Source: Euzebya rosea
GTDB taxonomy: Bacteria > Actinomycetota > Nitriliruptoria > Euzebyales > Euzebyaceae
Length of the DNA stretch: 64,000 bases
Reading direction: 5' to 3'
Assembly (NCBI RefSeq): GCF_003073135.1
Contig: NZ_PGDQ01000009.1
Coordinates: forward strand, 62,001 to 126,000
This document shows, piece after piece, positions 1-64,000 of the stretch. Numbering within the stretch: the first letter of the stretch is position 1; every line of letters starts with the position of its first letter. The notes beneath the pieces are model-generated. The model saw nothing but the letters and a program-made list of their open reading frames with translations. It had not been told where the DNA came from and made no database searches. The position numbers and the translations under genes were made by a program.

Positions 1-465
1 GGCAACGCCTCCGGTCAGAACGACGGGGCCGCCGTCTGCCTGGTGACCACCCGCGAGACGGCCGAGCGCCTGGGCCTGCGCCCGCTGGCCCGCCTCGTCA
101 GCTGGGCCGTCGCCGGCGTTCGCCCCTCCCACATGGGGCTCGGTCCCGTCCCCGCCACCGACAGGGCGCTGGACCGGGCAGGCCTGACCCTGGCCGACAT
201 GGACCTCGTCGAGCTGAACGAGGCGTTCGCCGCGCAGGTGCTCGCCGTGACCAGCGAGTGGGGGTTCACCGACGCCGACTGGGATCGCACCAACGTCAAC
301 GGCTCGGGTATCTCCCTCGGCCACCCCATCGGTGCCACCGGCGCACGGATCCTGGCCACGCTCGTCCGCGAGATGCAGCGTCGAGAGGTGCGCTACGGCC
401 TGGAGACCATGTGCATCGGCGGTGGCCAGGGGCTCGCCGCCGTCCTGGAACGCATCCCGGCGTAA
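1..465 (+). CDS. Thiolase (acetyl-CoA acetyltransferase family), C-terminal part
   Basis: The reading frame is open from the first base, so the gene begins outside the window; about 154 C-terminal residues are present. They carry the thiolase hallmarks: NASGQNDGAA at the very start, the NEAFAAQ motif, NGSGISLGHPIGATGAR with the catalytic His, and the C-terminal CIGGGQG block containing the second catalytic Cys. The family catalyses reversible thiolytic cleavage or condensation of acyl-CoAs in fatty acid degradation or acetoacetyl-CoA metabolism; which substrate is used cannot be told from this part. Ends in TAA 75 bp before the next start, with no clear terminator. Confidence 0.93.
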   Translation, partial: GNASGQNDGAAVCLVTTRETAERLGLRPLARLVSWAVAGVRPSHMGLGPVPATDRALDRAGLTLADMDLVELNEAFAAQVLAVTSEWGFTDADWDRTNVNGSGISLGHPIGATGARILATLVREMQRREVRYGLETMCIGGGQGLAAVLERIPA

Positions 466-540
466 GCCGCGCGGGGTGGCGTTCGTGCTCGGAGTGAAGT
501 AGAAGACACCTCCACCTTCTGAGCCGAAAGAGGGCCCTTG

Positions 541-3500
541 ATGAGCCGCCGCAGTCCCGTCCACCTCGTCGCGCCCCGATCGGTGGTGCTCGCGCTTCCC
601 GTCGTCCTTGCGCTGGCGTTGCTCGCCAGCCTGCTGGCGCCCACCGCCGACGCCCAGGACGACCCGCCCCTCGACGGGCGGTTCCAGGAGAACGGCGACG
701 CCGGTGGCTTCCTCAACATCATGCCGCCGGGCGCGGACGGGGTGCTCAACACCCTGGAGATCCTGGCCGCTCAGGCCGGCCAGCTGCCCGAGCACTACAA
801 CGACCAGACCGCGATGTACGAGACGCTGGTCTACGAGGGCGGCCTGCCGGTCGACGGTGACCACGGCGAGCCGCTGCTCGGCGTGACCGACGGGGACCTC
901 GAACGCTTCTTCAAGGACGGGTCGTTCGGCGCCGCCGGCGAGGTCGTCGAGATCGACGTCTCGGCCTGCGGTGACGACGTCATCGCCTTCCGCGACACCG
1001 CCTTCGGCGTCCCCCACATCCACTCCAGCGACCGCGCCCAGGCCCAGTGCGCCAACGGCTACGCCACCGCCGAGGACCGCTTGTTCCTCATGGACCTGCT
1101 GCGCCACATCGGCTACGCCCGGATGAGCGAGTTCCTGGGCGCCAGCGAGGCCAACAAGGCCATGGACCGCGGGCAGCTGCTGGTCGCCGGCTACGACGAG
1201 GACGACTACATCGCCCAGGAAGCGGCGCTGTGCGACTCCAGCGACCCCGAACGCGTGCAGATCTGCGCCGACGGCACGGCCTACATCGAGGGCGTCAACC
1301 ACTACGTGGCCGCCGTCCGGACCAACCCGGCGCTGCTGCCCGGTGAGTACCCCGCGCTGCAGATCCTCCCCGAGGACTTCGTCCTGCGCGACATCCTCGC
1401 CATCGCCTCCCTCGTCGGCGGCATCTTCGGCAAGGGCGGCGGCAACGAAGCCGCCAACTCCATGTTCATGGCCGACCTGGTCGACCAGCACGGAGCGGCC
1501 GAGGGTCGCGTGATCTTCGATGACCTCAAGGCGGCCAACGACCCCGACGCGTCGCTGACGATCCAGGACTCCTTCCCCTACAACAACCCCACGGCGCTGG
1601 ACGAGACCACCACCGCGCTGCTGGAGCCCGGCTCGTTCGTCCCCGCCTTCGAGGGCGGCATCGGCGGCGTCGGCGTGCCCGGCACCGTCCAGTCCCGGTC
1701 CGGCTGGCCGACCTCCGACAACGTCAACCTCGGCGTCGTCGACGGCCCGTTCGGCCCCATCGACCTGCGCACTCCGCTGGGCATGTCCAACGCGATCCTC
1801 GCGACCGCCGACGTGACCGACTCGGGTGTGCCGATCGCCGTCTTCGGCCCCCAGACGGGCTACTACACGCCGCAGCTGCTGGTCGAGACCGACATCCACG
1901 CACCGGGCCTCGACGCCCGCGGAACCGCGTTCGCCGGGACCAACATCTACGTCCAGCTCGGACGCGGCGGCGACTACGCCTGGTCGGCCACGTCCGCGTC
2001 CGGCGACCTCGTCGACGAGTGGGCGATCGAGCTGTGCGACCCCGACGGTGGCGAGGCCACGATCGAGTCCACCGGCTACGTCTGGGACGGCACCTGCGCG
2101 GAGATCCCCGTGCTGACCCACACCCAGGTCGCCAAGCCCACCGCCGGGGGCATCCCCGATCCGCCGGTCGTCGACAGCATCGTGTTCACCCTCGAGCTCG
2201 GACGCATCCCCGAGCTGAACGATGCGGCCATCGTCGGCCGCGCGCTGACCACCGACGGCACACCGGTCGCCATCGCCGAGCAGCGGTCCACGTTCAAGGA
2301 CGAGCTCGGGTCGGCGATCGGCTTCATGCGCATCAACGACCCCGACTTCATGACCGACGGCGTCGAGTCGTTCAACCGCGCCTTCGACGGGATCGACTTC
2401 ACCTTCAACTGGTTCTACATCGACGGCGAGGACATCGCCTACCGGCACACCTGCCTGTGCCCCATCCGTCCGGGCGACATCGACCCGGACCTGCTGACGT
2501 GGGGCGGCCGCGGTCACCAGTGGACCGGCGAGTTCCTCCAGCCATCGGGTCAGCCGCAGAGCGTCAACCCCGAGGAGGGGTTCTACGCCAACTGGAACAA
2601 CAAGCAGGCCCAGGACTTCCGCTCCCAGGACGACACGTGGAAGCACCACTCCACCGACCGTCGTGAGCACCTCGCCGTGCGGATGGAGGCCGCGATGGCC
2701 GCCGGTACGCCCCTGACCCGCGGCGACATGGTCAACATCGCCGAGGACGCCGGCACCGTGGACTTCAACCCGCAGGAGATCTACGCCCTGGCGCTGGAGA
2801 TCATGGGCACCGAGCCGCCGGCAGTCCTGGGAGGCGATGCCGCGCTCGCGTCCTCGATGCGGGGGATCCTGCAGGACTGGGTCGACGTCGGTGGCCACCG
2901 CCGCGACCTCGACCGTGACGGCGTCTACGACCACGCCGTGGCCATCAGCATCGGCGACGCCTGGGTGCGTCCGATGATCGAGGCGGTCCTCGGCGACGAG
3001 GTGCCGCTGGAGACCTGGCCCGAGGGCGTGGAGGACCACCCCCGAGGCGGCATCGGTTCGGCCTACAACTCCGGTCGCATGCGCTTCCTGCAGAAGGACT
3101 TCTGGCAGGTGCTCGACATGCCGATGCGCCAGGAGCGCAGCCGTACCTACTGTGGCACCGGTACGCGGGCCGACTGCGCCGAGGTGCTGTGGCGATCCCT
3201 CGCCGACGCCATCGACGTGCTGTCCACCACCTACGAGGGTGAGGAGGAACCGCCCTGTGGTTTCCCCGACGCCTACCACTTCGGGTCGACCACACCGGCG
3301 GAGTGGGTCTATCCGGCCGACTGCGACAACATCGTCCAGGGTGCGGCAGGCGTCGTGGCGGCCCCGTCGATGCGCTGGGTCAACCGTCCGACGTTCCACC
3401 AGGTCGTTGAGTCGGGGACGATCACCGGCCGGATCGCCGGTGCGGACCGGCTGACCACCTCCGCGGCCGCCAGCCGCCACGCGTTCCCCGGCGGGGCCGA

Positions 3501-4314
3501 CACGATCGTCCTCGCTGCTGCAGGGGCCTTCGCCGACGCCGTGGCCGGGACCCCGCTGGCCGCAGCCAACGACGCCCCCCTGCTGCTGACCGACTCGGGC
3601 CAGCTGTCCGCCGCGACCGAACGCGAGATCGTGCGGCTCGGCGCCACGAGCGCCATCGTGCTGGGCGGCACCGCCGCCATCGGTGACGCCGTGGTCTCGC
3701 GGCTGGAGCTGATCGGGGTGTCGGCCAGCCGCGTCGCCGGGGACACCCGCTACGAAACGGCCCTCGCGATCGCCGAGGAGCTGGAGGTGACCGATCGGTT
3801 CGTCCTGGCCAACGCCGGATCGTTCGCCGACGCGCTGGCAGCCGGACCGTTCGCGGCAGCCGACGACCGCGCCATCCTGCTGACCGACGCGGGCAGCCTG
3901 CCCGAGGACGTGGCCGATGCGCTCGACGGCGCCGACGTGATCATCGCCGGTGGGACGACCGCGGTCTCCGCGGCGGTTGCGCAGCAGGTCAGCGACGGCG
4001 GCGCGACGGTGGCGCGGGCGGACGGGGCCACCCGGTACGCGACCGCGGCAGCCCTGACCGCACGGGCGGTCGAGGCCGGCGCGTCTGCTGCCACCGCCTA
4101 CGTGGTGACCGGCGAGGCGTTCCCCGACGCCCTGTCGGCCGGTGCCGTCGCGGCCCGCACCGGCGGCGTGCTGGTGCTGCTGCAGCCCGACTCGTTGGAC
4201 AACGCCCCGGCAGCCCGTGACCTGCTGGTCAGCGACGCCGACCGCATCTGGTTCGTCGGCGGGACCACCCCGCTGCCGTCGACGCTGCGCCAGGCGCTGG
4301 AACGCCTCACCTGA
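541..4314 (+). CDS. Secreted penicillin acylase family amidohydrolase with three C-terminal CWB2 repeats
   Basis: A 1257-residue exported protein. Residues 1-37 form a signal peptide (Arg-rich start, long Leu/Val/Ala core, ADAQ cleavage region). The central part is an Ntn-hydrolase of the penicillin/AHL acylase family: an N-terminal alpha-chain-like segment (VIAFRDTAFGVPHIH, ATAEDRLFLMD) and MSNAIL, where Ser416 aligns with the autocatalytically exposed N-terminal nucleophile of the beta chain. From about residue 958 there are three cell-wall-binding repeat 2 modules (RIAGADRLTTSAAAS, RVAGDTRYETALAIA, ADGATRYATAAAL), so the enzyme is probably held on the cell surface. Substrate unknown: beta-lactams, acyl-homoserine lactones and other N-acyl compounds are all possible. 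ATG at 541 is preferred over the adjacent TTG at 538; an AAGAGG sequence lies upstream. Confidence 0.9.
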   Translation: MSRRSPVHLVAPRSVVLALPVVLALALLASLLAPTADAQDDPPLDGRFQENGDAGGFLNIMPPGADGVLNTLEILAAQAGQLPEHYNDQTAMYETLVYEGGLPVDGDHGEPLLGVTDGDLERFFKDGSFGAAGEVVEIDVSACGDDVIAFRDTAFGVPHIHSSDRAQAQCANGYATAEDRLFLMDLLRHIGYARMSEFLGASEANKAMDRGQLLVAGYDEDDYIAQEAALCDSSDPERVQICADGTAYIEGVNHYVAAVRTNPALLPGEYPALQILPEDFVLRDILAIASLVGGIFGKGGGNEAANSMFMADLVDQHGAAEGRVIFDDLKAANDPDASLTIQDSFPYNNPTALDETTTALLEPGSFVPAFEGGIGGVGVPGTVQSRSGWPTSDNVNLGVVDGPFGPIDLRTPLGMSNAILATADVTDSGVPIAVFGPQTGYYTPQLLVETDIHAPGLDARGTAFAGTNIYVQLGRGGDYAWSATSASGDLVDEWAIELCDPDGGEATIESTGYVWDGTCAEIPVLTHTQVAKPTAGGIPDPPVVDSIVFTLELGRIPELNDAAIVGRALTTDGTPVAIAEQRSTFKDELGSAIGFMRINDPDFMTDGVESFNRAFDGIDFTFNWFYIDGEDIAYRHTCLCPIRPGDIDPDLLTWGGRGHQWTGEFLQPSGQPQSVNPEEGFYANWNNKQAQDFRSQDDTWKHHSTDRREHLAVRMEAAMAAGTPLTRGDMVNIAEDAGTVDFNPQEIYALALEIMGTEPPAVLGGDAALASSMRGILQDWVDVGGHRRDLDRDGVYDHAVAISIGDAWVRPMIEAVLGDEVPLETWPEGVEDHPRGGIGSAYNSGRMRFLQKDFWQVLDMPMRQERSRTYCGTGTRADCAEVLWRSLADAIDVLSTTYEGEEEPPCGFPDAYHFGSTTPAEWVYPADCDNIVQGAAGVVAAPSMRWVNRPTFHQVVESGTITGRIAGADRLTTSAAASRHAFPGGADTIVLAAAGAFADAVAGTPLAAANDAPLLLTDSGQLSAATEREIVRLGATSAIVLGGTAAIGDAVVSRLELIGVSASRVAGDTRYETALAIAEELEVTDRFVLANAGSFADALAAGPFAAADDRAILLTDAGSLPEDVADALDGADVIIAGGTTAVSAAVAQQVSDGGATVARADGATRYATAAALTARAVEAGASAATAYVVTGEAFPDALSAGAVAARTGGVLVLLQPDSLDNAPAARDLLVSDADRIWFVGGTTPLPSTLRQALERLT

Positions 4315-4324
4315 TCACCCCGCC

Positions 4325-4364
4325 GTTGTGCAGCTCGGCCGGCCGCCCGGCCAAGCTGCACAAC
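4325..4364. terminator. Hairpin downstream of the penicillin acylase gene
   Basis: An 18-bp inverted repeat with one mismatch (arms 4325-4342 and 4347-4364, loop CCGC) begins 10 bp after the stop codon. No T-run follows on either strand. Its position between two convergent genes suggests a bidirectional terminator. It shares its core GTGCAGCTCGGCCGG with a second hairpin immediately downstream. Confidence 0.6.
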
Positions 4365-4378
4365 GTGTGAGCCCACGA

Positions 4379-4412
4379 GTGCAGCTCGGCCGGTCCTCCG
4401 GCCGAGCTGCAC
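4379..4412. terminator. Second tandem hairpin with the same stem sequence
   Basis: Perfect 15-bp stem (GTGCAGCTCGGCCGG at 4379-4393 and its reverse complement at 4398-4412) with loop TCCT. It repeats the stem of the hairpin at 4325-4364, so this is a duplicated palindromic element rather than two independent terminators. Confidence 0.6.
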
Positions 4413-4421
4413 ATTTCGGTT

Positions 4422-4474
4422 CCGGCCGGGTCGGGCCGGTTCGGGCCGGGCCGGGCCAGGCCGGGCCGGCTGGC
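4422..4474. repeat. GGGCCG-rich low-complexity stretch
   Basis: Nearly continuous short repeats of GGGCCG/GGGTCG between the tandem hairpins and the 3' end of the VOC gene. It is G-rich on one strand and could fold or slip; no coding function is apparent. Confidence 0.5.
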
Positions 4475-4497
4475 CGCTCTGCCGGAGCGCCGGTCGC

Positions 4498-5298
4498 TCA
4501 GCCCTGCGCGTCCTGCGGGGCCGGCTGCATGATGGAGAAGTTGCCGCCCTGCGGGTCGACGACCGCGGCCAGGCGCCCGACCGGGGTGTCGTCGGGGCCG
4601 AACATCACCGACCCGCCGAGCGCCTTGACCCGGTCGACCGTGGCGTCCGCGTCGGCGACGGTGAAGTACACGCCCCAGTACGACGGCACCTGCTCGGGGA
4701 TCTCCTCGGGCATCGCCATCAGGCCGGCGAGGCCCTCGCCCTCGGGACCGCCCTTGACCACGTGGTAGGTCATGGTCTCCATGTCCATTGCGTCGTACTC
4801 CCAGCCGAACACCTGGCTGTAGAACGCCTTGGAGGCGTCGATGTCCCGCGACATCAGCTCGTTCCACGAGTAGGTGTCGGGCTCGTTCACGATGGCCGCG
4901 CCCTTGTGGTTGGCGGGCTGCCAGACCCCGAACGCCGCGCCGGCGGGGTCGGTGAACAGGGCCATCGTGCCCTCGTCCATGACCTGCATGACGGGCATCA
5001 GGACCTGTCCGCCGGCAGCCTCGACCGCCTTGGCGACCTGCTCGGCGTCGTCGACGTTGATGTAGGACGTCCACGCCGGGGGCATGTCGCCCATGTCCTC
5101 GGTCAGCGGGCCCATGCCGCACACGAGCTTCCCGTCCTTGGACAGGTTGGTGTAGATGTACTCCCCGTCGGGGCCGTCCATGTCCTGCGCCGTCCAGCCG
5201 AACAGGTCGCAGTAGAAGGCCTTGGCGCCGTCGGGGTCGGGGGTCATCAGGTCGATCCAGCTGGGCGTCCCGTGGTCGTAGCTGCTGCGTTCTGGCAT
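4498..5298 (-). CDS. Two-domain VOC (glyoxalase/bleomycin resistance) family protein
   Basis: 266 residues made of two vicinal-oxygen-chelate halves. The first begins with GTPSWIDLMTPDPDGAKAFY and LFGW; the second repeats the pattern with SWNELMSRDIDASKAFY and VFGW, giving the paired beta-alpha-beta-beta-beta arrangement of single-chain VOC proteins. Known members are metal-dependent lyases, dioxygenases or antibiotic-sequestering proteins; this actinobacterial subgroup has no assigned substrate. The ATG is preceded by GGAG at 7-nt spacing. The gene stands alone, convergent with the acylase gene and divergent from the LLM oxidoreductase. Confidence 0.85.
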   Translation of the reverse strand: MPERSSYDHGTPSWIDLMTPDPDGAKAFYCDLFGWTAQDMDGPDGEYIYTNLSKDGKLVCGMGPLTEDMGDMPPAWTSYINVDDAEQVAKAVEAAGGQVLMPVMQVMDEGTMALFTDPAGAAFGVWQPANHKGAAIVNEPDTYSWNELMSRDIDASKAFYSQVFGWEYDAMDMETMTYHVVKGGPEGEGLAGLMAMPEEIPEQVPSYWGVYFTVADADATVDRVKALGGSVMFGPDDTPVGRLAAVVDPQGGNFSIMQPAPQDAQG

Positions 5299-5513
5299 GA
5301 CGCGTCTCCGTTCGGGTGGTGGGGGGTGTCGTCGTCGACCGTGCCGACGCTACGCCCCTTCCGGGGCAGTGAACATGTCACCGGAGTGACCTCCTGACGA
5401 CGGAGTGGCAGGACGATGGCAGTTGCCACGAGTCGGATGACGAGCACGGGGGTACCGCAGTCGGCGAGCCGATCCCCTCGACCGTTACCCGCCATCCGGA
5501 AGGACGCGCCGCC

Positions 5514-5609
5514 ATGATCACCGACACCCGGACACCCCCGACATCGACCCCGACATCGACACACCCCGGACACCCTGGACACGACGTCGCGAACGGGGTG
5601 CGCCTGTGA
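5514..5609 (+). CDS. Possible 31-residue leader peptide coupled to the LLM oxidoreductase
   Basis: ATG 5514 follows a good GGAAGGA ribosome-binding site and opens a 31-codon frame rich in Thr, Pro and His. Its TGA (5607-5609) overlaps the GTG start of the next gene as GTGA, the usual geometry of translational coupling. The downstream gene has no good ribosome-binding site of its own, which supports the idea that this short frame is translated. There is no recognisable domain; it may simply be a fortuitous frame in an ACA/CCC-rich stretch. Confidence 0.35.
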   Translation: MITDTRTPPTSTPTSTHPGHPGHDVANGVRL

Positions 5610-6562
5610 CCCGCTTCGGCCTGAAGCTGATGAGCGAGCTGCGCGACGCACGGACCCTCGTCCGACACGCGCAGGTCGCGGAGGAACGCGGGCTGGAGTT
5701 CGTGTGCATCTCCGACCACATCCACCCGTGGCTGCCCGAGCACGACCACTCGCCGTTCGCCTGGACGGTGCTCGGGGCCGTGGCCGCCGCCACCGACATG
5801 GAGATGGCAACGGGACTGACCTGCCCCATCGGGCGCTACCACCCCCTCGTCATCGCCCACGCCGCCGCCACCGTCGCCAGCATGTCCAGCAAGCCGTTCA
5901 CGCTGACCATCGGCGCCGGCGAACGGCTCAACGAACACGTGACCGGTGACCACTTCCCTGCTGTCGACGTGCGTCACGACATGCTGACCGAGGCCGGCGA
6001 GCTGATGCGCAGGGTGTGGGAGGGGGGCTTCCACACCTACCGGGGCCGCCACTTCACCGCCGAGGACGCACGCATCTACGACCTGCCCGAGACGCCGATC
6101 AGGCTGGGCGTGGGCGTGTCCGGCGAGCAGTCGCTCGGCGTGGCGAAGGCCGTCGGGGCGGACGCCATCATGGCCGTCGACCCCGACGCGTCGCTGGTGT
6201 CGCGCTGGGACGACCTGGGTGGGGATCCCACGGCGACGTGGTCGGAGATCCCCCTGGCCTGGGCGCCCACCGAGGAGGAGGGGCTGCGCCTGGCGCACGA
6301 ACGGATGCGCTTCGCCGTGCCCGGGTGGAAGGTCATGGCCGAGCTGCCCAACCCCGTCAACTTCGACGCGGCGACCGCCCACCTCTCACCCGAGCAGGTC
6401 GGCGAGGCCATCCCGCACGGGCCCGACCCGGAGCCGTACGCCGAGACCATCCGCCAGTTCGTCGACGCCGGGTACACCAACCTGTCGTTGATCCCCATCG
6501 GCGACGACGTGGAGAAGGCCCTGGACTTCTTCGAGTCCGAGGTCAGGCCGTTGCTGGACTGA
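5606..6562 (+). CDS. F420-dependent-type LLM class oxidoreductase (TIGR03557-like)
   Basis: 318-residue luciferase-like TIM-barrel protein. The opening RFGLKLMSELRD, the segment CISDHIHPWLPEHDHSPFAW and TIGAGERLNEHV are typical of the TIGR03557 group related to F420-dependent glucose-6-phosphate dehydrogenase. Such enzymes transfer hydride between coenzyme F420 and a sugar phosphate, alcohol or redox cofactor; the substrate here is not evident. It starts with GTG overlapping the stop of a short upstream frame. About 220 bp between this unit and the VOC gene holds no gene and presumably the divergent promoters. Confidence 0.88.
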   Translation: MTRFGLKLMSELRDARTLVRHAQVAEERGLEFVCISDHIHPWLPEHDHSPFAWTVLGAVAAATDMEMATGLTCPIGRYHPLVIAHAAATVASMSSKPFTLTIGAGERLNEHVTGDHFPAVDVRHDMLTEAGELMRRVWEGGFHTYRGRHFTAEDARIYDLPETPIRLGVGVSGEQSLGVAKAVGADAIMAVDPDASLVSRWDDLGGDPTATWSEIPLAWAPTEEEGLRLAHERMRFAVPGWKVMAELPNPVNFDAATAHLSPEQVGEAIPHGPDPEPYAETIRQFVDAGYTNLSLIPIGDDVEKALDFFESEVRPLLD

Positions 6563-6599
6563 CGCGAGCCGCCCGTCGCCGGCCGACCGGGGCAGCCGT

Positions 6600-6809
6600 T
6601 CAGCGCAGCGGCTGCCCCGGGTCGGGCTGCGGGTCCGGTCCCGGATCGGGGTCGCCCGGCTCGGGCAACGGTTCGGGCCGGCCCGGGTCGGGCACCGGGG
6701 TCGGTTCGCCGGGGTCGGGGATCGGCGTGGGCTCACCCGGGTCGGGCACCGGGGTCGGCTCGCCGGGATCGGGGATGACGGGATCGGGGATGACGGGATC
6801 TGGGCTCAT
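6600..6809 (-). CDS. Small proline-rich protein built of DPGEPTP repeats (hypothetical)
   Basis: 69 residues, almost entirely Pro, Asp, Gly, Glu and Thr. A DPGEPTPVP/IP unit of 9-10 residues is repeated about four times, then degrades into PDPGP-type sequence. No signal peptide or domain is seen. A weak GGAAG lies upstream of the ATG. It could be a disordered spacer-like protein, or a non-coding repeat that happens to stay open. Confidence 0.45.
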   Translation of the reverse strand: MSPDPVIPDPVIPDPGEPTPVPDPGEPTPIPDPGEPTPVPDPGRPEPLPEPGDPDPGPDPQPDPGQPLR

Positions 6810-6863
6810 GGGAACGGTCTTCCCACTTCTGGCCCCGACGTATCCGCCGCCGCGGAGGTCGTG

Positions 6864-7151
6864 TCAGCCCCGCTGGCAGGCGCAGGGGGAGGCGGCGCAC
6901 CGCGGGCAGCCCTCGGCGTAGCGCTGCGCGGCCTCGGCCAGGTCCACGCCGGACTGCGCCGCCAACGAGGCCAGCCACGCAAGGACGTCGGCGAACTCGT
7001 GCATCCGCTCGTCGTGGTCGCCGCGGAAGAGGGCCCGGGACAGCTCGCCGACCTCCTCGGTGAACCACGCGAAGGTGCGGGCGAGCCCCCGCTCGGCGTC
7101 GCGGTCACCGTAGAGGTCGACCATCTGCTGCTGGAAGGTGGCGATGTCCAT
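6864..7151 (-). CDS. MazG-like nucleotide pyrophosphohydrolase with a Cys-rich tail
   Basis: 95-residue all-alpha protein with the MazG/dUTPase-like metal motif: EEVGEL in the first helix pair and EFADVLAWLASL in the second. Members hydrolyse noncanonical or surplus NTPs to NMP and pyrophosphate. The last 15 residues contain four cysteines (CPRCAASPCAC), which could bind zinc and is a feature of one actinobacterial and archaeal subgroup. The chosen ATG begins MDIATFQQQM, the conserved start of the fold; the longer frame to 7310 would add residues with no similarity. Confidence 0.8.
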   Translation of the reverse strand: MDIATFQQQMVDLYGDRDAERGLARTFAWFTEEVGELSRALFRGDHDERMHEFADVLAWLASLAAQSGVDLAEAAQRYAEGCPRCAASPCACQRG

Positions 7152-7177
7152 CGCCGGGACGGTACCTGCTGCGGCGG

Positions 7178-7459
7178 TCAGGCCTTCTCGAGCTCGCGCT
7201 GGCCGGCGAAGTGCTTGTCGACCTGCTCGCCGGCGACGTACCGGGCGACCAGCCTGCCCACGGCCGCTCCGGCCGCCATGATCGCCGTCCAGGTGATCGC
7301 CGAGCTCCACGAGGCGTCCTTGGCGCCGGGATCGACCGGCGGCTCGGTCCCGCGTCGTGACGCGTAGGCCTTGCTGATGGCCGATCGGGCGCCCATGGCG
7401 CCGGCCATGCCGGCGATCGTGGGGATGCTGGTACGGAGGAAGCTGGAGTCGTCGCTCAT
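7178..7459 (-). CDS. DUF4235-like small membrane protein
   Basis: 93 residues with two weakly hydrophobic Ala/Gly-rich helices (about 13-30 and 53-72) around a basic linker containing SKAYASRRG and followed by GEQVDKHF. The layout resembles DUF4235 proteins, small actinobacterial membrane proteins of unknown role. It is on the same strand as the MazG-like gene, 26 bp upstream, so the two may be cotranscribed. Confidence 0.65.
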   Translation of the reverse strand: MSDDSSFLRTSIPTIAGMAGAMGARSAISKAYASRRGTEPPVDPGAKDASWSSAITWTAIMAAGAAVGRLVARYVAGEQVDKHFAGQRELEKA

Positions 7460-7489
7460 GGCCCCGTCTCTACCCAGCAGCCCCGTTGG

Positions 7490-9883
7490 TCAGTCCTCCT
7501 GGGGATGCACGGTCAGCGTCGGGTGCAGCTCCATGACCGTCGGCATCTCCGGCTGGAGCACGGTGGGGACGCCCTGGTGGCAGATCTCCATCGGTTCGTC
7601 GCCGCGCAGCGTGTAGACGGTCTCGTGACGCGACACCTCGACGCGCAGCAGCTGGCCGCGGACGGTCAGGTTGAACGCCAGCCCGTCCCACGAGGAGGGC
7701 AGCCGGGGCCAGAAGTCCGGCTGGTCGCCGGTGTCGGTCAGGCCACCGAAGCCGTGCACGATGCTCAGCCACACCCCGCCGGCCGCCGCGATGTGCACGC
7801 CGTCGCCGGTGTTGCCGGCCACGTTGGCCAGGTCCATGAACACGCCGTAGCGGAAGTACTCGATGGCCTTGGCATCGTTGCCGATCCGGGCCGCAACGAT
7901 CGACTGGATGGCCGTCGACAGCGACGAGTCACCCGTCGTCAGCGGATCGTAGTAGTCGAAGTTGCGGGCCTGGTGCTCGGGGTCGAACCAGTCGTCGTGC
8001 AGGAACATCGCAAGGACGACGTCGGCCTGCTTGATCACCTGGTAGCGGTAGATCACCAGCGGGTGGAAGTGCAGCAGCAGCGGGTACTTCTCGCGGGGCA
8101 CGCCCTCGAAGTCCCAGCGCTGCAGGTCCAGGAAGTGGGCGTCCTGCGGGGTGATGCCGAGGTCCTCGTCGTAGGGCACGTACATCGCCTCGGCCGCCCG
8201 CCGCCAGTGGAGGACCTCCTCGTCGCGCAGGTCGGTCCGGCGCAGCAGCCGTGCGTGGTCCTCGGGGCGGTCGGTGCGCAGCCACTCCACGGTGCTCGCG
8301 GCATCCCGCAGGTTCGCCGCGGCCATCAGGTTGGTGTAGGCGTTGTCGTCGACGACCGTCGTGTACTCGTCGGGCCCGGTGACCCCGTGGATGTGGAAGG
8401 TCTCGCCGTCGTCGCCCTGCCGGAAGAAGCCCAGGTCGGCGTACAGGCGTGCCGTCTCCACCAGCATCTCGGCGCCGCACTCGGCCAGGAAGTCCTCGTC
8501 GCCGGTGACCTGGGTGTACTTCATCACCGCATGGCTGATGTCGGCGTTGATGTGGTACTGGGCCGTGCCCGCCTCGAAGAAGGCCGACGCCTCCTCACCG
8601 GTGATCGTGCGCCACGGGAACAGGGCGCCCTTCTGGTTGACCTGGCGGGCTCGCCGTCGAGCGGCGTCGAGCATCCCGTGGCGGAACCGCAGGGCGTTGC
8701 GGGCCAGCAGGGGGTTGGTGTAGATCAGGAACGGCAGGACGTAGATCTCGGCGTCCCAGAAGTAGTGGCCCTCGTAGGCGCTGCCGGTCAGCCCCTTCGC
8801 GGGGATGCCGCGACTGTCCGCCCTCGCGGTGGCCTGGCAGACCTGGAACAGGCTCCAGCGGATGGCCTGGCAGACCGTCGGGTTGCCCTGGACGTCGACG
8901 TCGGCGGTGTCCCAGAACCGCTCGAGGTACGCCTCCTGCTCGGCGGCGATCTCCTCCCAGCCGCGCCCGATCGCCCGGTCCAGGGTGCGGTCGCAGCGGT
9001 CGGCGAGGCGCTGGGGGTGCGTCGGCATGCCCTCGTGGTTGACCGCCGAGGTGTGGAAGGCCGCGAACTTGGTGATGCCCAACCGCTGGCCGGACGACAT
9101 GGCCGCGGTGACGACGAGCCGGCCGAGGCTGGCGTCGGCCGTGCACTGCTCGTCGACGACCGCGTCACCGTCGACCAGGTGGTCGATCCCGCAGGCCATC
9201 GTCATCCCCGACTGGGCGACGCGGTAGGACAGCACCGACCGGCGGCCATCGGCGCGGGCGCCCTCGCCGACGAGGACCTCGTGGTCGAACCCCTTGGCCT
9301 TGCGGGGGTCGCCGTCGTCGCTGCGGGCGTCCTCCTGCACGTTGCGGAGCTGGGAGGACACGACGACGTGGGCGTTGCCGTCCAGCACCTCGACCTCGTA
9401 CCTGGCGGCCACGAGGTGGCGCTGCACCAGCGAGGTCAGCGCGGCGGAGGTCACCCGGACACGCACGCCGGTGGGCAGCCGCCACTCGATGGTGCGGGTC
9501 AGCTGGCCGGTGCGGAAGTCCAGCCGGCGGACGTAGGTGCGGATGTCGCCGTGCCGCAGGTCCAGCGGTTCGTCGTCGACGTAGAGGTGGAACCGCCGTG
9601 GGTCGGGGGCAGCGATGATGGTCTGCCCGACCTCGGCGAACCCGAAGGCGTGCTCGGGGTGGTGGATCGGCCACTGCTCGTGCAGCCCGTTGATGAGGGC
9701 GCCACGTTCGACGTAGGGACGTCCCTCCTCCGGGACCGCCCGCATGCCGATGAACCCGTTGCCGATGGCGAAGATCGACTCGGTCTCGGCCAGGTACCGG
9801 GGGGTGAACTCCTGCTCGACCAGGGCCCAGGGGTCGGGCGGGTAGATCGACGTCGGCAGGCCGACGATGTCGCGCTGCAGCAC
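7490..9883 (-). CDS. Glycoside hydrolase family 65 protein (kojibiose/trehalose/maltose phosphorylase type)
   Basis: About 797 residues with the full GH65 architecture: N-terminal beta-sandwich (ESIFAIGNGFIGMRA), (alpha/alpha)6 barrel with KGLTGSAYEGHYFWDAEI, and the catalytic acid Glu506 in VTGPDEYTT, then a C-terminal beta domain. Family members phosphorolyse alpha-glucosides to beta-glucose-1-phosphate plus a sugar. The gene directly follows a beta-phosphoglucomutase gene (gap 4 bp), the enzyme needed to turn that product into glucose-6-phosphate, so phosphorylase rather than hydrolase activity is likely. GTG 9883 is chosen because the longer frame would overlap the upstream gene and its extra residues are not family-like. 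Confidence 0.9.
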   Translation of the reverse strand: MLQRDIVGLPTSIYPPDPWALVEQEFTPRYLAETESIFAIGNGFIGMRAVPEEGRPYVERGALINGLHEQWPIHHPEHAFGFAEVGQTIIAAPDPRRFHLYVDDEPLDLRHGDIRTYVRRLDFRTGQLTRTIEWRLPTGVRVRVTSAALTSLVQRHLVAARYEVEVLDGNAHVVVSSQLRNVQEDARSDDGDPRKAKGFDHEVLVGEGARADGRRSVLSYRVAQSGMTMACGIDHLVDGDAVVDEQCTADASLGRLVVTAAMSSGQRLGITKFAAFHTSAVNHEGMPTHPQRLADRCDRTLDRAIGRGWEEIAAEQEAYLERFWDTADVDVQGNPTVCQAIRWSLFQVCQATARADSRGIPAKGLTGSAYEGHYFWDAEIYVLPFLIYTNPLLARNALRFRHGMLDAARRRARQVNQKGALFPWRTITGEEASAFFEAGTAQYHINADISHAVMKYTQVTGDEDFLAECGAEMLVETARLYADLGFFRQGDDGETFHIHGVTGPDEYTTVVDDNAYTNLMAAANLRDAASTVEWLRTDRPEDHARLLRRTDLRDEEVLHWRRAAEAMYVPYDEDLGITPQDAHFLDLQRWDFEGVPREKYPLLLHFHPLVIYRYQVIKQADVVLAMFLHDDWFDPEHQARNFDYYDPLTTGDSSLSTAIQSIVAARIGNDAKAIEYFRYGVFMDLANVAGNTGDGVHIAAAGGVWLSIVHGFGGLTDTGDQPDFWPRLPSSWDGLAFNLTVRGQLLRVEVSRHETVYTLRGDEPMEICHQGVPTVLQPEMPTVMELHPTLTVHPQED

Positions 9884-9887
9884 CGGT

Positions 9888-10631
9888 CTAGGCCAGCAGC
9901 TCGTCGAGATCGGCGACGACCACGTCGGCGCCGTGGGCACGCAGTTCGTCGGCCTGATCCAGCCGATCGACCCCGATGACCAGCCCGAACCCGCCGCCCT
10001 TGCCGGCCTCGACGCCGGCGACGGCGTCCTCGACGACCACTGTCCGTTCGGGGTCGACCCCGAGCAGCGTGGCGGCCTCGAGGAAGGTGTCGGGGGCCGG
10101 CTTGCCGGCCAGCTCGCGCTCCCGCGCCACCTCGCCGTCGACGACCAGCTCGAACCGGTCGGCGATGCCGGCGGCGTCGAGGACGCGCCGGGCGTTGCGG
10201 CTGGAGGACACCACCGCGCACTTGATCCCGTCCGCGAGCAGCCGGTCGACCAGCTGGACCGACGACTCGTAGGGCTCCACCCCCGCGTCGATCAGGTCCT
10301 GGACCATGTCGTTCTTGCGGTTGCCGAGCCCGTAGGTGGTGTCGGCGTCGGCCGGGTCGTCGATGTTGCCCTGCGGCAGCACGATCCGGCGGGACTCCAG
10401 GAAGGCGCTGACGCCCTCGTACCGGGGCCGACCGTCGACGTAGCTGCGGTAGTCCGTGGCGATCTCGAACGCCTGGTAGGGCAGGTCGTGAGCCAGGGAG
10501 TAGCGACGCAGGAACTCGTCGAACATCGTCTTCCACGCCTTGGCATGGAGCGCAGCGGTGTCGGTGAGCACGCCGTCGAGGTCGAACAGGACCGCGTCGT
10601 AGCGCGCTGGGGTGATGCTGGCGTCGGACAC
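9888..10631 (-). CDS. Beta-phosphoglucomutase family HAD hydrolase
   Basis: 247 residues of the HAD superfamily: motif I DLDGVLTDTA with the nucleophile and acid/base Asp pair, motif II VVSSSRNA, motif III Lys in GKPAPDTFLEAA, and motif IV VVVEDAVAGVEAG. The cap region and FDLDGVLTDT are those of the beta-phosphoglucomutase subfamily, which isomerises beta-glucose-1-phosphate to glucose-6-phosphate. It lies between xylA and the GH65 phosphorylase gene in one presumed transcript, and fits as the second enzyme of phosphorolytic disaccharide use. Confidence 0.88.
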   Translation of the reverse strand: MSDASITPARYDAVLFDLDGVLTDTAALHAKAWKTMFDEFLRRYSLAHDLPYQAFEIATDYRSYVDGRPRYEGVSAFLESRRIVLPQGNIDDPADADTTYGLGNRKNDMVQDLIDAGVEPYESSVQLVDRLLADGIKCAVVSSSRNARRVLDAAGIADRFELVVDGEVARERELAGKPAPDTFLEAATLLGVDPERTVVVEDAVAGVEAGKGGGFGLVIGVDRLDQADELRAHGADVVVADLDELLA

Positions 10632-10646
10632 GGAGGAGGTCCTTCC

Positions 10647-10673
10647 GGGTTTGGTGCGGGAGGAGCCAAACCC
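10647..10673. other. Hairpin in the xylA to beta-phosphoglucomutase spacer
   Basis: Perfect 8-bp inverted repeat (GGGTTTGG at 10647-10654, CCAAACCC at 10666-10673) with an 11-nt loop. It lies between two genes of the same strand. With no T-run after it, it is more likely a transcript processing or attenuation point than a full terminator. Confidence 0.45.
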
Positions 10674-10698
10674 TACCGTCCGACGCCAGCGCGGGGTA

Positions 10699-12024
10699 TC
10701 AGGAGGTGGTCCAGATCGCCCGGTTCACGACGTTCTCCAGGGCCTCCTGCCGACCGGACGTGGGGGCGGCGTCGATGTTGTCGGCCGCGACCTTCTCCGC
10801 GAGCGATGCCAGCGTGGCACCGGACATGATCTCGCGGCCGAGCTCCCCGTCCCAGCCGGCGTAGCGCTCCTCGACCGCAGCGGCCAGCTGTCCGGAGTCC
10901 ATCAGGGCCTCGGCGACCAGCAGCGAGCGGGCGAGGGTGTCGATGCCGCCGATGTGGCCGTGGAACAGGTCGTCGCGGGCGACGGACTGGCGACGCAGCT
11001 TGGTGTCGAAGTTGAAGCCGCCGGTGGTGAAGCCGCCACCCTTGAGGATCTCGTACATGGCCAGCGACAGCTCGTCGACGGAGTTGGGGAACTGGTCGGT
11101 GTCCCAGCCGTTCTGGTCGTCACCACGGTTGGCGTCGATGGAGCCGAAGACGCCGTTGGCGACGGCGTATGCCACCTCGTGGTGGAAGCTGTGGCCGGCG
11201 AGGGTGGCGTGGTTGACCTCGATGTTGACCTTGAACTCGCCCTCGAGGTCGTAGCGCGCCAGGAAACCGGCGACGGACTGGCTGTCGTAGTCGTACTGGT
11301 GCTTGGTGGGCTCCTGCGGCTTGGGCTCGATCAGCAGCGTCCCCTCGAACCCGATGGACTTCTTGTAGTCCACGACCATGTGCAGGAAGCGGGCCATCTG
11401 CTCGGCCTCACGCCCCAGGTCGGTGTTCAGCAGCGTCTCGTACCCCTCGCGGCCGCCCCACAGCACGTAGTTCTGGCCACCGAGGCGCACGGTGGCGTCC
11501 ATGGCGTGCTTGACCTGGGCGGCGGCGTGCGCGACGACGCGGGGGTCGGGGTTGGTCGCCGCGCCGGCGGCGAAGCGCGGGTGGCTGAAGGCGTTGGCGG
11601 TGCCCCACAGCAGCTGCACGCCGGTGTCGGCCATCTTCTTCTCGGCGTACTCCACCATCGACTCGAGGTTGGCGACGCTCTCGGCGAAGGTGTCGCCCTC
11701 CGGGGCGATGTCGCGGTCGTGGAAGCACCAGAACGGCATCCCGAGCTTGCCCATGAACTCGAAGGCGGCGTCCATCTTGGTCCGGGCGGCATCCATGGAG
11801 GTGGGGTCGGCCAGCCACGGGCGGTCGAAGGTGCCGCCGCCGAACACGTCGCTGCCGGGCCAGTTGAAGGAGTGCCAGTAGCAGACGGCGACCCGCAGGT
11901 GCTCGGCCATCGTCCGTCCCGCGACGACGCGATCGGCGTCGTAGACCTTGAACGCGAGGGGGTTGTCGCTGTCGAGCCCCTCGAAGGGGATGCGGGACGG
12001 AACGGTGGAGAAGAACTCTTGCAT
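10699..12024 (-). CDS. xylA: Xylose isomerase, class II (E. coli type)
   Basis: 441 residues, the size of class II enzymes (about 440) rather than the roughly 390 usual in Actinomycetota. It matches the E. coli pattern closely: NPLAFKVYD near the start, [12 protein letters not shown], catalytic His102 in [85 protein letters not shown]. It converts D-xylose to D-xylulose using two divalent metal ions. AGGAG lies 6 nt before the ATG. It follows the ROK regulator gene by 81 bp, and xylB lies 5 kb away on the other strand. Confidence 0.96.
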
Positions 12025-12036
12025 GGCTGGCTCCTG

Positions 12037-12083
12037 GCGGTCGGATGATGGTCGGTCTGGCGGTCGGTCTGGCGGTCGGTCTG
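12037..12083. repeat. 12-bp tandem repeats between the ROK regulator gene and xylA
   Basis: The unit GCGGTCGGTCTG occurs as two exact copies (12060-12071, 12072-12083), one near-copy (12048-12059) and one diverged copy at the left. It fills most of the 81-bp spacer upstream of xylA. It might be a protein-binding array or replication slippage; no clear promoter is seen in it. Confidence 0.6.
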
Positions 12084-12105
12084 GGGGGTGGCTGGTCGTG
12101 TCGGG

Positions 12106-13371
12106 TCAGGCGGACGCGGCGTCGTCGAGGAGCAGGTCCTCGGGGTGGGTCAGGACGTGCCACAGCACCTGCTCGCTGGCGCCGATGAGCGTGGCGTCCT
12201 TGCCGAGGTCCGGCTCGACGATGTCGCATTCCGCGAGCGGGCCGAGCAGTGCCTGGCGTGCCATCTCCTCCTCCACGGTCGTCCGCAGGTGCGGCAGGAG
12301 GCGGCCGAGGCGGCCGCCGAAGACGATCCGCGTCGGGTTGAGGACGTTGAGGAGGTTGCCGAGTCCGGTGGCGACCCAGCGGCCGGCGTCGTCCAGCGCA
12401 GCCAGGACCTCGGCGTCGCCGGCCGCCGCACCGGCGGCCAGCGCCTCGATGGGGTCGGTGTCATCGGGGAGGTCGGTCAGGCCGCTGGCGCGCAGGATGG
12501 CGGGCAGGCCGATGACGGTCTCCCAGCAGCCCCGCCCACCGCAGCCGCAGACGGCCCCGCCGGGCTGCACCTTCATGTGGCCGACCTCGGCCGCCAGTCC
12601 GTTGGCGCCCCAGAGCAGCCGGCCGTTGACCACGGCCCCGCCACCGACACCGGCGTTGCCGCTGATCAGCAGGCCGTTGTCGACGCCGCGGAGGCTGCCG
12701 CGCAGGTACTCCCCGATCGTGGCGAGCGTGGACTCGTTGCCCACGGTCACGGTCAGGCCCGAGGGAAGGGCGGTGCGCAGGACCGACCGCAGGTCGGTGT
12801 GGCCCCAGCCGAGGTTCGGCGCGTGCAGCAGGAGCCCGTCGTTGTTGACCAGGCCGGCGACGGCCACGCCGACCCCGACGGGGTTGGCGTCGGTCGGAAG
12901 GCGGTCCAGCTGGTCGTCGACCAGGACGCGGACGGCCTCGACCACGTCCGGCACGGCGGCGCGTTCGGGCATGGGCTGGCGGACGAGGTCGAAGAGGACC
13001 CCGCCGAGCCCGACGCTTGCGACGGCGACCTCACCGGGCCCGATCTCGACGGCGAGGGCGACGGCACGGTGGGCGTTGAGGCGCACGACGAGGGACGGTC
13101 GGCCGGGCGAGGGCTGGCGGTCCACGCCGGCGTCCTCGGCGATGCCACGATCGACGAGCTCGCCGATGAGGCTGCCGATGCCGGATCGGCTGAGGTTGAG
13201 GCCGGCGACGAGCTCGGACCGCGACTGGGCCCCCCGCAGGTGCAGGAGGGCCATCGTGGAGATCAGGTTCGCGCGTCGCGGGATGGTGGCGCCCGTGACG
13301 GCGGCCTCACGTTCCGTGGCGTGTGCGGGCGGGGTCAGCAGCGTGCGGTAGGCCTGCACCTCGATCGCCAT
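12106..13371 (-). CDS. ROK family transcriptional regulator, probable xylose repressor
   Basis: 421 residues. An N-terminal winged helix-turn-helix (about residues 25-80, LHLRGAQSRSELVAGLNLSR) is followed by a ROK sugar-kinase-like domain with the zinc motif CGCGGRGCWE and the GVGVAVAGLV and AEVGHMKV signatures. In XylR/NagC-like ROK repressors the sugar binds the kinase-like fold and lifts repression. Position at the head of a xylA operon supports control of xylose genes. ATG 13371 has AGGAGG 6 nt upstream. An operator-like sequence in its own promoter region is repeated before xylB, suggesting autoregulation. Confidence 0.9.
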   Translation of the reverse strand: MAIEVQAYRTLLTPPAHATEREAAVTGATIPRRANLISTMALLHLRGAQSRSELVAGLNLSRSGIGSLIGELVDRGIAEDAGVDRQPSPGRPSLVVRLNAHRAVALAVEIGPGEVAVASVGLGGVLFDLVRQPMPERAAVPDVVEAVRVLVDDQLDRLPTDANPVGVGVAVAGLVNNDGLLLHAPNLGWGHTDLRSVLRTALPSGLTVTVGNESTLATIGEYLRGSLRGVDNGLLISGNAGVGGGAVVNGRLLWGANGLAAEVGHMKVQPGGAVCGCGGRGCWETVIGLPAILRASGLTDLPDDTDPIEALAAGAAAGDAEVLAALDDAGRWVATGLGNLLNVLNPTRIVFGGRLGRLLPHLRTTVEEEMARQALLGPLAECDIVEPDLGKDATLIGASEQVLWHVLTHPEDLLLDDAASA

Positions 13372-13435
13372 GCCCCACCTCCTCGTGCTCGGGCTGGTCG
13401 CCCCGAGGAACACCTCTCGCGGCGGGCTGGCACCC

Positions 13436-13464
13436 AATATAGGCGCACTGTGAACAAAAGTGCA
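13436..13464 (-). promoter_or_regulatory. Probable promoter and operator of the ROK-xylA operon
   Basis: On the minus strand TATATT (13436-13441) is a good -10 box, with a weak -35 (TGCACT, 13459-13464) 17 bp away. Between and over them lies GCACTGTGAACAAAAGTGC (13445-13463, written on the plus strand), which has GCAC/GTGC ends and matches 15 of 19 positions with a site before xylB. A repressor bound here would cover the -35 and spacer. Confidence 0.6.
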
Positions 13465-13540
13465 CCCCCTTCTTCGGCACCATCTGATCTGCGGCCCCGC
13501 GCCGGGACCGGCGTGGCCGGACCCTGTCCATGGGCTCGCC

Positions 13541-14332
13541 TCACGATGCCCCCGGCAGTCCGGCGACCGCCTCCTCCAGCGTCCACACCTCCAGGACGGC
13601 CATGCGCCCATGGACGTCGTCCCCGACCGGGCACTCCGCGGGGACGATCAGCAGGTCCGGGTCGAGCGGCATCCCCATGGGGACGTCCGGTGCGTCGGCT
13701 GCTCCCAGCGTTGCCTCGACGCCGGGCGGACAGCTGACGGACCCGTCGGCTTCGACCGTCCCGATCGCCAGCACCGTGCGGCCGGCGGTCAGGTCGGCGC
13801 TGTTGGCCATGTCCACGATCGCCAGCAGCACCCCGAGCTGGGTCGGGGCGACGCCGTCGGGGGCGATGTGGGCGACGAGGCCGAGCGCGTCGGGATCACC
13901 CCGCCCCGGCGCCACCCCGCGGCCCACGAGCAACGCCGATGCGACCGGATCGAGGCCGCGGACACGGTCGACGGGCGCGCGGGCGACCCGCTGGTCGGGC
14001 CTGAGGACGGCCACGGCGGTCGCCAGCAGCGTCGGCCGTGGATCAACGAGGGGAACCACGATGCGTCCGTGCAGGCCAGCCGCATCCCCGTCGGTGCGGA
14101 CGTCGACGGCGGCGTCGACGTCGACCAGCCGTCCGGGCGTGGTCACCGACCACGGGGCCGGCGCGACTCCTGCGGTGGCGAGGACCACCAGCGACGCCGC
14201 GACGAGGACCGAGCGCGGCACGCGCCGGCCCTGCCGGTGGGGCATGCCCTCGAGGTCCGGCAGGGCCAGGTCGGCCCCGCCCCAACGCCACCACCGGATG
14301 GTGTGGCGGCGGGCGGGGTCTGTGTCGGTCAC
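13541..14332 (-). CDS. Membrane-anchored Lon-like (PDZ-Lon/S16 fold) protein without catalytic residues
   Basis: 263 residues. A basic N-terminus, one membrane helix (about residues 42-60, SVLVAASLVVLATAGVAPA) and an extracytoplasmic part whose C-terminal half aligns with the S16 domain of YlbL-like proteases: LLAIVDMANSADLTAGR, AIGTVEADGSV and LIVPAEC are in the expected order. Where active enzymes have GPSAG with the catalytic Ser, this has APTQLG (Thr164), and the Lys of the dyad region is replaced in GVEATLGAA. It is therefore likely a non-proteolytic relative. GTG 14332 is chosen for a GGAG at 10-nt spacing; a TTG at 14341 is the alternative. Confidence 0.6.
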   Translation of the reverse strand: MTDTDPARRHTIRWWRWGGADLALPDLEGMPHRQGRRVPRSVLVAASLVVLATAGVAPAPWSVTTPGRLVDVDAAVDVRTDGDAAGLHGRIVVPLVDPRPTLLATAVAVLRPDQRVARAPVDRVRGLDPVASALLVGRGVAPGRGDPDALGLVAHIAPDGVAPTQLGVLLAIVDMANSADLTAGRTVLAIGTVEADGSVSCPPGVEATLGAADAPDVPMGMPLDPDLLIVPAECPVGDDVHGRMAVLEVWTLEEAVAGLPGAS

Positions 14333-14366
14333 CGAGGGCAAGCTCCTCGGCCGCCCCCGGGGGTGA

Positions 14367-15242
14367 TCACCCGTCGGAGGTGGTCACCCATTCCAGCGCG
14401 GCCACGAAATGGGTCTGCCACCGGGCATCGTCGAAGGTCCCGTCGTAGTGGCCGAGGTTGGTGTACCAGACGCGGTTGGCACCGCGGAACGACTTGGTCC
14501 ACTCCAGCGGCTGGTCGTCGTCGTAGGCCGGGCTGATCGCACCCAGCCGCCCGAAGCCGGTGTAGGTCGAGGTCTCGTCCAGGCTGAGCAGCACGTGCAC
14601 GTCCTGGGTCCCACGGGGGTTCTGCCGCCACCGGTAGTACTCCTCGCGCATCTGGAAGGTCTCGGCCCCTTCCCATGCGGCGGTGATCGGGTGGGTCGTG
14701 TCCTCGACCTGGACGGTCGCCCGGTCCAGCAGCAAGCCACCCATCTGGTTGCCGTTGTGGGGATGGGACTCGAAGGCCGCGCCCACGAGCTCCTGGTACT
14801 CGGGCCACTGGTAGTTGGTGTCGGCCGCGGCGTGGATGCCCATGAAGCCCCCGCCGTCGAGCAGCCAGTCCACGAACATCGTCTTCTGCGCCTCGGAGAA
14901 GGGGTGTTCCCCGGTGGTGTTGGCGAACAGGATCGCGTCGGTTCGCTCCAGCAGGTCAGCGGTCAGGTCCGCGGTGTCCTCGGAGAACTCCACGGTGAAC
15001 GCGCCGGTCGACGCGGCCAGGTCGCTGATGACCTGCTGGGAGTGCTCGATGGACCCGTGGCGGAACCCGTCGGTGCGCGAGAACACCCACAGGTGCGGGG
15101 TTTCGGAGTCGGCGGCGACCGGGCCCGCCGCGCTGCTGAGGACGGCCAGGCACACGGCCAGGGCGAGCAGCAGCCAGCGGCTGCCGCTGCCCGTCCGGGT
15201 GCCACTGCCCGTCCGGGTCTCGACGGACTGTCGGGGCGTCAT
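14367..15242 (-). CDS. Exported ThuA domain protein
   Basis: 291 residues with a signal peptide (RWLLLALAVCLAVLSSAAGPVAA) and a class I glutamine-amidotransferase-like ThuA fold: LWVFSRTDGFRHGSIEHS, FANTTGEHPF, GGGFMGIHAAADT, AFESHPHN, VWYTNLGHYDG. ThuA is linked to trehalose uptake and use in rhizobia, but secreted ThuA proteins commonly sit beside PQQ-type sugar dehydrogenases, as here; the exact reaction is not established. Its ATG overlaps the TGA of the upstream dehydrogenase gene (ATGA), so the two are translated together. Confidence 0.85.
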   Translation of the reverse strand: MTPRQSVETRTGSGTRTGSGSRWLLLALAVCLAVLSSAAGPVAADSETPHLWVFSRTDGFRHGSIEHSQQVISDLAASTGAFTVEFSEDTADLTADLLERTDAILFANTTGEHPFSEAQKTMFVDWLLDGGGFMGIHAAADTNYQWPEYQELVGAAFESHPHNGNQMGGLLLDRATVQVEDTTHPITAAWEGAETFQMREEYYRWRQNPRGTQDVHVLLSLDETSTYTGFGRLGAISPAYDDDQPLEWTKSFRGANRVWYTNLGHYDGTFDDARWQTHFVAALEWVTTSDG

Positions 15243-16921
15243 CGCTGGACCTGCCGGCGACGAAGGCCGAGGGCGATCCCGGCCACGACGACCAGGGCGC
15301 TGGAGGCGGCCAGCGGCGTCCGGTCGGCGGCGGCCGGAACCGGGGCGTCGGCGGTCGAACCGACGACGTACTGCGTGGGCGCCGACAGCGCCTCGGGCTG
15401 GCAGCCGCTGCAGGCGATCCGGCTGATCCGGGAGTTGCCGTTGTTCCAGAAGCCGGTGCCGTACTCCACGAGGTACACCGCGCCGTCCGGGCCGATGGCG
15501 GCGTCGTGGGGATGGCGTGGGGACAGGGCGGACTCGTGCTGGACCGAGGTGACGAAGGTGTCCAGCGAACCGTCCTCCTCCACGGGGATGGAGAAGATCA
15601 TGTTGCGGCTCCACTCGAACCACAGCAGCTTCTGCTGCAACCGGTCCGGCAGGGCCAGCGCGCCATCACCGGCGTAGTCGTAGACGACACCGGTCATGGA
15701 CGTCCTGCCGCCCGCCCGCAGCTGCGGCCACTCCAGGGACAGGGTGGGGGAGTAGTACAGCGCCGGCGGGGTGTAGCCGGAGCAGTCGAACGGCTCGCCG
15801 CTCGTGCCGGTCGCGAAGTCGTAGTCGATGTAGGGCTGGTTGTCGGCGATGCAGTAGGGCCACCCGTGGTTGGTGCCGCCACCCGGGGGGACCACGTCCA
15901 GCTCGTCGTGGCCGGCAGGGCCGCGCTGGGCGTTGGCGCTGCTGGCGTCGGGTCCGACGTTGCCGACGTAGACCGTGCCGGTCTGCTGGTGCACGGCGAT
16001 CCGGTAGTCCGACCGGAAGCCCATCGCCCAGACCGCCGGGTCGGCGTCGGGGTCGCCGACGAACGGGTTGGCGACGACACCGGGGACCGACCCGTCGGGG
16101 ATCGATCCGTCGAGGTTGATCCGCAGGACCTTGCCGCGACGGTCGGCCTTGTTCGCCGAGGTCCGCTGGGCGTCGAACGCCTCGCGGTGGGTGGCGCGGT
16201 CGAGGACGTCACCGGGGTTGCGTCGTTCGTCGATGGGCGCGTAGCCGCTGGACTCGAACGGGTTGGTGTCGTCGGCGTTGGAGATGACGAGGGTGCCGTC
16301 GGGCATCAGGTCGAGGTCGCCGCCGTAGTGGCAGCACTCCAGCCACTCCACGGCGTTCTCGAAGACGACCTCCTCGGAGTCGAGGTCCAGGACGTTGTCG
16401 TCCCCGAGCACGAACGACGACAGACGGTTGATGCCCTCCAGCGCCTGGGTGCCGCCGGCATCGGGATGCTTGGGCGGGGTGGGGGCGGTGCCCTGGGATC
16501 CGGGGACGGAGTAGTACAGGTAGATGCGGTTGTCCTCGGCGAAGTCCGGGGACAGCAGCAGGCCGTGCAGGCCACCCTCGTTGAGGTCGTCGGGACAGTC
16601 GGTGCACTCGTTGGCGGCCGTGGGCAGGCGACCGGCCGTGACGACGTCACCCGAGGGCAGGATGACCTTGACGGCACCCTTGCGTTCGACGAACACCACG
16701 CGACCGTCGGCTGCGACGTCGATCGCGGTCGGGTCCTGGGTGTCCTCGGTGAGCACCTGCAGCTCGATGTCGTCGGCGCCGATGAACGGCGGGACGACGA
16801 ACTGGGCGGAGGCGGTCCCGCTGCCGGTCAGCAGCAACCCCAGCAGGACCAGGAGGGTGGTGGCCAGCAGGGGAACGGCACGCGTCCGTGTCCTGGATGG
16901 TCGGCGGAGGGTGGTGGTCAT
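15239..16921 (-). CDS. Exported PQQ-dependent sugar dehydrogenase (GSDH family) with C-terminal membrane tail
   Basis: 560 residues: signal peptide (about 1-39), then a six-bladed beta-propeller of the glucose/sorbosone dehydrogenase family (DPTAIDVAADGRVVFVERKG, GGLHGLLLSPDF, GKVLRINLDGSIP, MGFRSDYRIAVHQQTGTVYV, TNHGWPYCI). Such enzymes oxidise aldoses outside the membrane using PQQ, although the cofactor is not universal in this family. The end carries a hydrophobic helix followed by LRRRQVQR, a retention or sorting-like tail. Paired with ThuA; located inside the xylose locus, which hints at extracellular aldose oxidation. Confidence 0.88.
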   Translation of the reverse strand: MTTTLRRPSRTRTRAVPLLATTLLVLLGLLLTGSGTASAQFVVPPFIGADDIELQVLTEDTQDPTAIDVAADGRVVFVERKGAVKVILPSGDVVTAGRLPTAANECTDCPDDLNEGGLHGLLLSPDFAEDNRIYLYYSVPGSQGTAPTPPKHPDAGGTQALEGINRLSSFVLGDDNVLDLDSEEVVFENAVEWLECCHYGGDLDLMPDGTLVISNADDTNPFESSGYAPIDERRNPGDVLDRATHREAFDAQRTSANKADRRGKVLRINLDGSIPDGSVPGVVANPFVGDPDADPAVWAMGFRSDYRIAVHQQTGTVYVGNVGPDASSANAQRGPAGHDELDVVPPGGGTNHGWPYCIADNQPYIDYDFATGTSGEPFDCSGYTPPALYYSPTLSLEWPQLRAGGRTSMTGVVYDYAGDGALALPDRLQQKLLWFEWSRNMIFSIPVEEDGSLDTFVTSVQHESALSPRHPHDAAIGPDGAVYLVEYGTGFWNNGNSRISRIACSGCQPEALSAPTQYVVGSTADAPVPAAADRTPLAASSALVVVAGIALGLRRRQVQR

Positions 16922-17029
16922 GTCGGCTCCTCGCGTTGGTCATCGCCCAGCGTGGATGGTCTCCACACGTGCGTGGACGAGGGTTTCGACGTCGAACCGA
17001 CAAATCCTCCTTCGGGTCCCAGAATTCTT

Positions 17030-17048
17030 GCACGATGAACACAAATGC
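17030..17048 (+). promoter_or_regulatory. Operator-like site upstream of xylB
   Basis: GCACGATGAACACAAATGC shares 15 of 19 bases, including GCAC, TGAACA and the TGC end, with the site at 13445-13463 before the ROK regulator gene. It ends 25 bp before the xylB ATG and overlaps the region expected for the -35 box. Likely bound by the ROK regulator. Confidence 0.55.
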
Positions 17049-17059
17049 GGGCTCTCGGC

Positions 17060-17065
17060 TAGGAT
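17060..17065 (+). promoter_or_regulatory. xylB -10 box, leaderless-type spacing
   Basis: TAGGAT lies 8 nt before the ATG of xylB. A start site about 7 nt downstream of the box would fall at or next to the ATG, so the transcript is probably leaderless. The operator-like site lies just upstream. Confidence 0.45.
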
Positions 17066-17073
17066 GCGCAGAC

Positions 17074-18495
17074 ATGGCACTTGTTGTGGGAGTGGACTGC
17101 TCGACCCAGGCGACCAAGGCGCTCGTCATCGACACCGAGACCGGCAGGACGGTGGCGTCGGGCCGCGCCACGCACACCGTGACCGGGACCGACGGAGCCC
17201 GGGAAACCCACCCCACGGTCTGGTGGGACGCCCTGGCGCAGGCGCTGGAGCAGACCGGCCGGGCCGGTGACGTCGCAGCGATCGCCGTCGGTGGGCAGCA
17301 GCACGGCCTGGTCGTCAGCGACGCCGACGACGCCCCGCTGCGTCCGTCGATGTTGTGGAACGACACCCGCTCCGCCCCGCAGGCCGAGGCGCTGACCGCC
17401 GCCCTCGGCGGTCCCGAAGCGTGGGCTGCCGGGCCGGGGTCGGTGCCGGTCGCCGCGTACACGGTGACCAAGTGGGCGTGGCTGCGGGCAAACGAACCGG
17501 ACGTGGCCGCTGCCGCCGCGTCGGTGCGGCTGCCCCACGACTGGTTGACCACCCGGATGTCGGGCGAGGCCGTGACCGACCGGGGCGATGCCTCGGGGAG
17601 CGGCTGGTACTCCACGGCGACCGAGGCCTACGACCCGGCCGTGCTGGGCCTGCCCGCCGTCGACCTCGACCCCTCGTTGCTGCCCCGCGTGGCCGGCCCA
17701 ACCGAGGTCGTCGGCACCATCACGTCCGCCGCCGCCTCGGCGCTGGGCCTGCCCGTCGGTGCCGTCGTGGGTGCCGGGACCGGCGACAACATGGCCGCGG
17801 CGATGGGGCTGGGCGTCGAACCGGGCGTCCCCGTGCTCAGCCTGGGCACCTCCGGCACCGTGTACGCCGTCAGCGACCGTCGTCCGGGTGATCCCTCGGG
17901 CACCGTGTCCGGGTTCGCCGACGCGACCGGCCGGTTCCTCCCCCTGGCCTGCACCCTCAACTGCACCCTGGCCGTCGACCGTGTCGCGACGTGGCTCGGG
18001 ATCGACCGCAACGCCGTGGCCGACCGCACCGCCGTGACGATGTTGCCCTACCTCGACGGCGAGCGGACCCCCAACCTTCCCCAGGCCAGCGGGGCGATGC
18101 TCGGCCTGCGCCACGACACCGAACCGGGGGAGATCCTCCTCGCCGCCTACCAGGGTGCGGCCGCCTCGCTGGTGGACGCGATGGACGCCATCGCCGAGCA
18201 GTCCGGCGGACTGGACCCCGATGCCCCGCTGGTGCTGATCGGGGGCGGTGCACAGGGCACGGCCTGGCGGCGGGTCATCGGCGAGCTGACCGGACGTCGG
18301 CTGCTGGTCCCGGCCGCCGACGAGCTCGTCGCGCTCGGCGCAGCGGTCCAGGCCACAGCGGCGCTGGAGCAGGCCGACCCCCTCGCGATCGCGGCCCGCT
18401 GGAAGACGCAGTCGGGGGAGGAGCTGGCACCGATCGCCCACGACCCCGCACCCATGGCCCGGATCCGGGCGGTCGCCGAGTCCCTGTTCGGGTAG
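17074..18495 (+). CDS. xylB: Xylulokinase
   Basis: 473 residues, FGGY carbohydrate kinase family. The N-terminal VVGVDCSTQATKALVID phosphate loop, AIAVGGQQHGLV, MLWNDTR, the substrate loop DRGDASGSGWYS and the C-terminal ATP-site GGGAQGTAWRRV are all present, as is DGERTPN typical of xylulokinases. It phosphorylates D-xylulose to xylulose-5-phosphate, following xylose isomerase. It is separated from xylA by the ROK regulator and three minus-strand genes, but shares the operator-like site with the ROK promoter. Confidence 0.95.
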   Translation: MALVVGVDCSTQATKALVIDTETGRTVASGRATHTVTGTDGARETHPTVWWDALAQALEQTGRAGDVAAIAVGGQQHGLVVSDADDAPLRPSMLWNDTRSAPQAEALTAALGGPEAWAAGPGSVPVAAYTVTKWAWLRANEPDVAAAAASVRLPHDWLTTRMSGEAVTDRGDASGSGWYSTATEAYDPAVLGLPAVDLDPSLLPRVAGPTEVVGTITSAAASALGLPVGAVVGAGTGDNMAAAMGLGVEPGVPVLSLGTSGTVYAVSDRRPGDPSGTVSGFADATGRFLPLACTLNCTLAVDRVATWLGIDRNAVADRTAVTMLPYLDGERTPNLPQASGAMLGLRHDTEPGEILLAAYQGAAASLVDAMDAIAEQSGGLDPDAPLVLIGGGAQGTAWRRVIGELTGRRLLVPAADELVALGAAVQATAALEQADPLAIAARWKTQSGEELAPIAHDPAPMARIRAVAESLFG

Positions 18496-18644
18496 GCCGG
18501 TCGACGGCGCAACCGGCGTCGCGGCGTTCCCTTCGGAGATTCTCGGGGATGCCAGCAGGAGTTCGTTGCGTGAACGGCGAATTCAGGAGGAAAGGACCGG
18601 TCGTGGTGCATCGCGGCGGTCCGAGCCGACTGTGAGGTACTGCC

Positions 18645-20504
18645 GTGATCCCCAGGTTCAACCGCCGTGATCTGCTGAGGACGTCGACCGCCGGTGCTGG
18701 CGCGCTGGCCGGCACCGGGCTGCTGGCCCGTGCGGGTGTCCTGACGGGCGTCCTCGGGGTGTCCAGCGTCGCCGCCTCGGGCGTCGCCGGGGCGATCGAC
18801 GCCGCCGAGCTGCCGGCGCCGTTCACCACCCCGCTCCGCCAGCCGCCGGTCATCACCGACGCCGACGTGTCGCTGGTGGCCCGCGAGGCCCAGGTGCAGC
18901 TGCTGCCCGGCCGCACCACGACCATGTGGACCTTCGGCGGCACGTGGCCCGCCCCGACGATCCGGCGTCCCTCCGGCGAGCGGACGACCGTCACCGTCAC
19001 CAACGACCTGCCGACCGAGGTCGGCGACATCACCGTCCACCACCACGGCGGCCACCAGGCGGCCGAGCACGACGGCGGCCCCGTGCAGGACCCGGTGCTG
19101 CCCGGCGCGACCCGGACCTACGTCTACGAGCTGATGGAGGACGGCGAGGGCGAGCGGGCAGCCACGCAGTGGTACCACGACCACTCCCACTTCCGGACCG
19201 GTCGCAACAACTGGTTCGGCCTCCAGGGCATGTTCATCATCGACGACGACGTCGAGGCCGCGCTCGGCCTGCCCGACGGCGACCGGGACCTGGTGCTGAT
19301 GTGCACCAACCGCGACGTCGACGCGGACAACCAGCTGCTCGACCGCTTCACCGCCCCGGGTCGCGAGGACGCCACCGCGCTGGACGCCGCACCCGTCGGG
19401 GGGACCGGTCGGTACCCGCTGTCGGGTGACGAGCAGGCGTCCCTCGGGCCGCTGTTCCTCGTCAACGGGGTGCTGCAGCCCTACGCCGACGTGCAGGCGC
19501 GTCGGTACCGGCTGCGACTGATGAACGCCGCCAACTGGCAGGTCTACAACTTCTCCGTCACCGGCCCGAACGGGACCGTCCCCATGGTGCAGATCGCGGC
19601 CGAGGCCGGCCTGCTGCCGGCAGCGGTCGAGCGCGACGACATCCTGCTCGGCCCGGCCGAACGTGCTGAGGTCATCATCGACTTCACGGGCATGGAGGGG
19701 CAGCGGCTGGTCCTCGCATCGGGCCCCGGGTCGGCGTCCGCCCAGGGTGCCGTGCCCTTCTACAACGGCCCCACCCCGGCGGAGTTCGTGGAGTTCCGGG
19801 TCGGCCCGGTCGACCCCGAGGATCCCGACACGTCCGCGGTGATCGACCACGGCCAGGCGTTGCGGGCGCTGCCGAGCTGGGCCGACGGCCTGGCCACGGT
19901 GCCGGACCGCGTGTGGGTCTTCGGTGTGGGTGCCGACGAGGCCGGCCGTGCGGCGTGGACGATCAACGGCCGTGCGTTCGACCACGATCGCGTCGATGCC
20001 CGGCCCGAGCTCGGCTCCCGCGAGACGTGGTTGCTGGCCAACACCACCCAGCAGACCCACTTCATCCACATCCACGACGTGGACTGGGTGGTGCTGCAGC
20101 GCAACGGCGATCCCGCACCGGTGCACGAGCAGGGGCTGAAGGAGACGTTCCGGATCGACCCCGGCGAGGTCGTCCTGGTCGGCTCGACGTTCACCGACCA
20201 CCTCGGCCCGTACATGATGCACTGCCACATGCTGGAGCACGAGGACCACGGGATGATGAACACGTGGGAGGTCGTGGAACCCGGTCAGGGGGACCGCCCA
20301 GATGGGTCGTCGTCGGTTGAGGAGGCCCTGGCGGCCGATCTGGCCACCGCCGAGTCGCTGGCGATCGCCCGGGCGGTGATCGGCGCGGCCCGCAACGGGC
20401 GACCGGCGCCGATGTCACTGCTGAACCGGCTGAACGCCGGCCGCGGTGCCGTGACCGACATCCCCTCGCAGGCCGCCCTGTACTGCGACCTCAACGACCT
20501 GTAG
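18645..20504 (+). CDS. Tat-exported multicopper oxidase
   Basis: 619 residues with a twin-arginine signal (NRRDLLRTSTAGAGALAG). Three cupredoxin domains carry the copper ligands: VHHHGGHQ, WYHDHSHF, FIHIHDVDW and MMHCHMLEHEDHGMM, giving a type 1 site and a trinuclear centre. It resembles bilirubin-oxidase/CotA-like laccases, which oxidise phenols or metal ions and reduce O2 to water. The final 60 residues are a helical extension without ligands. GTG 18645 has GAGG at 7-nt spacing. The 150 bp before it contain a good GGAGGA but no convincing gene. Confidence 0.92.
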   Translation: MIPRFNRRDLLRTSTAGAGALAGTGLLARAGVLTGVLGVSSVAASGVAGAIDAAELPAPFTTPLRQPPVITDADVSLVAREAQVQLLPGRTTTMWTFGGTWPAPTIRRPSGERTTVTVTNDLPTEVGDITVHHHGGHQAAEHDGGPVQDPVLPGATRTYVYELMEDGEGERAATQWYHDHSHFRTGRNNWFGLQGMFIIDDDVEAALGLPDGDRDLVLMCTNRDVDADNQLLDRFTAPGREDATALDAAPVGGTGRYPLSGDEQASLGPLFLVNGVLQPYADVQARRYRLRLMNAANWQVYNFSVTGPNGTVPMVQIAAEAGLLPAAVERDDILLGPAERAEVIIDFTGMEGQRLVLASGPGSASAQGAVPFYNGPTPAEFVEFRVGPVDPEDPDTSAVIDHGQALRALPSWADGLATVPDRVWVFGVGADEAGRAAWTINGRAFDHDRVDARPELGSRETWLLANTTQQTHFIHIHDVDWVVLQRNGDPAPVHEQGLKETFRIDPGEVVLVGSTFTDHLGPYMMHCHMLEHEDHGMMNTWEVVEPGQGDRPDGSSSVEEALAADLATAESLAIARAVIGAARNGRPAPMSLLNRLNAGRGAVTDIPSQAALYCDLNDL

Positions 20505-20551
20505 CCACACGTGCGCACACGGCGGCCGTCGGGGTCACCGGGCGGCCGCGG

Positions 20552-21514
20552 TCACGTGCCCGGGTCCTGTGCGGCCGGCTTCGTGGTGGCCCGCTGGACC
20601 ACCTCCCGACCCACGGCCTCCAGGTCTCCCTCCGCATGGCTCTGGCGCAGGTAGAGGTGCAGGTCGGCCGCCCGCTGCGCGAACGCGGCGTCGCCGACGA
20701 AGGGGCGGGGGCCGAACGCTCGGCCGACCCGATCCAGCACCTCCGTCGCGAGCCGTTCGACGGTGTGGCGGGCCGCCAGCGCGTCGAGCTGCCCCGGCCC
20801 GTCCGGCAGTGACGCGGCGCGGTGCAGGACCGCGACCATCGCCTCTCCGGCGGCGTGGAGGGCGCCGACGTGGGCCAGCCTGTGGGCGCCGGCGTCGGTG
20901 CCCATCGCGACGGCCCGGTCGACCAGTCCCAGCGCGGCACCGGCCCAGCAGGCTGCCGGCCGCAGCGCCCCGGCCCAGAAGCCGGGGCGGGAGAGGTACC
21001 AGCCGGGCGGTCCGACCTCGGCGTCCACGGGATGGTCGGTGAACCGGCAGGTCCCCGTGGCGGTGTCCGCCAACGCCTCTGTCGTCCAGGGGCCGTGGAC
21101 GTGCTCGACCCCCGGCAGCTGGTCGTCCACGGCGACGTCGAGGAGGAGCTGTGGGCCGCCAGCCGCGTCGGTTCCGCTGACGAGGGCTCGGTCCACCACC
21201 CCGAGGCCCGAGCAGAACGGCTTCGGGCCGCTGATCCTCCCACCGTGCCGCTCCACCTCGCCACGCGATGCCCACACGCCGTAGAGCGCACCCGGCCGTG
21301 GGTCCAGCCCCGCCTCCCCCAGGATCAGGACGGCGTCGAGGTGGGCCTCCACCAGCCGTGCAACCGACACCGAGCCATGGCGGGCCAGGGCGATGAGGTG
21401 GTCCAGCTGGTCGACGGGATCGCCGGTGCGGATGTCGTCGAACCGCGGATGGCGGACGGCGGCCCGGACGAGGTCCGTGATCGTCTCGTGCGTCATCGGG
21501 TCGGTCGTGGTCAT
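20552..21514 (-). CDS. Acyl-CoA dehydrogenase-like protein (last gene of a four-gene cluster)
   Basis: 320 residues, shorter than true acyl-CoA dehydrogenases (about 380). The helical N-domain (HLIALARHGSVSVARLVEAHLDAVLIL), a beta-domain core (LYGVWASRGEVE, GPKPFCSGLGVVDRALV) and the C-terminal four-helix bundle are visible. The catalytic Glu cannot be placed with confidence. It starts 4 nt after the stop of the PIG-L deacetylase gene. Homologous quartets of GT2, NodS-like methyltransferase, PIG-L and acyl-CoA dehydrogenase genes occur in many actinobacteria and proteobacteria without a known product. Confidence 0.8.
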   Translation of the reverse strand: MTTTDPMTHETITDLVRAAVRHPRFDDIRTGDPVDQLDHLIALARHGSVSVARLVEAHLDAVLILGEAGLDPRPGALYGVWASRGEVERHGGRISGPKPFCSGLGVVDRALVSGTDAAGGPQLLLDVAVDDQLPGVEHVHGPWTTEALADTATGTCRFTDHPVDAEVGPPGWYLSRPGFWAGALRPAACWAGAALGLVDRAVAMGTDAGAHRLAHVGALHAAGEAMVAVLHRAASLPDGPGQLDALAARHTVERLATEVLDRVGRAFGPRPFVGDAAFAQRAADLHLYLRQSHAEGDLEAVGREVVQRATTKPAAQDPGT

Positions 21515-21518
21515 GGGG

Positions 21519-22202
21519 TCACCGGTCGGATCGGGTCACGAAGCACTCGCGGGAGGTGAGGGCGGGGCCGAGGAGGTCGCGGTCCAGGATCGGGGCCACG
21601 CCGTGGGGGCCGGTCAGCTGCGAGGCATGGGCGTCGATGGCCCGTTCCTTGCGGCGTCGGACGTCCTCGTCGAGGTCCAGGGCGACCAGGGTGTCCGGGG
21701 CCAGCCGCTCGACCGCGGTGTGGTGGTAGGCCCAGAACAGCCAGGCGCGCAGGTCCAGGTCGGGCCGCAGGGCCACGGCGCGGACGGCGGCACGCCCGCA
21801 GGCGATGTGGTCGCTGTGGTGGTCGTGGATCCACGGCGCGACGACGGTGGCGCCCTCCGGGGTGAGGTCGAGGATGGCCTCGGTGACCTCGTCCTCGTGG
21901 GCGGGCACGGCACCGTCGGTGATGCCCAGGCGGTGGAGACGGTCGGGGTCCACGCCGAGCGTGGCGAGCGCGCTGCGCTGCTCCTCGCGTCGTCGTGCGG
22001 CCAGCACGTCGTGGTCGACGTGTCCCGGGTAGGCGCTGCCACCGTCGGTGACGGCCAGCACGGTGGCGCGGTCCCTCGTCAGGGCGAGCAACCCTCCGGC
22101 GCCGAGGGTCTCGTCGTCGGGGTGGGGTGCGACCACGACCACCGGCCCCTCGGGCGGATCCCACGTGGGTGCGGCGTCTCGGTGGAGCGCCCAGCCGGTC
22201 AT
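21519..22202 (-). CDS. PIG-L family deacetylase
   Basis: 227 residues with the zinc-binding PIG-L/MshB motifs: VVVVAPHPDDETLGAGG, then HDHHSDHIACGRAAVRA. Family members remove acetyl groups from N-acetylglucosamine conjugates or similar small molecules. The ATG (22202) overlaps the TGA of the methyltransferase gene as ATGA; the longer frame up to 22268 would overlap that gene without adding family-like sequence. The enzyme presumably modifies the same unknown glycoconjugate or metabolite as its three partners. Confidence 0.88.
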   Translation of the reverse strand: MTGWALHRDAAPTWDPPEGPVVVVAPHPDDETLGAGGLLALTRDRATVLAVTDGGSAYPGHVDHDVLAARRREEQRSALATLGVDPDRLHRLGITDGAVPAHEDEVTEAILDLTPEGATVVAPWIHDHHSDHIACGRAAVRAVALRPDLDLRAWLFWAYHHTAVERLAPDTLVALDLDEDVRRRKERAIDAHASQLTGPHGVAPILDRDLLGPALTSRECFVTRSDR

Positions 22203-22768
22203 CGCCGGACCTGCCACACGTCGAGGACGAACCGCTGGTCGACCAGCGACGTCAGCCGGTCCAGCCACGGCAGGGCGTCGAGGTGCGCGTGGACCTCCTC
22301 ACCCGTGCGCGGGTAGTTCGTGGGGCCGGTCCAGTGGACGGCGATCAGGATCGCGTCGTCGCTCATCGACCGCGCCATCCGCTCGTCGAGGTCGCGCTGG
22401 GCGTCGGTGTCGAGGTAGTAGGCGACCTCGCTGAGCACCACGAGGTCGGCGGTCGTGCCCGGCCACTCCTCGGGCAGCAGGCCCTGCCGCACGGTGGCGT
22501 TCGTGCCCTTCAGGCGGTCGCCTGCTCGCTGGACACAGCTCGCGATCGGGTCGAAGGCGATCACCTCGTCGCACACCTCGAGCAACCGTGCGGTGAGGGT
22601 GCCGTTGGCGCAGCCGGGTTCGATCGCGCGGGCGAACCGCCGCCCGGCGGGCAGCGCGGCGATGGTCAGGTCCTGCTTGCGTCGCTCGTAGGGACGGTCG
22701 TCGAAGCCCCATGGGTCGGGGTCATCGGCGTACATGCCCTCGAAGTAGCCGAGCGGATGCACGGTCAT
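22199..22768 (-). CDS. NodS-like SAM-dependent methyltransferase
   Basis: 189 residues. The N-terminal GYFEGMYADDPDPWGFD and YERRKQDLTIAALP are hallmarks of the NodS group; SAM-binding motif I is AIEPGCANGTLTARL, with DLVVLSEVAYYLD as the post-IV motif. NodS N-methylates the deacetylated glucosamine of Nod factors; here the adjacent PIG-L deacetylase would similarly expose an amine, so N-methylation after deacetylation is an attractive but unproven order. Its ATG overlaps the stop of the glycosyltransferase gene. Confidence 0.85.
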   Translation of the reverse strand: MTVHPLGYFEGMYADDPDPWGFDDRPYERRKQDLTIAALPAGRRFARAIEPGCANGTLTARLLEVCDEVIAFDPIASCVQRAGDRLKGTNATVRQGLLPEEWPGTTADLVVLSEVAYYLDTDAQRDLDERMARSMSDDAILIAVHWTGPTNYPRTGEEVHAHLDALPWLDRLTSLVDQRFVLDVWQVRR

Positions 22769-23514
22769 GACGTCGGGAGCGCCGGCAGGGCGTGCAGCCG
22801 GTGGATCGCCGCCCCGAACCCCCGGGCGATCCGGGCGTCGAGCCGACCCGACGTGGCGACGACCAGCCGGGGGTCGGCACCCACGCGCGCACCGGTCTCG
22901 CGGAGCCGCTTCCACAGGGCGATGTCCTCGGCCCTGGCGACGGGAGGGAAACCGCCGCACGACAGGTAGGCCTGCACCCGAACGCCGAGGTTGGCGGCGT
23001 GCACGTGCGGGTGGTCGTCGACGGACAGGGTGTCGGCGTAGCCGCGGCGCCAGTCGTCGAGGAACGTCGGGACGTCGACGTCGGTCCGAAGGTCGACCAC
23101 CCCCGTGACGGCGTCGAACCCCTCGCGGGCGTGGGCGACGTAGTCACGGACCCACGACTCGGGGACCAGGGTGTCGGCGTCGGTGCTCAGCAGCCAGGCG
23201 TCGCCGTCCAGGTCGAAGGCGGCGATGGCGGCCAGGGCGCCCCGGTGGCGGACGGCGCCGATGGTCGGCGCGTCGGGCTCGACCACGACGAGGTGCAGGC
23301 CGATCTCGTCGGCCAGGTCGAGGGCGCGGCGGGCGGTGTCGTCGGTGGAGTGGTCGTCAACGACCACCACTCCCGCGTGGATGTCGGTGTGCGTCAGGCT
23401 GCGGGCCACCGAACGCAGGCACGACTCGATCAGGGCCGACTCGTCCCTGGCAGGGATGACCACGGCGAGGCCGGACGGCGGGCTGCCACGGTGTGGGCCG
23501 GGTTCGGTCGGCAT
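22765..23514 (-). CDS. Glycosyltransferase family 2 protein (first gene of the cluster)
   Basis: 249 residues, GT-A fold: LAVVIPARDESALIESCLRSV, VVVVDDHSTDDTA, and the DXD-containing WLLSTDADTLVPESWV, with RAEDIALWKRLRETG in the acceptor half. No membrane helix is seen, so it is cytoplasmic or peripheral. It heads the minus-strand cluster and is followed by three genes with ATGA or 4-nt junctions, so all four products should be made in similar amounts. Confidence 0.88.
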   Translation of the reverse strand: MPTEPGPHRGSPPSGLAVVIPARDESALIESCLRSVARSLTHTDIHAGVVVVDDHSTDDTARRALDLADEIGLHLVVVEPDAPTIGAVRHRGALAAIAAFDLDGDAWLLSTDADTLVPESWVRDYVAHAREGFDAVTGVVDLRTDVDVPTFLDDWRRGYADTLSVDDHPHVHAANLGVRVQAYLSCGGFPPVARAEDIALWKRLRETGARVGADPRLVVATSGRLDARIARGFGAAIHRLHALPALPTS

Positions 23515-23663
23515 CGCGCTCGTTTCGGTCAGGACGTCCGGACACCGCCCGCTGACGGCGGCCGCACAGCCATACCCTCCCCGTGCCCACCCAACACCGG
23601 CAGCGGCGGCGGATTGGTCTGCTTGGCCTGATCGACGCAGCGCAGATCGACGGGGCCCGTCCT

Positions 23664-23773
23664 TGGCCTGCGTGGCCCGAACGCCCCGAGCGGAGCGGGT
23701 CACACGTCGGGCTCGCCCGACTGGGACGTCCGAGGCCGATAGGCCGAAGGACCACCCGAGCGAAGCGAGTGGT
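23664..23773. repeat. 110-bp direct repeat, copy 1
   Basis: Identical over all 110 bases to 23781-23890; the copies are 117 bp apart start to start, with 7 bp between. The unit contains several small palindromes: GTCGGG-CTCG-CCCGAC, a GGCC-GATA-GGCC, and two stems whose loops read AGCGGAG and AGCGAAG. This resembles a complex REP-type intergenic element. Confidence 0.85.
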
Positions 23774-23780
23774 GCTGGCC

Positions 23781-23890
23781 TGGCCTGCGTGGCCCGAACG
23801 CCCCGAGCGGAGCGGGTCACACGTCGGGCTCGCCCGACTGGGACGTCCGAGGCCGATAGGCCGAAGGACCACCCGAGCGAAGCGAGTGGT
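23781..23890. repeat. 110-bp direct repeat, copy 2
   Basis: Exact second copy of the unit at 23664-23773. It ends 5 bp from the 3' end of tRNA-Pro. Perfect identity suggests a recent duplication or ongoing gene conversion. Confidence 0.85.
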
Positions 23891-23895
23891 CCCAG

Positions 23896-23969
23896 TCGGG
23901 ATGCAGGGATTTGAACCCTGGACCTCCACGTCCCGAACGTGGCGCGCTGCCAAACTGCGCTACATCCCG
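23896..23969 (-). tRNA. tRNA-Pro (anticodon CGG)
   Basis: Read on the minus strand, the acceptor stem CGGGATG pairs with CATCCCG, the anticodon stem CCACG/CGTGG encloses the loop TTCGGGA with anticodon CGG, and the T arm holds GGTTCAAATCC. Discriminator A; the 3' CCA is not encoded. Seventy-four nucleotides. It reads codon CCG, a frequent Pro codon in this DNA. Confidence 0.95.
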
Positions 23970-24260
23970 TTGCGGCGGCACATCGGGAAACGGCCGTCGC
24001 GGGAACGAAGAGCATACCGGCCCCACCGCCGCTCGGCCAACACGGGAGGCGTCCCGTCGGCCGGGTCACTCGACGGGTCGACGAGACCGCCCCTCGATCG
24101 GCACGATCGGGGGCTCCGTCGTCCCCACACGACGTCGGGCACGATCGGCGAGTCCCCCGTCCTCCACGATCTGCGGCTTCGTCGCCCATGCGCGACGCAG
24201 GCCCCGATCGCGCCGAGCGGGAGGACGACGAACCGCCATGCACCCCGGGGGAGGAGGGGG
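23970..24260. other. Intergenic region without a recognised gene
   Basis: 291 bp between tRNA-Pro and the metallophosphoesterase 3' end. It should hold the tRNA promoter (minus strand). Several short GATCGG and CGTCGTC words recur, but no consistent hairpin, RNA gene or credible ORF was found. Confidence 0.5.
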
Positions 24261-25151
24261 CTAGCGGCCTACGAGGTCGAGGACGGTCAGCTCGGGGCGG
24301 CAGGCGAAGCGGACGGGGTAGTACACGGAGTGGCCCAGGCCCGCCGAGACGTGCAGGTGGAGGTCCGTGCCGATCAGCGACGTCCCCTTGGCCTGTGACG
24401 GCGGCAGGTCGGAGTTGCTGACCAGGGCGCCCCACCACGGGATGCACAGCTGGCCGCCGTGGGTGTGGCCGGCCAGCGCCAGGTCGAAGCCCGCGCGGTC
24501 GTAGCCGTGCAGCACCCGCAGATATGGCGCGTGGGTCAGGCCGAGGCGCAGCACCGGGTCCTCCACCGACCCCGCCGGGCGGATGATCGACAGGTCGTCG
24601 CGCTCGATGTGCGGGTCGTCGACGCCCGCCACCTCGACGACCCCGGCGGGGGTCTTCACCGTCGAGGTGTCGTTGCAGAGGACCTGCCAGCCGCTGTCCT
24701 CCATCCCCTTGACCAGCGCGTGGGTGTCGAGCGCCTCGCCGCGCGGCCCCTCCGACGGCTGCCACAGGTAGGCGGCCGGGTTCCCCCGCCGCGGGCCGTA
24801 CCGGTCGTGCGCACCGAGCACGGCCAGCCCGGGCGCGCCGGTCACCTCGCGGAGCTGCTCGTGCAGGGCGACCACCGGGCGGATGGCGTCGGGGTGCTCG
24901 AGGTTGTCCCCGCCGCTGACCAGCAGGTCGGGCTGGACCTGCTCGGCCACCCGGCGGACGTGGTCGAGCCGGTGGCCCTGGCCGGGGGCGATGTGCAGGT
25001 CGGCGAAGAACAGGATCCGCATCCGCCCCTCACCCCGGAGGAGGGGGAGGGTCTCGTGGCGGGTGGCGTACCAGCGCCGTTCGACCCCCGCGCCCCAGGC
25101 GAGCGCGGCGGCGCCCGCCAGCGCCACCCCCTTGCCGACGGTGCCGATCAC
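24261..25151 (-). CDS. Membrane-anchored metallophosphoesterase beside a PBP gene
   Basis: 296 residues. A hydrophobic N-terminus (GVALAGAAALAWGAGV) anchors a calcineurin-like domain: FADLHIAP (metal site 1), LLVSGGDNLEHP, LAVLGAHDRYGP, LGLTHAP and LAGHTHGGQLC. The usual GNHD is GAHD, so the Asn ligand is replaced by Ala. The GTG start overlaps the PBP stop (GTGA). The same pairing with a PonA2-type PBP is found in mycobacteria (Rv3683 next to ponA2). Substrate unknown, possibly an envelope phosphate ester. Confidence 0.88.
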   Translation of the reverse strand: MIGTVGKGVALAGAAALAWGAGVERRWYATRHETLPLLRGEGRMRILFFADLHIAPGQGHRLDHVRRVAEQVQPDLLVSGGDNLEHPDAIRPVVALHEQLREVTGAPGLAVLGAHDRYGPRRGNPAAYLWQPSEGPRGEALDTHALVKGMEDSGWQVLCNDTSTVKTPAGVVEVAGVDDPHIERDDLSIIRPAGSVEDPVLRLGLTHAPYLRVLHGYDRAGFDLALAGHTHGGQLCIPWWGALVSNSDLPPSQAKGTSLIGTDLHLHVSAGLGHSVYYPVRFACRPELTVLDLVGR

Positions 25152-27937
25152 CCGTCGTCGCTCGAGTCGCCACCCGGTCGGCCCGCCGGCGCGGGTTCGG
25201 GCGGGTTCTCGCCGCCGTTGCCGCCGCCGCCCCCATCACCGCCGCCACCGCCACCGCCGCCGCCGTCGTCGGTCGGGGCGGGGTTGGGCTGGCCGGTCGG
25301 CTGCTCGGTCGGTTCGTCGGGGCCCTCGCCGGGACGACCGACGGGTTCGTCGGTCTCGCCGGGGTCGGGGGTCTCGCCGTCGGACGGCGCCCCCGTCGGG
25401 GTCGCCGAGGGGTCGGGTGTGGGGGTCTCCGACGCCGGCGGCGGGTCGTCCTCGGTCCGCTCGCGGCCGACCTCGATGATGACCTGCCCGATGTCGGGGG
25501 TGCCCGGATTGCTGTCGGGGACCGCGAGCACCAGCGACCCGCCCTCGGGACGCTGTCCGACGACGAAGCCGATCAGCTCCGGATCGTCGACCGGTACCTC
25601 GCTGACCACGACGTCGATGCCGAGGCCCTCCAGAAGGGCGATCGCCTCAGCCATGGACAGGCCCACGACGTTGGGCACCTCCGGTCGCTCACCCGTGCCG
25701 TCGGACACGCCGAGCACGATCGTCGTGCCCTTCGGGGCCTCGGACCCGCCCGGCGGGTTCTGCTCGACCACGGTCCCCGCCGGACGCCAGTCGGTGACGG
25801 TGGTGGCCTGGCCGACGTACTCCTCGGCGGCGAGGGCCGCGATGGCCTGGGACTCGGTCATCCCGATGACCGAGGGGACGACGGAGCTGGGGAACCGGGG
25901 CGGCGGCGGGAAGTCCTCGACCGGCCAGTCCATGGCGGCGATCAGCTCGCGCATGTAGTTGCCCCAGATCATCGTCGGCAGGCAGCCGCCGGTCACCCGG
26001 CCGCAGCGGTTGTCGACCATGGTCGAGGGGATCTCGTTGCCCACCCACACTGCGGTCGAGGCCTGGGGGATGAAGCCGACGAACCACGCGTCCTTCCAGT
26101 CCTGCGTCGTCCCGGTCTTGCCGGCCGCGGGACGGCCGATCTGGCCGTGGCGGCTTGCGGTGCCGTTCTCGATGGGGCCGCGCAGCAGCGACGTGGCCGC
26201 GTTGGCGATGTCGGGCTCGATCGCCTGGGTGCAGTTGTCGGTGCCGCCCTCGTAGATGACGTTGCCGTCGCGGTCGAGGATCTCGGTGATCGCGTAGGGC
26301 TCGCAGTGCAGGCCGCCGGCGGCCATGGTCCCGAAGGCGCTGGCCATGTCGAGCGGGTAGACCTCGCTGGCCCCGAGCACTGCCGCGCAGATCGGCGCGT
26401 TGGCCGGACCCGGCGGGTCGAAGAGGTCGGTGTTGACGATGCCCATGCGGGTCGCCGTGTCGGCCAGGCCCTCGGGCCCGGTGAACTCGTCGACGAGATG
26501 GGCGAAGTAGACGTTGGAGGAGATGGCCGTGGCCCGGGCCATGTTCATCGACCCGCCGCCGCCGTCGGAGTAGTTGCCCGGCCGCCAGCCCGAGTTGGCG
26601 CAGTACTTGTTCGGCACGTACGGCGAGGGGGTGTTGATGGTGTAGGTCGGCGTGACGCCTGCTTCCAGCGCCGCGACGATCTCGAAGGCCTTGAACGACG
26701 ATCCCGGCTGGCGGCCGAAGGAGGACCCGACGCCCGGCACGGCGGGCAGCACCTCGGTCTGGCCGGGCCCCGACCCGAACTCCTTGGGGCCGAAGCCGAT
26801 GGCGATGATCCGCCCGGTGTCCGGGTCCACCGACGTCAGGGCTGCCTGCGGCCCGTCGGGGTCCGACAGGACGTCGGTGATCGCGTTCTGGGCGATGTCC
26901 TGCATCAGCGGGTCGATCGTGGTGCGGATCGTCAGGCCGTTGTTCAGCACCGCCCGCTCGCGCGCCTCGGCGTCGACGCCCAGCTCCGGGATGTCCCGCA
27001 GCAACGTGCGGATGTAGTTGACGAAGAACGGCTCGGACGCTTCCTCGATCTCGGAGATGTTGAGCCCGAGTGTGCGGACCAGCTGCTCGTCGGTGGCGGT
27101 GTCGGGTGCGTCGACGACGAACCCGAGGGCCTCCAGCTCGGTGATGAAGCCGGCCTCGGCCATCTGGTTGATGACGATGTTGCGGCGGTCCAGGGCGTTG
27201 CGCGGGTTCGCCAGCGGGTCGTTGGCGTTGGGGGCGCGCAGCATCCCGGCGAGCATGGCGGCCTCGCCGACGTCCAGCTGCCCGATCTCCTTGGAGAAGT
27301 AGTACTCCGCCGCTGTGCCGAAGCCGTACACGCCGTTGGCGAGGTAGGCCTCGTTCATGTAGATCTCGAGGATCTCGTCCTTGGTGGCGTTCTGCTCCAG
27401 CTCGATGGCGTAGACGGCCTCGCGCAGCTTGCGCTCGATGGTCGTCTCGGCCTCACCGGTCAGGTTCTTGATCAGCTGCTGGGTGATGGTGGACGCACCG
27501 GACTCGATGTCGCCGGACCGCAGGTTGCCCAGCGCTGCACGAGAGATCGCGCGCCAGTTGACGCCGGTGTGCTCGCGGAAGGTCTGGTCCTCCGTGGCCA
27601 GGACCGCGTTCTGCACGTGGGCCGGGATCTCCTCGATGCTCACGTTGACGCGGTTCACCGACCGCAGGATCGCCAGCTCGTTGCCGTTGGCGTCCAGCAC
27701 GACCGATCGTTCGTCGGCGACGTAGCCGTCGATGATGTCGCCGAGGGGCGGGAAGTCCAGCACCTCGGAGTCGACGCGGTGGGTGAAGTCCGCGACGGGC
27801 TGGACCAGCGGCGCGATGCCTGCGCCCATCGCGGTCCCCGCGCCGATGATCAGCAGCGGGACCAGGACGATCGCCAGCAGCAGGCGGAGGAGGATGTGGG
27901 GGTCGCGGGGTTCCGCGGCGGGAGTGGTGGTGGCCAT
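25148..27937 (-). CDS. Class A penicillin-binding protein with PASTA domains, PonA2-like
   Basis: 929 residues: membrane helix near the N-terminus, glycosyltransferase family 51 domain (ATEDQTFREHTGVNWRAI, SGASTITQQLIKNL), transpeptidase with SxxK at Ser413-Lys416, SSN in AISSNVYF, and KTG at Lys607, then two PASTA modules (PSVIGMTESQAIAALA, PNVVGLSMAEAIALLE). The last 110 residues are a Pro/Asp/Glu/Thr-rich stretch and a glycine run (GGGGGGGGGD), probably crossing or probing the cell wall. It polymerises and crosslinks peptidoglycan. ATG 27937 is preferred; an upstream GTG at 27976 in frame is possible. Neighbours match the mycobacterial ponA2 locus. Confidence 0.93.
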   Translation of the reverse strand: MATTTPAAEPRDPHILLRLLLAIVLVPLLIIGAGTAMGAGIAPLVQPVADFTHRVDSEVLDFPPLGDIIDGYVADERSVVLDANGNELAILRSVNRVNVSIEEIPAHVQNAVLATEDQTFREHTGVNWRAISRAALGNLRSGDIESGASTITQQLIKNLTGEAETTIERKLREAVYAIELEQNATKDEILEIYMNEAYLANGVYGFGTAAEYYFSKEIGQLDVGEAAMLAGMLRAPNANDPLANPRNALDRRNIVINQMAEAGFITELEALGFVVDAPDTATDEQLVRTLGLNISEIEEASEPFFVNYIRTLLRDIPELGVDAEARERAVLNNGLTIRTTIDPLMQDIAQNAITDVLSDPDGPQAALTSVDPDTGRIIAIGFGPKEFGSGPGQTEVLPAVPGVGSSFGRQPGSSFKAFEIVAALEAGVTPTYTINTPSPYVPNKYCANSGWRPGNYSDGGGGSMNMARATAISSNVYFAHLVDEFTGPEGLADTATRMGIVNTDLFDPPGPANAPICAAVLGASEVYPLDMASAFGTMAAGGLHCEPYAITEILDRDGNVIYEGGTDNCTQAIEPDIANAATSLLRGPIENGTASRHGQIGRPAAGKTGTTQDWKDAWFVGFIPQASTAVWVGNEIPSTMVDNRCGRVTGGCLPTMIWGNYMRELIAAMDWPVEDFPPPPRFPSSVVPSVIGMTESQAIAALAAEEYVGQATTVTDWRPAGTVVEQNPPGGSEAPKGTTIVLGVSDGTGERPEVPNVVGLSMAEAIALLEGLGIDVVVSEVPVDDPELIGFVVGQRPEGGSLVLAVPDSNPGTPDIGQVIIEVGRERTEDDPPPASETPTPDPSATPTGAPSDGETPDPGETDEPVGRPGEGPDEPTEQPTGQPNPAPTDDGGGGGGGGGDGGGGGNGGENPPEPAPAGRPGGDSSDDG

Positions 27938-28116
27938 GGGAGTGGGGCGACTGGGGACACGGGGTGAGGGGCGCACCGGGGTCGACCGGTCGACCGTGTC
28001 CGTCCGTACGCGAGGATACGGTGGTCCCGAGCGCCGCTCACCTGCCCGTCGCGCCCCCGGCTCGCCCGGCGGGACGATGTCCCCCGGAAGGCGTCCCCCG
28101 GAAGGCCGTGGCCGGC

Positions 28117-29253
28117 CTAGCCCCGGACCAGGTGCGCACCGATCGCGTCGAGGCCCTCGAGGTCGTGCACGTCCGACGGCATCTCCGGCACCTCGACCAG
28201 CGTGCGCGGATCCAGGCCGTGCAGGCCTGACTCGATGTTGCGCTGCTGGCGCGCGTGCACCTGCGCGGACCGGTCGAGCAGGCCCAGCATGCCGGCCACG
28301 GCCCGCTGGTCGTCGTCACCGGCCAGCAACCGCGTCCGGTCGTCCTCGCCGACTCGGGCGGCCAGGGCCGCGAGGTCCTCGGGCAGGGCCGGGGTCACGC
28401 GGTTGAGGACCAGGCCCGCCAGCGGCATTCCCTCCTTGGCCAGGCGCTGGACGAAGTACCGCGCCTCGCGCAGGGCGGTCGGTTCGCCGGAGGAGACGAC
28501 CACGAACGCCGCGTCACCGGACGACAGCAGCTCGTGGACCAGCTGCGCACGGTTCTTGAACCCCTCGTACATGCCCTCGAAGGACTGGAAGAACTCCGCG
28601 AGGTCGTCCAGCACACCGGCACCAGTGATCCGTCCCGCCGCCTTCATGAACAGCCCGGTCCCGAAGGCCGCCATCCGCCCGATGGTCTTGGTGGCGGTCA
28701 GCCCGGGGGACAGGAACATCTTCAGGAACTTGCCGTCGAGGAAGTCCGTCAACCGCTTGGGGGCATCGAGGAAGTCCAGGGCGTTTCGGGTCGGCGGCGT
28801 GTCGACCACGATGCAGTCGTAGCGGCCGGTGGAGTGCAGGTCGAACAGCTTCTCCATCGCCATGTACTCCTGCGTACCCGCGAGCTGGCCGGAGATCTGC
28901 TGGTAGAAGCGGTTGGACTTGATGCGGGCGGCCCGTGAGGGATCGTCGGCGTGCCGGTCGATGACCTCGTCGAAGGTCCGCTTCATGTCCAGCATCATCG
29001 CGTCGAGGTTGGGGACAGCGTCGACGGCGCGCGGGGTGTTGTCGAGGGCATCGAGGCCCATCGACTGGGCCAGGCGGCGCGCCGGGTCGATGGTGACCAC
29101 GATCGTGCGACGCCCCTGCCGGGCGGCGGCGACGGCAAGGGTGGCAGCGGTCGTGGTCTTGCCGACCCCGCCGGAGCCGGTGCAGACGATGATGTGGCGT
29201 TCGGCGACGACCTCGGCGAGGTCGCGTTCGCGGGCACGGTCCAGGGTCGTCAC
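28117..29253 (-). CDS. ArsA/Get3-like ATPase, second subunit
   Basis: 378 residues with a deviant Walker A/P-loop TGSGGVGKTT (residues 25-34), switch II IVVDTPPTRNALDFLDAP and TIDPARRLAQSM. It belongs to the SIMIBI NTPases once annotated as anion-transporting ATPases and here resembles the Rv3679/Rv3680 pair of mycobacteria, which form a Get3-like complex rather than an arsenite pump. No arsenite-binding cysteines are apparent. The GTG start overlaps the TGA of the partner gene (GTGA), so equal amounts are expected. Confidence 0.88.
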   Translation of the reverse strand: MTTLDRARERDLAEVVAERHIIVCTGSGGVGKTTTAATLAVAAARQGRRTIVVTIDPARRLAQSMGLDALDNTPRAVDAVPNLDAMMLDMKRTFDEVIDRHADDPSRAARIKSNRFYQQISGQLAGTQEYMAMEKLFDLHSTGRYDCIVVDTPPTRNALDFLDAPKRLTDFLDGKFLKMFLSPGLTATKTIGRMAAFGTGLFMKAAGRITGAGVLDDLAEFFQSFEGMYEGFKNRAQLVHELLSSGDAAFVVVSSGEPTALREARYFVQRLAKEGMPLAGLVLNRVTPALPEDLAALAARVGEDDRTRLLAGDDDQRAVAGMLGLLDRSAQVHARQQRNIESGLHGLDPRTLVEVPEMPSDVHDLEGLDAIGAHLVRG

Positions 29254-30221
29254 AGCCGATCCTCCAGGGTGGCGGCGATGGCGGTCACGATCTCCTCGGG
29301 GCGCGTGGCGTCGGCCACGAACGGCAGCTCCAGCGACGGCAGGTCGATCTCGTCGGCCACGCGCTGGCGCATGCGGTCGGCCAGGTCGAGGCGGCCGATG
29401 TGGGCACGCCCGGTGTCGAGCAGCTCCTCGGCGGTCGAGGTCTCGACATCGTCGACGCCCAGGTCGCCCAGCACGCGCTGCACGGTGCCTGCGTCCATGG
29501 TGGGCAGCTGCTTGAGCGCGGCCTCGTCCATGGCGGGCTGGACCGCGCGGTTGATCAGGACCGGGCCGAGGGGGACGCCCAGCTGGGTGAGGTCGCGGAT
29601 CGACTCGGCCGTCTCGGTGACGGGCATCTCCTCCAGCAGCGTGGTCAGCAACACCGCGGTGCGGGACGTGTCGGTCAGCATGTCGATCACGGTCTGGGCC
29701 TGCTGGCGCACGGGGCCGACGTTGACCAGCTCGGTGGTGGCGTCGGGGGCCGCCAGGAAGTTCACGATCCGGCCGGTCGGAGGTGCGTCGAGGATGATCA
29801 GGTCGTAGGCGAACTGCCCATCGGGGCGACGCCGGCGCTCGATCTCCTTGACCTTGCCGATCAGCAGGACGTCCTTGATCCCGGGGGCGGCTTGGGTCGC
29901 GAACTCCACGGCGGGGGTCTTCGCGACCAGCTTGGTGATGCGCTGGGCCCCGTAGAACATCGACAGGTACTCCGTCAGCGACGCCTCGGGGTCGATCGAC
30001 AGCCCGTACAGGTTGGGACGGAACTCGCGTTCCTCGAAGTCCCATGGTGCGGTGGAGAAGATGGAGGAGAAGGCCTGGCGCCCCTCCACCTCGACCAAGC
30101 AGGTACGGCGTCCCAGGCGCGAGCCAGCGAGGGCCAGCGACGCAGCGAGGGTCGACTTGCCGACGCCCCCCTTGCCGGTGACCAGCAGCAGGCGGCGCGA
30201 CAACAGCTGTGAGGCGTCCAC
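29250..30221 (-). CDS. ArsA/Get3-like ATPase, first subunit
   Basis: 323 residues, P-loop TGKGGVGKSTLAASLAL at 15-31, switch II LIILDAPPTGRIVNFLAAP, and CLVEVEGRQAFSSIF after the P-loop. It pairs with the downstream homolog as in mycobacteria. The GTG start lies about 110 bp from the divergent nfeD ATG, so the two share an upstream region. It probably acts in the cytoplasm on membrane or envelope proteins; the client is unknown. Confidence 0.88.
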   Translation of the reverse strand: MDASQLLSRRLLLVTGKGGVGKSTLAASLALAGSRLGRRTCLVEVEGRQAFSSIFSTAPWDFEEREFRPNLYGLSIDPEASLTEYLSMFYGAQRITKLVAKTPAVEFATQAAPGIKDVLLIGKVKEIERRRRPDGQFAYDLIILDAPPTGRIVNFLAAPDATTELVNVGPVRQQAQTVIDMLTDTSRTAVLLTTLLEEMPVTETAESIRDLTQLGVPLGPVLINRAVQPAMDEAALKQLPTMDAGTVQRVLGDLGVDDVETSTAEELLDTGRAHIGRLDLADRMRQRVADEIDLPSLELPFVADATRPEEIVTAIAATLEDRL

Positions 30222-30295
30222 GGGGTCACTATTACCCCGATCACCCGAGGCTGCACATCCCCCTCCACGACCGCCGACGCCGCGAACGGCCCCCG

Positions 30296-30326
30296 TTGGG
30301 GCCGTCGTGGGTCGACCGCCTACACT
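30296..30326 (+). promoter_or_regulatory. nfeD promoter with leaderless spacing
   Basis: TTGGGG (30296-30301) and TACACT (30321-30326) are separated by 19 bp, and the ATG of the NfeD gene begins 8 nt after the -10 box. There is no Shine-Dalgarno sequence, so the mRNA is probably leaderless. Confidence 0.45.
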
Positions 30327-30333
30327 CTCCGGG

Positions 30334-31758
30334 ATGGCCCTTCACCGAATCGCGGGCGGAGTGCTGCTGCTTGTCGGCCTTCTCGCCGCGCTGGCCGCCC
30401 CCGCGAGCGCCCAAGCCCAACCCTCTTCCACCGTCGACGTCGTCGAGGCGGTGGGCGTGCTCGACGGTCCGCTGACCGACTTCGTGATCGGCACGATCGA
30501 GCAAGCGAACCTCGACGCCGCACAGGCCGTCGTCGTCCGCCTGGACACCGACGGGGCCCTCGGCGGTGACATCGACCGGCTGGTCGACACCATCGAGTCC
30601 TCCGACGTGCCCGTCGTGGTCTACGTCGGTACTGCGGGTGCCCGTGCCACGGGTGCGGGCGTGCGCGTCGCCGCAGCTGCCCACGTCCTGGCGCTCGCCC
30701 CGACCAGCATCTACGGCGCGGCCCACCCGGCCGACCTGGGGGACCCCGGGGCGCTGACGGTCGGCGAGGTCGCCGCGGACCTCGAGGTCCTCGCCGACGC
30801 GCGCGGTCGCGACGCCGGGTTCCTCGTGGACGCCGCCGAGAGCGGTGCCGCCGTGATCGCGGTCCCCGACGGCGAGACCGGCGCCCCGATCGCCGACGGG
30901 ACCGAACTGCCCGAGGGCACCGACCCCGCGGTCGTGCGCACGCTGGACGAGTCAGCGCTGGTCGAGACCGGCATCGCCGACATCGTCGCCCCGACCATCC
31001 AGCAGGTCCTGGCGGCGCTCGGTGGGCTGGAGGTCACCACCGCCGCCGGTGACGTCGTGCTCGACGTCGACCCCGTGACCGCCAACGTGCGGTTCGTGAA
31101 CCTCGACCTGGTGCAGCGCATCCTCCACACCGCGTCGAGCCCCACGCTGGCCTACCTGCTGCTGCTGGCCGGTGCGCTGACCCTCTTCTTCGAGGTGTTC
31201 CAGCCGGGCTTCGGCGTGTCCGGGTTCTCCGCGATCGGTGTCCTCGCGCTGGGCGTCTACTCCGTCGCCGTCCTGCCCATCCACCCGTTGTGGGCGGTGG
31301 TCGCCGTCGTCGGACTCCTGCTGCTCGCCTACGACCTGGCGATCGCCGGGCTGTCGTGGCCGAGCGCCGTCGGCACCCTCGCGCTGGGTGCCGGATCGAT
31401 CAGGATGTGGGCGATCCCGCAGCTGGCACCGCCGACCTGGCTGATCGTCGTCGGCACCATCTCCGCAGCCGTCTTCTTCATCATGATGATGACCTCGGTC
31501 CTCAGGGCGCAGGGCAACCAGGCGCTGCTCGGGGCGAAGGCCGTGGAGGGCAAGGTCGGCATCGTCCGCTCGGCGCTGGGCCCCGAGGGCCACATCTTCG
31601 TCGGTGGTGCGCTGTGGCGCGCCCGTGCGCCGCAGGGTGCCGGCAAGGTCCGGACCGGGACCAAGGTGCGGGTGCTCGGGCTGAACGACAGCCTCACGCT
31701 CGACGTCGAGATCGTCGACGACTCCAGCACCGCCGGCACCACGACCACGAAGGTGTGA
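30334..31758 (+). CDS. NfeD family membrane protein with a degenerate protease domain
   Basis: 474 residues: signal peptide (1-27), ClpP-like domain (about 32-230), four or more membrane helices (about 265-390) and a C-terminal OB-fold (GAKAVEGKVGIVRSALG, GTKVRVLGLNDSLTLDVE). In long NfeD proteins the first domain is a serine protease whose Ser lies in GARAASAG; here the motif reads GARATGAG, with Gly107 at the Ser position, and the usual catalytic Lys in the following helix is missing. A non-proteolytic role in membrane organisation, perhaps with a stomatin partner elsewhere, is more likely. The next gene begins 10 bp after its stop. Confidence 0.85.
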   Translation: MALHRIAGGVLLLVGLLAALAAPASAQAQPSSTVDVVEAVGVLDGPLTDFVIGTIEQANLDAAQAVVVRLDTDGALGGDIDRLVDTIESSDVPVVVYVGTAGARATGAGVRVAAAAHVLALAPTSIYGAAHPADLGDPGALTVGEVAADLEVLADARGRDAGFLVDAAESGAAVIAVPDGETGAPIADGTELPEGTDPAVVRTLDESALVETGIADIVAPTIQQVLAALGGLEVTTAAGDVVLDVDPVTANVRFVNLDLVQRILHTASSPTLAYLLLLAGALTLFFEVFQPGFGVSGFSAIGVLALGVYSVAVLPIHPLWAVVAVVGLLLLAYDLAIAGLSWPSAVGTLALGAGSIRMWAIPQLAPPTWLIVVGTISAAVFFIMMMTSVLRAQGNQALLGAKAVEGKVGIVRSALGPEGHIFVGGALWRARAPQGAGKVRTGTKVRVLGLNDSLTLDVEIVDDSSTAGTTTTKV

Positions 31759-31767
31759 CGGCAGGTC

Positions 31768-33798
31768 GTGGCGTCGACCCACGAGGGCGGACCGGTGGTG
31801 CCCGGACCGCCCGATGCGACTGACCCGACACCGCCGCCGGTCCCGCCACCATCCCCGACGGCAGGCGCCCTGCAGGTCTACGACCGGCATGCCGACCGGC
31901 TGTACGACTTCGTGGTGGCCGTCACCCGGGACCCCGGTGCGGCCGCCGAGCTGGTCCGCGACGTCGTCGTCGCCGCCCGTGCGCCCGGGCATCCGTCGGA
32001 CCCGCAGGAGCTGCGGATGTGGCTGTACGCCACGATCCGCGGCGAGGCCTTCGACTGGTTGGCGGCACGCGGCCGGCTGAGCCCGGAGGACCGCGTCGTC
32101 GAGCTGCCGCACATCCGCGAGGACCACACGACCGGCGACCTGGGCGCCGTGGTGTGGGAGGCGCTCGCGGCCTGCAGCGAGCGGGACCAGGCGCTCATGA
32201 CCCTCCACCTCCGCCACGGCCTGACCGGCGCCGACCTGGCCGGCGCGATGGGGTTGTCGGAAGCGGCGTCGGACCGGCTGCTCGACCGGGCGCTGGAACG
32301 CGCACACGAGGAGGTGGGCGCGCTGCTCTCCCTGCTCGGCGTGGGCCCCTCGTGGCCCGGGCTCGCGCAGCTCCAGGAGGAATGGGACGGCACCTACTCG
32401 CCGTGGGTGCGCCGCATCGTGACCGCGCAGCAGCACGCGCAGGCCAGCGCCGGTGCCGTCCCGATGCCGCCCGGGGCCCCCGACCCGCTGCAGCTGCTGC
32501 AGGCCGTGCCGTTGGTTCCCGCCCCGCCACAGCTGCGCGACGCCGTCCGGACGCGCCTCGAGGCGGTCGACGCCCTCGCGATGCCCGCCCCCGTGGCCGA
32601 TCCCGACGACCTGGACGACACCATCCCGCCCGAGGCGGCGATCCCGCTGGTCACGCGCGACGACGATCCCACCATTCCCCCGGAGCGGGCGATCGCCTGG
32701 ACGTCACCGGACGACGACGCCACGATCCCACCCGAACACGCCATCCCCCTGCCCCCGGCCCCCGCCCCGGTCGGTGAGGCGACCGGCCGGGCCACCGATC
32801 ACCGCGGGCCCGTCCCGATCGCGCCAGCAGCGGATGTCGCCACCCCCGTGGGCGACACGCGGCCGCACCGCCGGGTGCCGTTGGTCCTGAGCGTCGCGCT
32901 CGGCGCGGCCATCGCCCTCGTCGTGGCCGGCATCCTGGCCCGCGCCCTGTTCGGGGACGAGGTCGACGAACCCGTCGCCCTGACCACCGAGTCGGTGCCC
33001 GCGCTGCCCGACCGGTCCAACCCGCCGGCGATCGCCTCCGCCGGCTCGGCGCGGACGCCGACCCCCTCGATCACCGACGGGACGTCGGGTGCCGTCGCTG
33101 CGGCGTCCGACGGGGTGCCGACCGTGCCGGAGGCGGCTGACGCCGAACCCTCCGCGGACACCACCGTCGCCGCCGACCGTGGCGAGCTGCTGGTCCCGGC
33201 AGACCCCGTCGTCGTCTCCGAGGGCGGGGGCACCGCCCAGCTCGGCAACGGCGGTGCCGCACCGCTGGAGTGGCAGCTGACCAGCCGGCCGGAGTGGGCC
33301 GAGGTCGTGCCCGATCGCGGCACCATCGGACCCGGCTCGACGGTGCAGGTCGTCGTCACCAGGGTCGCGGACATGCCCGAGGGCGACCACGAGGGTGTCC
33401 TTCGCATCGAGACGGCGGTGGGCACCGTCCGCGAGGTCAGCCTCACCACGGCCGTGGACCGGCCACCGGAGCTGCAGGAGGTCCAGTTCGGCACCCGGCT
33501 GCTGATCCAGCAGGGCTGCGGGCTGGACTCCTCCGAGGTCGCGGTGACCGTACGGGACGAGTCGGGCATCGACCGGGTCGTGCTGACCGTCGACGGCCCG
33601 GGCGCAGGCCGGCAGTCCCAGGTCGAGCTGCGGCCCGACCCCACCAGTCCCGGGCAGTTCGTGGGTGTCGTCGGCCCCTTCGACACCCCCGGGACCGCCG
33701 CCGTGACCGTGACCGCGGCGGACACGCGCGGCAACGAAGCGATGGCCGACGGCGGCATGCTGACCGTCGCTCCGTGTCCCGGCGGGTCCGCGCCGTAG
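31768..33798 (+). CDS. ECF sigma-like / transmembrane / BACON-domain fusion protein
   Basis: 676 residues in one chain. Residues about 35-110 resemble sigma region 2 (LQVYDRHADRLYDFVVAVTR, MWLYATIRGEAFDWL) and about 125-185 region 4 (CSERDQALMTLHLRHGLTGADLAGAMGL). A long Pro-rich cytoplasmic linker includes a unit TIPPEXAI repeated three times near 288, 306 and 323. One membrane helix lies near 370-395 (LSVALGAAIALVVAGILARALF). The outer part has a Pro/Thr/Ser linker, a BACON-like domain (GNGGAAPLEWQLTSRPEW, about 491) and an Ig-like C-terminal domain. The sigma, anchor and sensor roles normally split over two proteins are joined here. GTG start; no good ribosome-binding site, so coupling to nfeD is likely. 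Confidence 0.8.
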   Translation: MASTHEGGPVVPGPPDATDPTPPPVPPPSPTAGALQVYDRHADRLYDFVVAVTRDPGAAAELVRDVVVAARAPGHPSDPQELRMWLYATIRGEAFDWLAARGRLSPEDRVVELPHIREDHTTGDLGAVVWEALAACSERDQALMTLHLRHGLTGADLAGAMGLSEAASDRLLDRALERAHEEVGALLSLLGVGPSWPGLAQLQEEWDGTYSPWVRRIVTAQQHAQASAGAVPMPPGAPDPLQLLQAVPLVPAPPQLRDAVRTRLEAVDALAMPAPVADPDDLDDTIPPEAAIPLVTRDDDPTIPPERAIAWTSPDDDATIPPEHAIPLPPAPAPVGEATGRATDHRGPVPIAPAADVATPVGDTRPHRRVPLVLSVALGAAIALVVAGILARALFGDEVDEPVALTTESVPALPDRSNPPAIASAGSARTPTPSITDGTSGAVAAASDGVPTVPEAADAEPSADTTVAADRGELLVPADPVVVSEGGGTAQLGNGGAAPLEWQLTSRPEWAEVVPDRGTIGPGSTVQVVVTRVADMPEGDHEGVLRIETAVGTVREVSLTTAVDRPPELQEVQFGTRLLIQQGCGLDSSEVAVTVRDESGIDRVVLTVDGPGAGRQSQVELRPDPTSPGQFVGVVGPFDTPGTAAVTVTAADTRGNEAMADGGMLTVAPCPGGSAP

Positions 33799-34021
33799 GC
33801 GGATCACCCGCGAGTCGCCGTGGGCGCCGACGGTCGGTCGTGAGCAGGCTGCACAGCGTGAGCTACGACTGCGGAGAGGGATGGGCCGGTCACTTCGGGT
33901 CATTCGGAGCTAGTCACTCGTGATAGGTCGAGATTGGGCCTTCCGCTGTGCGGCCAGCGCGCATAGGCTCCCGACACTGTCCAGTTGACCAACCACCCGC
34001 TACAGCATGGAGTCCGCCCAC

Positions 34022-34309
34022 ATGGCCACCCTGCCGTTGCTGACTTCGGCCCCCAGCACCTCGTGGCAAGCCCACGGACTGTGCCGCAGTGTCGACGCCG
34101 GTGTTTTCTTCCCCCCAGCCCAGTTCGAGCACAAGCCAGAACGCGAGGCCCGCGAGAAGCGCGCCAAGGCGATCTGCAACGAGTGCCCCGTCCGTGGGGA
34201 GTGCCTGGAGTGGGCGCTGTCCACGAAGGAACCGCACGGGGTCTGGGGTGGGTACGCCGAGGGCGAGCGCAAGCAGATCCTCCAGGGCAAGGTCAAGATC
34301 AGCGCCTGA
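34022..34309 (+). CDS. WhiB family iron-sulfur regulator, probably WhiB4-like
   Basis: 95 residues. Four cluster ligands in the WhiB order, Cys21, Cys52, Cys55 and Cys61 (HGLC; ICNECPVRGEC), then GVWGG and a basic tail (GERKQILQGK). WhiB proteins bind a 4Fe-4S cluster sensitive to O2 or NO and work with the housekeeping sigma factor. Neighbouring PonA2-like, ArsA-like, DUF4177 and RidA genes match the mycobacterial whiB4 locus. ATG 34022 is preferred for its GGAG at 9-nt spacing; ATG 34007 would add five residues. The 200 bp upstream hold no gene. Confidence 0.92.
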   Translation: MATLPLLTSAPSTSWQAHGLCRSVDAGVFFPPAQFEHKPEREAREKRAKAICNECPVRGECLEWALSTKEPHGVWGGYAEGERKQILQGKVKISA

Positions 34310-34314
34310 TCGGG

Positions 34315-34344
34315 TTGGGCAGCGGGCCGCCCGGCAGGTAGCGT
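34315..34344 (+). promoter_or_regulatory. Promoter before the DUF4177 gene, leaderless spacing
   Basis: TTGGGC (34315-34320) and TAGCGT (34339-34344), 18 bp apart. The ATG starts 8 nt after the -10 box and no Shine-Dalgarno sequence is present. Confidence 0.4.
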
Positions 34345-34351
34345 GCGCGCC

Positions 34352-34507
34352 ATGACGAAGTGGGAGTATTTCACCGCACCCCTCCTGGACCACGCGTTGC
34401 AGGAGATCCTGAACAACTTCGGCGACGAGGGCTGGGAGCTCGTGACCGTCGTGGCGTTCAGCCCGCAGCAGCAGGTCGCGTACTTCAAGCGACCGAAGGC
34501 GGACTGA
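34352..34507 (+). CDS. DUF4177-like small protein
   Basis: 51 residues: starts MTKWEYFTAPLLDH, contains FGDEGWELVTVV and ends with QQVAYFKRPKAD. The KWEY...GDEGWELV pattern is that of DUF4177 proteins, small alpha/beta proteins of unknown role. The counterpart in mycobacteria (Rv3678A) also lies next to the RidA gene. Its stop is 3 nt from the GTG of the RidA gene, so translation is probably coupled. Confidence 0.8.
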   Translation: MTKWEYFTAPLLDHALQEILNNFGDEGWELVTVVAFSPQQQVAYFKRPKAD

Positions 34508-34510
34508 CCG

Positions 34511-34978
34511 GTGGGCGCGGTCGACGACCGCCTGGCGGCTGCCGGGATCGAGCTGCCCGAGGCGCCACCTCCCGCCGCGGCCTACGTGCCGTGGACGCGG
34601 ACCGGCAACCTCGTGTTCACCGCTGGCCAGATCCCGGTGAAGGACGGCAGCCCCGTCAGCACCGGCAAGGTCGGTGCCGAGGTCTCGCTCGAGGAGGGGC
34701 AGGCGGCCGCTCGCCAGTGCGCGATCAACGTCCTGGCCCAGCTGAGGGCCGCGGCCGACGGCGACCTGGACCGGATCCAGCGGATCGTCAAGATCACCGT
34801 CTTCGTGGCCAGCGCGCCCGACTTCGCCCAGCAGCACCTGGTCGCCAACGGCGCCTCCGAGCTGCTCGGCGACATCCTCGGCGACGAGGTCGGCCGGCAC
34901 GCCCGGTCGGCGGTGGGCACGGCGGTGCTGCCACTGGACGTCCCGGTGGAGGTTGAGGCGATAGCCGAACTCAGCTGA
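34511..34978 (+). CDS. RidA family protein (Rid/YjgF/UK114)
   Basis: 155 residues with the Rid fold: VPWTRTGNLVFTAGQIPVKDG, then HARSAVGTAVLPLDVPVEVEAIAEL, in which the Arg of ARSAVG aligns with the residue that binds the imine or carboxylate. RidA proteins hydrolyse reactive enamines and imines made by PLP enzymes; more distant Rid members do other jobs. The last codons (EAIAELS and the stop) lie inside the first unit of a 26-bp tandem repeat, so the C-terminus is fixed by the repeat. Confidence 0.9.
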   Translation: MGAVDDRLAAAGIELPEAPPPAAAYVPWTRTGNLVFTAGQIPVKDGSPVSTGKVGAEVSLEEGQAAARQCAINVLAQLRAAADGDLDRIQRIVKITVFVASAPDFAQQHLVANGASELLGDILGDEVGRHARSAVGTAVLPLDVPVEVEAIAELS

Positions 34979-35078
34979 AACGGGCGATCGCCGAACTCAG
35001 CTGAAACGGGCGATAGCCGAACTCAGCTGAAACGGGCGATAGCCGAACTCAGCTGAAACGGGCGATAGCCGAACTCAG
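34958..35078. repeat. 26-bp tandem repeat array spanning the ridA and selB 3' ends
   Basis: Four full units (34958-34983, 34984-35009, 35010-35035, 35036-35061) and a partial fifth (to 35078). Units are identical apart from one A-to-C change in unit 2. Each holds GCCGAACTCAGCTGAAACGG, whose TCAGCTGA core is a palindrome giving TGA on both strands. Unit 1 supplies the TGA of the RidA gene (34976-34978) and the fifth supplies the TGA of selB on the minus strand (35075-35077). Confidence 0.9.
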
Positions 35079-36925
35079 GCGATCTGCCGCAGGTCGCCGT
35101 CGCGGGTCGTGACCCCGGTGGTGTCCAGCAGCTCAAGCAGCGGCAGGGCGAACCGACGGGTGGTCCCGAGGGCCTCCCGTGCCTGCGACGCAGTGAACGG
35201 TCCGTGGTCGCCCTGAAGGGTCGACAGGGTCGCGATCGCCCGCTCCAGTGCCCCGGCCGTCACCGCGGCGTCGAGCCCCGGCAGGTCCACGAGCTGACCA
35301 GTCGACCGCAGGACCGTCAGCAGGTCGTCGTCGGCCCCCACGTCCTCGGCGACCTCGGCAAGCGGAGCGGGGCTGACCCCCTCGGCGTCCAGCCGCTCCA
35401 GCAGCGCCACCCGAGCGGCCTGCTGGGCCACCGTCAGCCGGGGTTCGTGCCCGGGTGCGGCCACCCCGCCGGGCACGCTGACCAGCCGGTCCCGCTCGAC
35501 CAGAAGGGCGACGAGCGGTCGGATGACCTCGGCCGGGCATCCGGCCTCGCGCAGGCGTCGGCGAGGGATCTCCGGGTCGACCGCGGGCAGGGCCGGCCGT
35601 CGCTGGTGGAACGACACCACGGCGCTGACCGCCAGGCCGCCCCACAGGGCGAACTCCTCCTCGTGCACCAGGTGGTCACCGACCACGACCGCGTCGCTGT
35701 CGGCGATGGCGCCCGGCCCGGCGTTGGCGTCGGCGAGGACCGCTGCGGTCGGCGCGGCCCGACGGGCCTCGACCAGCAGGCGAACCCGCTCCGCAGGGGC
35801 GGCCACCGACCCTGCACCCACCAGCCGCTCGGCACGGGAGCGACGGGTCGTCGCCCCCCTGACCCGCGGGCCGGGTGCGGGATCGAGGATCGTCCCGCCG
35901 CCGGCGGTCACCCCCCGGCCCGACTCACGCAGGACCACCCGGTCGCCCACGGCGAGCGGCAGCGCCCGGTCCATCTCCAGCCGGACCGCCCCGACGTCCA
36001 CGAGGTCCTGACCGGCAACCGGGTGCACGTGCACGCCCACCGCCGCCGTGCCGACGTGGGCCGTCCATGCGCCCCGTCGCCCGACGACCTGCCCCTCGAC
36101 CGGGGTCAGCACGGCCTCGACCACCTCGGTGGTTCGCCAGCCACCGCCCACCACGGCGTCGCCGCGACCCACCTCGTCGGCGTCGACGCCGGAGAGGTTC
36201 ATCGCCACCCGCCAGCCGGGCCGGACCTCCTCGACGTCCTGCTCCAGCGCCTGCAGCCCCCGCACCCGTACCTCGCGGTCCAGGGGCAGCACCTGCAGCC
36301 GGTCGCCGACCGCGACGCTGCCGCCCTGGAGGGTGCCGGTGACCACGGTGCCGGCGCCGCGAATGCTGAACGCCCGGTCGAGCCACATGCGCGGCCGCCC
36401 GTCGTCGGGTACGGCGGGGGCGCCCTCGAGCATGGCGGCCAGGGCAGCGCGGAGCTCGTCCAGGCCGAGACCGGTCGTGCTGGACACGGGCACGATCGGG
36501 GCGGCCGCCAGCGCGGTCCTCCGGAGCTGGTCGGCCAGCAGCTCGGCGGCGATCCAGGCCGTCTCCTCGTCGACCAGGTCGACGCGGGTGAGCGCGACCA
36601 CCGCGTCGGTGGTCCCGAGCAGCTCGAGGATGGCCAGGTGCTCCGCGGACTGCGGCATCCAGCCCTCGTCGGCGGCCACGACGAACAGCGCGGTGCGGAC
36701 CGGGCCGGCGCCCGCCAGCATCGTGGGCACGAACCGCTCGTGGCCGGGCAGGTCGACGAAGGCGACCTCGCCGACGTCCGGCAGCGTCGTCCAGGCGAAC
36801 CCCAGGTCGATGGTCAGCCCGCGGCGCTTCTCCTCCGCCAGCCGGTCGGGATCGCGGCCGGTCAGGGCGGTCACGAGCGTCGACTTGCCGTGGTCGACGT
36901 GCCCGGCGGTGCAGACGACCCTCAC
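35075..36925 (-). CDS. selB: Selenocysteine-specific elongation factor SelB
   Basis: 616 residues. EF-Tu-like GTPase: G1 GHVDHGKST (8-16), G3 DLPGHERFV, G4 in the variant form TRVD (common in this family), followed by two beta-barrel domains (MWLDRAFSIRGAGTVVTGTLQ) and C-terminal winged helices that read the SECIS hairpin (FALPLLELLDTTGVTTRDGD). It brings Sec-tRNA to UGA codons. The GTG start overlaps the stop of the ClC gene; the stop codon lies in the tandem repeat array. selA lies about 3 kb away; tRNA-Sec and selD were not found in the window. Confidence 0.94.
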   Translation of the reverse strand: MRVVCTAGHVDHGKSTLVTALTGRDPDRLAEEKRRGLTIDLGFAWTTLPDVGEVAFVDLPGHERFVPTMLAGAGPVRTALFVVAADEGWMPQSAEHLAILELLGTTDAVVALTRVDLVDEETAWIAAELLADQLRRTALAAAPIVPVSSTTGLGLDELRAALAAMLEGAPAVPDDGRPRMWLDRAFSIRGAGTVVTGTLQGGSVAVGDRLQVLPLDREVRVRGLQALEQDVEEVRPGWRVAMNLSGVDADEVGRGDAVVGGGWRTTEVVEAVLTPVEGQVVGRRGAWTAHVGTAAVGVHVHPVAGQDLVDVGAVRLEMDRALPLAVGDRVVLRESGRGVTAGGGTILDPAPGPRVRGATTRRSRAERLVGAGSVAAPAERVRLLVEARRAAPTAAVLADANAGPGAIADSDAVVVGDHLVHEEEFALWGGLAVSAVVSFHQRRPALPAVDPEIPRRRLREAGCPAEVIRPLVALLVERDRLVSVPGGVAAPGHEPRLTVAQQAARVALLERLDAEGVSPAPLAEVAEDVGADDDLLTVLRSTGQLVDLPGLDAAVTAGALERAIATLSTLQGDHGPFTASQAREALGTTRRFALPLLELLDTTGVTTRDGDLRQIA

Positions 36926-39024
36926 GCGCTGTCCTCGGGCACCGTCGCGGGGTCGGCGAGGATGGCCCGGACGTCCTCGATGGACTCCGACGCCGTGAGG
37001 AATACCACCTCGTCGCCGGCGTGCAGGCGGGTCGTGCCCGACGGGGTCAGCGCCTCGCCGCCCCGCCGGATCCCGGTGACCAGGGTGCGCTCGGGCCACT
37101 CGATGTGCTGGATCTGGCGACCGTCGGCCAGCGAGGCCGGGGCGACCACGACCTCGGCGAACCGCGTGTCGGCGAGCTCGCGCAGCCGCGAGCGGTCCTT
37201 GCGCTGCTGCACGCCCATGCTGCGGGTGATCGCCCGTTGGTAGGCCTGCACGAGGTCGCTGCGGCGAATGAGGCCGACGAGCTTGCCCCTGTCGTCGGCG
37301 GCGACCACGGGAACGCGGCCGACGTTGAGCGCGGCCATGCGTCGCACGGCGCGGAAGACCGGGTCGTCGGGGGTCACGGTGGACACCGTCGTGGTGGCGA
37401 TGTCGCCGACGGTCAGGTTCCCCGGATCGGCGTCGCCAAGCCGGGCATCGACGTCGGCGCGGGTCACGATCCCCGCCAGCCGCCCCTCGGCATCCACGAC
37501 CGGGTAGCCGTGGTGGCCGGTGGCGACGAAGCGTTCGGCCAGGTCCACCACCGACAGGTCGGCGGTCACCGTCTCGGGATCAACGGTCATGACCTCGCCC
37601 ACCGAGACGGTCTGCATGACGTCGATGTCGTCGGGTTCGGCGTAGACCACACCGTCGCGGCGCAGCTGCCGGGTGTAGACCGACCCCTCCCACAGGCGAT
37701 CGGCGAGGAAGGTCGACAGGCCCGTGGCCAGCATCAGGGGCAGGACGAGCCCGTAGTCGCTGGTCAGCTCGAACACGATGAGGATCCCCGTCAACGGGGC
37801 CTTGCCCGAGGCACCGAACGCCGCAGCCATGCCGACCAGCGCGTAGGCGCCCGGCTCGATGCCGGTGCCGGGAAGCACGACGGTGGCGACGTGTCCGAGC
37901 GCCCCGCCCAGGCTGGCGCCGATGAACAGCGTGGGTGCGAGCTCCCCGACGGGATGGCCGCTGGCGATGGAGCTGTTGGCGGCGAGGATCTTGCCGACCA
38001 TCAGCACGAGCAGGAACCCGGCGGCCGCGAGTCCCGTCCCCGGCCCGCCCTCGATGAAGGAGCGGACGGGGTCGGTCCCCACCGCGGGTGACAGCAGCGG
38101 CAACGGGGGGTTGTCGTGGCCGGTCCCCAGCACCTCGGGCAGGCCCAGTGCAAGGACGCCGACCATCAGCCCGCCGATGGCCGGCTGGGTCCAGTCGGGC
38201 AGCGGGCTGCTCGTGAACCGGCGCTTCATCGCCTCCTCGGTCGCCATCGAGGTCCGGGCAACCAGGACGGCGAGGACACCGAGCGCGGCGTAGAGCATCA
38301 GCTCGCGTGGGTCCTCCAGGACGTAGTCGCGTTCGACGGCGTAGATCAGCTCGCCGCCGAGCAGCTGCCGGCTGATGACGGAGGACAGGACGGCGGCGAT
38401 GACCACGACCTGCAACGAGCGGACCTTGAACCCGCCGATGATCACCTCCATCGCGAAGAGCATCCCGCCGATCGGCGCGTTGAAGGATGCAGCGATGCCG
38501 CTGGCGGCGCCGGCGGCGATCAGCGACCGGCTGCGTTCCTCGTCCAGCGCCAGCCACCGACCGCAGGCCGATCCGACCATCGAGCCGAGCAGCACCATGG
38601 GGCCCTCGCGCCCACCAGCCGCACCGGTTCCGATCGACACCACGGTGCCGACCCCCTTGACCAGCGTGCGCAGCACCGGGATGTGGCCGGCGTGGATCGC
38701 GATGGCTCGCATGGTCGCGGTGACCCCGGAGTCGTGGCTCTGGGACCCGCTGAGGACACGCAGTCCGCCGACGACGAATCCGCCCAGCACCGGCACGGCG
38801 ATGACCTGCCAGCGGACGGGGCTGGGGCCCCAGACGAAGCCCTTGACCAGGACGATCAGGGTGACCAGCAGGACGGCCAGCAGGCCGGTACCGATGCCGA
38901 CGGCCGCCGCGATCGCGAGCATGGCCCCGTCGTTGCGGCTGCGGTCGAGCACCGACGTGCGCAGGGCTGTACGACCCGCCTTGGTCAGCGGGTTCCGTTC
39001 GCGCAGGGTCGTGACCGCACGCAT
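36922..39024 (-). CDS. ClC chloride channel/antiporter with CBS pair and RCK-C domain
   Basis: About 700 residues. ClC core with GAAGGREGPMVLLGS (gating Glu present), SGIAASFNAPIGGMLFAMEV, and a GASGKAPLTGILIVFELT segment; the first selectivity motif is changed to DSGVT instead of GSGIP. After the helices come two CBS domains (about 470-595: VMTVDPETVTADLSVVDLAE, DIATTTVSTVTPDDPVFRAV) and a TrkA-C/RCK-C domain (VTGIRRGGEALTPSG). The nucleotide-binding domains suggest regulated anion transport. ATG 39024 is chosen; the frame could extend to GTG 39090. Confidence 0.9.
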   Translation of the reverse strand: MRAVTTLRERNPLTKAGRTALRTSVLDRSRNDGAMLAIAAAVGIGTGLLAVLLVTLIVLVKGFVWGPSPVRWQVIAVPVLGGFVVGGLRVLSGSQSHDSGVTATMRAIAIHAGHIPVLRTLVKGVGTVVSIGTGAAGGREGPMVLLGSMVGSACGRWLALDEERSRSLIAAGAASGIAASFNAPIGGMLFAMEVIIGGFKVRSLQVVVIAAVLSSVISRQLLGGELIYAVERDYVLEDPRELMLYAALGVLAVLVARTSMATEEAMKRRFTSSPLPDWTQPAIGGLMVGVLALGLPEVLGTGHDNPPLPLLSPAVGTDPVRSFIEGGPGTGLAAAGFLLVLMVGKILAANSSIASGHPVGELAPTLFIGASLGGALGHVATVVLPGTGIEPGAYALVGMAAAFGASGKAPLTGILIVFELTSDYGLVLPLMLATGLSTFLADRLWEGSVYTRQLRRDGVVYAEPDDIDVMQTVSVGEVMTVDPETVTADLSVVDLAERFVATGHHGYPVVDAEGRLAGIVTRADVDARLGDADPGNLTVGDIATTTVSTVTPDDPVFRAVRRMAALNVGRVPVVAADDRGKLVGLIRRSDLVQAYQRAITRSMGVQQRKDRSRLRELADTRFAEVVVAPASLADGRQIQHIEWPERTLVTGIRRGGEALTPSGTTRLHAGDEVVFLTASESIEDVRAILADPATVPEDSA

Positions 39025-39221
39025 CAGGTGGTGTCCAGGGCTGGTCCGGTGGAATGACGGGCTAGTTGCAGAAGGTAGGGCGAATACCACCCGTTGTGGT
39101 CATGTGGTCCGGGTGGTGGACCTGTCAACGTACCCGGTGGAGACCCATGGCCGGGAGCCGCGACCGACGCGGTCCATCGCCCCGAACGGGCACGGTCGAG
39201 CACCCACTGGAGGCGATCGTG

Positions 39222-40160
39222 ATGACGGAGTCCACCGCCCGTCTGCTGCTCGTCGCGGCCGACGCCGAGGCGCAGCGGCGGTTCCACGAGCTCTCCGGGG
39301 ACGCCGGCGGCCCGACGTGGGAGATCGTCGTCGTCGACGACACCGACGTCGCCAGCCGGCGGCTCGACACCGCGTCCTTCGACGCCGTGGTGCTGCCGGC
39401 GGCCATCGCCGACGCGAGGTGCCTGGCCCGGATCCGTCGAGCCGGCAGCGACGCCGCGGTCGTGGTGCTTCGCGAGGACGTCGCCGACGACGTGCCCCTG
39501 GACCCCCAGGACGTCGGCATCCAGAGCACCCTGGACCTGTGGACCCTCGACGCCCGGACCCTGGCGCTCACCGTCCAGCTGGCCATCGAACGCCACCGCC
39601 TGACGCTGGAGCAGGCACGCACACGTCGTCAGGCCGAGCAGCTGGCCGCGGTGGCCTCCTCGCGGGACCCCCTGACGGGCCTTCCGGTGGGTGAACCGCT
39701 GCTGCAGGCTGCCGACAGGGTGCTGGCCGACGCGATCAGGTTCGGTCGGCCGCTGACCGTGGGACTGCTGGAGGTGCACGGCCTGGACGGGGTGCGTGGG
39801 GCCCATGGTGACGGGGTGGGTGACGGCGTGATGATTCACGTGACCGGCCTGCTGGTCGCCTGCCTGCGAACCAGCGACCTGCTGGGGCGGCTCGGGGGAG
39901 ACCAGCTGCTGGTCGCCATGCCCGGCACCGACGCCACGTCGGCCATGCACGCGGCACGACGGATCCAGGACGCCCTGCAGGCCCGACCCTGCACGGTCGG
40001 CGAGGTCGTCCGCTCTCTCGAGGTCACCGTCGGCCTGGCCGCCCTGTCGGGGCTGATGGCCGTCGACGAGCTGGTCTTCCGGGCCGACGCCGCCCTGGCG
40101 ACGGCGCGGACCAAGGGGCCGTCCGGCCTGCACCTGATGCCCGAGCCCGCGGTCCACTGA
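39222..40160 (+). CDS. Receiver-like/GGDEF-domain protein with degenerate active site
   Basis: 312 residues. Residues 7-110 have receiver-like pattern (RLLLVAADAEAQRRFHELSG) but no clear phospho-Asp; a helix and linker (QAEQLAAVASSRDPLTGLPV) lead to a GGDEF domain (about 155-305). The signature is GGDQL (225-229), with Gln for the metal-binding Glu, and the metal-site Asp in the first strand is missing (LLEVHGLDG). It is probably not a diguanylate cyclase; it could bind GTP, c-di-GMP or a partner. ATG 39222 with GGAGG at 9-nt spacing. Divergent from the ClC gene. Confidence 0.78.
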   Translation: MTESTARLLLVAADAEAQRRFHELSGDAGGPTWEIVVVDDTDVASRRLDTASFDAVVLPAAIADARCLARIRRAGSDAAVVVLREDVADDVPLDPQDVGIQSTLDLWTLDARTLALTVQLAIERHRLTLEQARTRRQAEQLAAVASSRDPLTGLPVGEPLLQAADRVLADAIRFGRPLTVGLLEVHGLDGVRGAHGDGVGDGVMIHVTGLLVACLRTSDLLGRLGGDQLLVAMPGTDATSAMHAARRIQDALQARPCTVGEVVRSLEVTVGLAALSGLMAVDELVFRADAALATARTKGPSGLHLMPEPAVH

Positions 40161-40183
40161 CGCGGCCGGGGGGCTGACGCCCC

Positions 40184-41560
40184 TCACTCGCGATGCCCGG
40201 CGTCGGGGCCCGGCACCGGGGCGCCCTGCAGTGCCGCGCGGAGCGCGTCGGTCACGAGGGCATCATCGGCAGGCGTCACGGTGCGCAGGTCGACCACGAC
40301 GGCACCGTCGGCAACCCGCACGATCACGGGCGGGTCGGCGTGGCGCATCGCCTCGGCGATGCGGAGCGGATGGTCGAGCGCCACGCGCAGCACTGGGCTG
40401 GTGACCCCGACGCCGGGGGCCGAGCCACCTCCCACCATCGTTGTGCCCTCGACCACGGTCCCGCCCACCCGGTCGCGGAGGGCGTCCACGCGGGCGCCGA
40501 GCTCGGCATGGTCCACGGCGAGCAGGGCATCGACGGTGCCGCCCGCTCCCCGCCGGTGGGCGTCGAGGGTCGCGACCAGCGCGGCGAGCCGCAGCTTGTC
40601 CAGGCGCAGCGCCCGCGCCAGCGGATGGCGGCGGCACCGCTGGACGAGGTCGGCCCGGCCGACGATCAGCCCCGCCTGCGGTCCGCCGAGCAGCTTGTCA
40701 CCGCTGGCCAGGACGAGGTCGGCCCCGTCGTCGATGGCCGCACGCATGGAGGGTTCGTCCGCCATCGCCGGATGGTCGACGGGGGCCAGCAGGCCCGACC
40801 CGGCGTCGTGCACCAGCGGGATGCCGCGGTCGCGTGCGACATCGGCGACCTCCGCCAGCCGCGGCTGGGTGACGAAGCCGTCCTGGGTGAAGTTGGAGGG
40901 ATGCACCGTCAGCAACGCCGCCACGTCGTCGCCCTCACGGTAGTCCTCGGCGCGCGTCCGGTTGGTGGTGCCGACCTCGAGCAGCCGTGCCCCCGAGGAC
41001 GCCATCACGTCGGGCAGGCGGAACGACCCGCCGATCTCCACGAGGTGGCCTCGGCTGACGACGACCTCGCGGCCCGACGCCAGGGCGGCGAGGACCAGGA
41101 CGAGGGCGGCGGCGCAGTTGTTGACGACCATGGCGTCGGCGGCCCCGGTCAGCTCGGCCAGCAGGCCGTCGACGTGCGCGCCCCGGGAGCCACGCCGGCC
41201 CGTGTCCAGGTCGTACTCCAGGTCGCAGTACCCCGCGACGTCGACCATCGCCGCGACCGCGGTGGGGGACAGGGGTGCACGGCCGAGGTTGGTGTGCACG
41301 ACCACCCCCGCGGCGTTGACGACCCGTCGCGGCCCGGGGCGGGGTGCGGTGTCCAGGGCGTCGGCTGCGCGGCCGAGGATCGTGGCGGCGTCATCGGCGG
41401 GTCGTCCCTCGGCGATCCCGGCGCGGCTGCGGTCCATCTCGGCGCGCAGCCGCTCGACCACGGGTGTGCGGCCGTGCCGCTCGATCAGCGCCGCCGCGGC
41501 GGTCAGCAGGTCGTCCATCCGTGGCAGGTCGGCGTAGGGGTTGGCTGACGCGTGTGCCAT
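40184..41560 (-). CDS. selA: L-seryl-tRNA(Sec) selenium transferase SelA
   Basis: 458 residues, fold type I PLP enzyme: N-terminal helical domain (LLTAAAALIERHGRTPVVERLR), VVNAAGVVVHTNLGRAPLS, AMVVNNCAAALVLVLAAL, DAGSGLL, and the PLP Lys289 in LASGDKLLGGPQAGLIVG. It converts Ser-tRNA(Sec) to Sec-tRNA(Sec) using selenophosphate. The frame stays open far upstream but the conserved N-terminus begins at ATG 41560. It lies tail to tail with the GGDEF-like gene. Confidence 0.95.
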   Translation of the reverse strand: MAHASANPYADLPRMDDLLTAAAALIERHGRTPVVERLRAEMDRSRAGIAEGRPADDAATILGRAADALDTAPRPGPRRVVNAAGVVVHTNLGRAPLSPTAVAAMVDVAGYCDLEYDLDTGRRGSRGAHVDGLLAELTGAADAMVVNNCAAALVLVLAALASGREVVVSRGHLVEIGGSFRLPDVMASSGARLLEVGTTNRTRAEDYREGDDVAALLTVHPSNFTQDGFVTQPRLAEVADVARDRGIPLVHDAGSGLLAPVDHPAMADEPSMRAAIDDGADLVLASGDKLLGGPQAGLIVGRADLVQRCRRHPLARALRLDKLRLAALVATLDAHRRGAGGTVDALLAVDHAELGARVDALRDRVGGTVVEGTTMVGGGSAPGVGVTSPVLRVALDHPLRIAEAMRHADPPVIVRVADGAVVVDLRTVTPADDALVTDALRAALQGAPVPGPDAGHRE

Positions 41561-41858
41561 GGCGCCGGCCAGCCTCGCACACCTGCCCCCGTCGGCACGA
41601 TCGGGCGCGCTGCTGGTTGGTCCTCGCTTCGCTCGTCGGGTCCTCGGGCTCGTGACCGACGATCCGCTCCGCCGATTCTCGCCTCTCGCAAGCTCGTGGC
41701 TGCGAGTCTTGCTCACGGAGCGTCGGCGCCCTGCGGCGGTGCGTGGGCACCTCGGTGCGTTCGGCACACGACCGGCGTCCCGTTCGGCGCCCGCAGGAAT
41801 CGGTGCAGGAATCGGTGTGCCTGCGTCGACTGGGATGAGGGCCTGCGACACTGGCCGG
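41561..41858. other. Intergenic region upstream of selA
   Basis: 298 bp between divergent selA and a hypothetical gene. It contains TCGCTTCGCTCG, a motif also seen inverted in the 110-bp repeats near tRNA-Pro, and an exact 12-bp tandem pair GCAGGAATCGGT (41793-41816). It was inspected for tRNA-Sec: no long acceptor stem, UCA anticodon loop or long variable arm could be drawn. Confidence 0.5.
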
Positions 41859-42563
41859 GTGACGGAGCGGACGTGGGTGCTGGTCGCCGAACGGTGGCTC
41901 GAGGACGGCAGGGCCGACCTCGTGTTCCGGGCGCTGCCGGGGCGCCGGCCGCGGGTTCGGTACCACGTGGGGGAGGAGGGGCCGGTCGCCGCCGTCGTCG
42001 AGGGCAGCCTCGAGGACGCCGTCGACGGTGTCGCCCAGGCCGAGCGGCCGTTGTCTGCCGATGTCGACGACGGCGACGTGCTCGTCGTGTCGGGGGTCGG
42101 CCCCAGGACCGACCCCGAGCTGCCGACCACACCGGGCAGCGACGCGCTGGCGCGACTCCAGCGGGGCCACGAGGCGGTATGGGACCGCACGACCGTCGAC
42201 CCGCAGGTCCGGGGCCTGCTCGAGGCCGCCCTGTCCAGCGGCGACGGCGTCGTCGTGCCGTGCATCGGACGGCACGTCCGTCGGATCGTGGTCACCGACG
42301 ACAACCGGCTGCTGGTCCTGACCGAGCTGGCCGACCAGCCACGCGGCCAGCAGGTCCGTGGCGACGAGCTGTCCACCGTCGGCGCGGCGTTGTGGCTGAC
42401 GCCCCGGGAGACCACCGACTCGCGCATCACCGTCTACCCCGAGGCGTCGGTCCGCGCCGCCTACGAGGACGGTCGCTGGATGGTGCGGGCCGACCATCCC
42501 GAGCAGCGGGTCACCCTCTCCCTCGCCCTGGACTTCCCCGCCGAACGCTTCCGCGACGCCTGA
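41859..42563 (+). CDS. Hypothetical protein, actinobacterial
   Basis: 234 residues, no signal peptide or membrane helix, no family recognised. Its sequence is acidic, with a beta-rich look in VRYHVGEEGPVAAVVEGSLED and VVPCIGRHVRRIVVTDDNRLLVLTEL. GTG 41859 begins MTERTWVLVAERWLEDG, which has better composition than the longer frame that would overlap selA. GACACT lies 6 nt upstream, so the mRNA may be leaderless. Position beside selA does not by itself imply a selenium role. Confidence 0.6.
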   Translation: MTERTWVLVAERWLEDGRADLVFRALPGRRPRVRYHVGEEGPVAAVVEGSLEDAVDGVAQAERPLSADVDDGDVLVVSGVGPRTDPELPTTPGSDALARLQRGHEAVWDRTTVDPQVRGLLEAALSSGDGVVVPCIGRHVRRIVVTDDNRLLVLTELADQPRGQQVRGDELSTVGAALWLTPRETTDSRITVYPEASVRAAYEDGRWMVRADHPEQRVTLSLALDFPAERFRDA

Positions 42564-42655
42564 GGAACCCAATTCGTCGGTTCGCACAACATTCGTGCAG
42601 GAACCGGGGGAACCAACGGCGAAGTGTCATGGCAGAGCCGAGACCAGGAGCCCCC

Positions 42656-44335
42656 ATGCACCCGCGCATCGACGCGCCCGCCGACCCACGTGATCACCGC
42701 ACCGGGGTGACCCGCCGACGTGTCCTTTCCGCCGCAGCCGGTGTCGCCGGCGCGGCGGCGGTGGGCGGCATCCCGATCCCCGGCATGTCGACCGCGTCCC
42801 CCGCCGGCGCCACTCGCCGCCCGGCCGGGGACCGCCCCAACATCGTCGTCGTCCTCGCCGACGACACCGGCTGGGGGGCCTTCGGTGCCTACGGACAGCA
42901 ACACGTCGTGTCCCCGAACCTCGACGAGATGGCCCACGAGGGCATCGCGTTCACCGAGGCCTATGCCGGCGCCCCGATCTGCGCGCCCTCGCGCTGCTCG
43001 CTGCTGACCGGCATGCACACCGGCCACGCCCGGGTCCGTGACAACAACTTCACCGTCACCGGCGACGAGCCGACCCTGCTGCCGGAGGACACCACCTTCG
43101 CCCAGGTCCTCAAGCGGGCTGGCTACGCCACGGGCGCGTTCGGCAAGTGGGGCTTCGGTCCCGACGACTGCTACGTGCCGATCGGTGCCGGGGTCGCTCC
43201 CGGCGTGGCGGTCCCATCCGAGGGCGGAGGTGGCCCCGTCGGCGACCTCGACCAGAACGTCGGGCACGACAGCCACCCCCTGCAGAAGGGCTTCGACGAG
43301 TTCTACGGCCTCGTGCGCCACCACCACGCCACCGAGGGCTACTGGCCCAGCTACCTCTGGGACGGCAACCAGCGCGTGATCATCGAGGAGAACGAGGGTG
43401 GAGAGGCGCAGGAGGTCTACGCCCCGACCGCCTACGTCGAGCGGTGCCTGGACTTCATCGAGGACAACGCCGACAGCCCCTTCGTGGCCTACGTGGGCCT
43501 GCAGAACGCCCACTGGCCCAACCACGTCCCTTCCACCGAGCCCTACAGCGACCGGATCGGGTGGACCGAGGAGATGAAGCGCTACGCCGCCCAGATCACC
43601 CTGATCGACACCTACACCGGCATGATCCGCGACAAGCTCGTCGAGCTCGGCCTGGACGACAACACCATCGTGTTCGTCTCCTCCGACAACGGGCCCACCG
43701 AGGAACGGGCTGCGGTCGGTGGTGGCGACGACCCGCGCCACACCACCCCGTCGGTGGACTCCGCGGTGGCCGACATCGCCTGGGACATGACCGGCGGGCT
43801 GCGGGCCAAGAAGCACTCGATGTACGACGGCGGCCTGCGCGTCCCCATGATCGTCTGGGGGCCCGGGCTGGTGCGCCGTGACGGCACGACCGTTGGGGCC
43901 GTGCCGTGGCAGTTCGCCGACGTCCTGCCGACCCTGGCCGACTTCGCCGGCGCCGAGATGCCCGGCGACGTCGACGGCGTCAGCATCAAGGACTGGATCA
44001 CCGGCGAGTCCGACGGCGAGGTCCGGCCGCTGTACTTCGAGCGTCCGCCGTACGCCGGCCTCAACGTCGACGGCAAGCAGAACGCCAGCAACACCTACGT
44101 GCAGGTCGTCCGCGAGGGCAAGTGGAAGATGCTCCGGTACGCCGTCGGCCACACCGACCCCAACGCCCCGGACGAGCAGTGGGACGTCGAGCTGTTCGAC
44201 ATGGCAGCCGATCGCGGCGAGACGACCAACCTCGCCCTGCTCAACCCCGACGTCGTGGCCCGGATGGTCGCGACCGCCAGGGCCAGCCACGCCCCACAGC
44301 CGTACGCCCGCGAGCCCTGGCCGCCGGCCTCCTGA
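42656..44335 (+). CDS. Tat-exported type I sulfatase (arylsulfatase family)
   Basis: 559 residues. Twin-arginine signal (VTRRRVLSAAAGVAGAAAVGG), then an alkaline-phosphatase-fold sulfatase: NIVVVLADDTGWGAFGAYG metal site, the CxPSR motif in ICAPSRCSLLTG with Cys109 as the formylglycine precursor, GYATGAFGKWG, SSDNGPTEE and KKHSMYDGGLRVPMIVWGPG. It hydrolyses sulfate esters, perhaps of marine sulfated polysaccharides or small aryl sulfates; substrate unknown. ATG 42656 has AGGAG at 6 nt; ATG 42629 is an alternative. The activating enzyme is encoded 13 bp downstream. Confidence 0.93.
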   Translation: MHPRIDAPADPRDHRTGVTRRRVLSAAAGVAGAAAVGGIPIPGMSTASPAGATRRPAGDRPNIVVVLADDTGWGAFGAYGQQHVVSPNLDEMAHEGIAFTEAYAGAPICAPSRCSLLTGMHTGHARVRDNNFTVTGDEPTLLPEDTTFAQVLKRAGYATGAFGKWGFGPDDCYVPIGAGVAPGVAVPSEGGGGPVGDLDQNVGHDSHPLQKGFDEFYGLVRHHHATEGYWPSYLWDGNQRVIIEENEGGEAQEVYAPTAYVERCLDFIEDNADSPFVAYVGLQNAHWPNHVPSTEPYSDRIGWTEEMKRYAAQITLIDTYTGMIRDKLVELGLDDNTIVFVSSDNGPTEERAAVGGGDDPRHTTPSVDSAVADIAWDMTGGLRAKKHSMYDGGLRVPMIVWGPGLVRRDGTTVGAVPWQFADVLPTLADFAGAEMPGDVDGVSIKDWITGESDGEVRPLYFERPPYAGLNVDGKQNASNTYVQVVREGKWKMLRYAVGHTDPNAPDEQWDVELFDMAADRGETTNLALLNPDVVARMVATARASHAPQPYAREPWPPAS

Positions 44336-44348
44336 CGGGGCTGCCACG

Positions 44349-45302
44349 ATGGGCGGCAGCTGCTGCGCCCCGGGTCGGTCCGACGACGCACCGGCCCCAG
44401 CGGCGCTCGGTACGGCTTCGGCATCCGTTCGTGCGGACGCCCTCGAGGTCCCCATGGTCGACCTCGACGGTGGCACCGTCACGATGGGCTACGAGGGACC
44501 GCTGGTCAACCCGGGGGAGGGCGAGGGACCGGAGCGGCTCGTGTCCGTCGCGCCGTTCGCCGTCGGGACGGGCCCGGTCACGAACGCCGAGTTCGCTCGG
44601 TTCGTCGCAGCCACGGGGCACGTGACGGACGCCGAACGCTTCGGCTGGTCCTTCGTGTTCACCGACTTCGTGGGCATCGACGCGACGGTCCGTGGCCGGG
44701 TCGCGGGTGCGGAGTGGTGGTGCGCCGTCGACGGGGCGTCGTGGGACCACCCCGGGGGGCCCGGGACCGACCCTGCCCACGTGGATCGCGCCGACCATCC
44801 CGTGGTCCACGTCTCGTGGAACGATGCGGTCGCGTACTGTCGCTGGGCTGGTGTGCGCCTGCTGTCCGAGGCGGAGTGGGAGTACGCCGCGCGGGGGGGT
44901 CGCGACGGGACCGTGTGGCCGTGGGGCGAGCGGACTCCGCCGGGCGGCCGTGGGGTCTGCAACATCTGGCAGGGACGGTTCCCCCACCACTCGACGCAGG
45001 TCGTCGACCGTCGCGGCACGACGCCGGTCGGGCTGTACCCGCCCAACGGGTTCGGCCTGCACGACGTCATCGGCAACGTCTGGGAGTGGACCGACGACCC
45101 GTGGTCGGCGGACGGCGTCGACGACCCGACACAGCGTGTCCGCAAGGGCGGTTCGTACCTGTGCCACGACTCCTACTGCAACCGGTACCGGATCGCCGCG
45201 CGGGACCACTCGCGTCCGGACGACGCCACGGGCAACATCGGCTTCCGGGTCGCTCGGGAGACCACGTCAGGGAAAGGTCACGTCATAGGATCGCGTCGAT
45301 GA
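44349..45302 (+). CDS. Formylglycine-generating enzyme (FGE/SUMF1 family)
   Basis: 317 residues. The FGE-sulfatase domain begins at VPMVDLDGGTVTMGY, with PVTNAEFARFVAATGH, VVHVSWNDAVAYCRWAG, LLSEAEWEYAARGG and GNVWEWTDD. The redox-active, copper-binding cysteines Cys272 and Cys277 are present in YLCHDSYCNRYR, so it should be active. It oxidises the sulfatase Cys to formylglycine before folding; this suits a folded Tat substrate. Its stop overlaps the ATG of the NUDIX gene (ATGA). Confidence 0.93.
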   Translation: MGGSCCAPGRSDDAPAPAALGTASASVRADALEVPMVDLDGGTVTMGYEGPLVNPGEGEGPERLVSVAPFAVGTGPVTNAEFARFVAATGHVTDAERFGWSFVFTDFVGIDATVRGRVAGAEWWCAVDGASWDHPGGPGTDPAHVDRADHPVVHVSWNDAVAYCRWAGVRLLSEAEWEYAARGGRDGTVWPWGERTPPGGRGVCNIWQGRFPHHSTQVVDRRGTTPVGLYPPNGFGLHDVIGNVWEWTDDPWSADGVDDPTQRVRKGGSYLCHDSYCNRYRIAARDHSRPDDATGNIGFRVARETTSGKGHVIGSRR

Positions 45303-46129
45303 CCTCTCGACCCGCTCCCGTGACGACCCCGGCCGAGGCGCCACCGACCAGGCCTGCCGCCACCGTCCTGCTGCTCCGACAGCATCCGCGGCACGGCATG
45401 CAGGTGCTCATGCTCCGTCGGCACGCACGCTCGGGGTTCGCCGCCAGCGCCTGGGTCTTCCCCGGCGGCGTCGTCGACGAGGGTGACGGGACGCTGCCGG
45501 AGGGGACCTGGACGGGCATCGATCCCGACGCCCTGGCCGACCGGTTCGGGCTCAGCCCGACGGAGACCCTGGCGATGCACGCCGCAGCGGTCCGGGAGAC
45601 CTTCGAGGAGGCTGGCGTGCTGCTGGCCATGCACGCCGACGGTCGCCCCGCTGACGTGCCGGCCGACGAGCTGGCCGGGATGCGCGACGCCCTGAACGAC
45701 CGCACGGTCGACGCCGACTGGCACGGCTTCCTGCAGCGGCACTCGCTGGTGCTCGACCTGTCCGCCATGACGTACTGGCTGCGCTGGGTGACCCCCATCC
45801 AGGAGCCCAAGCGCTACGACACCTGCTTCTTCCTCGCCCCCGTTCCCGCTGGCGCCGAACCGGCCCACGACCGGGTCGAGACGACCGAGTGCCGCTGGGT
45901 GACCCCGTCCGACATCGCCGCGGGGGACGAGCTGCCGGTCATCTTCCCGACGTGGAAGACGCTGGTCTGGATGGCCGAGCACGGCACCGTCGAGGCGCTG
46001 CTGGACGCAGCCGCCGGTCAGGGCGAGGTCGCGCCGATCCAGCCGCACATCCAGGTCGATGGCAACGGCAGCTACTCCGCCATCTTCCTGCCCGATGACG
46101 ACGACTACCCCCACGAGCTCTACGCGTGA
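45299..46129 (+). CDS. NUDIX hydrolase (NUDT19-like)
   Basis: 276 residues. VLMLRRHARSGFAASAWVFPGG near residues 38-60 and a NUDIX box with an insertion, GGVVDEGDG followed later by AAVRETFEEAGVLL. This split-box arrangement is typical of the NUDT7/NUDT19 branch, some of which cleave CoA or acyl-CoA; substrate not proven. Coupled to FGE upstream and the MBL gene downstream by 4-bp overlaps. Confidence 0.87.
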   Translation: MTSRPAPVTTPAEAPPTRPAATVLLLRQHPRHGMQVLMLRRHARSGFAASAWVFPGGVVDEGDGTLPEGTWTGIDPDALADRFGLSPTETLAMHAAAVRETFEEAGVLLAMHADGRPADVPADELAGMRDALNDRTVDADWHGFLQRHSLVLDLSAMTYWLRWVTPIQEPKRYDTCFFLAPVPAGAEPAHDRVETTECRWVTPSDIAAGDELPVIFPTWKTLVWMAEHGTVEALLDAAAGQGEVAPIQPHIQVDGNGSYSAIFLPDDDDYPHELYA

Positions 46130-47016
46130 GCGAGGAGACGCCCACGTCCTCCGTCCGCACCCTCGACGACCTGACCCGGGTGGTGCTGGCCCCCAACGCC
46201 TCGCCCATGACGCTGGAGGGCACCAACACCTACCTGCTGGGCGACCGGTCGTCGGGCAGCCTGCTGGTGGTCGATCCGGGACCGGACGACGCCGCGCACC
46301 TGGAGCGGGTCGAGTCCGCCATCGACGGGGCCGACGTCGCCGCCGTGATCATCACCCACCACCACCACGACCACGCCGAAGCGGCCGGGTGGGCCGATCG
46401 CTGGGGCGCGCCGCTGCGAGCCTTCGACCCGGGCCTGATCCCCGGTGCGCGCACCATGGTCGACGGCGAGACGCTGTCGGTGGCCGGCATCGACCTGTCC
46501 GCGCTGCACACGCCCGGGCATGCCTCGGACCACCTGTGCCTGCGGATCCACCAGACCGACGTGGTGCTGACCGGCGACCACGTGCTCGGCCGCGGATCGA
46601 CCATCGTGAACTGGCCCGACGGCGACATGACCGCCTACATGGCCTCGCTGCGCCGGCTCGCCGGTGCGCCGGGCGCCCGCATCTACCCCGGGCACGGACC
46701 GATGGTGGACCGCCCCGCCGAGAAGATCGCGGAGTACCTGGCCCACCGCGTCGACCGCGAGGCCCAGATCCGCGCGGCCATCGACGACGGCGCCGACAGC
46801 CCGCAGGCGATCGTCCGCGCCGTCTACACCGACGTGCCGGAGATCCTGCACCCGGCAGCCGAACGCAGCGTGCGCGCGGTGCTGGCCATGCTCATCGACC
46901 GAGGCCAGGTCGACCCCGCGTTGATGCAGGAGGTGGCCGGCCCGGTCGAACCCTCCACGCTCGCCACCGATGCCCCGACCGGTGAGGGTCCCGACGACGA
47001 CGAAGGGCAGCGCTGA
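46126..47016 (+). CDS. MBL-fold metallohydrolase (LACTB2-like)
   Basis: 296 residues. Metal-binding motif THHHHDHAEAAG, then HTPGHASDHLC, GDHVLG and YPGHGP, in the order of glyoxalase II/LACTB2-type hydrolases; a C-terminal helical domain (AYTDVPEIL-type segment) follows. LACTB2 homologs can act as endoribonucleases, others as thioesterases; undecided. A homolog (Rv3677c) lies next to the RidA gene in mycobacteria. GTG start overlaps the NUDIX stop. Confidence 0.88.
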   Translation: MSEETPTSSVRTLDDLTRVVLAPNASPMTLEGTNTYLLGDRSSGSLLVVDPGPDDAAHLERVESAIDGADVAAVIITHHHHDHAEAAGWADRWGAPLRAFDPGLIPGARTMVDGETLSVAGIDLSALHTPGHASDHLCLRIHQTDVVLTGDHVLGRGSTIVNWPDGDMTAYMASLRRLAGAPGARIYPGHGPMVDRPAEKIAEYLAHRVDREAQIRAAIDDGADSPQAIVRAVYTDVPEILHPAAERSVRAVLAMLIDRGQVDPALMQEVAGPVEPSTLATDAPTGEGPDDDEGQR

Positions 47017-47864
47017 TGGCCACCGAACGACCGGGAACCGACCCACGGGTGGTCGGGGTGATCACCGGTGTGGTCGTCGTCCTGCTCGTCCTCGTGGTGG
47101 TCGGGCTGGTCACGGCCGGCAACGACGGCGACGAGATCGCCATCGACGGGCAGTTGACCGCCACCCCGGTCACGTCCGCCACCGACGCCACCGAGGCCCA
47201 AGCGACGGAGACGGCCCCGACCGCGCCCGAGCCCGGCGAGGAGTCGACGACCGCCGGCGCCACCCCACCCCCGGCCACCGCCGAGCCGTCAGGCGACGAC
47301 GGTGACACCACCGGCCCCGTGGACACCGACGGCGAGCCGACCGACGGCGACGCCGCGGCCTTCGTGGAGTCCCTCACCGCGGGGGAGGTCGACTCCAGCG
47401 ACGTGGTCCTGGCCGACCTCGACGCAGATGGCCGCAACGAGGTCGTCGTGGCGGGGTTGCTGGGCGGGCGGTCACGGATCGACGTGGCCCGCTGGAACGG
47501 CACGACCTACGTGCTCGCCGACTCCGGTGAGGGTGGGTCCGCGGAGGCGATCGAGTCGGTTCGGGTGGCCGACGTCAACAGCACACCCGACAGCGCAGAG
47601 ATCGTGGTCCGGCAGACCAGCGGCGGACAGGGCGAGAGCATCACCCTGTGGTCCCTCGTCGACGGCGAGGTCGTGCCCCTCCGGGCAGCCGGGGGTTGCT
47701 GGGACGGATCCCACACCTACGGCATCGTCGGGGCGGAGATCCGCGACGGTCGCATCACCGCCACCTGCGACGGATCTCCCGACCCGATCGTCGCATGGCC
47801 CTCGGATGTCTACGAGTGGGCCCCCGAGGACGGGGTCTTCCTGTACGTGGAAACGTTGGACTAA
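47016..47864 (+). CDS. Membrane-anchored protein with FG-GAP/VCBS-like segment
   Basis: 282 residues. One helix near the N-terminus (VVGVITGVVVVLLVLVVVGLV), an extracellular Thr/Pro/Glu/Asp-rich linker of about 85 residues, then a globular domain with DVVLADLDADGRNEVVVAG, a calcium-binding-type DxDxDG loop seen in FG-GAP/VCBS repeats. No enzymatic motif. Its ATG overlaps the TGA of the MBL gene (TGATG). Confidence 0.75.
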   Translation: MATERPGTDPRVVGVITGVVVVLLVLVVVGLVTAGNDGDEIAIDGQLTATPVTSATDATEAQATETAPTAPEPGEESTTAGATPPPATAEPSGDDGDTTGPVDTDGEPTDGDAAAFVESLTAGEVDSSDVVLADLDADGRNEVVVAGLLGGRSRIDVARWNGTTYVLADSGEGGSAEAIESVRVADVNSTPDSAEIVVRQTSGGQGESITLWSLVDGEVVPLRAAGGCWDGSHTYGIVGAEIRDGRITATCDGSPDPIVAWPSDVYEWAPEDGVFLYVETLD

Positions 47865-47879
47865 ACCACAAATCGTCGA

Positions 47880-47910
47880 TTGTCAAGGGGCTAGTCCGAA
47901 GGGGTAGATT
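47880..47910 (+). promoter_or_regulatory. Probable pckA promoter
   Basis: TTGTCA (47880-47885) and TAGATT (47905-47910) with a 19-bp spacer. Transcription from here would give a leader of about 95 nt that includes the hairpin at 47948-47973. Confidence 0.45.
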
Positions 47911-47947
47911 CCCTGCCACAACCGCGGCGTAACGTTGCGTTTCACCA

Positions 47948-47973
47948 GAGCTCGTGAGCGGGTTCACGAGCTC
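47948..47973 (+). promoter_or_regulatory. Hairpin in the pckA leader
   Basis: Perfect 10-bp stem (GAGCTCGTGA, 47948-47957; TCACGAGCTC, 47964-47973) with loop GCGGGT, ending 37 nt before the TTG start. It could affect mRNA stability or expression of this gluconeogenic enzyme. Confidence 0.5.
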
Positions 47974-48010
47974 GAACCCGTCGGCCACCGTCGCCCGTCA
48001 GGAGAACCCC

Positions 48011-49552
48011 TTGAGCATCCAGCTGCCCCCGGCCAAGTCCGTTCTGCGAAATCCGAGCCAGGAGGAGCTTCGCGAGCTCGTGGCGAAGATGCCCAACGCC
48101 GAGCTGACGGAGTTCGGCAACTACAACGTGACCGTTCGTGTCACGTCGCGGTCCGCCGGGTCCACGTTCCTCGTCACCGACGACCCGGACTCCACCCAGG
48201 TCCAGACGATGTCGACGGCGGACTACGCCAAGGAGGCGGCCCGTCAGGACGCCTACATCGCCGAGCAGGACATGGTCCTGGTCGAGGGCTACATCGGGCC
48301 GGAGAACTCCCCGATGCGCCGTGCTGCCCGCGTCTACATCGAGGCGTCCAACGCCAACATCCCCGCGATGCAGCAGCAGCTGTACTTCGACAAGGACGCG
48401 GACTGGAACGAAGACGACGCCCTGACGATCATCTACACGCCCAACTGCCCCGCTGAGGGGTTCCCGGGCGACAAGCTGGTCACCATCGACCTGCCCAACG
48501 AGGTCACCCGCGTGTTCGCCATCGACTACTTCGGTGAGTCGAAGATGGGCGGCCTGCGGATGTGGATGGACTGGGTGTACGAGCAGGGCGCCCTCGCGAT
48601 GCACTCCGGCGCCAAGGTCATCCCCACCGACGACGGTGACAAGGTCGCCCTGATCGTCGGCCTGTCGGGCACCGGCAAGACGACCACCACCTTCCAGCAG
48701 CAGAACAACTCCTTGCCCGTCCAGGACGACATCGTCGCCCTGGTCGAGGGTGGCGACGTGTACTCCACCGAGGACGGCTGCTTCGCCAAGACCATCGGCC
48801 TGGACCCGGCGTACGAGCCGACCATCCACGGCGCGCTGACCAAGAAGGACTCCTGGCTGGAGAACGTCGCGGTCACCGACGGCAAGGTCGACTTCTTCGA
48901 CGACTCCTACACCGCCAACGGCCGCGGCACCTTCCCGCTCAAGGACATCCCGCACTTCGACCCGCGCAAGCTGGGCAAGGCCAACTTCCTGCTGATCCTC
49001 AACCGCAACGAGTCGATCATCCCGGGTGTCGCCCGCATGACCTCGCCGGAGCAGGCCGCGGCCTACTTCATGCTGGGCGAGACCAAGGGCACGTCCGCCG
49101 GTGGCGCTGCCGAGGCCGGCAAGTTCCTCCGCGTGCCGGGCACCAACCCGTTCTTCATGCGGTTCGACTACATGCAGGGCAACCGCCTGGTCGACATGAT
49201 CGAGTCCATGGACTACGACTTCGGCGTCTACCTGATGTCGACCGGTCGCGTCGGCGGCGGCGACGACGTCGAGGGTTCGAAGAAGATCAAGATCCCCCAC
49301 TCCTCCGCCATCGTGAAGGGCATCGCCGAGGGCACCATCGAGTGGGAGGTCGACCCGGACTTCGGCTACGAGATCGCCAAGTCGGTCCCCGGCATCGACG
49401 ACATCGAGATCCTGCAGCCCCGCAAGCTGTACGAGGCCCAGGGTCGCAGCGAGGAGTACGCCGAGCTGGTCGCCCGCGTCAAGGCCGAGCGCGACGAGTT
49501 CATGGCCAAGCACGAGGGCCTGCGCCCCGAGATCGTGAAGGCGCTGGGCTAG
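48011..49552 (+). CDS. pckA: Phosphoenolpyruvate carboxykinase (ATP)
   Basis: 513 residues of the ATP-dependent type: P-loop GLSGTGKTTTT, metal site around VQDDIVALVEGG, EGGDVYSTEDGCFAKTIGLD, NGRGTFPL, and ARMTSPEQAAAYFMLGETKGTSAGG. It makes PEP from oxaloacetate, the entry step of gluconeogenesis. Many Actinomycetota use the GTP type instead. TTG 48011 is chosen because AGGAG lies 8 nt upstream; the longer frame from GTG 47954 starts inside the leader hairpin. A terminator follows. Confidence 0.95.
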   Translation: MSIQLPPAKSVLRNPSQEELRELVAKMPNAELTEFGNYNVTVRVTSRSAGSTFLVTDDPDSTQVQTMSTADYAKEAARQDAYIAEQDMVLVEGYIGPENSPMRRAARVYIEASNANIPAMQQQLYFDKDADWNEDDALTIIYTPNCPAEGFPGDKLVTIDLPNEVTRVFAIDYFGESKMGGLRMWMDWVYEQGALAMHSGAKVIPTDDGDKVALIVGLSGTGKTTTTFQQQNNSLPVQDDIVALVEGGDVYSTEDGCFAKTIGLDPAYEPTIHGALTKKDSWLENVAVTDGKVDFFDDSYTANGRGTFPLKDIPHFDPRKLGKANFLLILNRNESIIPGVARMTSPEQAAAYFMLGETKGTSAGGAAEAGKFLRVPGTNPFFMRFDYMQGNRLVDMIESMDYDFGVYLMSTGRVGGGDDVEGSKKIKIPHSSAIVKGIAEGTIEWEVDPDFGYEIAKSVPGIDDIEILQPRKLYEAQGRSEEYAELVARVKAERDEFMAKHEGLRPEIVKALG

Positions 49553-49573
49553 CCCCACCGCCACCGAACACGA

Positions 49574-49603
49574 GCGAACGCCCCACCCCGGTGGGGCGTT
49601 CGC
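49574..49603 (+). terminator. Terminator after pckA
   Basis: Perfect 13-bp stem (49574-49586 and 49591-49603, arm GCGAACGCCCCAC) with loop CCCG, 22 bp after the stop. There is no T-run; high-GC actinobacterial terminators often lack one. Confidence 0.65.
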
Positions 49604-49617
49604 CGTTCACGAGGGGT

Positions 49618-49623
49618 TACCGT
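49618..49623 (+). promoter_or_regulatory. -10-like box before the DUF2142 gene
   Basis: TACCGT lies 8 nt before the ATG, again leaderless-type spacing with no Shine-Dalgarno sequence. The -35 region would overlap the pckA terminator hairpin and is not clear. Confidence 0.3.
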
Positions 49624-49631
49624 TTGTCGCC

Positions 49632-51287
49632 ATGACCGATTCGACCGGGTTCAGCCTGCGGGGGCTGCTGGCGGACACCAGGCCCGTGATCTGGCTGATC
49701 ACCGCCGCCTGGACGCTGTTGCTGTGCCTGTGGTCGGTCCTGCCGCCGATCTTCTCCGCCCCGGACGAACCGCAGCACATCGACACGATCGTCGACTCGG
49801 TGGGGCGTTCGCCGCTGGTCTGGGTCACCCCCTCGGGTGACCGGATGAGCAACGCCATCCTCGAGGCACAGGATCGCTTCGGGTACCGGACGCGCGATCC
49901 GCAGAACCCCGACCTGTTCCTGGACGACCGGCGGCTCGGAGGACGCACCGCAGCGGAGGCCTACCCGAGGGACGAGCGTCCGAGCGTGGCGGAGCTGTCC
50001 GCAGCCGACCGCCTGCCGAGCAGCCGTCTGAACCAGATGTACCAGCACCCCCCCCTGTACTACCGCACCGCTGCATGGGCGGTCGGGGTCATCCCCGGGT
50101 GGGAACGGATGTCCCTCGACGTCCTCGTCGGGATCATGCGGCTGCTGTCGGTGGTGGTGGTCGCGCCGCTGCCGTTGGTGATGGCAGGGCTCGCACAGGT
50201 CCTGGACGGTCGACCGTCGCTGGAGACCGCCGCCGCGCTGTCCCCGCTGCTGGTCCCGCAGCTGGCCCACCTGGGCTCGGTGACGAGCAACGACGGGCTG
50301 CTGTTCGCCCTGACGGCGTTCCTCCTGCTGCTGCTCGCCCGCGTGTACCGAGGCGACGTCAGCCGGTCCACATCGACGTGGGTCGGCGTGACCCTCCTCG
50401 CGGCGATGCTGACCAAGGGCTTCGCGCTGTTCATGCCTGTTGCCGTCGTGGCCGCCCACGTCGGGTCCACGAGGGTGTCGGGCGTTGCGCCACGCGAGGC
50501 GTTCGTCGGCCTCGTGCGCAGCGCGGCCATCGCCGCCCTGTCGCTGTGGTGGTACGGGGAGAACCTGCTTCGCTTCGGTGGCGTGCAACCCTCGGTCGCG
50601 GCTCCGCCCGCGGCAGACGAGCACGGGTCGGTCGTGGGATGGCTCGGGCGGGCGTGGATCACCCAGACCCAGACGTTCTGGGGCCGGTTCGGATGGGCCG
50701 AGACCGGGTTCGGGGAGGCGACGACCACCACGTTGTCGATCGTGGCGATCGTGCTGGTGCTGATCGCCATCCACCGTCGCGAGGGCAGCCTGCTGACCAT
50801 GCTGCTGCTGCCGGGCGTCCTCGCGATCGCCACGACCATCGGTCAGTCGTGGATGTCGTGGGACACCATCGGAACCATCCGGGCGGTCCACGGCCGCTAC
50901 TTCTTCATCAGCCTGGCCGGGCTCCTGCTGCTGATGGTCATTGGCCTCCATCGGATCCTCCAGCGATGGTCGTCGCTGGCCCGATGGACGTGGCTGCCGG
51001 TGCTCGTGGCGGGGGTGTGGCTCCACGCCTCTTCGTGGCTGACGGCCGTCGACTACTTCTGGACGACCCCGGAGGCGCCCTCACTTGCCGCTGGGGGCCG
51101 CGCCCTCCTGGCGTGGCAGCCGTGGCCGCCCATCCTCGTTCAGGGGACTGCGGTCGCCCTCGGACTCCTCGGCGTCGAGACGCTCCGGCGCCTGGTCGTC
51201 GCCTCGCGCACGACCGACTGCGCGACGACCGGTCCGGCCGACGAGCAGCACCAGGCCGAGGACGAGGAACACCACGTCCCCGCCTGA
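49632..51287 (+). CDS. DUF2142-like polytopic membrane protein
   Basis: 551 residues with about ten membrane helices. After the first helix comes FSAPDEPQHID, the acidic loop typical of DUF2142 and similar GT-C-type glycosyltransferases, and YQHPPLYYRTAAW. Such proteins are thought to transfer sugars from polyprenyl carriers on the outer face of the membrane; acceptor unknown. The last 69 codons overlap the 3' end of the oppositely oriented CWB2 gene by 207 bp; the overlapped part encodes the last helix and a charged tail. Confidence 0.82.
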   Translation: MTDSTGFSLRGLLADTRPVIWLITAAWTLLLCLWSVLPPIFSAPDEPQHIDTIVDSVGRSPLVWVTPSGDRMSNAILEAQDRFGYRTRDPQNPDLFLDDRRLGGRTAAEAYPRDERPSVAELSAADRLPSSRLNQMYQHPPLYYRTAAWAVGVIPGWERMSLDVLVGIMRLLSVVVVAPLPLVMAGLAQVLDGRPSLETAAALSPLLVPQLAHLGSVTSNDGLLFALTAFLLLLLARVYRGDVSRSTSTWVGVTLLAAMLTKGFALFMPVAVVAAHVGSTRVSGVAPREAFVGLVRSAAIAALSLWWYGENLLRFGGVQPSVAAPPAADEHGSVVGWLGRAWITQTQTFWGRFGWAETGFGEATTTTLSIVAIVLVLIAIHRREGSLLTMLLLPGVLAIATTIGQSWMSWDTIGTIRAVHGRYFFISLAGLLLLMVIGLHRILQRWSSLARWTWLPVLVAGVWLHASSWLTAVDYFWTTPEAPSLAAGGRALLAWQPWPPILVQGTAVALGLLGVETLRRLVVASRTTDCATTGPADEQHQAEDEEHHVPA

Positions 51288-52355
51288 CGTCCGCAGCGGG
51301 GGTGGCGCCGCCTTCGTCACGAGCAACGAGCCGTGGACCGCCCGTGACAGCTCGAGGGCAGTCCGGCGCGAGATGCCGCCGAACCCACCGACGAGCAGGA
51401 GCTGTTCGACGTCCTGACCGGCGAGGTAGGACCGCGCCGGCGCGTTGGCGTTCGGATCGATCCGGTCGACCAGGACCAGGGTCCCCTCCACTGCCTCGGC
51501 AGCCGCGGCTGTGGGAATCGCGTCGGCGTACAGGCCGGCACCCGCCACGAGGACCTGCTGCCCGCGCCCCCGGGGGTAGCGTTCGGCCACCGCGACCGCA
51601 AGCTCGACCGTGGACTCGGCGGAGACACGTTCCAGCGGGATGCCCAGCTGCTGCACCTGCCGAGTGACCTCCCCGTCGATTGCCGCGACGTTGCCGACGA
51701 CCAGCACCCGAGCGGGGGCGATCCTGCGCAGCACACGCCGGACCCGGTCATCCAGCGCGTCGGGAGGGGAGAGCAGCAGCGGGGCGTCGAGCGCCGCTGC
51801 CAGCCCCGCACCAAGCAGCGCCGCTTGCCAGTCCATGTCGGGGGTGCGCGGCATCGCCCCGACCAGCACGACCGTCTCGACATCGTCTGCAACGGTGGAC
51901 TCGGCGATGACGGCGGACGTCGCGTGGACCGTGCCGGCGTCGAGCCGTTCGACGGCCAACCCGAGGTCCTCCACGGCGGCCACGACCCCGTGGCCGACTT
52001 GCTCGGGTGATCCCACGACGGTCACCGTCGAGGCCTCGAGTCGGGTGAGCTCGGCCTGTACCTCCTCGGGCAGGCGCTCGCTGTCGGTCAGGAGGACCGG
52101 TCGACCGCTGGCTGCGGCGAGGTGGGTTCCGAGGATCATCGTCGCCGGATGGCTTCCTGGAACGAGGACGACGTCATCGGCCGTCGCGAACGCGTACTGC
52201 ATCGTGTTCACCGCGGTGTCGAACCGGTTGTCACCGACGATGCGCGTGACCGAGACGACCTCCTGCTTCTCGGCCACGGCAGGGACGGCCATCGCGCCGA
52301 GCACGGCGACGATGGCCAGCAGGACCCCGAGCACCGAGCCGGCAGGACGAATCAC
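51081..52355 (-). CDS. CWB2-repeat cell-wall protein with C-terminal membrane helix
   Basis: 424 residues: signal peptide (GVLLAIVAVLGAMAVPAVAE), then CWB2-like repeats covering most of the chain (VTRIVGDNRFDTAVNTM, DVVLVPGSHPATMILGTHLA, VLVVGNVAAIDGEV, LLLVGGFGGISRRT), then a helix (DVVFLVLGLVLLVG) and a charged tail. The layout suggests attachment to wall polymers and membrane at once. GTG start and its GGAGG lie inside a long hairpin. Confidence 0.82.
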   Translation of the reverse strand: MIRPAGSVLGVLLAIVAVLGAMAVPAVAEKQEVVSVTRIVGDNRFDTAVNTMQYAFATADDVVLVPGSHPATMILGTHLAAASGRPVLLTDSERLPEEVQAELTRLEASTVTVVGSPEQVGHGVVAAVEDLGLAVERLDAGTVHATSAVIAESTVADDVETVVLVGAMPRTPDMDWQAALLGAGLAAALDAPLLLSPPDALDDRVRRVLRRIAPARVLVVGNVAAIDGEVTRQVQQLGIPLERVSAESTVELAVAVAERYPRGRGQQVLVAGAGLYADAIPTAAAAEAVEGTLVLVDRIDPNANAPARSYLAGQDVEQLLLVGGFGGISRRTALELSRAVHGSLLVTKAAPPPLRTSGGDVVFLVLGLVLLVGRTGRRAVGRARGDDQAPERLDAEESEGDRSPLNEDGRPRLPRQEGAAPSGK

Positions 52356-52384
52356 GGCCTCCGAGCGTACTCGGAGGCCGTGAT
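52351..52384. terminator. 14-bp hairpin: terminator of the upstream gene and cover of a start codon
   Basis: Arms 52351-52364 and 52371-52384 (ATCACGGCCTCCGA and its complement) are perfect, loop GCGTAC. On the minus strand it follows the stop at 52409 by 24 bp, a terminator position. Its distal arm contains both the GGAGG and the GTG start (52355-52353) of the next CWB2 gene. Confidence 0.65.
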
Positions 52385-52408
52385 GATCCGGAGGGACTGG
52401 CGTGCAGG

Positions 52409-55381
52409 TCAGTCCGCCCGGACGGTGCGGCGGCGACGCTGGAGCGATGCACCCAGCAGCGCCAGGACGCCGGCGGCGACGGCCCAGTCGGGGCCGCCGA
52501 ACATGCCGGCGGTGTCGGTCCGCCGTTCCTGCTGCATGGCGATGGCGTCGGGGTCGACCACGGCGATGAACTCCTCGTGCAGGACGTCCAGCGCCTCACG
52601 GGAGACCGAGTCGACGTCGCCGACGACGCGAGCCTGGGACAGGCCGGCGGCGACCGCGTCGTAGACCTCGACGCTGGTGTCCGGGCCGTCCTGCCCGTCG
52701 ACGAGCGCCAGGATCTCCCCGCGGATGGCCGCGATCGGCGCCGCGGCCAGCGCATCGTGCCAGTCGCTGCCGGAGGCCAGCCACAGCCGCTGGGTCGACG
52801 CGCCGGTCGACAGCGACTCCTCCACGACCTCCAGGGAGGTCCCGAAGCGCGAGTCCCCGGCCAGCCGTCGGGTGGTGAACCCGGCGTCGACGATGGCCTG
52901 CTCGGTCGCGCTGCTGACGGCGGCGGTACCGCCGACGATCACGACCTCGCTGGGCGACAGCGTGGTGAGGGCCGCGACGGTCTCCGACGGCAGCCGATCC
53001 TTGTTGACCAGCAGGATCGCGTCGCCGCGTCGGCCGGCCTGCGCGGCTGCGGCGATCGGGTCGGGGAACCCACGCAGCGCGTCGGCGTGTTCGCCTTCGG
53101 CCACGTACACCGTGCCGGTCGTCGACCCGACGCGGTTGGCCGCCATCTGGGCGGTGGCGAAGCGGTTGGGACCCGCGATGCGTTCGGTCGTCAGGCCCAT
53201 CGTGCGCAGCTCGGCCAGCACGTCGTCGGACACCGCCGCGTCACCGCCCATCACGATGGCGTTGGTCGCGCCGAGCCGCTCGATCTCCGCCGCCGTCTCG
53301 GGCGACAGCGCGTCGGTCGCGGTGTACAGCAGCGGCGCGTCCTCCATGGCGGCGACCACCCCACCGGTCAGGTTGTCGGCGTAGACGTCGTCGCGGCCGA
53401 TCACGACGGTGTCGGCGGCCCCCAGCTCGCGGCTGACCCGGGCTGCGGTGCCCGTGTAGCCGTCCCCGGAGATCCGGGCGAAGTCGGGGTCGAACGGGAC
53501 CTGGTCACCCATCTGCGCAGGAGCGGGCAGGGTGACCTGGTAGACGTCGATCGAGCCGCGGCCGGCCAACGTGTCCGCGGACACGCCGATGTAGGTGAAG
53601 GTGCCGTCCTCGTTGTCGATGACATCAAAGATCGCCGAGACCCACTGGTCGGTGGACGGCTGGATGAAGTAGCCCGTCTCGACCCACTCGAAGGTGCCGT
53701 CGGGGTACTCGATGTAGTCCACGACCCGGGTGCCCTGGGTGTACCAGGCCATGAAGATGCGGTTCTGACCGGGGATCTGGTGGAAGACGTGGGCGGTGCA
53801 GAACGCCGATTGCGGCTGGGTCTGCACCGAGGTGCGGTACACCGCGCGGTCGCCGTCGGGGGTCAACGCGTAGGCGGACTGGGCGGCCTCGGGGCTGCCC
53901 GGGTTGACGCGGGTCAGGGCATCCACGGAGTAGGCGTGCAGGCCGCCGTTGCCCTCGGGGTTGTCCACCCCCGGGGCACAGCTCGCACCGGGGGGCACCA
54001 CGCCGCCGCCCCGCTCGTCGGAGGCGATCAGGTGCCGTCCGGAATGGGTCAGCTCGGCCTCGTGGTCGAAGTCGATGTCCAGCGCGGAGCCGAACGGCGT
54101 CGGCAGCTGGCCCGTCGCCGCCCGCCCCGAGTGGAAGATGGATCCCAGGTGCTCGACACCCTCGACGCTGGGCGCGCCCATGGCCAGCCAGCTCGGGATC
54201 GTCAGGTCGACGTCGTCGGCGCCGACGACGCAGTCGTACACGGTGGCCCCGGTCGCGATGCCCGGCGGCAGCGGTGCGCTGGTGGTGGTCGGACGCGCCG
54301 CGCACGGCAGGGCGTCGCCGTTGATGGAGTCGTCGGAGTAGTCGTCGGGTGTGCCGTTGTCGTCGAACGCACCGGACATGTCGAACACGTGCAGCGCCTG
54401 CCCCGACCCGCAGGTCAGGCGATCGTCGGGGTAGATCTCCAGCTCGTGACAGCCGTAGACGGTCCCGAGGACCGAGTGTCCCAGCTGGGTGTCGAGGTCG
54501 CCGAAGCGGAAGCGGAACGTCTCGGGCTGGCACTGCGCCCGCTTGTCCTCGATCGAGGTGCCCTCGGGGAAGTTCATGCACGACGACAGGTCGACCATCT
54601 CGAACCCGTCGAGGTCGAAGGCGTCGGAGTCGCCCTCGCACTCGTTCTCGCGGATCAGCTCCTCGACGTCGCCGTCGCCGTCGCAGTCGGTCTCGTCAAC
54701 AGCCACCGTGATCGCATCGGAGGTCACCGAGAACGCGATGTGCGGACGCTTCGGGTCGATGTTGACGGTGTGGGACTCGCCGATGTGGCTGATCAGCGCC
54801 AGCTCCGTGGGGGCGGTGACGTCGGTGATGTCGACGATCTCCAGCCCACCCTGGGGGACACCGGACAGCCCGCCGGCGCCCTGGTCGTGGCAACGTCCCG
54901 GGGCGTCGGTCGCGTCGATCAGCAGCTGTGCGTCGCTGGTGTCGGCCAGCGGGTTGGTCTCGTTCAGCAGGACCGTGCCCTTGGGCGTGGCCTCGACGTC
55001 GTGCTGCAGGCCGAGCGCGCCGGACGCGTCGGTGACGCAGGACGCGGAGGGGAACGCCGAAACGAAGGTGGGGTCGATGGTCTCGCCGCCGTCGGTCAGC
55101 TGCACGATCGCCTGGCCACCGTCGTTGGCGCCGACGGCGAGCGTGCCCACCGCCACGTAGGTCTCTCCGTTCTGGGTGAAGAAGTCGAGGTCGGTGTGGG
55201 TGTTGCCGGTCTCGATGGTCGCCAGCGGCTCCCACTCGATGCCGTCCACCCCGCCGGAGTTTCCGGGAGTACCGGGGCCGACGAGCGCGTCGAAGCTGGC
55301 CGGATGGTCGGCCAGCGCCGGAACGGGTAGGGCCAGCAGCAAGGCCAGCACGGTCAGGGGCACAAACGATCGTCGCGACAC
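52409..55381 (-). CDS. Large secreted LVIVD-like protein with three CWB2 repeats and C-terminal anchor
   Basis: 990 residues: signal peptide (1-24), an N-terminal propeller-like region with LVIVD-type units (GGLEIVDITDVTAPTELALI, GQALHVFDMSG), a calcium-type DCDGDGDVEE, many paired cysteines, then three CWB2 modules (about 660-955: FARISGDGYTGTAARVSREL, RIAGPNRFATAQMAANR, RLAGDSRFGTSLEVVEE) and a final hydrophobic helix with RRRR. Probably a surface-displayed protein; no catalytic site recognised. GTG start. Confidence 0.82.
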   Translation of the reverse strand: MSRRSFVPLTVLALLLALPVPALADHPASFDALVGPGTPGNSGGVDGIEWEPLATIETGNTHTDLDFFTQNGETYVAVGTLAVGANDGGQAIVQLTDGGETIDPTFVSAFPSASCVTDASGALGLQHDVEATPKGTVLLNETNPLADTSDAQLLIDATDAPGRCHDQGAGGLSGVPQGGLEIVDITDVTAPTELALISHIGESHTVNIDPKRPHIAFSVTSDAITVAVDETDCDGDGDVEELIRENECEGDSDAFDLDGFEMVDLSSCMNFPEGTSIEDKRAQCQPETFRFRFGDLDTQLGHSVLGTVYGCHELEIYPDDRLTCGSGQALHVFDMSGAFDDNGTPDDYSDDSINGDALPCAARPTTTSAPLPPGIATGATVYDCVVGADDVDLTIPSWLAMGAPSVEGVEHLGSIFHSGRAATGQLPTPFGSALDIDFDHEAELTHSGRHLIASDERGGGVVPPGASCAPGVDNPEGNGGLHAYSVDALTRVNPGSPEAAQSAYALTPDGDRAVYRTSVQTQPQSAFCTAHVFHQIPGQNRIFMAWYTQGTRVVDYIEYPDGTFEWVETGYFIQPSTDQWVSAIFDVIDNEDGTFTYIGVSADTLAGRGSIDVYQVTLPAPAQMGDQVPFDPDFARISGDGYTGTAARVSRELGAADTVVIGRDDVYADNLTGGVVAAMEDAPLLYTATDALSPETAAEIERLGATNAIVMGGDAAVSDDVLAELRTMGLTTERIAGPNRFATAQMAANRVGSTTGTVYVAEGEHADALRGFPDPIAAAAQAGRRGDAILLVNKDRLPSETVAALTTLSPSEVVIVGGTAAVSSATEQAIVDAGFTTRRLAGDSRFGTSLEVVEESLSTGASTQRLWLASGSDWHDALAAAPIAAIRGEILALVDGQDGPDTSVEVYDAVAAGLSQARVVGDVDSVSREALDVLHEEFIAVVDPDAIAMQQERRTDTAGMFGGPDWAVAAGVLALLGASLQRRRRTVRAD

Positions 55382-55517
55382 CAGGGATCCTTCCGAGATG
55401 GGGGGTGGGTCCGCCCGGACCCGTCGTCCCGTCCTACGTACGGGCTGGCCGTACGGTTACGCCTGATGCTCCCGCGCATCAGTCGACCGAGTCTGCCACC
55501 GAAGGTTCCCCCTCCAC

Positions 55518-56756
55518 GTGCCTCCCCTCGAAACCGTCGTTCTCGCCCACCCACTGACCGAACCGGGCGGCCTGGGCCTGCCGCCCCTGTTCCTGGCCGC
55601 CGTGGTCGTGGCGTGCGCCACGATCCTCGTGCTGCGCCTCCCCGACCGGACCTCGTCGCCGGCGGCGCAGGCCAACGGCGACGCAGCGGTCCCGACGCCC
55701 TCCACGATGGGGCCGGGCGAACGAGTGGCCCGTGCGGTCGGCGTCGGGGTGCTGCTGCTCGTCATCGTCGCCGGTCGACTGGGTCGGGACTCCCAGCTGG
55801 ACAACATCGCCCCCTCGCTGGCGATCGGCCTGGCGTGGCCGGCGCTCCTCGTCGTCGGCGTGATCGGCCGGGACTGGTGGGCGCGGCTGGATCCATTCGA
55901 CACCCTTGCCAGGGGACTCCAGGCCCTGGGTGGTCAGGTCGAGCCTCCCGGCGAGGCCCCCTTGCCGGGAGGGCGATGGTGGGCCGTCCCGGCTGCGCTG
56001 GGGTGGACGTTCTACCTCGGGGTCCACCGACAACCGCTGGAACCGCGGGTGATCGGCGCAGTCGCGGCCGGCTACACCATCCTGACGCTGGCGGGGTGCC
56101 TTGCCGTCGGGCGTCGGCGATGGCTGGAGGCGGGCGAGCTGCTGACGGTCTTCCTCGGCATCGTCGACGACATGCGACAGCGACAGCCGCGCGTGGCAGG
56201 GGACGGCGGAAGCGCCGTGGTGGTCGCGGTCCTGGCCGGCGGCCTGGCCTTCGCCACGTTGCGCATCAGCACGTTGTGGATCCAGCAGCTGCTCGCGTGG
56301 GGCATCGACCCGCTGTCGGCGGCCGCGACGCTGACCGGCCTGCTGGTCGTCGCGGGCCTGTCGGTCCTCGGAGTGCGGGCGGCCGACAGGTGGGCCGTGC
56401 GGTCGGGCGCACCTCCGGGCGTGGTCACCGGCGCGGTGGCCGTCGTGGCGGTCGGCATCGGGTTGGCCCAGGCCATGGTCCGCGAACGCCTGCTCAAGGC
56501 CGCGGTCCTGTTCGTCGCCCGGCTGAGCAATCCCCTGGGCGGGGACATGGACCTCTTCGGTACGGCGTCACTCGTCCCGACCAACGAGCTGATCGGTGAG
56601 ACACCGACGGTCATCGTGCAGCTGGTGGTGTTGGTGGTGACCGCAACGCTGGCCGGTCGAGCATCCCGACGGCGGTGCCCCCGTGCCGTTCGCCCTGCCA
56701 TGTGGGCCATCGGCACCTTCACCGCCGTCGGTGTGCTGTCGGTCACTGCGATCTAG
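55518..56756 (+). CDS. Polytopic membrane protein of unknown function
   Basis: 412 residues with about nine hydrophobic segments. DNIAPSLAIGLAWPALLVVG followed by RDWWARLDPFDTLARG recalls actinobacterial membrane proteins annotated as fenitrothion-hydrolase-like; this likeness is from memory and weak, and gives no firm function. GTG start without a strong ribosome-binding site. It is divergent from the large CWB2 gene, with a 136-bp shared upstream region. Confidence 0.7.
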   Translation: MPPLETVVLAHPLTEPGGLGLPPLFLAAVVVACATILVLRLPDRTSSPAAQANGDAAVPTPSTMGPGERVARAVGVGVLLLVIVAGRLGRDSQLDNIAPSLAIGLAWPALLVVGVIGRDWWARLDPFDTLARGLQALGGQVEPPGEAPLPGGRWWAVPAALGWTFYLGVHRQPLEPRVIGAVAAGYTILTLAGCLAVGRRRWLEAGELLTVFLGIVDDMRQRQPRVAGDGGSAVVVAVLAGGLAFATLRISTLWIQQLLAWGIDPLSAAATLTGLLVVAGLSVLGVRAADRWAVRSGAPPGVVTGAVAVVAVGIGLAQAMVRERLLKAAVLFVARLSNPLGGDMDLFGTASLVPTNELIGETPTVIVQLVVLVVTATLAGRASRRRCPRAVRPAMWAIGTFTAVGVLSVTAI

Positions 56757-56811
56757 CTGGCCGATCGAGGTCGATCGACATGATTCCCCCACGGCGACCG
56801 GTTCTGTCCGG

Positions 56812-57366
56812 TCAGGTCCTGCGATACAGGGTTGCGGCGCGACCCGGTCCGGAGTGATCGGGGTCCGGGCCTGCGTCGACGACACGACCTGCCTCGATCT
56901 CGGCATCCACTGCCTTTCGCACCACTGCCGGCGATCCGCCGGTGGTCTCGCGAAGCGACTTGAGCGTGAATGACTTCGGCATCGCGTTGATGACGTCTTC
57001 CTGCGTCGTGCGAGAGGAGCGCTTGCGGGGCGTGCTGCTCGATCCCCCGCGCTTGCGGCCCTTCGCAACATCGAATCCGGCCCGTCGCAACGTGGCGCTG
57101 GGCACACCCTCTGCCTCGAACGCCTTGCCGGTCAGGCCTGCCTCGTCGGCCCATGCCTTGGCGTGGACGACGAACTCGTCCTCGATGGCGGTCATCGACG
57201 GCGCGTTGAGCTCGGCAAGCGTCTGCTGCAGCTTCAGTCGCTCGATCGGGTCCTCCTCGGCATCGAGCGCTGATTGCGCTTCTTCGATGGCGTCGTCGTC
57301 ACGCAACGTCGAAGGATCCTGCAGTGCAGTGAGGTATTTCCGGACGATGGTTTCTGGTTGGCTCAC
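56812..57366 (-). CDS. Hypothetical protein with C-terminal winged-helix-like domain
   Basis: 184 residues. The N-terminal half is helical and acidic (ETIVRKYLTALQDPSTLRDD, ERLKLQQTLAELN); a basic stretch KGRKRGGSSSTPRKRSSR joins it to a C-terminal domain SFTLKSLRETTGGSPAVVRK that looks like a winged helix with AGRVVDAGP as the wing. It may bind DNA. GTG 57366 has GGAG 6 nt upstream; the longer frame to 57498 is not needed. Confidence 0.7.
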   Translation of the reverse strand: MSQPETIVRKYLTALQDPSTLRDDDAIEEAQSALDAEEDPIERLKLQQTLAELNAPSMTAIEDEFVVHAKAWADEAGLTGKAFEAEGVPSATLRRAGFDVAKGRKRGGSSSTPRKRSSRTTQEDVINAMPKSFTLKSLRETTGGSPAVVRKAVDAEIEAGRVVDAGPDPDHSGPGRAATLYRRT

Positions 57367-57505
57367 TCGGTGCTCCCTGGGGGGTGGAAGATGTGGAATT
57401 ACCCAAGGAACTGTACGGCACCCGAACAAGTCAGCATCACAGGTGCCGGAGAAAACCTGGAGTGATGTGAAACCATTCGACCCCGTGGGGAGTCTCAACG
57501 ACGTG

Positions 57506-57718
57506 TTACGTCACATTGACCGATCGCGCGACCTCGATCAGCTGCTCGGCTCGCTGTTCCAACACCCTGGCCTCGCGAAGCTGTCCCCGTCGCCTGGCTC
57601 GTCGGGCCCTGGCGGCGGCAGCGGCTGCCCGCTGCAGCATCTCGGCCCTGAGGTCTCGCAACGACATCGCCGACGCGGGGGTGTAGTCCGGAGCGGTGGG
57701 GGACGGGTCTGCGCTCAT
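57506..57718 (-). CDS. Small basic coiled-coil-like protein (hypothetical)
   Basis: 70 residues: a short Pro/Ser/Asp-rich start, then one long Ala/Arg-rich helix (LRAEMLQRAAAAAARARRAR, LREARVLEQRAEQLIEVARS). AAGGA precedes the ATG at good spacing. Same strand as the winged-helix-like gene; possibly regulatory or nucleic-acid-associated. The composition also fits a chance frame in GC-rich DNA, so confidence is moderate. Confidence 0.5.
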   Translation of the reverse strand: MSADPSPTAPDYTPASAMSLRDLRAEMLQRAAAAAARARRARRRGQLREARVLEQRAEQLIEVARSVNVT

Positions 57719-57846
57719 CGTTTCGGTCCTTGGAGCAGCACGGGGAATCTGTGGTCGCAGACCTGTGACGTTTCGCGAATCCCCGATGATGCTGGTCGGA
57801 CGGACAGTTATGGTCGGGGCCGAAACGAGGATTCTGGATCGTACCG

Positions 57847-58518
57847 ATGACCCTGTTCAGTGAGTCCGTCGCCGAGGGCGTGCGGCGTGGTGACCCCGAC
57901 GCTGTCGGTGAGGTGTACGTGCACCTCGCTGATCGGCTCCTCGGTTACCTGATCGCGCGCGTCCGTGATCGGGCCACTGCCGAGGACCTGGTCGAGGCGA
58001 CCTTCGTGGAGCTGCTCCGGAAGGGGAACACGATCAACGGGGGTCCCGCGGCGATCAAGGTCTGGTTGTTCCGGTCGGCGTACTTCAACGCGCTCGACCA
58101 CATTCGGAAGGTCAAGCGGCGGGCAGAGGACGCGCTCGACGACGTCGAACGGCTCGACGTCGAGGACGAGTCCGCGGGTCCCGGGGAGCTGGCGATCCGC
58201 AACGAACGCCGTCGCACGGTTCGCGCCGCGATGGCACACCTGTCGGAGGACCAACGAGCCGTCCTGCAGCTCAGGTACGTCGCGGAGCTGTCGGCGCCCG
58301 AGGTGGCCGACATCCTCGGCAAGACCGAAGGCGCCATCCGGAGCCTGCAGCATCGGGGGGAACGGGCGCTTGCCAGGCTGCTCGCCGACACCGAGATGGC
58401 CGCCGAGATGATCGCTGCGCGTGACCGGCGTCCTGCGGAGGGTCGGGACCAGGTTCACGACCCCGTTTCGGACGGTCGAGAAAAAGGCGAACGGTCCACG
58501 CCTCCCGAAACGTCCTAG
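57847..58518 (+). CDS. ECF sigma factor
   Basis: 223 residues. Region 2: VYVHLADRLLGYLIARVRDR, DLVEATFVELL, WLFRSAYFNALDHIRKVKRR; region 4: LSEDQRAVLQLRYVAELSAPEVADILGKTEGAIRSLQHRG. A 35-residue hydrophilic tail follows. The gene is followed 78 bp later by a DUF5667-type membrane protein, the arrangement seen for BldN-type sigma factors and their RsbN anti-sigma in Streptomyces, so membrane-controlled activity is likely. Confidence 0.9.
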   Translation: MTLFSESVAEGVRRGDPDAVGEVYVHLADRLLGYLIARVRDRATAEDLVEATFVELLRKGNTINGGPAAIKVWLFRSAYFNALDHIRKVKRRAEDALDDVERLDVEDESAGPGELAIRNERRRTVRAAMAHLSEDQRAVLQLRYVAELSAPEVADILGKTEGAIRSLQHRGERALARLLADTEMAAEMIAARDRRPAEGRDQVHDPVSDGREKGERSTPPETS

Positions 58519-58596
58519 CCCCGGGTCGGCACGATCGCCGGCTCCGTTCGCGTTACCACTTCCCCCCTCCCCACCTCCCCGAGACGACACCTGACG

Positions 58597-59847
58597 ATGG
58601 ACTACACCGATCGCTCCGACCGCAACCCGGCGCTTGCCGAGCTGCTGGACGATGCGTTCGTCGAGCCGGTCGACCTGGACACGGCCTCGCGACACCTCTG
58701 GGTCATCCACTCCGAGGCCCAGCGCATGGCGCTGGAGACCGAGGACGAGGTGGACATCCCGGTGTCGCTGGCCAACCGTCGCCTGCCTCGGGCAGCGGTC
58801 CCGGTCCTGGCGCTCGTCATGCTCATGTCCATGTCGGGGGTGGCTGTCGCCGCAAGCCAGGGGTCCCTCCCGGGTGACGCCCTGTACCACGTCAAGCGCG
58901 GGACCGAACGGGCGCAGCTGATCTTCGTCCGCGATCCCGTGACCCGTGCCGAGCTGCAGCTGTCGTTCGCCCGTACAAGGCTCGACGAGATCCAGCAGAT
59001 CGCCGTCAGCAGGCCGCAGCACGTGCCGGAGCTGGTGGAGCAGATCGCGGTGACCCTGGTCGAGGTCGAGCACGGCGCCCCGGAGGTCGCGGCTCGCGTC
59101 CAGCCGGTCAGCGAGAGCATCAGGCGCGAGACCACGGAGTCCATCGCGCAGCTGCAGCTGCCCGTCGACGTCAACCAGGCCGTCGAGGTCGCGATGACCC
59201 CCACGGCTGCCCCGGGAACGGCGACCGCAACACCGGTGCCCAGCACCAACACGCCCGCGACGGCACCCTCGGAGTCCAAGACCCCGCAGGCGACGGCCGA
59301 GCCGAAGGACACCGACGGCGACGGCATCCCCGACTCACCCGTGGTGATCGTCGACCTCGACGGGGACGGCATCGCCGACGACGTCGCAGCCGCGTTCCCG
59401 ACGCCCACCGGCACGGCCAGCCCCTCCGCGTCACCCCAGCCGACGGAGTCCGGGTCGGCCACCCCGACCCCCACGCCCACGGACTCGGCCAGCGAGCCGG
59501 CCCCCAGCGGCTCGCCGAACCCGTCGGCGAGTCCCGGGCCCTCCAGTCCGTCCACGGGGCAGCCGAGCACCGGGCCGAGCACGCCCCCCAGCCAGCCGGC
59601 CGGTCCCGTCGTGACCGCACGCCCGCAGCCCTCCGAGGGTGAGGTCGGCGACTCGCGTTCCGACGACGAGGACGGCGACGGCGTCGACCCCCAGCCCACG
59701 GCCAGCGCAGAGCCGGAGCCCGCCCCGACGGGGTCCTCGGCGTCGCCCGCCCCGTCCGACCCCGAGCCGGAGCCGAGCACATCACAGGACGATCCAGCGG
59801 GGCCCTCGGAGGTCATCGCTCGGCGGACAGGCAGTCCCGGCGAGTAG
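58597..59847 (+). CDS. DUF5667-like membrane protein, probable anti-sigma factor
   Basis: 416 residues. Cytoplasmic N-terminus (1-67), one helix (AVPVLALVMLMSMSGVAVAA), then GSLPGDALYHVKRGTERAQL, the DUF5667 signature, a helical outer domain, and a 200-residue Pro/Ser/Thr-rich stalk with calcium-type repeats DTDGDGIPDS, DLDGDGIADD and DEDGDGVDP. Partner of the sigma factor just upstream. The stalk would reach into the wall and may sense it. Confidence 0.82.
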   Translation: MDYTDRSDRNPALAELLDDAFVEPVDLDTASRHLWVIHSEAQRMALETEDEVDIPVSLANRRLPRAAVPVLALVMLMSMSGVAVAASQGSLPGDALYHVKRGTERAQLIFVRDPVTRAELQLSFARTRLDEIQQIAVSRPQHVPELVEQIAVTLVEVEHGAPEVAARVQPVSESIRRETTESIAQLQLPVDVNQAVEVAMTPTAAPGTATATPVPSTNTPATAPSESKTPQATAEPKDTDGDGIPDSPVVIVDLDGDGIADDVAAAFPTPTGTASPSASPQPTESGSATPTPTPTDSASEPAPSGSPNPSASPGPSSPSTGQPSTGPSTPPSQPAGPVVTARPQPSEGEVGDSRSDDEDGDGVDPQPTASAEPEPAPTGSSASPAPSDPEPEPSTSQDDPAGPSEVIARRTGSPGE

Positions 59848-59891
59848 CCGCTACCTCGTTCCGGGTGTCCGACAGTGACACACTGAGTCCG

Positions 59892-60236
59892 ATGGACGGC
59901 ATCGATGTCGGGTTGAGCGCGCTCACCTACCAGGTGTGGAAGGACGTGCTCCTGCGACTCGACATCGAGTGGGCGCGGCTGTCCAACGACAACGCCGACC
60001 ACGGATCGATCTGGGCGTGGGGCCACGAGGAAGTGGTCGAACGCTTCCACCCAGCCATCCTGCGACGCCTCGCCGAACGGGCCCTGGACGCCGGCCGTCC
60101 CATGGGTGAGGGCCCGGACTGGACCGCCGTGGGCGGAAACAGCTCCCAGTGGCTGGAGCTGGAGGATCTCCTGCGGGCCCTGCGTGCGCACCGCGAGATC
60201 GAGGAGTGCACCCTCCTGGTCCGGAAGCCGGGATGA
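59892..60236 (+). CDS. Small conserved-looking protein coupled to a histidine kinase
   Basis: 114 residues, soluble, no family recognised. WKDVLLRLDIEWARLS and a Trp/His-rich WAWGHEEVVERFHP stand out. Its stop overlaps the ATG of the kinase gene (ATGA), so it is likely part of the same signalling unit. ATG 59892 is chosen; GTG 59865 in frame would add nine residues. Neither has a clear ribosome-binding site. Confidence 0.65.
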   Translation: MDGIDVGLSALTYQVWKDVLLRLDIEWARLSNDNADHGSIWAWGHEEVVERFHPAILRRLAERALDAGRPMGEGPDWTAVGGNSSQWLELEDLLRALRAHREIEECTLLVRKPG

Positions 60237-62002
60237 CCGCCCCAGCCACGGGTCCACGCTCGCGGATCGAGGCCGAGCGCCTCGAGCTCGCGGCCAAGCC
60301 GGGACTGTTCCTGCTGGCGGCCGGCGTGATCGTGCTCGTGGTCGGCTGGGGCATGGGGGTCGACATCGTGACCCGTGTGGTCCCGGGCCTCGCGTCGATG
60401 AAGGTGAACACCGCGCTCGGCGTGGCGGCGCTCGGCGGCGCGACGCTGGCGCACGGCCGAGGACACCGGGGTCAGGTCGTTGCCGGTGCTTGCGGGCTCC
60501 TGGTCCTGTTGCTCGGGGCCCTCACCCTGGTGCAGTACCTCGCCGGGGTCGACCTCGGCATCGACCAGCTCGTGGTCGTCGACACCGAGATCGGCGACTT
60601 CCCCGGCCGCATGGGGGCCAACACGGCCATCGCCTTCGTGTCCCTCGGGTCGGCATGGGTGGTCCTGGCCGCCAGGCCGTCCAACGGCATCGTCCACGTC
60701 GCCGGACAGGCGCTGGCGTCCGTCGGTGGCTTCCTCGCGTTGTTCGCCCTCGTGGGGTATGCGCTGGAGTCGGCCAGCACCCGGGGGATCGGCCGTGCCA
60801 CGGAGATGGCGGTACACACCTCGGTGTCGCTGGTGGTGGCGACCGTCGGGCTGGCCATCGCCACCTCGGACCGCGGGCCGTTGCGGATCGGGTGGTCCAA
60901 CAGGGCCGGCGGTCGCTTGCTCCGCGGCCTCCTGGCCCCGGTGACCACTGTGGTCCTCGGGATCGGGGTCATCGTCGACCGGGTGGAGTCCGCCGGACTC
61001 CTGGCCGACCTCGACCTCCAGCTGGCGCTGGTGACGACGCTGACGCTGGTCATGGTGGCTGCGCTCGTGCAGCTGATGGCCAGCAGGCTCGAACGGGTTG
61101 CTGTCGCCGAGGAGGAGGCGCTCGAGGCGCTGGAGAAGGCGCATCTCCGGCTGGCGACGCTCAACGAGGACCTCGAGCGACGTGTCGCCCTCCGCACCGC
61201 GGAGCTGGCGACCACCAACGACGAGCTCGAACGCTCCAACGCCGATCTGGCGCAGTTCGCCTACGTCGCCTCCCACGACCTGAAGGAACCCCTGCGGATG
61301 GTGTCGGCGTACTGCACCCGCCTGGGGGAGCGGTACCGCGAGGATCTGGACGACCGCGGCCAGACCTACGTCGACCTCGCCGTCGAGGCGGCCGACCGGA
61401 TGCAGGACATGATCGATGCACTGCTGCGCTACAGCCGTGTCGGTCGTGAGTCCATCGAGGTCGAGCGGGTGGACCTCGCCACGATGGCCGCCGAGGTCGT
61501 GCGGCGCCTCGGAGCCCCGCTCGGCGATGTCGACGTACGGGTGTCCCCGGACCTTCCCGACGTCGTGGTGGACCACGACCTGTTCGGGCACGTCCTGCAG
61601 AACCTCATCGGCAACGCCGCCAAGTTCCGGCACCCCGAGCGTCCTCCGGTGATCGCGATCCGTGGCTGGGAGGGCCCGGGCGGCACGGTGCTGGAGGTCG
61701 CCGACAACGGCATCGGCGTCCCCCCGAAGCACCGTGAGCGCATCTTCCAGATGTTCCAGCGGCTGCACAAGCGCGACGCCTACGAGGGCACGGGCATAGG
61801 CTTGGCCCTCGTGGCCCGGATCGTCGGCCGGCACGGTGGCACCGTGGAGGTCGACGACAGCGATCTGGGAGGCGCCAGCTTCCGCATCACCCTGCCGACC
61901 GCACCCCCCCGTTCGGCACCCGACGAGCACGCAGCAGAGGACACCGATGGTCACGAAGGAACCGCCGTTGCAGGTACTGCTGGTGGACGACAACCCCGGT
62001 GA
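60233..62002 (+). CDS. Membrane sensor histidine kinase
   Basis: 589 residues. About eight membrane helices (25-285), a coiled linker (EEALEALEKAHLRLATLNED), HisKA with phospho-acceptor His348 in FAYVASHDLKEPLRMVSAY, and HATPase with N box NLIGNAAKFRHPE, G1 VADNGIGVPP and G2 GTGIGLALVARIVG. The kinase core is of the phytochrome-like HPK subgroup that pairs with Rcp1-type regulators, though no photosensory domain is present. Its last 56 bp overlap the response regulator gene. Confidence 0.9.
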   Translation: MTAPATGPRSRIEAERLELAAKPGLFLLAAGVIVLVVGWGMGVDIVTRVVPGLASMKVNTALGVAALGGATLAHGRGHRGQVVAGACGLLVLLLGALTLVQYLAGVDLGIDQLVVVDTEIGDFPGRMGANTAIAFVSLGSAWVVLAARPSNGIVHVAGQALASVGGFLALFALVGYALESASTRGIGRATEMAVHTSVSLVVATVGLAIATSDRGPLRIGWSNRAGGRLLRGLLAPVTTVVLGIGVIVDRVESAGLLADLDLQLALVTTLTLVMVAALVQLMASRLERVAVAEEEALEALEKAHLRLATLNEDLERRVALRTAELATTNDELERSNADLAQFAYVASHDLKEPLRMVSAYCTRLGERYREDLDDRGQTYVDLAVEAADRMQDMIDALLRYSRVGRESIEVERVDLATMAAEVVRRLGAPLGDVDVRVSPDLPDVVVDHDLFGHVLQNLIGNAAKFRHPERPPVIAIRGWEGPGGTVLEVADNGIGVPPKHRERIFQMFQRLHKRDAYEGTGIGLALVARIVGRHGGTVEVDDSDLGGASFRITLPTAPPRSAPDEHAAEDTDGHEGTAVAGTAGGRQPR

Positions 62003-62381
62003 CGTCCTGCTGATGCAGGAGACGTTCGAGGAGCTGCACGTCGGGGTCGAGGTGCTCACCGCGGGCGACGGTGTCGAGGCACTGGACACGTTGGAACGCG
62101 GTATGGCCGACGGTCGGTTGCCCGACCTCGTGGTCCTCGACCTGAACATGCCCGGCATGAACGGCATCGAGGTCCTGCAGGCCGTGCGGGCCAGCGACGG
62201 CCTTCGCCACCTCCCGATCATCATCATGACGTCCACCGCCGCGGAGGAGGAGGTTGTCGAGGCCTATCGCCACTACGCCTCCAGCTTCGTCACCAAACCC
62301 CAGCGGCCAGCGGAGATGACCGAGGCCCTCCGCAGCCTCGACGCCTTCTGGCTGCGCATCGCCCAGCTGCCGAAGACGTGA
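61947..62381 (+). CDS. Rcp1-like single-domain response regulator
   Basis: 144 residues, a lone receiver domain: LLVDDNPGDVLLMQETFEE, phospho-Asp65 in VVLDLNMPGMNG, MTSTAAEEEVVEAY and the conserved Lys in SFVTKPQ. Lacking an output domain, it probably passes phosphate on or acts by protein contact. GAGG at 7 nt supports ATG 61947, which lies inside the kinase coding region. Confidence 0.9.
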   Translation: MVTKEPPLQVLLVDDNPGDVLLMQETFEELHVGVEVLTAGDGVEALDTLERGMADGRLPDLVVLDLNMPGMNGIEVLQAVRASDGLRHLPIIIMTSTAAEEEVVEAYRHYASSFVTKPQRPAEMTEALRSLDAFWLRIAQLPKT

Positions 62382-62385
62382 TGCC

Positions 62386-63489
62386 GTGAGCACGAGGATC
62401 CTGCTGATCGAGGACAACCCCGGCGACGCCCTGATCGTCGAGGAAGCGCTCGAGGACGGCGTCCACGGCGGGGTGGTCTGCATCGTCGCCGAGACGCTGG
62501 CCGAGGGTCTCGATGCCCTCGACGCCCACGACGTCGCGTGCATCCTCTGCGATCTCGGGCTTCCGGGCGTCCAGGGCACCGACGCGGTGGGGGCGCTGGT
62601 CGACGCCCATCCCGACGTGCCGGTGATCGTCCTCACCGGGCAGCGCGGTGCCGAGGTGGCCGTGGCGGCGCTGGCCGCGGGGGCGCAGGACTACATCGTG
62701 AAGGCGGCGGACCTCGACCCCGATGCGCTGGCCCGCGCCATCCGGTACGCGATCGACCGCCACCGAATCCGCGGTGAGCTCCGTCGGGCCAACCGGCGCC
62801 TCAGCGAGTTCGCCGGCGTGGTGGCCCACGACCTGAAGGCGCCGCTCGCGGGGATCGTCGGCTACCTCAGGCTCGCCAGCCGCCAGTCGACCGACGAGAC
62901 GGTGACCATGATGCTGGACCGGGCCGGGGCGTCGGCCAACGAGCTGGCCAGCACCATCGACACGCTGCTGGACTTCGCCCGGTTCTCCTCGGCCGGGGTT
63001 CCGGAGCGGGTCGACATGGCCGCGCTGACCGAGGACCTCCACATCGCGTTCGACCCGATCCTCCAGCAGCACGGCGGTCGCATCGAGGTGTCCGAGATCC
63101 CCGACGTGATGGCCGACGAGGCAGCCCTGCGGCATGCGATGCACAACCTCGTCGCCAACGCCCTGAAGTACGCCCACCCGGAACGCCCACCGGTCGTGCG
63201 GATCAGCGGCGTCCTCGACGGGGACCGCGTGCGCGTGGCGGTGTCCGACAACGGCGTGGGCATCCCCGCCCGTGCTCGCGAGCAGGTCTTCGAGATGGGG
63301 GTCCAGCTGACCCCCGGCTCACAGGGCATCGGACTGGGCCTGCCCTCGGTCCGCAACGTCGTGCAGGCCAACGGTGGCCGGGTCTGGGTGGAGGACGGGC
63401 CGGACGGGCTCGGCACCACGATCGTGCTGTCCCTGCCCGTCCCCGCCGACGTCCGGATCTCCCTGGACCACCCGCCCACACACCACTGA
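62386..63489 (+). CDS. Receiver-histidine kinase hybrid
   Basis: 367 residues, soluble. REC domain (LLIEDNPGDALIVEEALED, Asp56 in LCDLGLPGVQG), a short helix, HisKA with His148 in FAGVVAHDLKAPLAG, and HATPase (NLVANALKYAHPE, VSDNGVGIPA, GIGLGLPSVRNVV). REC in front of the kinase suggests it is controlled by phosphotransfer from the preceding kinase. GTG start, 4 bp after the regulator gene. Confidence 0.9.
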   Translation: MSTRILLIEDNPGDALIVEEALEDGVHGGVVCIVAETLAEGLDALDAHDVACILCDLGLPGVQGTDAVGALVDAHPDVPVIVLTGQRGAEVAVAALAAGAQDYIVKAADLDPDALARAIRYAIDRHRIRGELRRANRRLSEFAGVVAHDLKAPLAGIVGYLRLASRQSTDETVTMMLDRAGASANELASTIDTLLDFARFSSAGVPERVDMAALTEDLHIAFDPILQQHGGRIEVSEIPDVMADEAALRHAMHNLVANALKYAHPERPPVVRISGVLDGDRVRVAVSDNGVGIPARAREQVFEMGVQLTPGSQGIGLGLPSVRNVVQANGGRVWVEDGPDGLGTTIVLSLPVPADVRISLDHPPTHH

Positions 63490-63512
63490 CCCCGAACGGG
63501 CGTCAGGGGGCG

Positions 63513-64000
63513 TCAGCGCGCGTTGAAATACTTCGCCTCGGGGTGGTGGACGACGAGGGCGTCGGTGGACTGCTCGGGGACCAGCTGGAACTCCTCCGAC
63601 AGCTCCAGGCCGATGCGTTCGGCGCCGAGCAGCTCGAACAGGGGCTTGCGTGACTCCAGGTCCGGGCAGGCGGCGTAGCCGAAGGAGTACCGCGACCCCT
63701 GGTAGCCCTGCTTGAACAGCCCGGTGACCTCCGCCGCGTCGTCGCCGTCGATCCCGAGCTCGCGCCGGATGCGGGCATGCCACATCTCGGCCAGGGCCTC
63801 GGCCATCTCGACCCCGAGCCCGTGCAGGTACAGGTAGTCGGTGTAGGCGTCGGCCGCGAACAGCTCGGCGGCGCGTTCGCTGACCCGGCTGCCCATCGTG
63901 ACGGCGTGGAAGGCGATCACGTCCCGTTCGCCGGACGCGACGGACCGGAAGAAGTCGGGGATGCACAGGCGGCGACCACGGGTCTGCCGGGGGAACGTGA
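63513..64000 (-). CDS. metH: Methionine synthase (cobalamin-dependent), C-terminal part
   Basis: The 3' end of a minus-strand gene entering from beyond the right edge; about 162 C-terminal residues. RGRRLCIPDFFRS, IAFHAVTMGSRVSE, DYLYLHGLGVEMAEALAE, RYSFGYAACPDL, LVPEQSTDALVVHHPEAKYF are the hallmarks of the MetH activation (S-adenosylmethionine-binding) domain. The enzyme methylates homocysteine via cobalamin; this domain supports reductive reactivation. Confidence 0.95.
   Translation of the reverse strand, partial: TFPRQTRGRRLCIPDFFRSVASGERDVIAFHAVTMGSRVSERAAELFAADAYTDYLYLHGLGVEMAEALAEMWHARIRRELGIDGDDAAEVTGLFKQGYQGSRYSFGYAACPDLESRKPLFELLGAERIGLELSEEFQLVPEQSTDALVVHHPEAKYFNAR

Follow-up and report, generated by a model that had tools for sequence, protein, structure and literature searches.

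A candidate operator shared by the upstream regions of a ROK-family repressor gene and of xylB in Euzebya rosea

Two similar 19-base sequences lie in the stretch of 64,000 nucleotides of Euzebya rosea analysed here (the window), one upstream of a gene for a ROK-family regulator and the other upstream of xylB, and the question is whether both serve as operators for that regulator. A preliminary description placed them at 13445-13463 (site 1, GCACTGTGAACAAAAGTGC, just 5' of a TATATT hexamer) and at 17030-17048 (site 2, GCACGATGAACACAAATGC, between the divergent genes for a GSDH-type sugar dehydrogenase and for xylulokinase), neither being assigned to a strand, and counted them as alike at 15 of 19 positions; both the coordinates and the count were reproduced. 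We consider it probable that the regulator is a ROK repressor of the XylR type, which at site 1 would govern its own gene together with xylA and at site 2, between the GSDH-ThuA pair and xylB, would control xylB.

The gene content of the locus is informative in this respect. The products of xylA (xylose isomerase, 10699-12024, minus strand) and xylB (xylulokinase, 17074-18495, plus strand) score above the curated cut-offs set for TIGR02630 and TIGR01312, respectively, and each is the sole match to its family in the genome. The genome's only xylA and only xylB thus both sit behind the two sites, and since there is just one of each, joint control of the repressor-xylA unit and of xylB would follow naturally. 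The regulator gene, a candidate xylR, occupies 12106-13371 on the minus strand. On the same strand are a gene for a ThuA-like protein (14367-15242), whose start overlaps the end of the GSDH gene, and the GSDH gene itself (15239-16921, start at 16921), which diverges from xylB across site 2. Downstream of xylA, again on the minus strand, 7490-10631 holds genes for a beta-phosphoglucomutase-like HAD protein (9888-10631) and for a GH65 family glycosidase or phosphorylase (7490-9940); if a single presumed operon extends from xylA through both, it may join disaccharide phosphorolysis to xylose use. For a xylF-like transporter there were two matches in the genome below the family cut-off, neither of them at a copy of the core sequence described below.

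A comparison of 60 loci supports a role of the regulator in xylose use: by a count made by eye, 39 of them have a ROK relative together with a match to xylA and/or xylB, although loci from the same contig or genome do not count as independent and identity is as low as 28-33% for some of the xylA matches. Genes for GSDH and ThuA are likewise found repeatedly in the neighbourhood of ROK genes: in several loci of Nocardioides, at another locus of the present genome (L109) and in genome G034. More specifically, a xylose-type ROK gene with a GSDH-type dehydrogenase and a ThuA-like protein as neighbours was observed in the window (14367-16921) and in loci L109, L101 and L151-L170.

The protein itself has the features expected of a DNA-binding ROK repressor. 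It contains the ROK domain (PF00480, E = 1.9e-43) and a predicted N-terminal winged helix-turn-helix (helices 30-46, 51-58 and 62-74, strands 78-82 and 95-98), in which helix 62-74 is the recognition helix. The predicted structure has a mean pLDDT of 86. The protein aligns to the Mlc-like protein 1z05 and to Lmo0178 of Listeria from residue 35-40 onward. Lmo0178, a ROK repressor solved on its operator (5f7q), is the best fold match among solved structures (TM 0.78-0.80), although the identity is about 24%, the genes concerned are different and its sugar is presumably different too. A cysteine-rich metal motif is a feature of the ROK domain, and the regulator possesses it, since H265, C275, C277 and C282 are invariant in an alignment of 22 sequences. 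ROK kinases carry a DxGxT-like motif plus a catalytic Asp; the corresponding stretches of the present protein, located by eye, are VEIGPGE and NES, sequences more in keeping with a regulator than with a kinase.

The preliminary description also had both sites overlapping predicted promoter elements. Promoter-like hexamers can indeed be recognized by eye beside both sites, but a mechanical scan of positions 10000-19000 for sigma-70-type promoters returned none. Upstream of the ROK gene, TATATT (13436-13441, minus strand; 5/6 to consensus and conserved in G003, another genome of the genus) is the likely -10 element, no -35 element is recognizable (at most 3/6 match), and the spacer and the -35 region are taken up by site 1. 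For xylB the likely promoter, drawn by eye, is TGAACA-N18-TAGGAT (17036-17065, plus strand; 4/6 in each hexamer), within which TCGGCTAGGATGCGC is conserved in G003. The block at 17060-17076, comprising the xylB -10 element and the ATG, is likewise conserved in that genome. Because the likely -10 element ends 8 bases before the ATG at 17074, the xylB mRNA may be leaderless, starting at or next to this codon. The TGAACA element runs against the direction of the ROK gene and along that of xylB, which argues against a shared -35 hexamer and for an operator.

Read on the minus strand, the two sites have the same orientation and, further down at equal distance, share an AT..T element, on the grounds of which GSDH may be a target as well. 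It had been claimed that no other gene of the locus has the motif: no further match (up to 3 mismatches) occurs in the 64-kb window, but the divergent GSDH gene, too, has site 2 upstream of it, at a distance of about 109 bases. Next to site 2, at 17021-17029 (no strand assigned), the block AGAATTCTT is identical in G003; it may belong to the operator, as an AT-rich second part, or else serve GSDH as a -10 region on the minus strand. A first alternative is that the repressor does bind both sites but acts through them on two minus-strand units, the ROK operon and GSDH-ThuA, with xylB incidental or not controlled. The common orientation, the AT..T element lying where the ROK gene has its TATATT, and the recurrence of GSDH and ThuA beside ROK genes speak for it. 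We nonetheless regard it as improbable, because the conserved xylB -10 block stands right behind site 2, which covers a fitting -35 hexamer, because xylA and xylB belong to one pathway, and because inspection by eye yielded nothing convincing as a -10 or -35 element for GSDH.

Taken alone, the match between the sites is weak evidence. When the 169 bases upstream of the ROK gene and the 152 bases upstream of xylB were shuffled with dinucleotide composition preserved, the best shared 19-mer on either strand reached 15/19 in 99 of 2000 trials (0.0495), a marginal result with p about 0.05. What adds weight to it is that both sites are retained in G003, a second species. The locus of G003 is collinear with that of the window in gene order and orientation (GH65, HAD, xylA, ROK, an unnamed open reading frame, ThuA, GSDH, xylB, multicopper oxidase), and both the ROK protein and XylB are 94% identical to their counterparts. 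Of its 19 bases, site 1 shares 18 with G003, while 86 of 136 are shared in the aligned flank; for site 2 the figures are 17 of 19 and, in the flank, 101 of 133. Both sites rank with the best-conserved 19-column stretches of their regions: 17 or more identities are found in 21 of 162 such stretches of the site 1 region, all of them around the site, and in 21 of 134 of the site 2 region, where they fall at the GSDH start, at site 2 and at the xylB -10 element. Across all four sites of the two genomes 12 of the 19 columns are identical, a value reached in 9 of 600 column shuffles but in 42 of 600 when bases were permuted among the conserved columns only; given the conservation, the likeness of site 1 to site 2 thus appears only moderately significant.

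The genome scan proposed in the preliminary description was carried out on the whole assembly (5,508,786 bases in 40 contigs). With up to 3 mismatches the original pattern has 31 matches, of which 2 are perfect, 1 has two mismatches and 28 have three, and the reversed pattern, used as control, has 20 in all; the two perfect matches are perfect by construction, so that chance was tested separately. One near-miss (L003) falls inside a long open reading frame; another (L025), at an open reading frame that looks TetR-like by eye, was dropped. The core, TGAACAnAAnTG, is rare: the 5.5-Mb genome contains 2 copies only, both at the sites described here, and G003 contains 2 copies at the orthologous places, with no third copy in either genome (0.47 and 0.54 copies expected, respectively, under a first-order model of the window). 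In the four genomes of the genus CACnnTGAACAnAAnTG, with at most one mismatch, has 2, 2, 0 and 0 matches, the two positives being the present genome and G003; this 17-base form is absent from G001 and G002. An orthologue of the ROK protein is confined to the same two genomes; in G001 and G002 no ROK protein exceeds 37% and 30% identity, respectively. Across 66 genomes of the class, searched with the consensus of the four sites (CAYTTKTGTTCAYMGYG, up to 2 mismatches), these four sites are the only perfect matches; the others have one or two mismatches and are scattered, and the reversed control also matches in many genomes. One of them, with two mismatches, is located about 3.4 kb from a ROK gene in G017.

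The motif is likely to be a ROK operator, as its core is rare, is conserved at orthologous places in G003 and, in its 17-base form, is absent where the regulator is absent; the conservation in question is that of two genomes. In this sense its original designation as a candidate ROK operator is well supported by rarity, by conservation together with an orthologous regulator and by absence from the other two genomes of the genus, but that designation missed that site 2 also faces the divergent GSDH-ThuA pair, that no palindrome is common to the sites and that the operators of relatives differ.

A second alternative assigns the motif to another transcription factor or to a promoter-associated element, with the ROK protein binding elsewhere. 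A search for dyad symmetry common to both sites found none (the best joint centre is 42% complementary), with GCACT/AGTGC ends in site 1 by itself, and the lack of a shared palindrome speaks in favour of such a reading, together with the promoter-like hexamers beside both sites. Two core copies per genome, on the other hand, speak against a global regulator or a general promoter element, the site orientation is opposite relative to the ROK and xylB genes, the presence of the motif tracks the ROK orthologue within the genus, and the proteins encoded between sites 1 and 2 yielded no match to a DNA-binding family; all this leaves the alternative a small chance of being correct. As a main reading, a common promoter element was rejected on account of the opposite orientation of the core to the two genes and its occurrence twice per genome. 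Mere chance resemblance between two AT-rich promoter stretches of a GC-rich genome, which the 99 shuffled pairs out of 2000 would allow, is very unlikely in view of the preservation of the sites in a second species while their flanks changed and of the missing third core copy in either genome.

The favoured reading, a XylR-type repressor acting at both sites, can be compared with what has been described for other ROK proteins. According to one report (PMC4856308), ROK sites usually have a T-rich left half and an A-rich right half, and the sites bound by RokB of Streptomyces comprise TTTGTTC-11X-GAACAAA at novH as well as five in the genome that differ in make-up and are described as having no perfect inverted repeat. 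The GAACAAA half-site of novH is also present in site 1, its single copy in the window (0.38 expected); having been noticed after the motif was seen, it is supporting and not independent proof. Like the sites described here, the RokB genomic sites are without a perfect inverted repeat; unlike them, they share TVCVT and not TGAACA, and RokB of Streptomyces coelicolor is tied to amino acid genes and novobiocin, and not to xylose (PMC4856308).

The XylR proteins of Bacillus, Clostridium and Paenibacillus are closer in function, being ROK repressors linked to xylA and/or xylB with sites in xyl promoters. Their known sites are inverted repeats of about 25 bp (PMC2873477, PMC9104551), whereas here one half only is common to both sites. 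In Paenibacillus polymyxa the XylR site ACTTAGTTTAAGCAATAGACAAAGT is described as spanning the -35 regions of divergent promoters (PMC9104551), and site 1 read on the minus strand begins with the similar ACTTTTGTT. One clostridial group is described as having a very different XylR inverted repeat (PMC2873477), so that a change of operator within XylR has precedent. The best reading of the regulator is therefore as XylR-type and working like XylR, with the linkage to xyl genes present and the inverted repeat of about 25 bp lacking. A search of titles and abstracts, within the library and the terms used, found no literature on a xylose ROK operator in this genus.

Two other genomes of the class, G039 and G042, carry a perfect TTCGTTGT-N5-ACAACGAA in the interval that separates their divergently oriented ROK and xylB genes. 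Their regulators are XylR-like, of the same family as the one studied here and likewise encoded divergently from xylB, but the upstream regions of the window's ROK gene and xylB score only 9/16 for this motif, which is about the mean of shuffles made for other regions. Among 102 upstream regions of ROK, xylA and xylB relatives (107 rows, 5 of which were dropped as shorter than 150 bases), 10 reach at least 12/16; neither G003 nor the window does so. A second ROK paralogue of the present genome (L108, G000:C8) has, close to its start, a site resembling TTTTGTTGT-N5-TCACGAAA; a protein that matches xylF weakly is encoded about 5 kb from it.

The mode of action that we propose is as follows. In the absence of inducer the ROK protein would bind both sites. 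Occupancy of site 1 would cover the region just upstream of its own -10 element and presumably limit the repressor and the downstream xylA. With site 2 occupied, the repressor would lie over the -35 element and spacer of the xylB promoter and, probably, over the start region of GSDH-ThuA, the divergent pair. Release would come about when a sugar, in the likeliest case D-xylose, binds the kinase-like domain, upon which isomerase and kinase would rise together. Such control by a sugar is of an ordinary kind, but the binding sequence appears to be special to this genus.

A possible correlate of that special sequence is found in the recognition helix. Residue 64, at its start, is Thr in 52 of the 53 ungapped rows of a ROK alignment (55 rows, 2 being gapped at this position and left out); the lone Gly is that of G003, and the protein of the window also has Gly64. 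Thr64 is nearly invariant in the 22-sequence alignment, too. A connection between the altered helix and the altered operator is something we infer from two genomes, and many relatives with Thr64 are also without a class-type site. The fuller proposal, about which we remain doubtful, is that of a closed two-site circuit, which takes in GSDH and ThuA and in which the replacement of Thr64 by Gly and that of an inverted repeat by the largely one-sided CAyTTkTGTTCAymGyG took place together in the genus. A change of one residue in the reading head, paired with a changed operator, would be a testable case of a shift in the DNA specificity of a sugar repressor. With two sites per genome, the candidate regulon is small and fully defined, and it belongs to a deep lineage of actinobacteria; the GSDH-ThuA pair would, if the proposal is true, be placed in pentose use.

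Two other features of the window may be mentioned. The gap between the ROK gene and xylA (12025-12105) contains about three copies of GGTCGGTCTGGC, which were not seen in the same form in G003. At 538-4314 a penicillin-amidase-like protein is encoded in fusion with three CWB2 cell-wall-binding repeats.

Follow-up and report, generated by a model that had tools for sequence, protein, structure and literature searches.

Sigma factors and membrane sensors are normally separate proteins. A sequence-only reading of one locus in Euzebya rosea pointed to a departure from this arrangement, in which sigma-like segments, a membrane helix and an outer part are found in one chain. As a rule the separation holds, but fusions of sigma, anti-sigma and membrane parts have already been published (PMC8999054, PMC5826349). 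The question raised by this locus is whether the sigma part of the chain still serves transcription or has been turned to another use. The gene lies in a 64,000-nucleotide stretch of contig NZ_PGDQ01000009.1 (here called the window).

Domain architecture of the fusion protein

The open reading frame at 31768..33798 (+) starts with GTG, encodes 676 amino acids and is intact, with zero internal stops. By Pfam, TIGR02937, AlphaFold and its orthologues, it is a one-chain protein composed of ECF sigma-like, anti-sigma-like, membrane-helix and outer beta-domain parts. The parts list proposed earlier (sigma regions 2 and 4, a single membrane helix and outer beta-domains) is confirmed, and the anti-sigma-like domain, absent from it, is added. 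A frameshift joining two genes, or an artefactual fusion, is ruled out by the identical architecture in five further genomes of the class; a sixth has this architecture minus the BACON-like domain.

All features described here are on the + strand. The orthologue alignment delimits a Pro-rich N-terminal extension (aa 1-33; 31768..31866), which stands in place of a region 1.2-like helix, D..L....GD, present in 90 of 106 family members. Pfam and the family alignment place a sigma2-like domain at aa 34-108 (31867..32091) and, together with the AlphaFold models, a sigma4-like helix-turn-helix domain at aa 127-190 (32146..32337). The recognition helix of the latter, SEAASDRLLDRALERAHEE (aa 164-182; 32257..32313), has a net charge of -3 (family mean +2.0).

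Residues 1-190, for which a profile search had been proposed, match sigma regions 2 and 4. Sigma70_r2 covers aa 38-103 at E 2.2e-6 when aa 1-190 are scanned, above Pfam's cut-off, and at E 1.2e-5 when the whole chain is scanned. Sigma70_r4_2 covers aa 129-178 at E 6.6e-5, slightly below its cut-off, and with TIGR02937, the ECF superfamily model, the match extends over aa 36-181 (E 1e-9, under the curated cut-off). A PDB search with aa 1-190 gave 11 matches, all of them sigma factors, with a best E of 0.014, and the family profile matched the PDB unambiguously (AlgU, E 6e-21; SigW, E 2e-20). The chain possesses sigma2 and sigma4 without sigma3, the layout of ECF (group IV sigma-70) factors, as judged from Pfam, TIGR02937 and the model compared with SigW, CnrH and RpoE.

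The next segment, aa 191-275 (32338..32592), is an anti-sigma (zf-HC2 / class I ASD)-like domain without zinc ligands, assigned by homology in the orthologue alignment and by AlphaFold. Its sequence homology to zinc-bearing relatives is clear. In distant relatives the equivalent stretch reads C...WDGxFTVLxRKRVARHIxxCxxC...PLALxGAAPxxAAPxxLRDRVL and bears the Hx3Cx2C signature of zinc-type class I anti-sigma domains; zf-HC2 is matched by some of them, and a weak match links the family profile to the RsiW chain (E 0.007). In the window protein the anti-sigma frame is preserved (WDGTYSPWVRR ... PLQLLQAVPLVPAPPQLRDAV), with no cysteines in it. The order of the chain is therefore sigma, anti-sigma, membrane helix and outer sensor.

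A linker with the repeated motif D(D)xTIPPExAI follows at aa 276-370 (32593..32877), modelled with low confidence. The only membrane helix in the chain, aa 371-395 (32878..32952), was found by helix prediction (aa 372-390) and AlphaFold, and the basic residues RPHRR directly before it suggest that the N-terminus is inside. Sequence and model then give a Pro/Thr/Ser-rich outer linker (aa 396-470; 32953..33177).

The outer part had been read as BACON/Ig-like. At aa 471-565 (33178..33462), Pfam finds BACON weakly, at E 0.004-0.03, below the cut-off. AlphaFold predicts a confident beta-sandwich for these residues (pLDDT 93-98), and the model fits solved PapD/MSP-type structures with an rmsd of 1.7-1.9 A over ~92 residues. 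The Ig-like, beta-sandwich character thus stands, and a true BACON module is rejected in favour of a predicted PapD/MSP/ASH-type sandwich. A second Ig-like domain, supported by the orthologue alignment and AlphaFold, occupies aa 566-676 (33463..33795); its C584 and C669 are common to most orthologues.

Relatives among one-chain sigma/anti-sigma proteins

Scanning genome contigs with the window protein alone returned no relatives. The survey for the same fusion that had been proposed for this locus recovered about 100 relatives across Actinomycetota. All five genomes examined from the window's family carry the fusion, as do other members of the class and 24 of 296 genomes drawn across the phylum. 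Eighty fusion loci come from named genomes, which include Ilumatobacter, Mycobacterium, Mycolicibacterium, Kutzneria, Streptosporangiaceae, Aeromicrobium and Streptomyces.

The one-chain layout has been published for ECF52 sigma factors, with SCO4117 of Streptomyces coelicolor (PMC5826349), and fusions of sigma, anti-sigma and membrane parts have been described for ECF48, ECF52, ECF53 and IutY (PMC8999054). Like ECF48/52/53, the window protein is an Actinobacterial chain with an ECF sigma part, an anti-sigma domain, a membrane helix, a Pro-rich linker and an outer domain. The family profile matches a Streptomyces flaveus protein of the ECF52 layout at E 4e-46; this protein is composed of sigma, the motif HIRDCRHC, a helix, a Pro/Thr-rich linker and a C-terminal domain. 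The outer part differs from that of ECF52, being PapD/ASH-like and Ig-like rather than carbohydrate-binding, and no carbohydrate-binding match was found in a Pfam scan of the chain. Furthermore, ECF48/52/53 possess a zinc-finger anti-sigma domain, whereas the window's lineage lacks the zinc ligands and most sigma contact residues. The window protein is almost certainly a derived member of the Actinobacterial one-chain ECF sigma/anti-sigma/membrane-sensor proteins. The fusion itself is already known; the eroded lineage is what is new.

Outside Actinomycetota, IutY (ECF243) of Pseudomonas putida likewise unites sigma with a membrane anti-sigma in a single chain. It is proven to be a sigma factor, is activated by proteolysis and acts in cell-surface signalling under iron starvation, whereas the activity of the window protein is doubtful, and no siderophore genes were seen in the neighbourhood examined. 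SigW-RsiW of Bacillus subtilis, in contrast, consists of two separate proteins of known activity.

Two further arrangements were seen among the relatives. At L119:1426-3036, the ECF sigma/anti-sigma/membrane-helix chain continues into outer PASTA domains (E 2e-17), an arrangement that would lend itself to one-chain cell-wall sensing. At five loci (L107, L120, L178, L180 and L188), two different fused sigma/anti-sigma genes adjoin or lie nearby, as if by tandem duplication.

Predicted structure of the cytoplasmic half

A structure prediction of the N-terminus had also been called for, and AlphaFold gives a sigma fold. In models of the whole chain and of aa 30-275 (pLDDT 87, pTM 0.79), sigma2 and sigma4 are predicted in a closed, anti-sigma-bound arrangement. 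The aa 30-275 model, which takes in the anti-sigma-like domain, is compact. The best structural match of the sigma part is SigW in its anti-sigma-bound state, as found with RsiW (Z 14.8; 141 residues at 3.0 A). The other best matches are RpoE with NepR, CnrH with CnrY, and PhyR with NepR (Z 12.3). Holoenzyme-bound sigmas superpose at ~27 A because their domains stand apart. The alignment behind the models is dominated by non-degenerate relatives, so the closed form reflects the family as much as the window protein.

PhyR, of the alphaproteobacterial general stress response, has a sigma-like domain whose promoter- and polymerase-contact regions are degenerate and which titrates an anti-sigma factor (PMC8103513). 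The window protein likewise has a closed ECF-like sigma2-sigma4 fold with degenerate contacts, and common descent is claimed no further than the ECF fold. As a response regulator, PhyR is soluble and has a receiver domain; the window protein sits in the membrane, has a built-in anti-sigma domain and shows no receiver domain by Pfam. It is therefore not a PhyR, though it may work in a similar mode.

Loss of polymerase, promoter and zinc residues

Over the cytoplasmic half, 111 members were aligned: five from the window's family, which form a clade, and 106 others. Contacts were scored at six sigma positions, four of them taken from the literature or prior sigma-factor knowledge and two by conservation, which makes the score partly post hoc. 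Among the 106 relatives, 90 score 6, 10 score 5 and 4 score 4; the five clade members score 0-2. Most of the conserved polymerase- and promoter-contact residues of ECF factors are not retained in the clade.

The Gln of region 2.2 matters for core binding. Gln64 in this region is Q or H in 98/106 relatives and R/R/R/L/A in the clade, with Arg in the window protein; a literature search on sigma-32 Q80 found nothing usable. Asn92 (N in 94/106) is G/S/T/A/E, with Gly in the window protein, and position 176 (R or K in 104/106) is L/L/L/L/S. Arg174, which we take to be the equivalent of the -35-contacting arginine of E. coli sigma-E, is retained by two of the five members and missing from the other three. 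The DAED contact, described as essential for holoenzyme formation (PMC8103513), is represented by AAAE, AAAE, PAAA, RAAE and VAAA, the window protein having AAAE. The recognition helix has a net charge of -3/-3/-1/+1/-1 in the clade, compared with a family mean of +1.97 (sd 1.14); for the sigma2.4 helix the charges are +1 to +3 compared with +4.9. Among conserved columns, loss is more frequent at polar than at nonpolar ones, a difference (Fisher p = 0.034) that is modest because the whole stem is fast.

The idea that the sigma part has lost polymerase binding, raised earlier as an alternative, is favoured by these contact losses, which fall short of proof. Its main rival is a working membrane-tethered sigma factor, held by its anti-sigma domain until a signal sets off intramembrane proteolysis that releases it to polymerase; its contact residues would simply have diverged, giving a new promoter specificity. 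Release of this kind is the model for ECF48/52/53 and has been shown for IutY (PMC8999054). Sigma2 and the ECF profile are still detectable in the window protein, and the genome has two genes matching Peptidase_M50, the site-2-protease family. Moreover, contact positions vary among congeners no more than among functional relatives: identity at the -35 contacts is 0.14-0.29 among congeners, which is not below the level of similarly diverged relatives (mean 0.27), and as proof of lost DNA binding this variation was rejected as not discriminating. Against a releasable sigma, near-invariant polymerase and promoter contacts are lost together, and the recognition helix is acidic, with a proline in two congeners. 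In the orthologue from another genus of the family (G004), the sigma signal has decayed below Pfam detection and the outer domain is still scored. Overall, a releasable sigma seems unlikely.

The window protein retains Glu61, Asp65, Trp85, Arg91 and Arg174, and may therefore still bind polymerase or DNA weakly. The first four, kept while DNA-side residues are lost, are consistent with a tether that sequesters RNA polymerase at the membrane, in which sigma2 would keep some affinity for the beta' clamp and the DNA-reading parts are gone. This is highly improbable, however: two of the five orthologues have an uncharged DAED-equivalent (PAAA, VAAA), none keeps Gln64, and the face that binds the clamp would probably be hidden in the predicted closed form.

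The zinc ligands are kept by 106, 106, 106 and 105 of the 106 members outside the clade, and the Cys...HxxxCxxC site is destroyed in 5/5 members within it. Approximately 44% of class I anti-sigma domains are without the zinc motif (PMC7406223), so zinc loss by itself is uninformative on activity and was rejected as a sign of lost anti-sigma function.

Two proteins of the same class, from G023 and G043, have a contact score of 1. The fusion orthologue in G023 (L030:4729-6684) has a sigma2 net charge of +11, an intact zinc site and an acidic sigma4 recognition helix, and its gene is divergent from a Ser/Thr-kinase-like gene and an FHA-domain-like gene. In G043 (L098:7416-9671), the sigma part is eroded past Pfam detection and the HxxxCxxC site is intact; this erosion is apparently a separate loss.

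Selection on the fusion gene

The dN/dS between the window gene and that of its 84%-identical congener is 0.09 in sigma2, 0.037 in sigma4 and 0.07 in the anti-sigma domain, indicating strong purifying selection, which also speaks for a releasable sigma. The values are 0.22 and 0.37 in the linkers, 0.27 in the PapD-like domain and 0.12 in the last domain. Sigma4, in which the DNA-reading face is most changed, is the most constrained segment. Because dN/dS is low in sigma2, sigma4 and the anti-sigma domain, the fusion gene is not decaying. In the tree, the five clade members share a long stem with 100% SH-aLRT support, and the history of the clade is a phase of fast change followed by constraint.

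Proposed mode of action

Most DNA- and polymerase-contact residues are lost and the fold is kept, so signalling without starting transcription is possible. On balance, sequence comparison and the models lean towards a derived sigma-like domain, tethered to the membrane, whose signalling goes through protein contact and probably not through promoter binding. The sigma part would have lost promoter recognition and become a protein-binding module, as in PhyR's degenerate sigma-like domain, with its own anti-sigma domain clasping it. On reading a signal, the outer PapD/Ig-like domains would alter the clasp through the membrane helix, and the altered clasp would expose or hide a binding surface. 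The binder might be a different sigma factor, an anti-sigma factor or a partner in the membrane, for instance the NfeD pseudo-protease encoded alongside. That an actinobacterial lineage converted a one-chain sigma/anti-sigma receptor into a membrane-spanning pseudo-sigma, a transmembrane signalling protein with the sigma fold kept only as a protein-binding module and similar erosion in G023 and G043, is a tentative reading on which we are nearly evenly divided, leaning slightly against. A literature search on "pseudo-sigma" found nothing relevant.

One-chain sigma/anti-sigma receptors are still little studied. If the sigma half is a non-transcriptional binding module, sigma mimicry would have a second example, independent of PhyR and bound to the membrane, and caution would be needed in annotation pipelines that label all such chains as RNA polymerase sigma factors. 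The clade, with zinc and contacts kept or lost, offers natural contrasts on the residues needed by a fused sigma.

NfeD and the gene neighbourhood

Directly upstream of the fusion gene is nfeD (30334..31758, +), identified by Pfam and alignment. The sequence-only reading had placed the genes 10 bp apart; the adjacency stands, and with NfeD ending at 31758 the spacing is 9 bases. In G001 the genes overlap. The NfeD1b-like protein at 30334-31758 is the sole detectable copy in each of the four genus genomes. Its catalytic serine (S97 of PH1510, a position set from entry 6m4b, where Ala occupies it) is Gly in all four congeners, and it is a putative conserved pseudo-protease.

It had been hinted that the nfeD neighbour releases the sigma part. 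This is weakened by the serine loss and by G004, which keeps the fusion next to a chloride-channel gene and in which NfeD was not detected. NfeD is an unlikely releasing protease because all four congeners lack the catalytic serine, and, given G004, it is a genus-level neighbour. A literature search on NfeD together with sigma found nothing relevant.

The NfeD-fusion pair, found in 4/4 genus genomes with the serine lost in all four, would also fit a structural plug or scaffold, in which the sigma/anti-sigma halves form an envelope complex with the NfeD pseudo-protease and have no link to transcription control. The PapD/Ig-like outer domains agree with such a role. However, G004 keeps the fusion without a detectable NfeD, and the constraint on sigma4 argues for a specific cytoplasmic interaction, which makes a scaffold very improbable.

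The gene order ArsA-ArsA / NfeD-fusion-WhiB-RidA-SelB is conserved in 4/4 genomes of the genus. The SelB-like elongation factor gene lies at 35075-37099 (-); no tRNA-Sec was found in the window, the only tRNA being tRNA-Pro at 23895-23969. Within 28117-34978, the nfeD-fusion pair is flanked by two ArsA/Get3-like ATPase genes and by genes for WhiB and RidA. The segment looks similar to the Rv3678c-Rv3682 (WhiB4) region of Mycobacterium tuberculosis, into which nfeD and the fusion gene would have been inserted.
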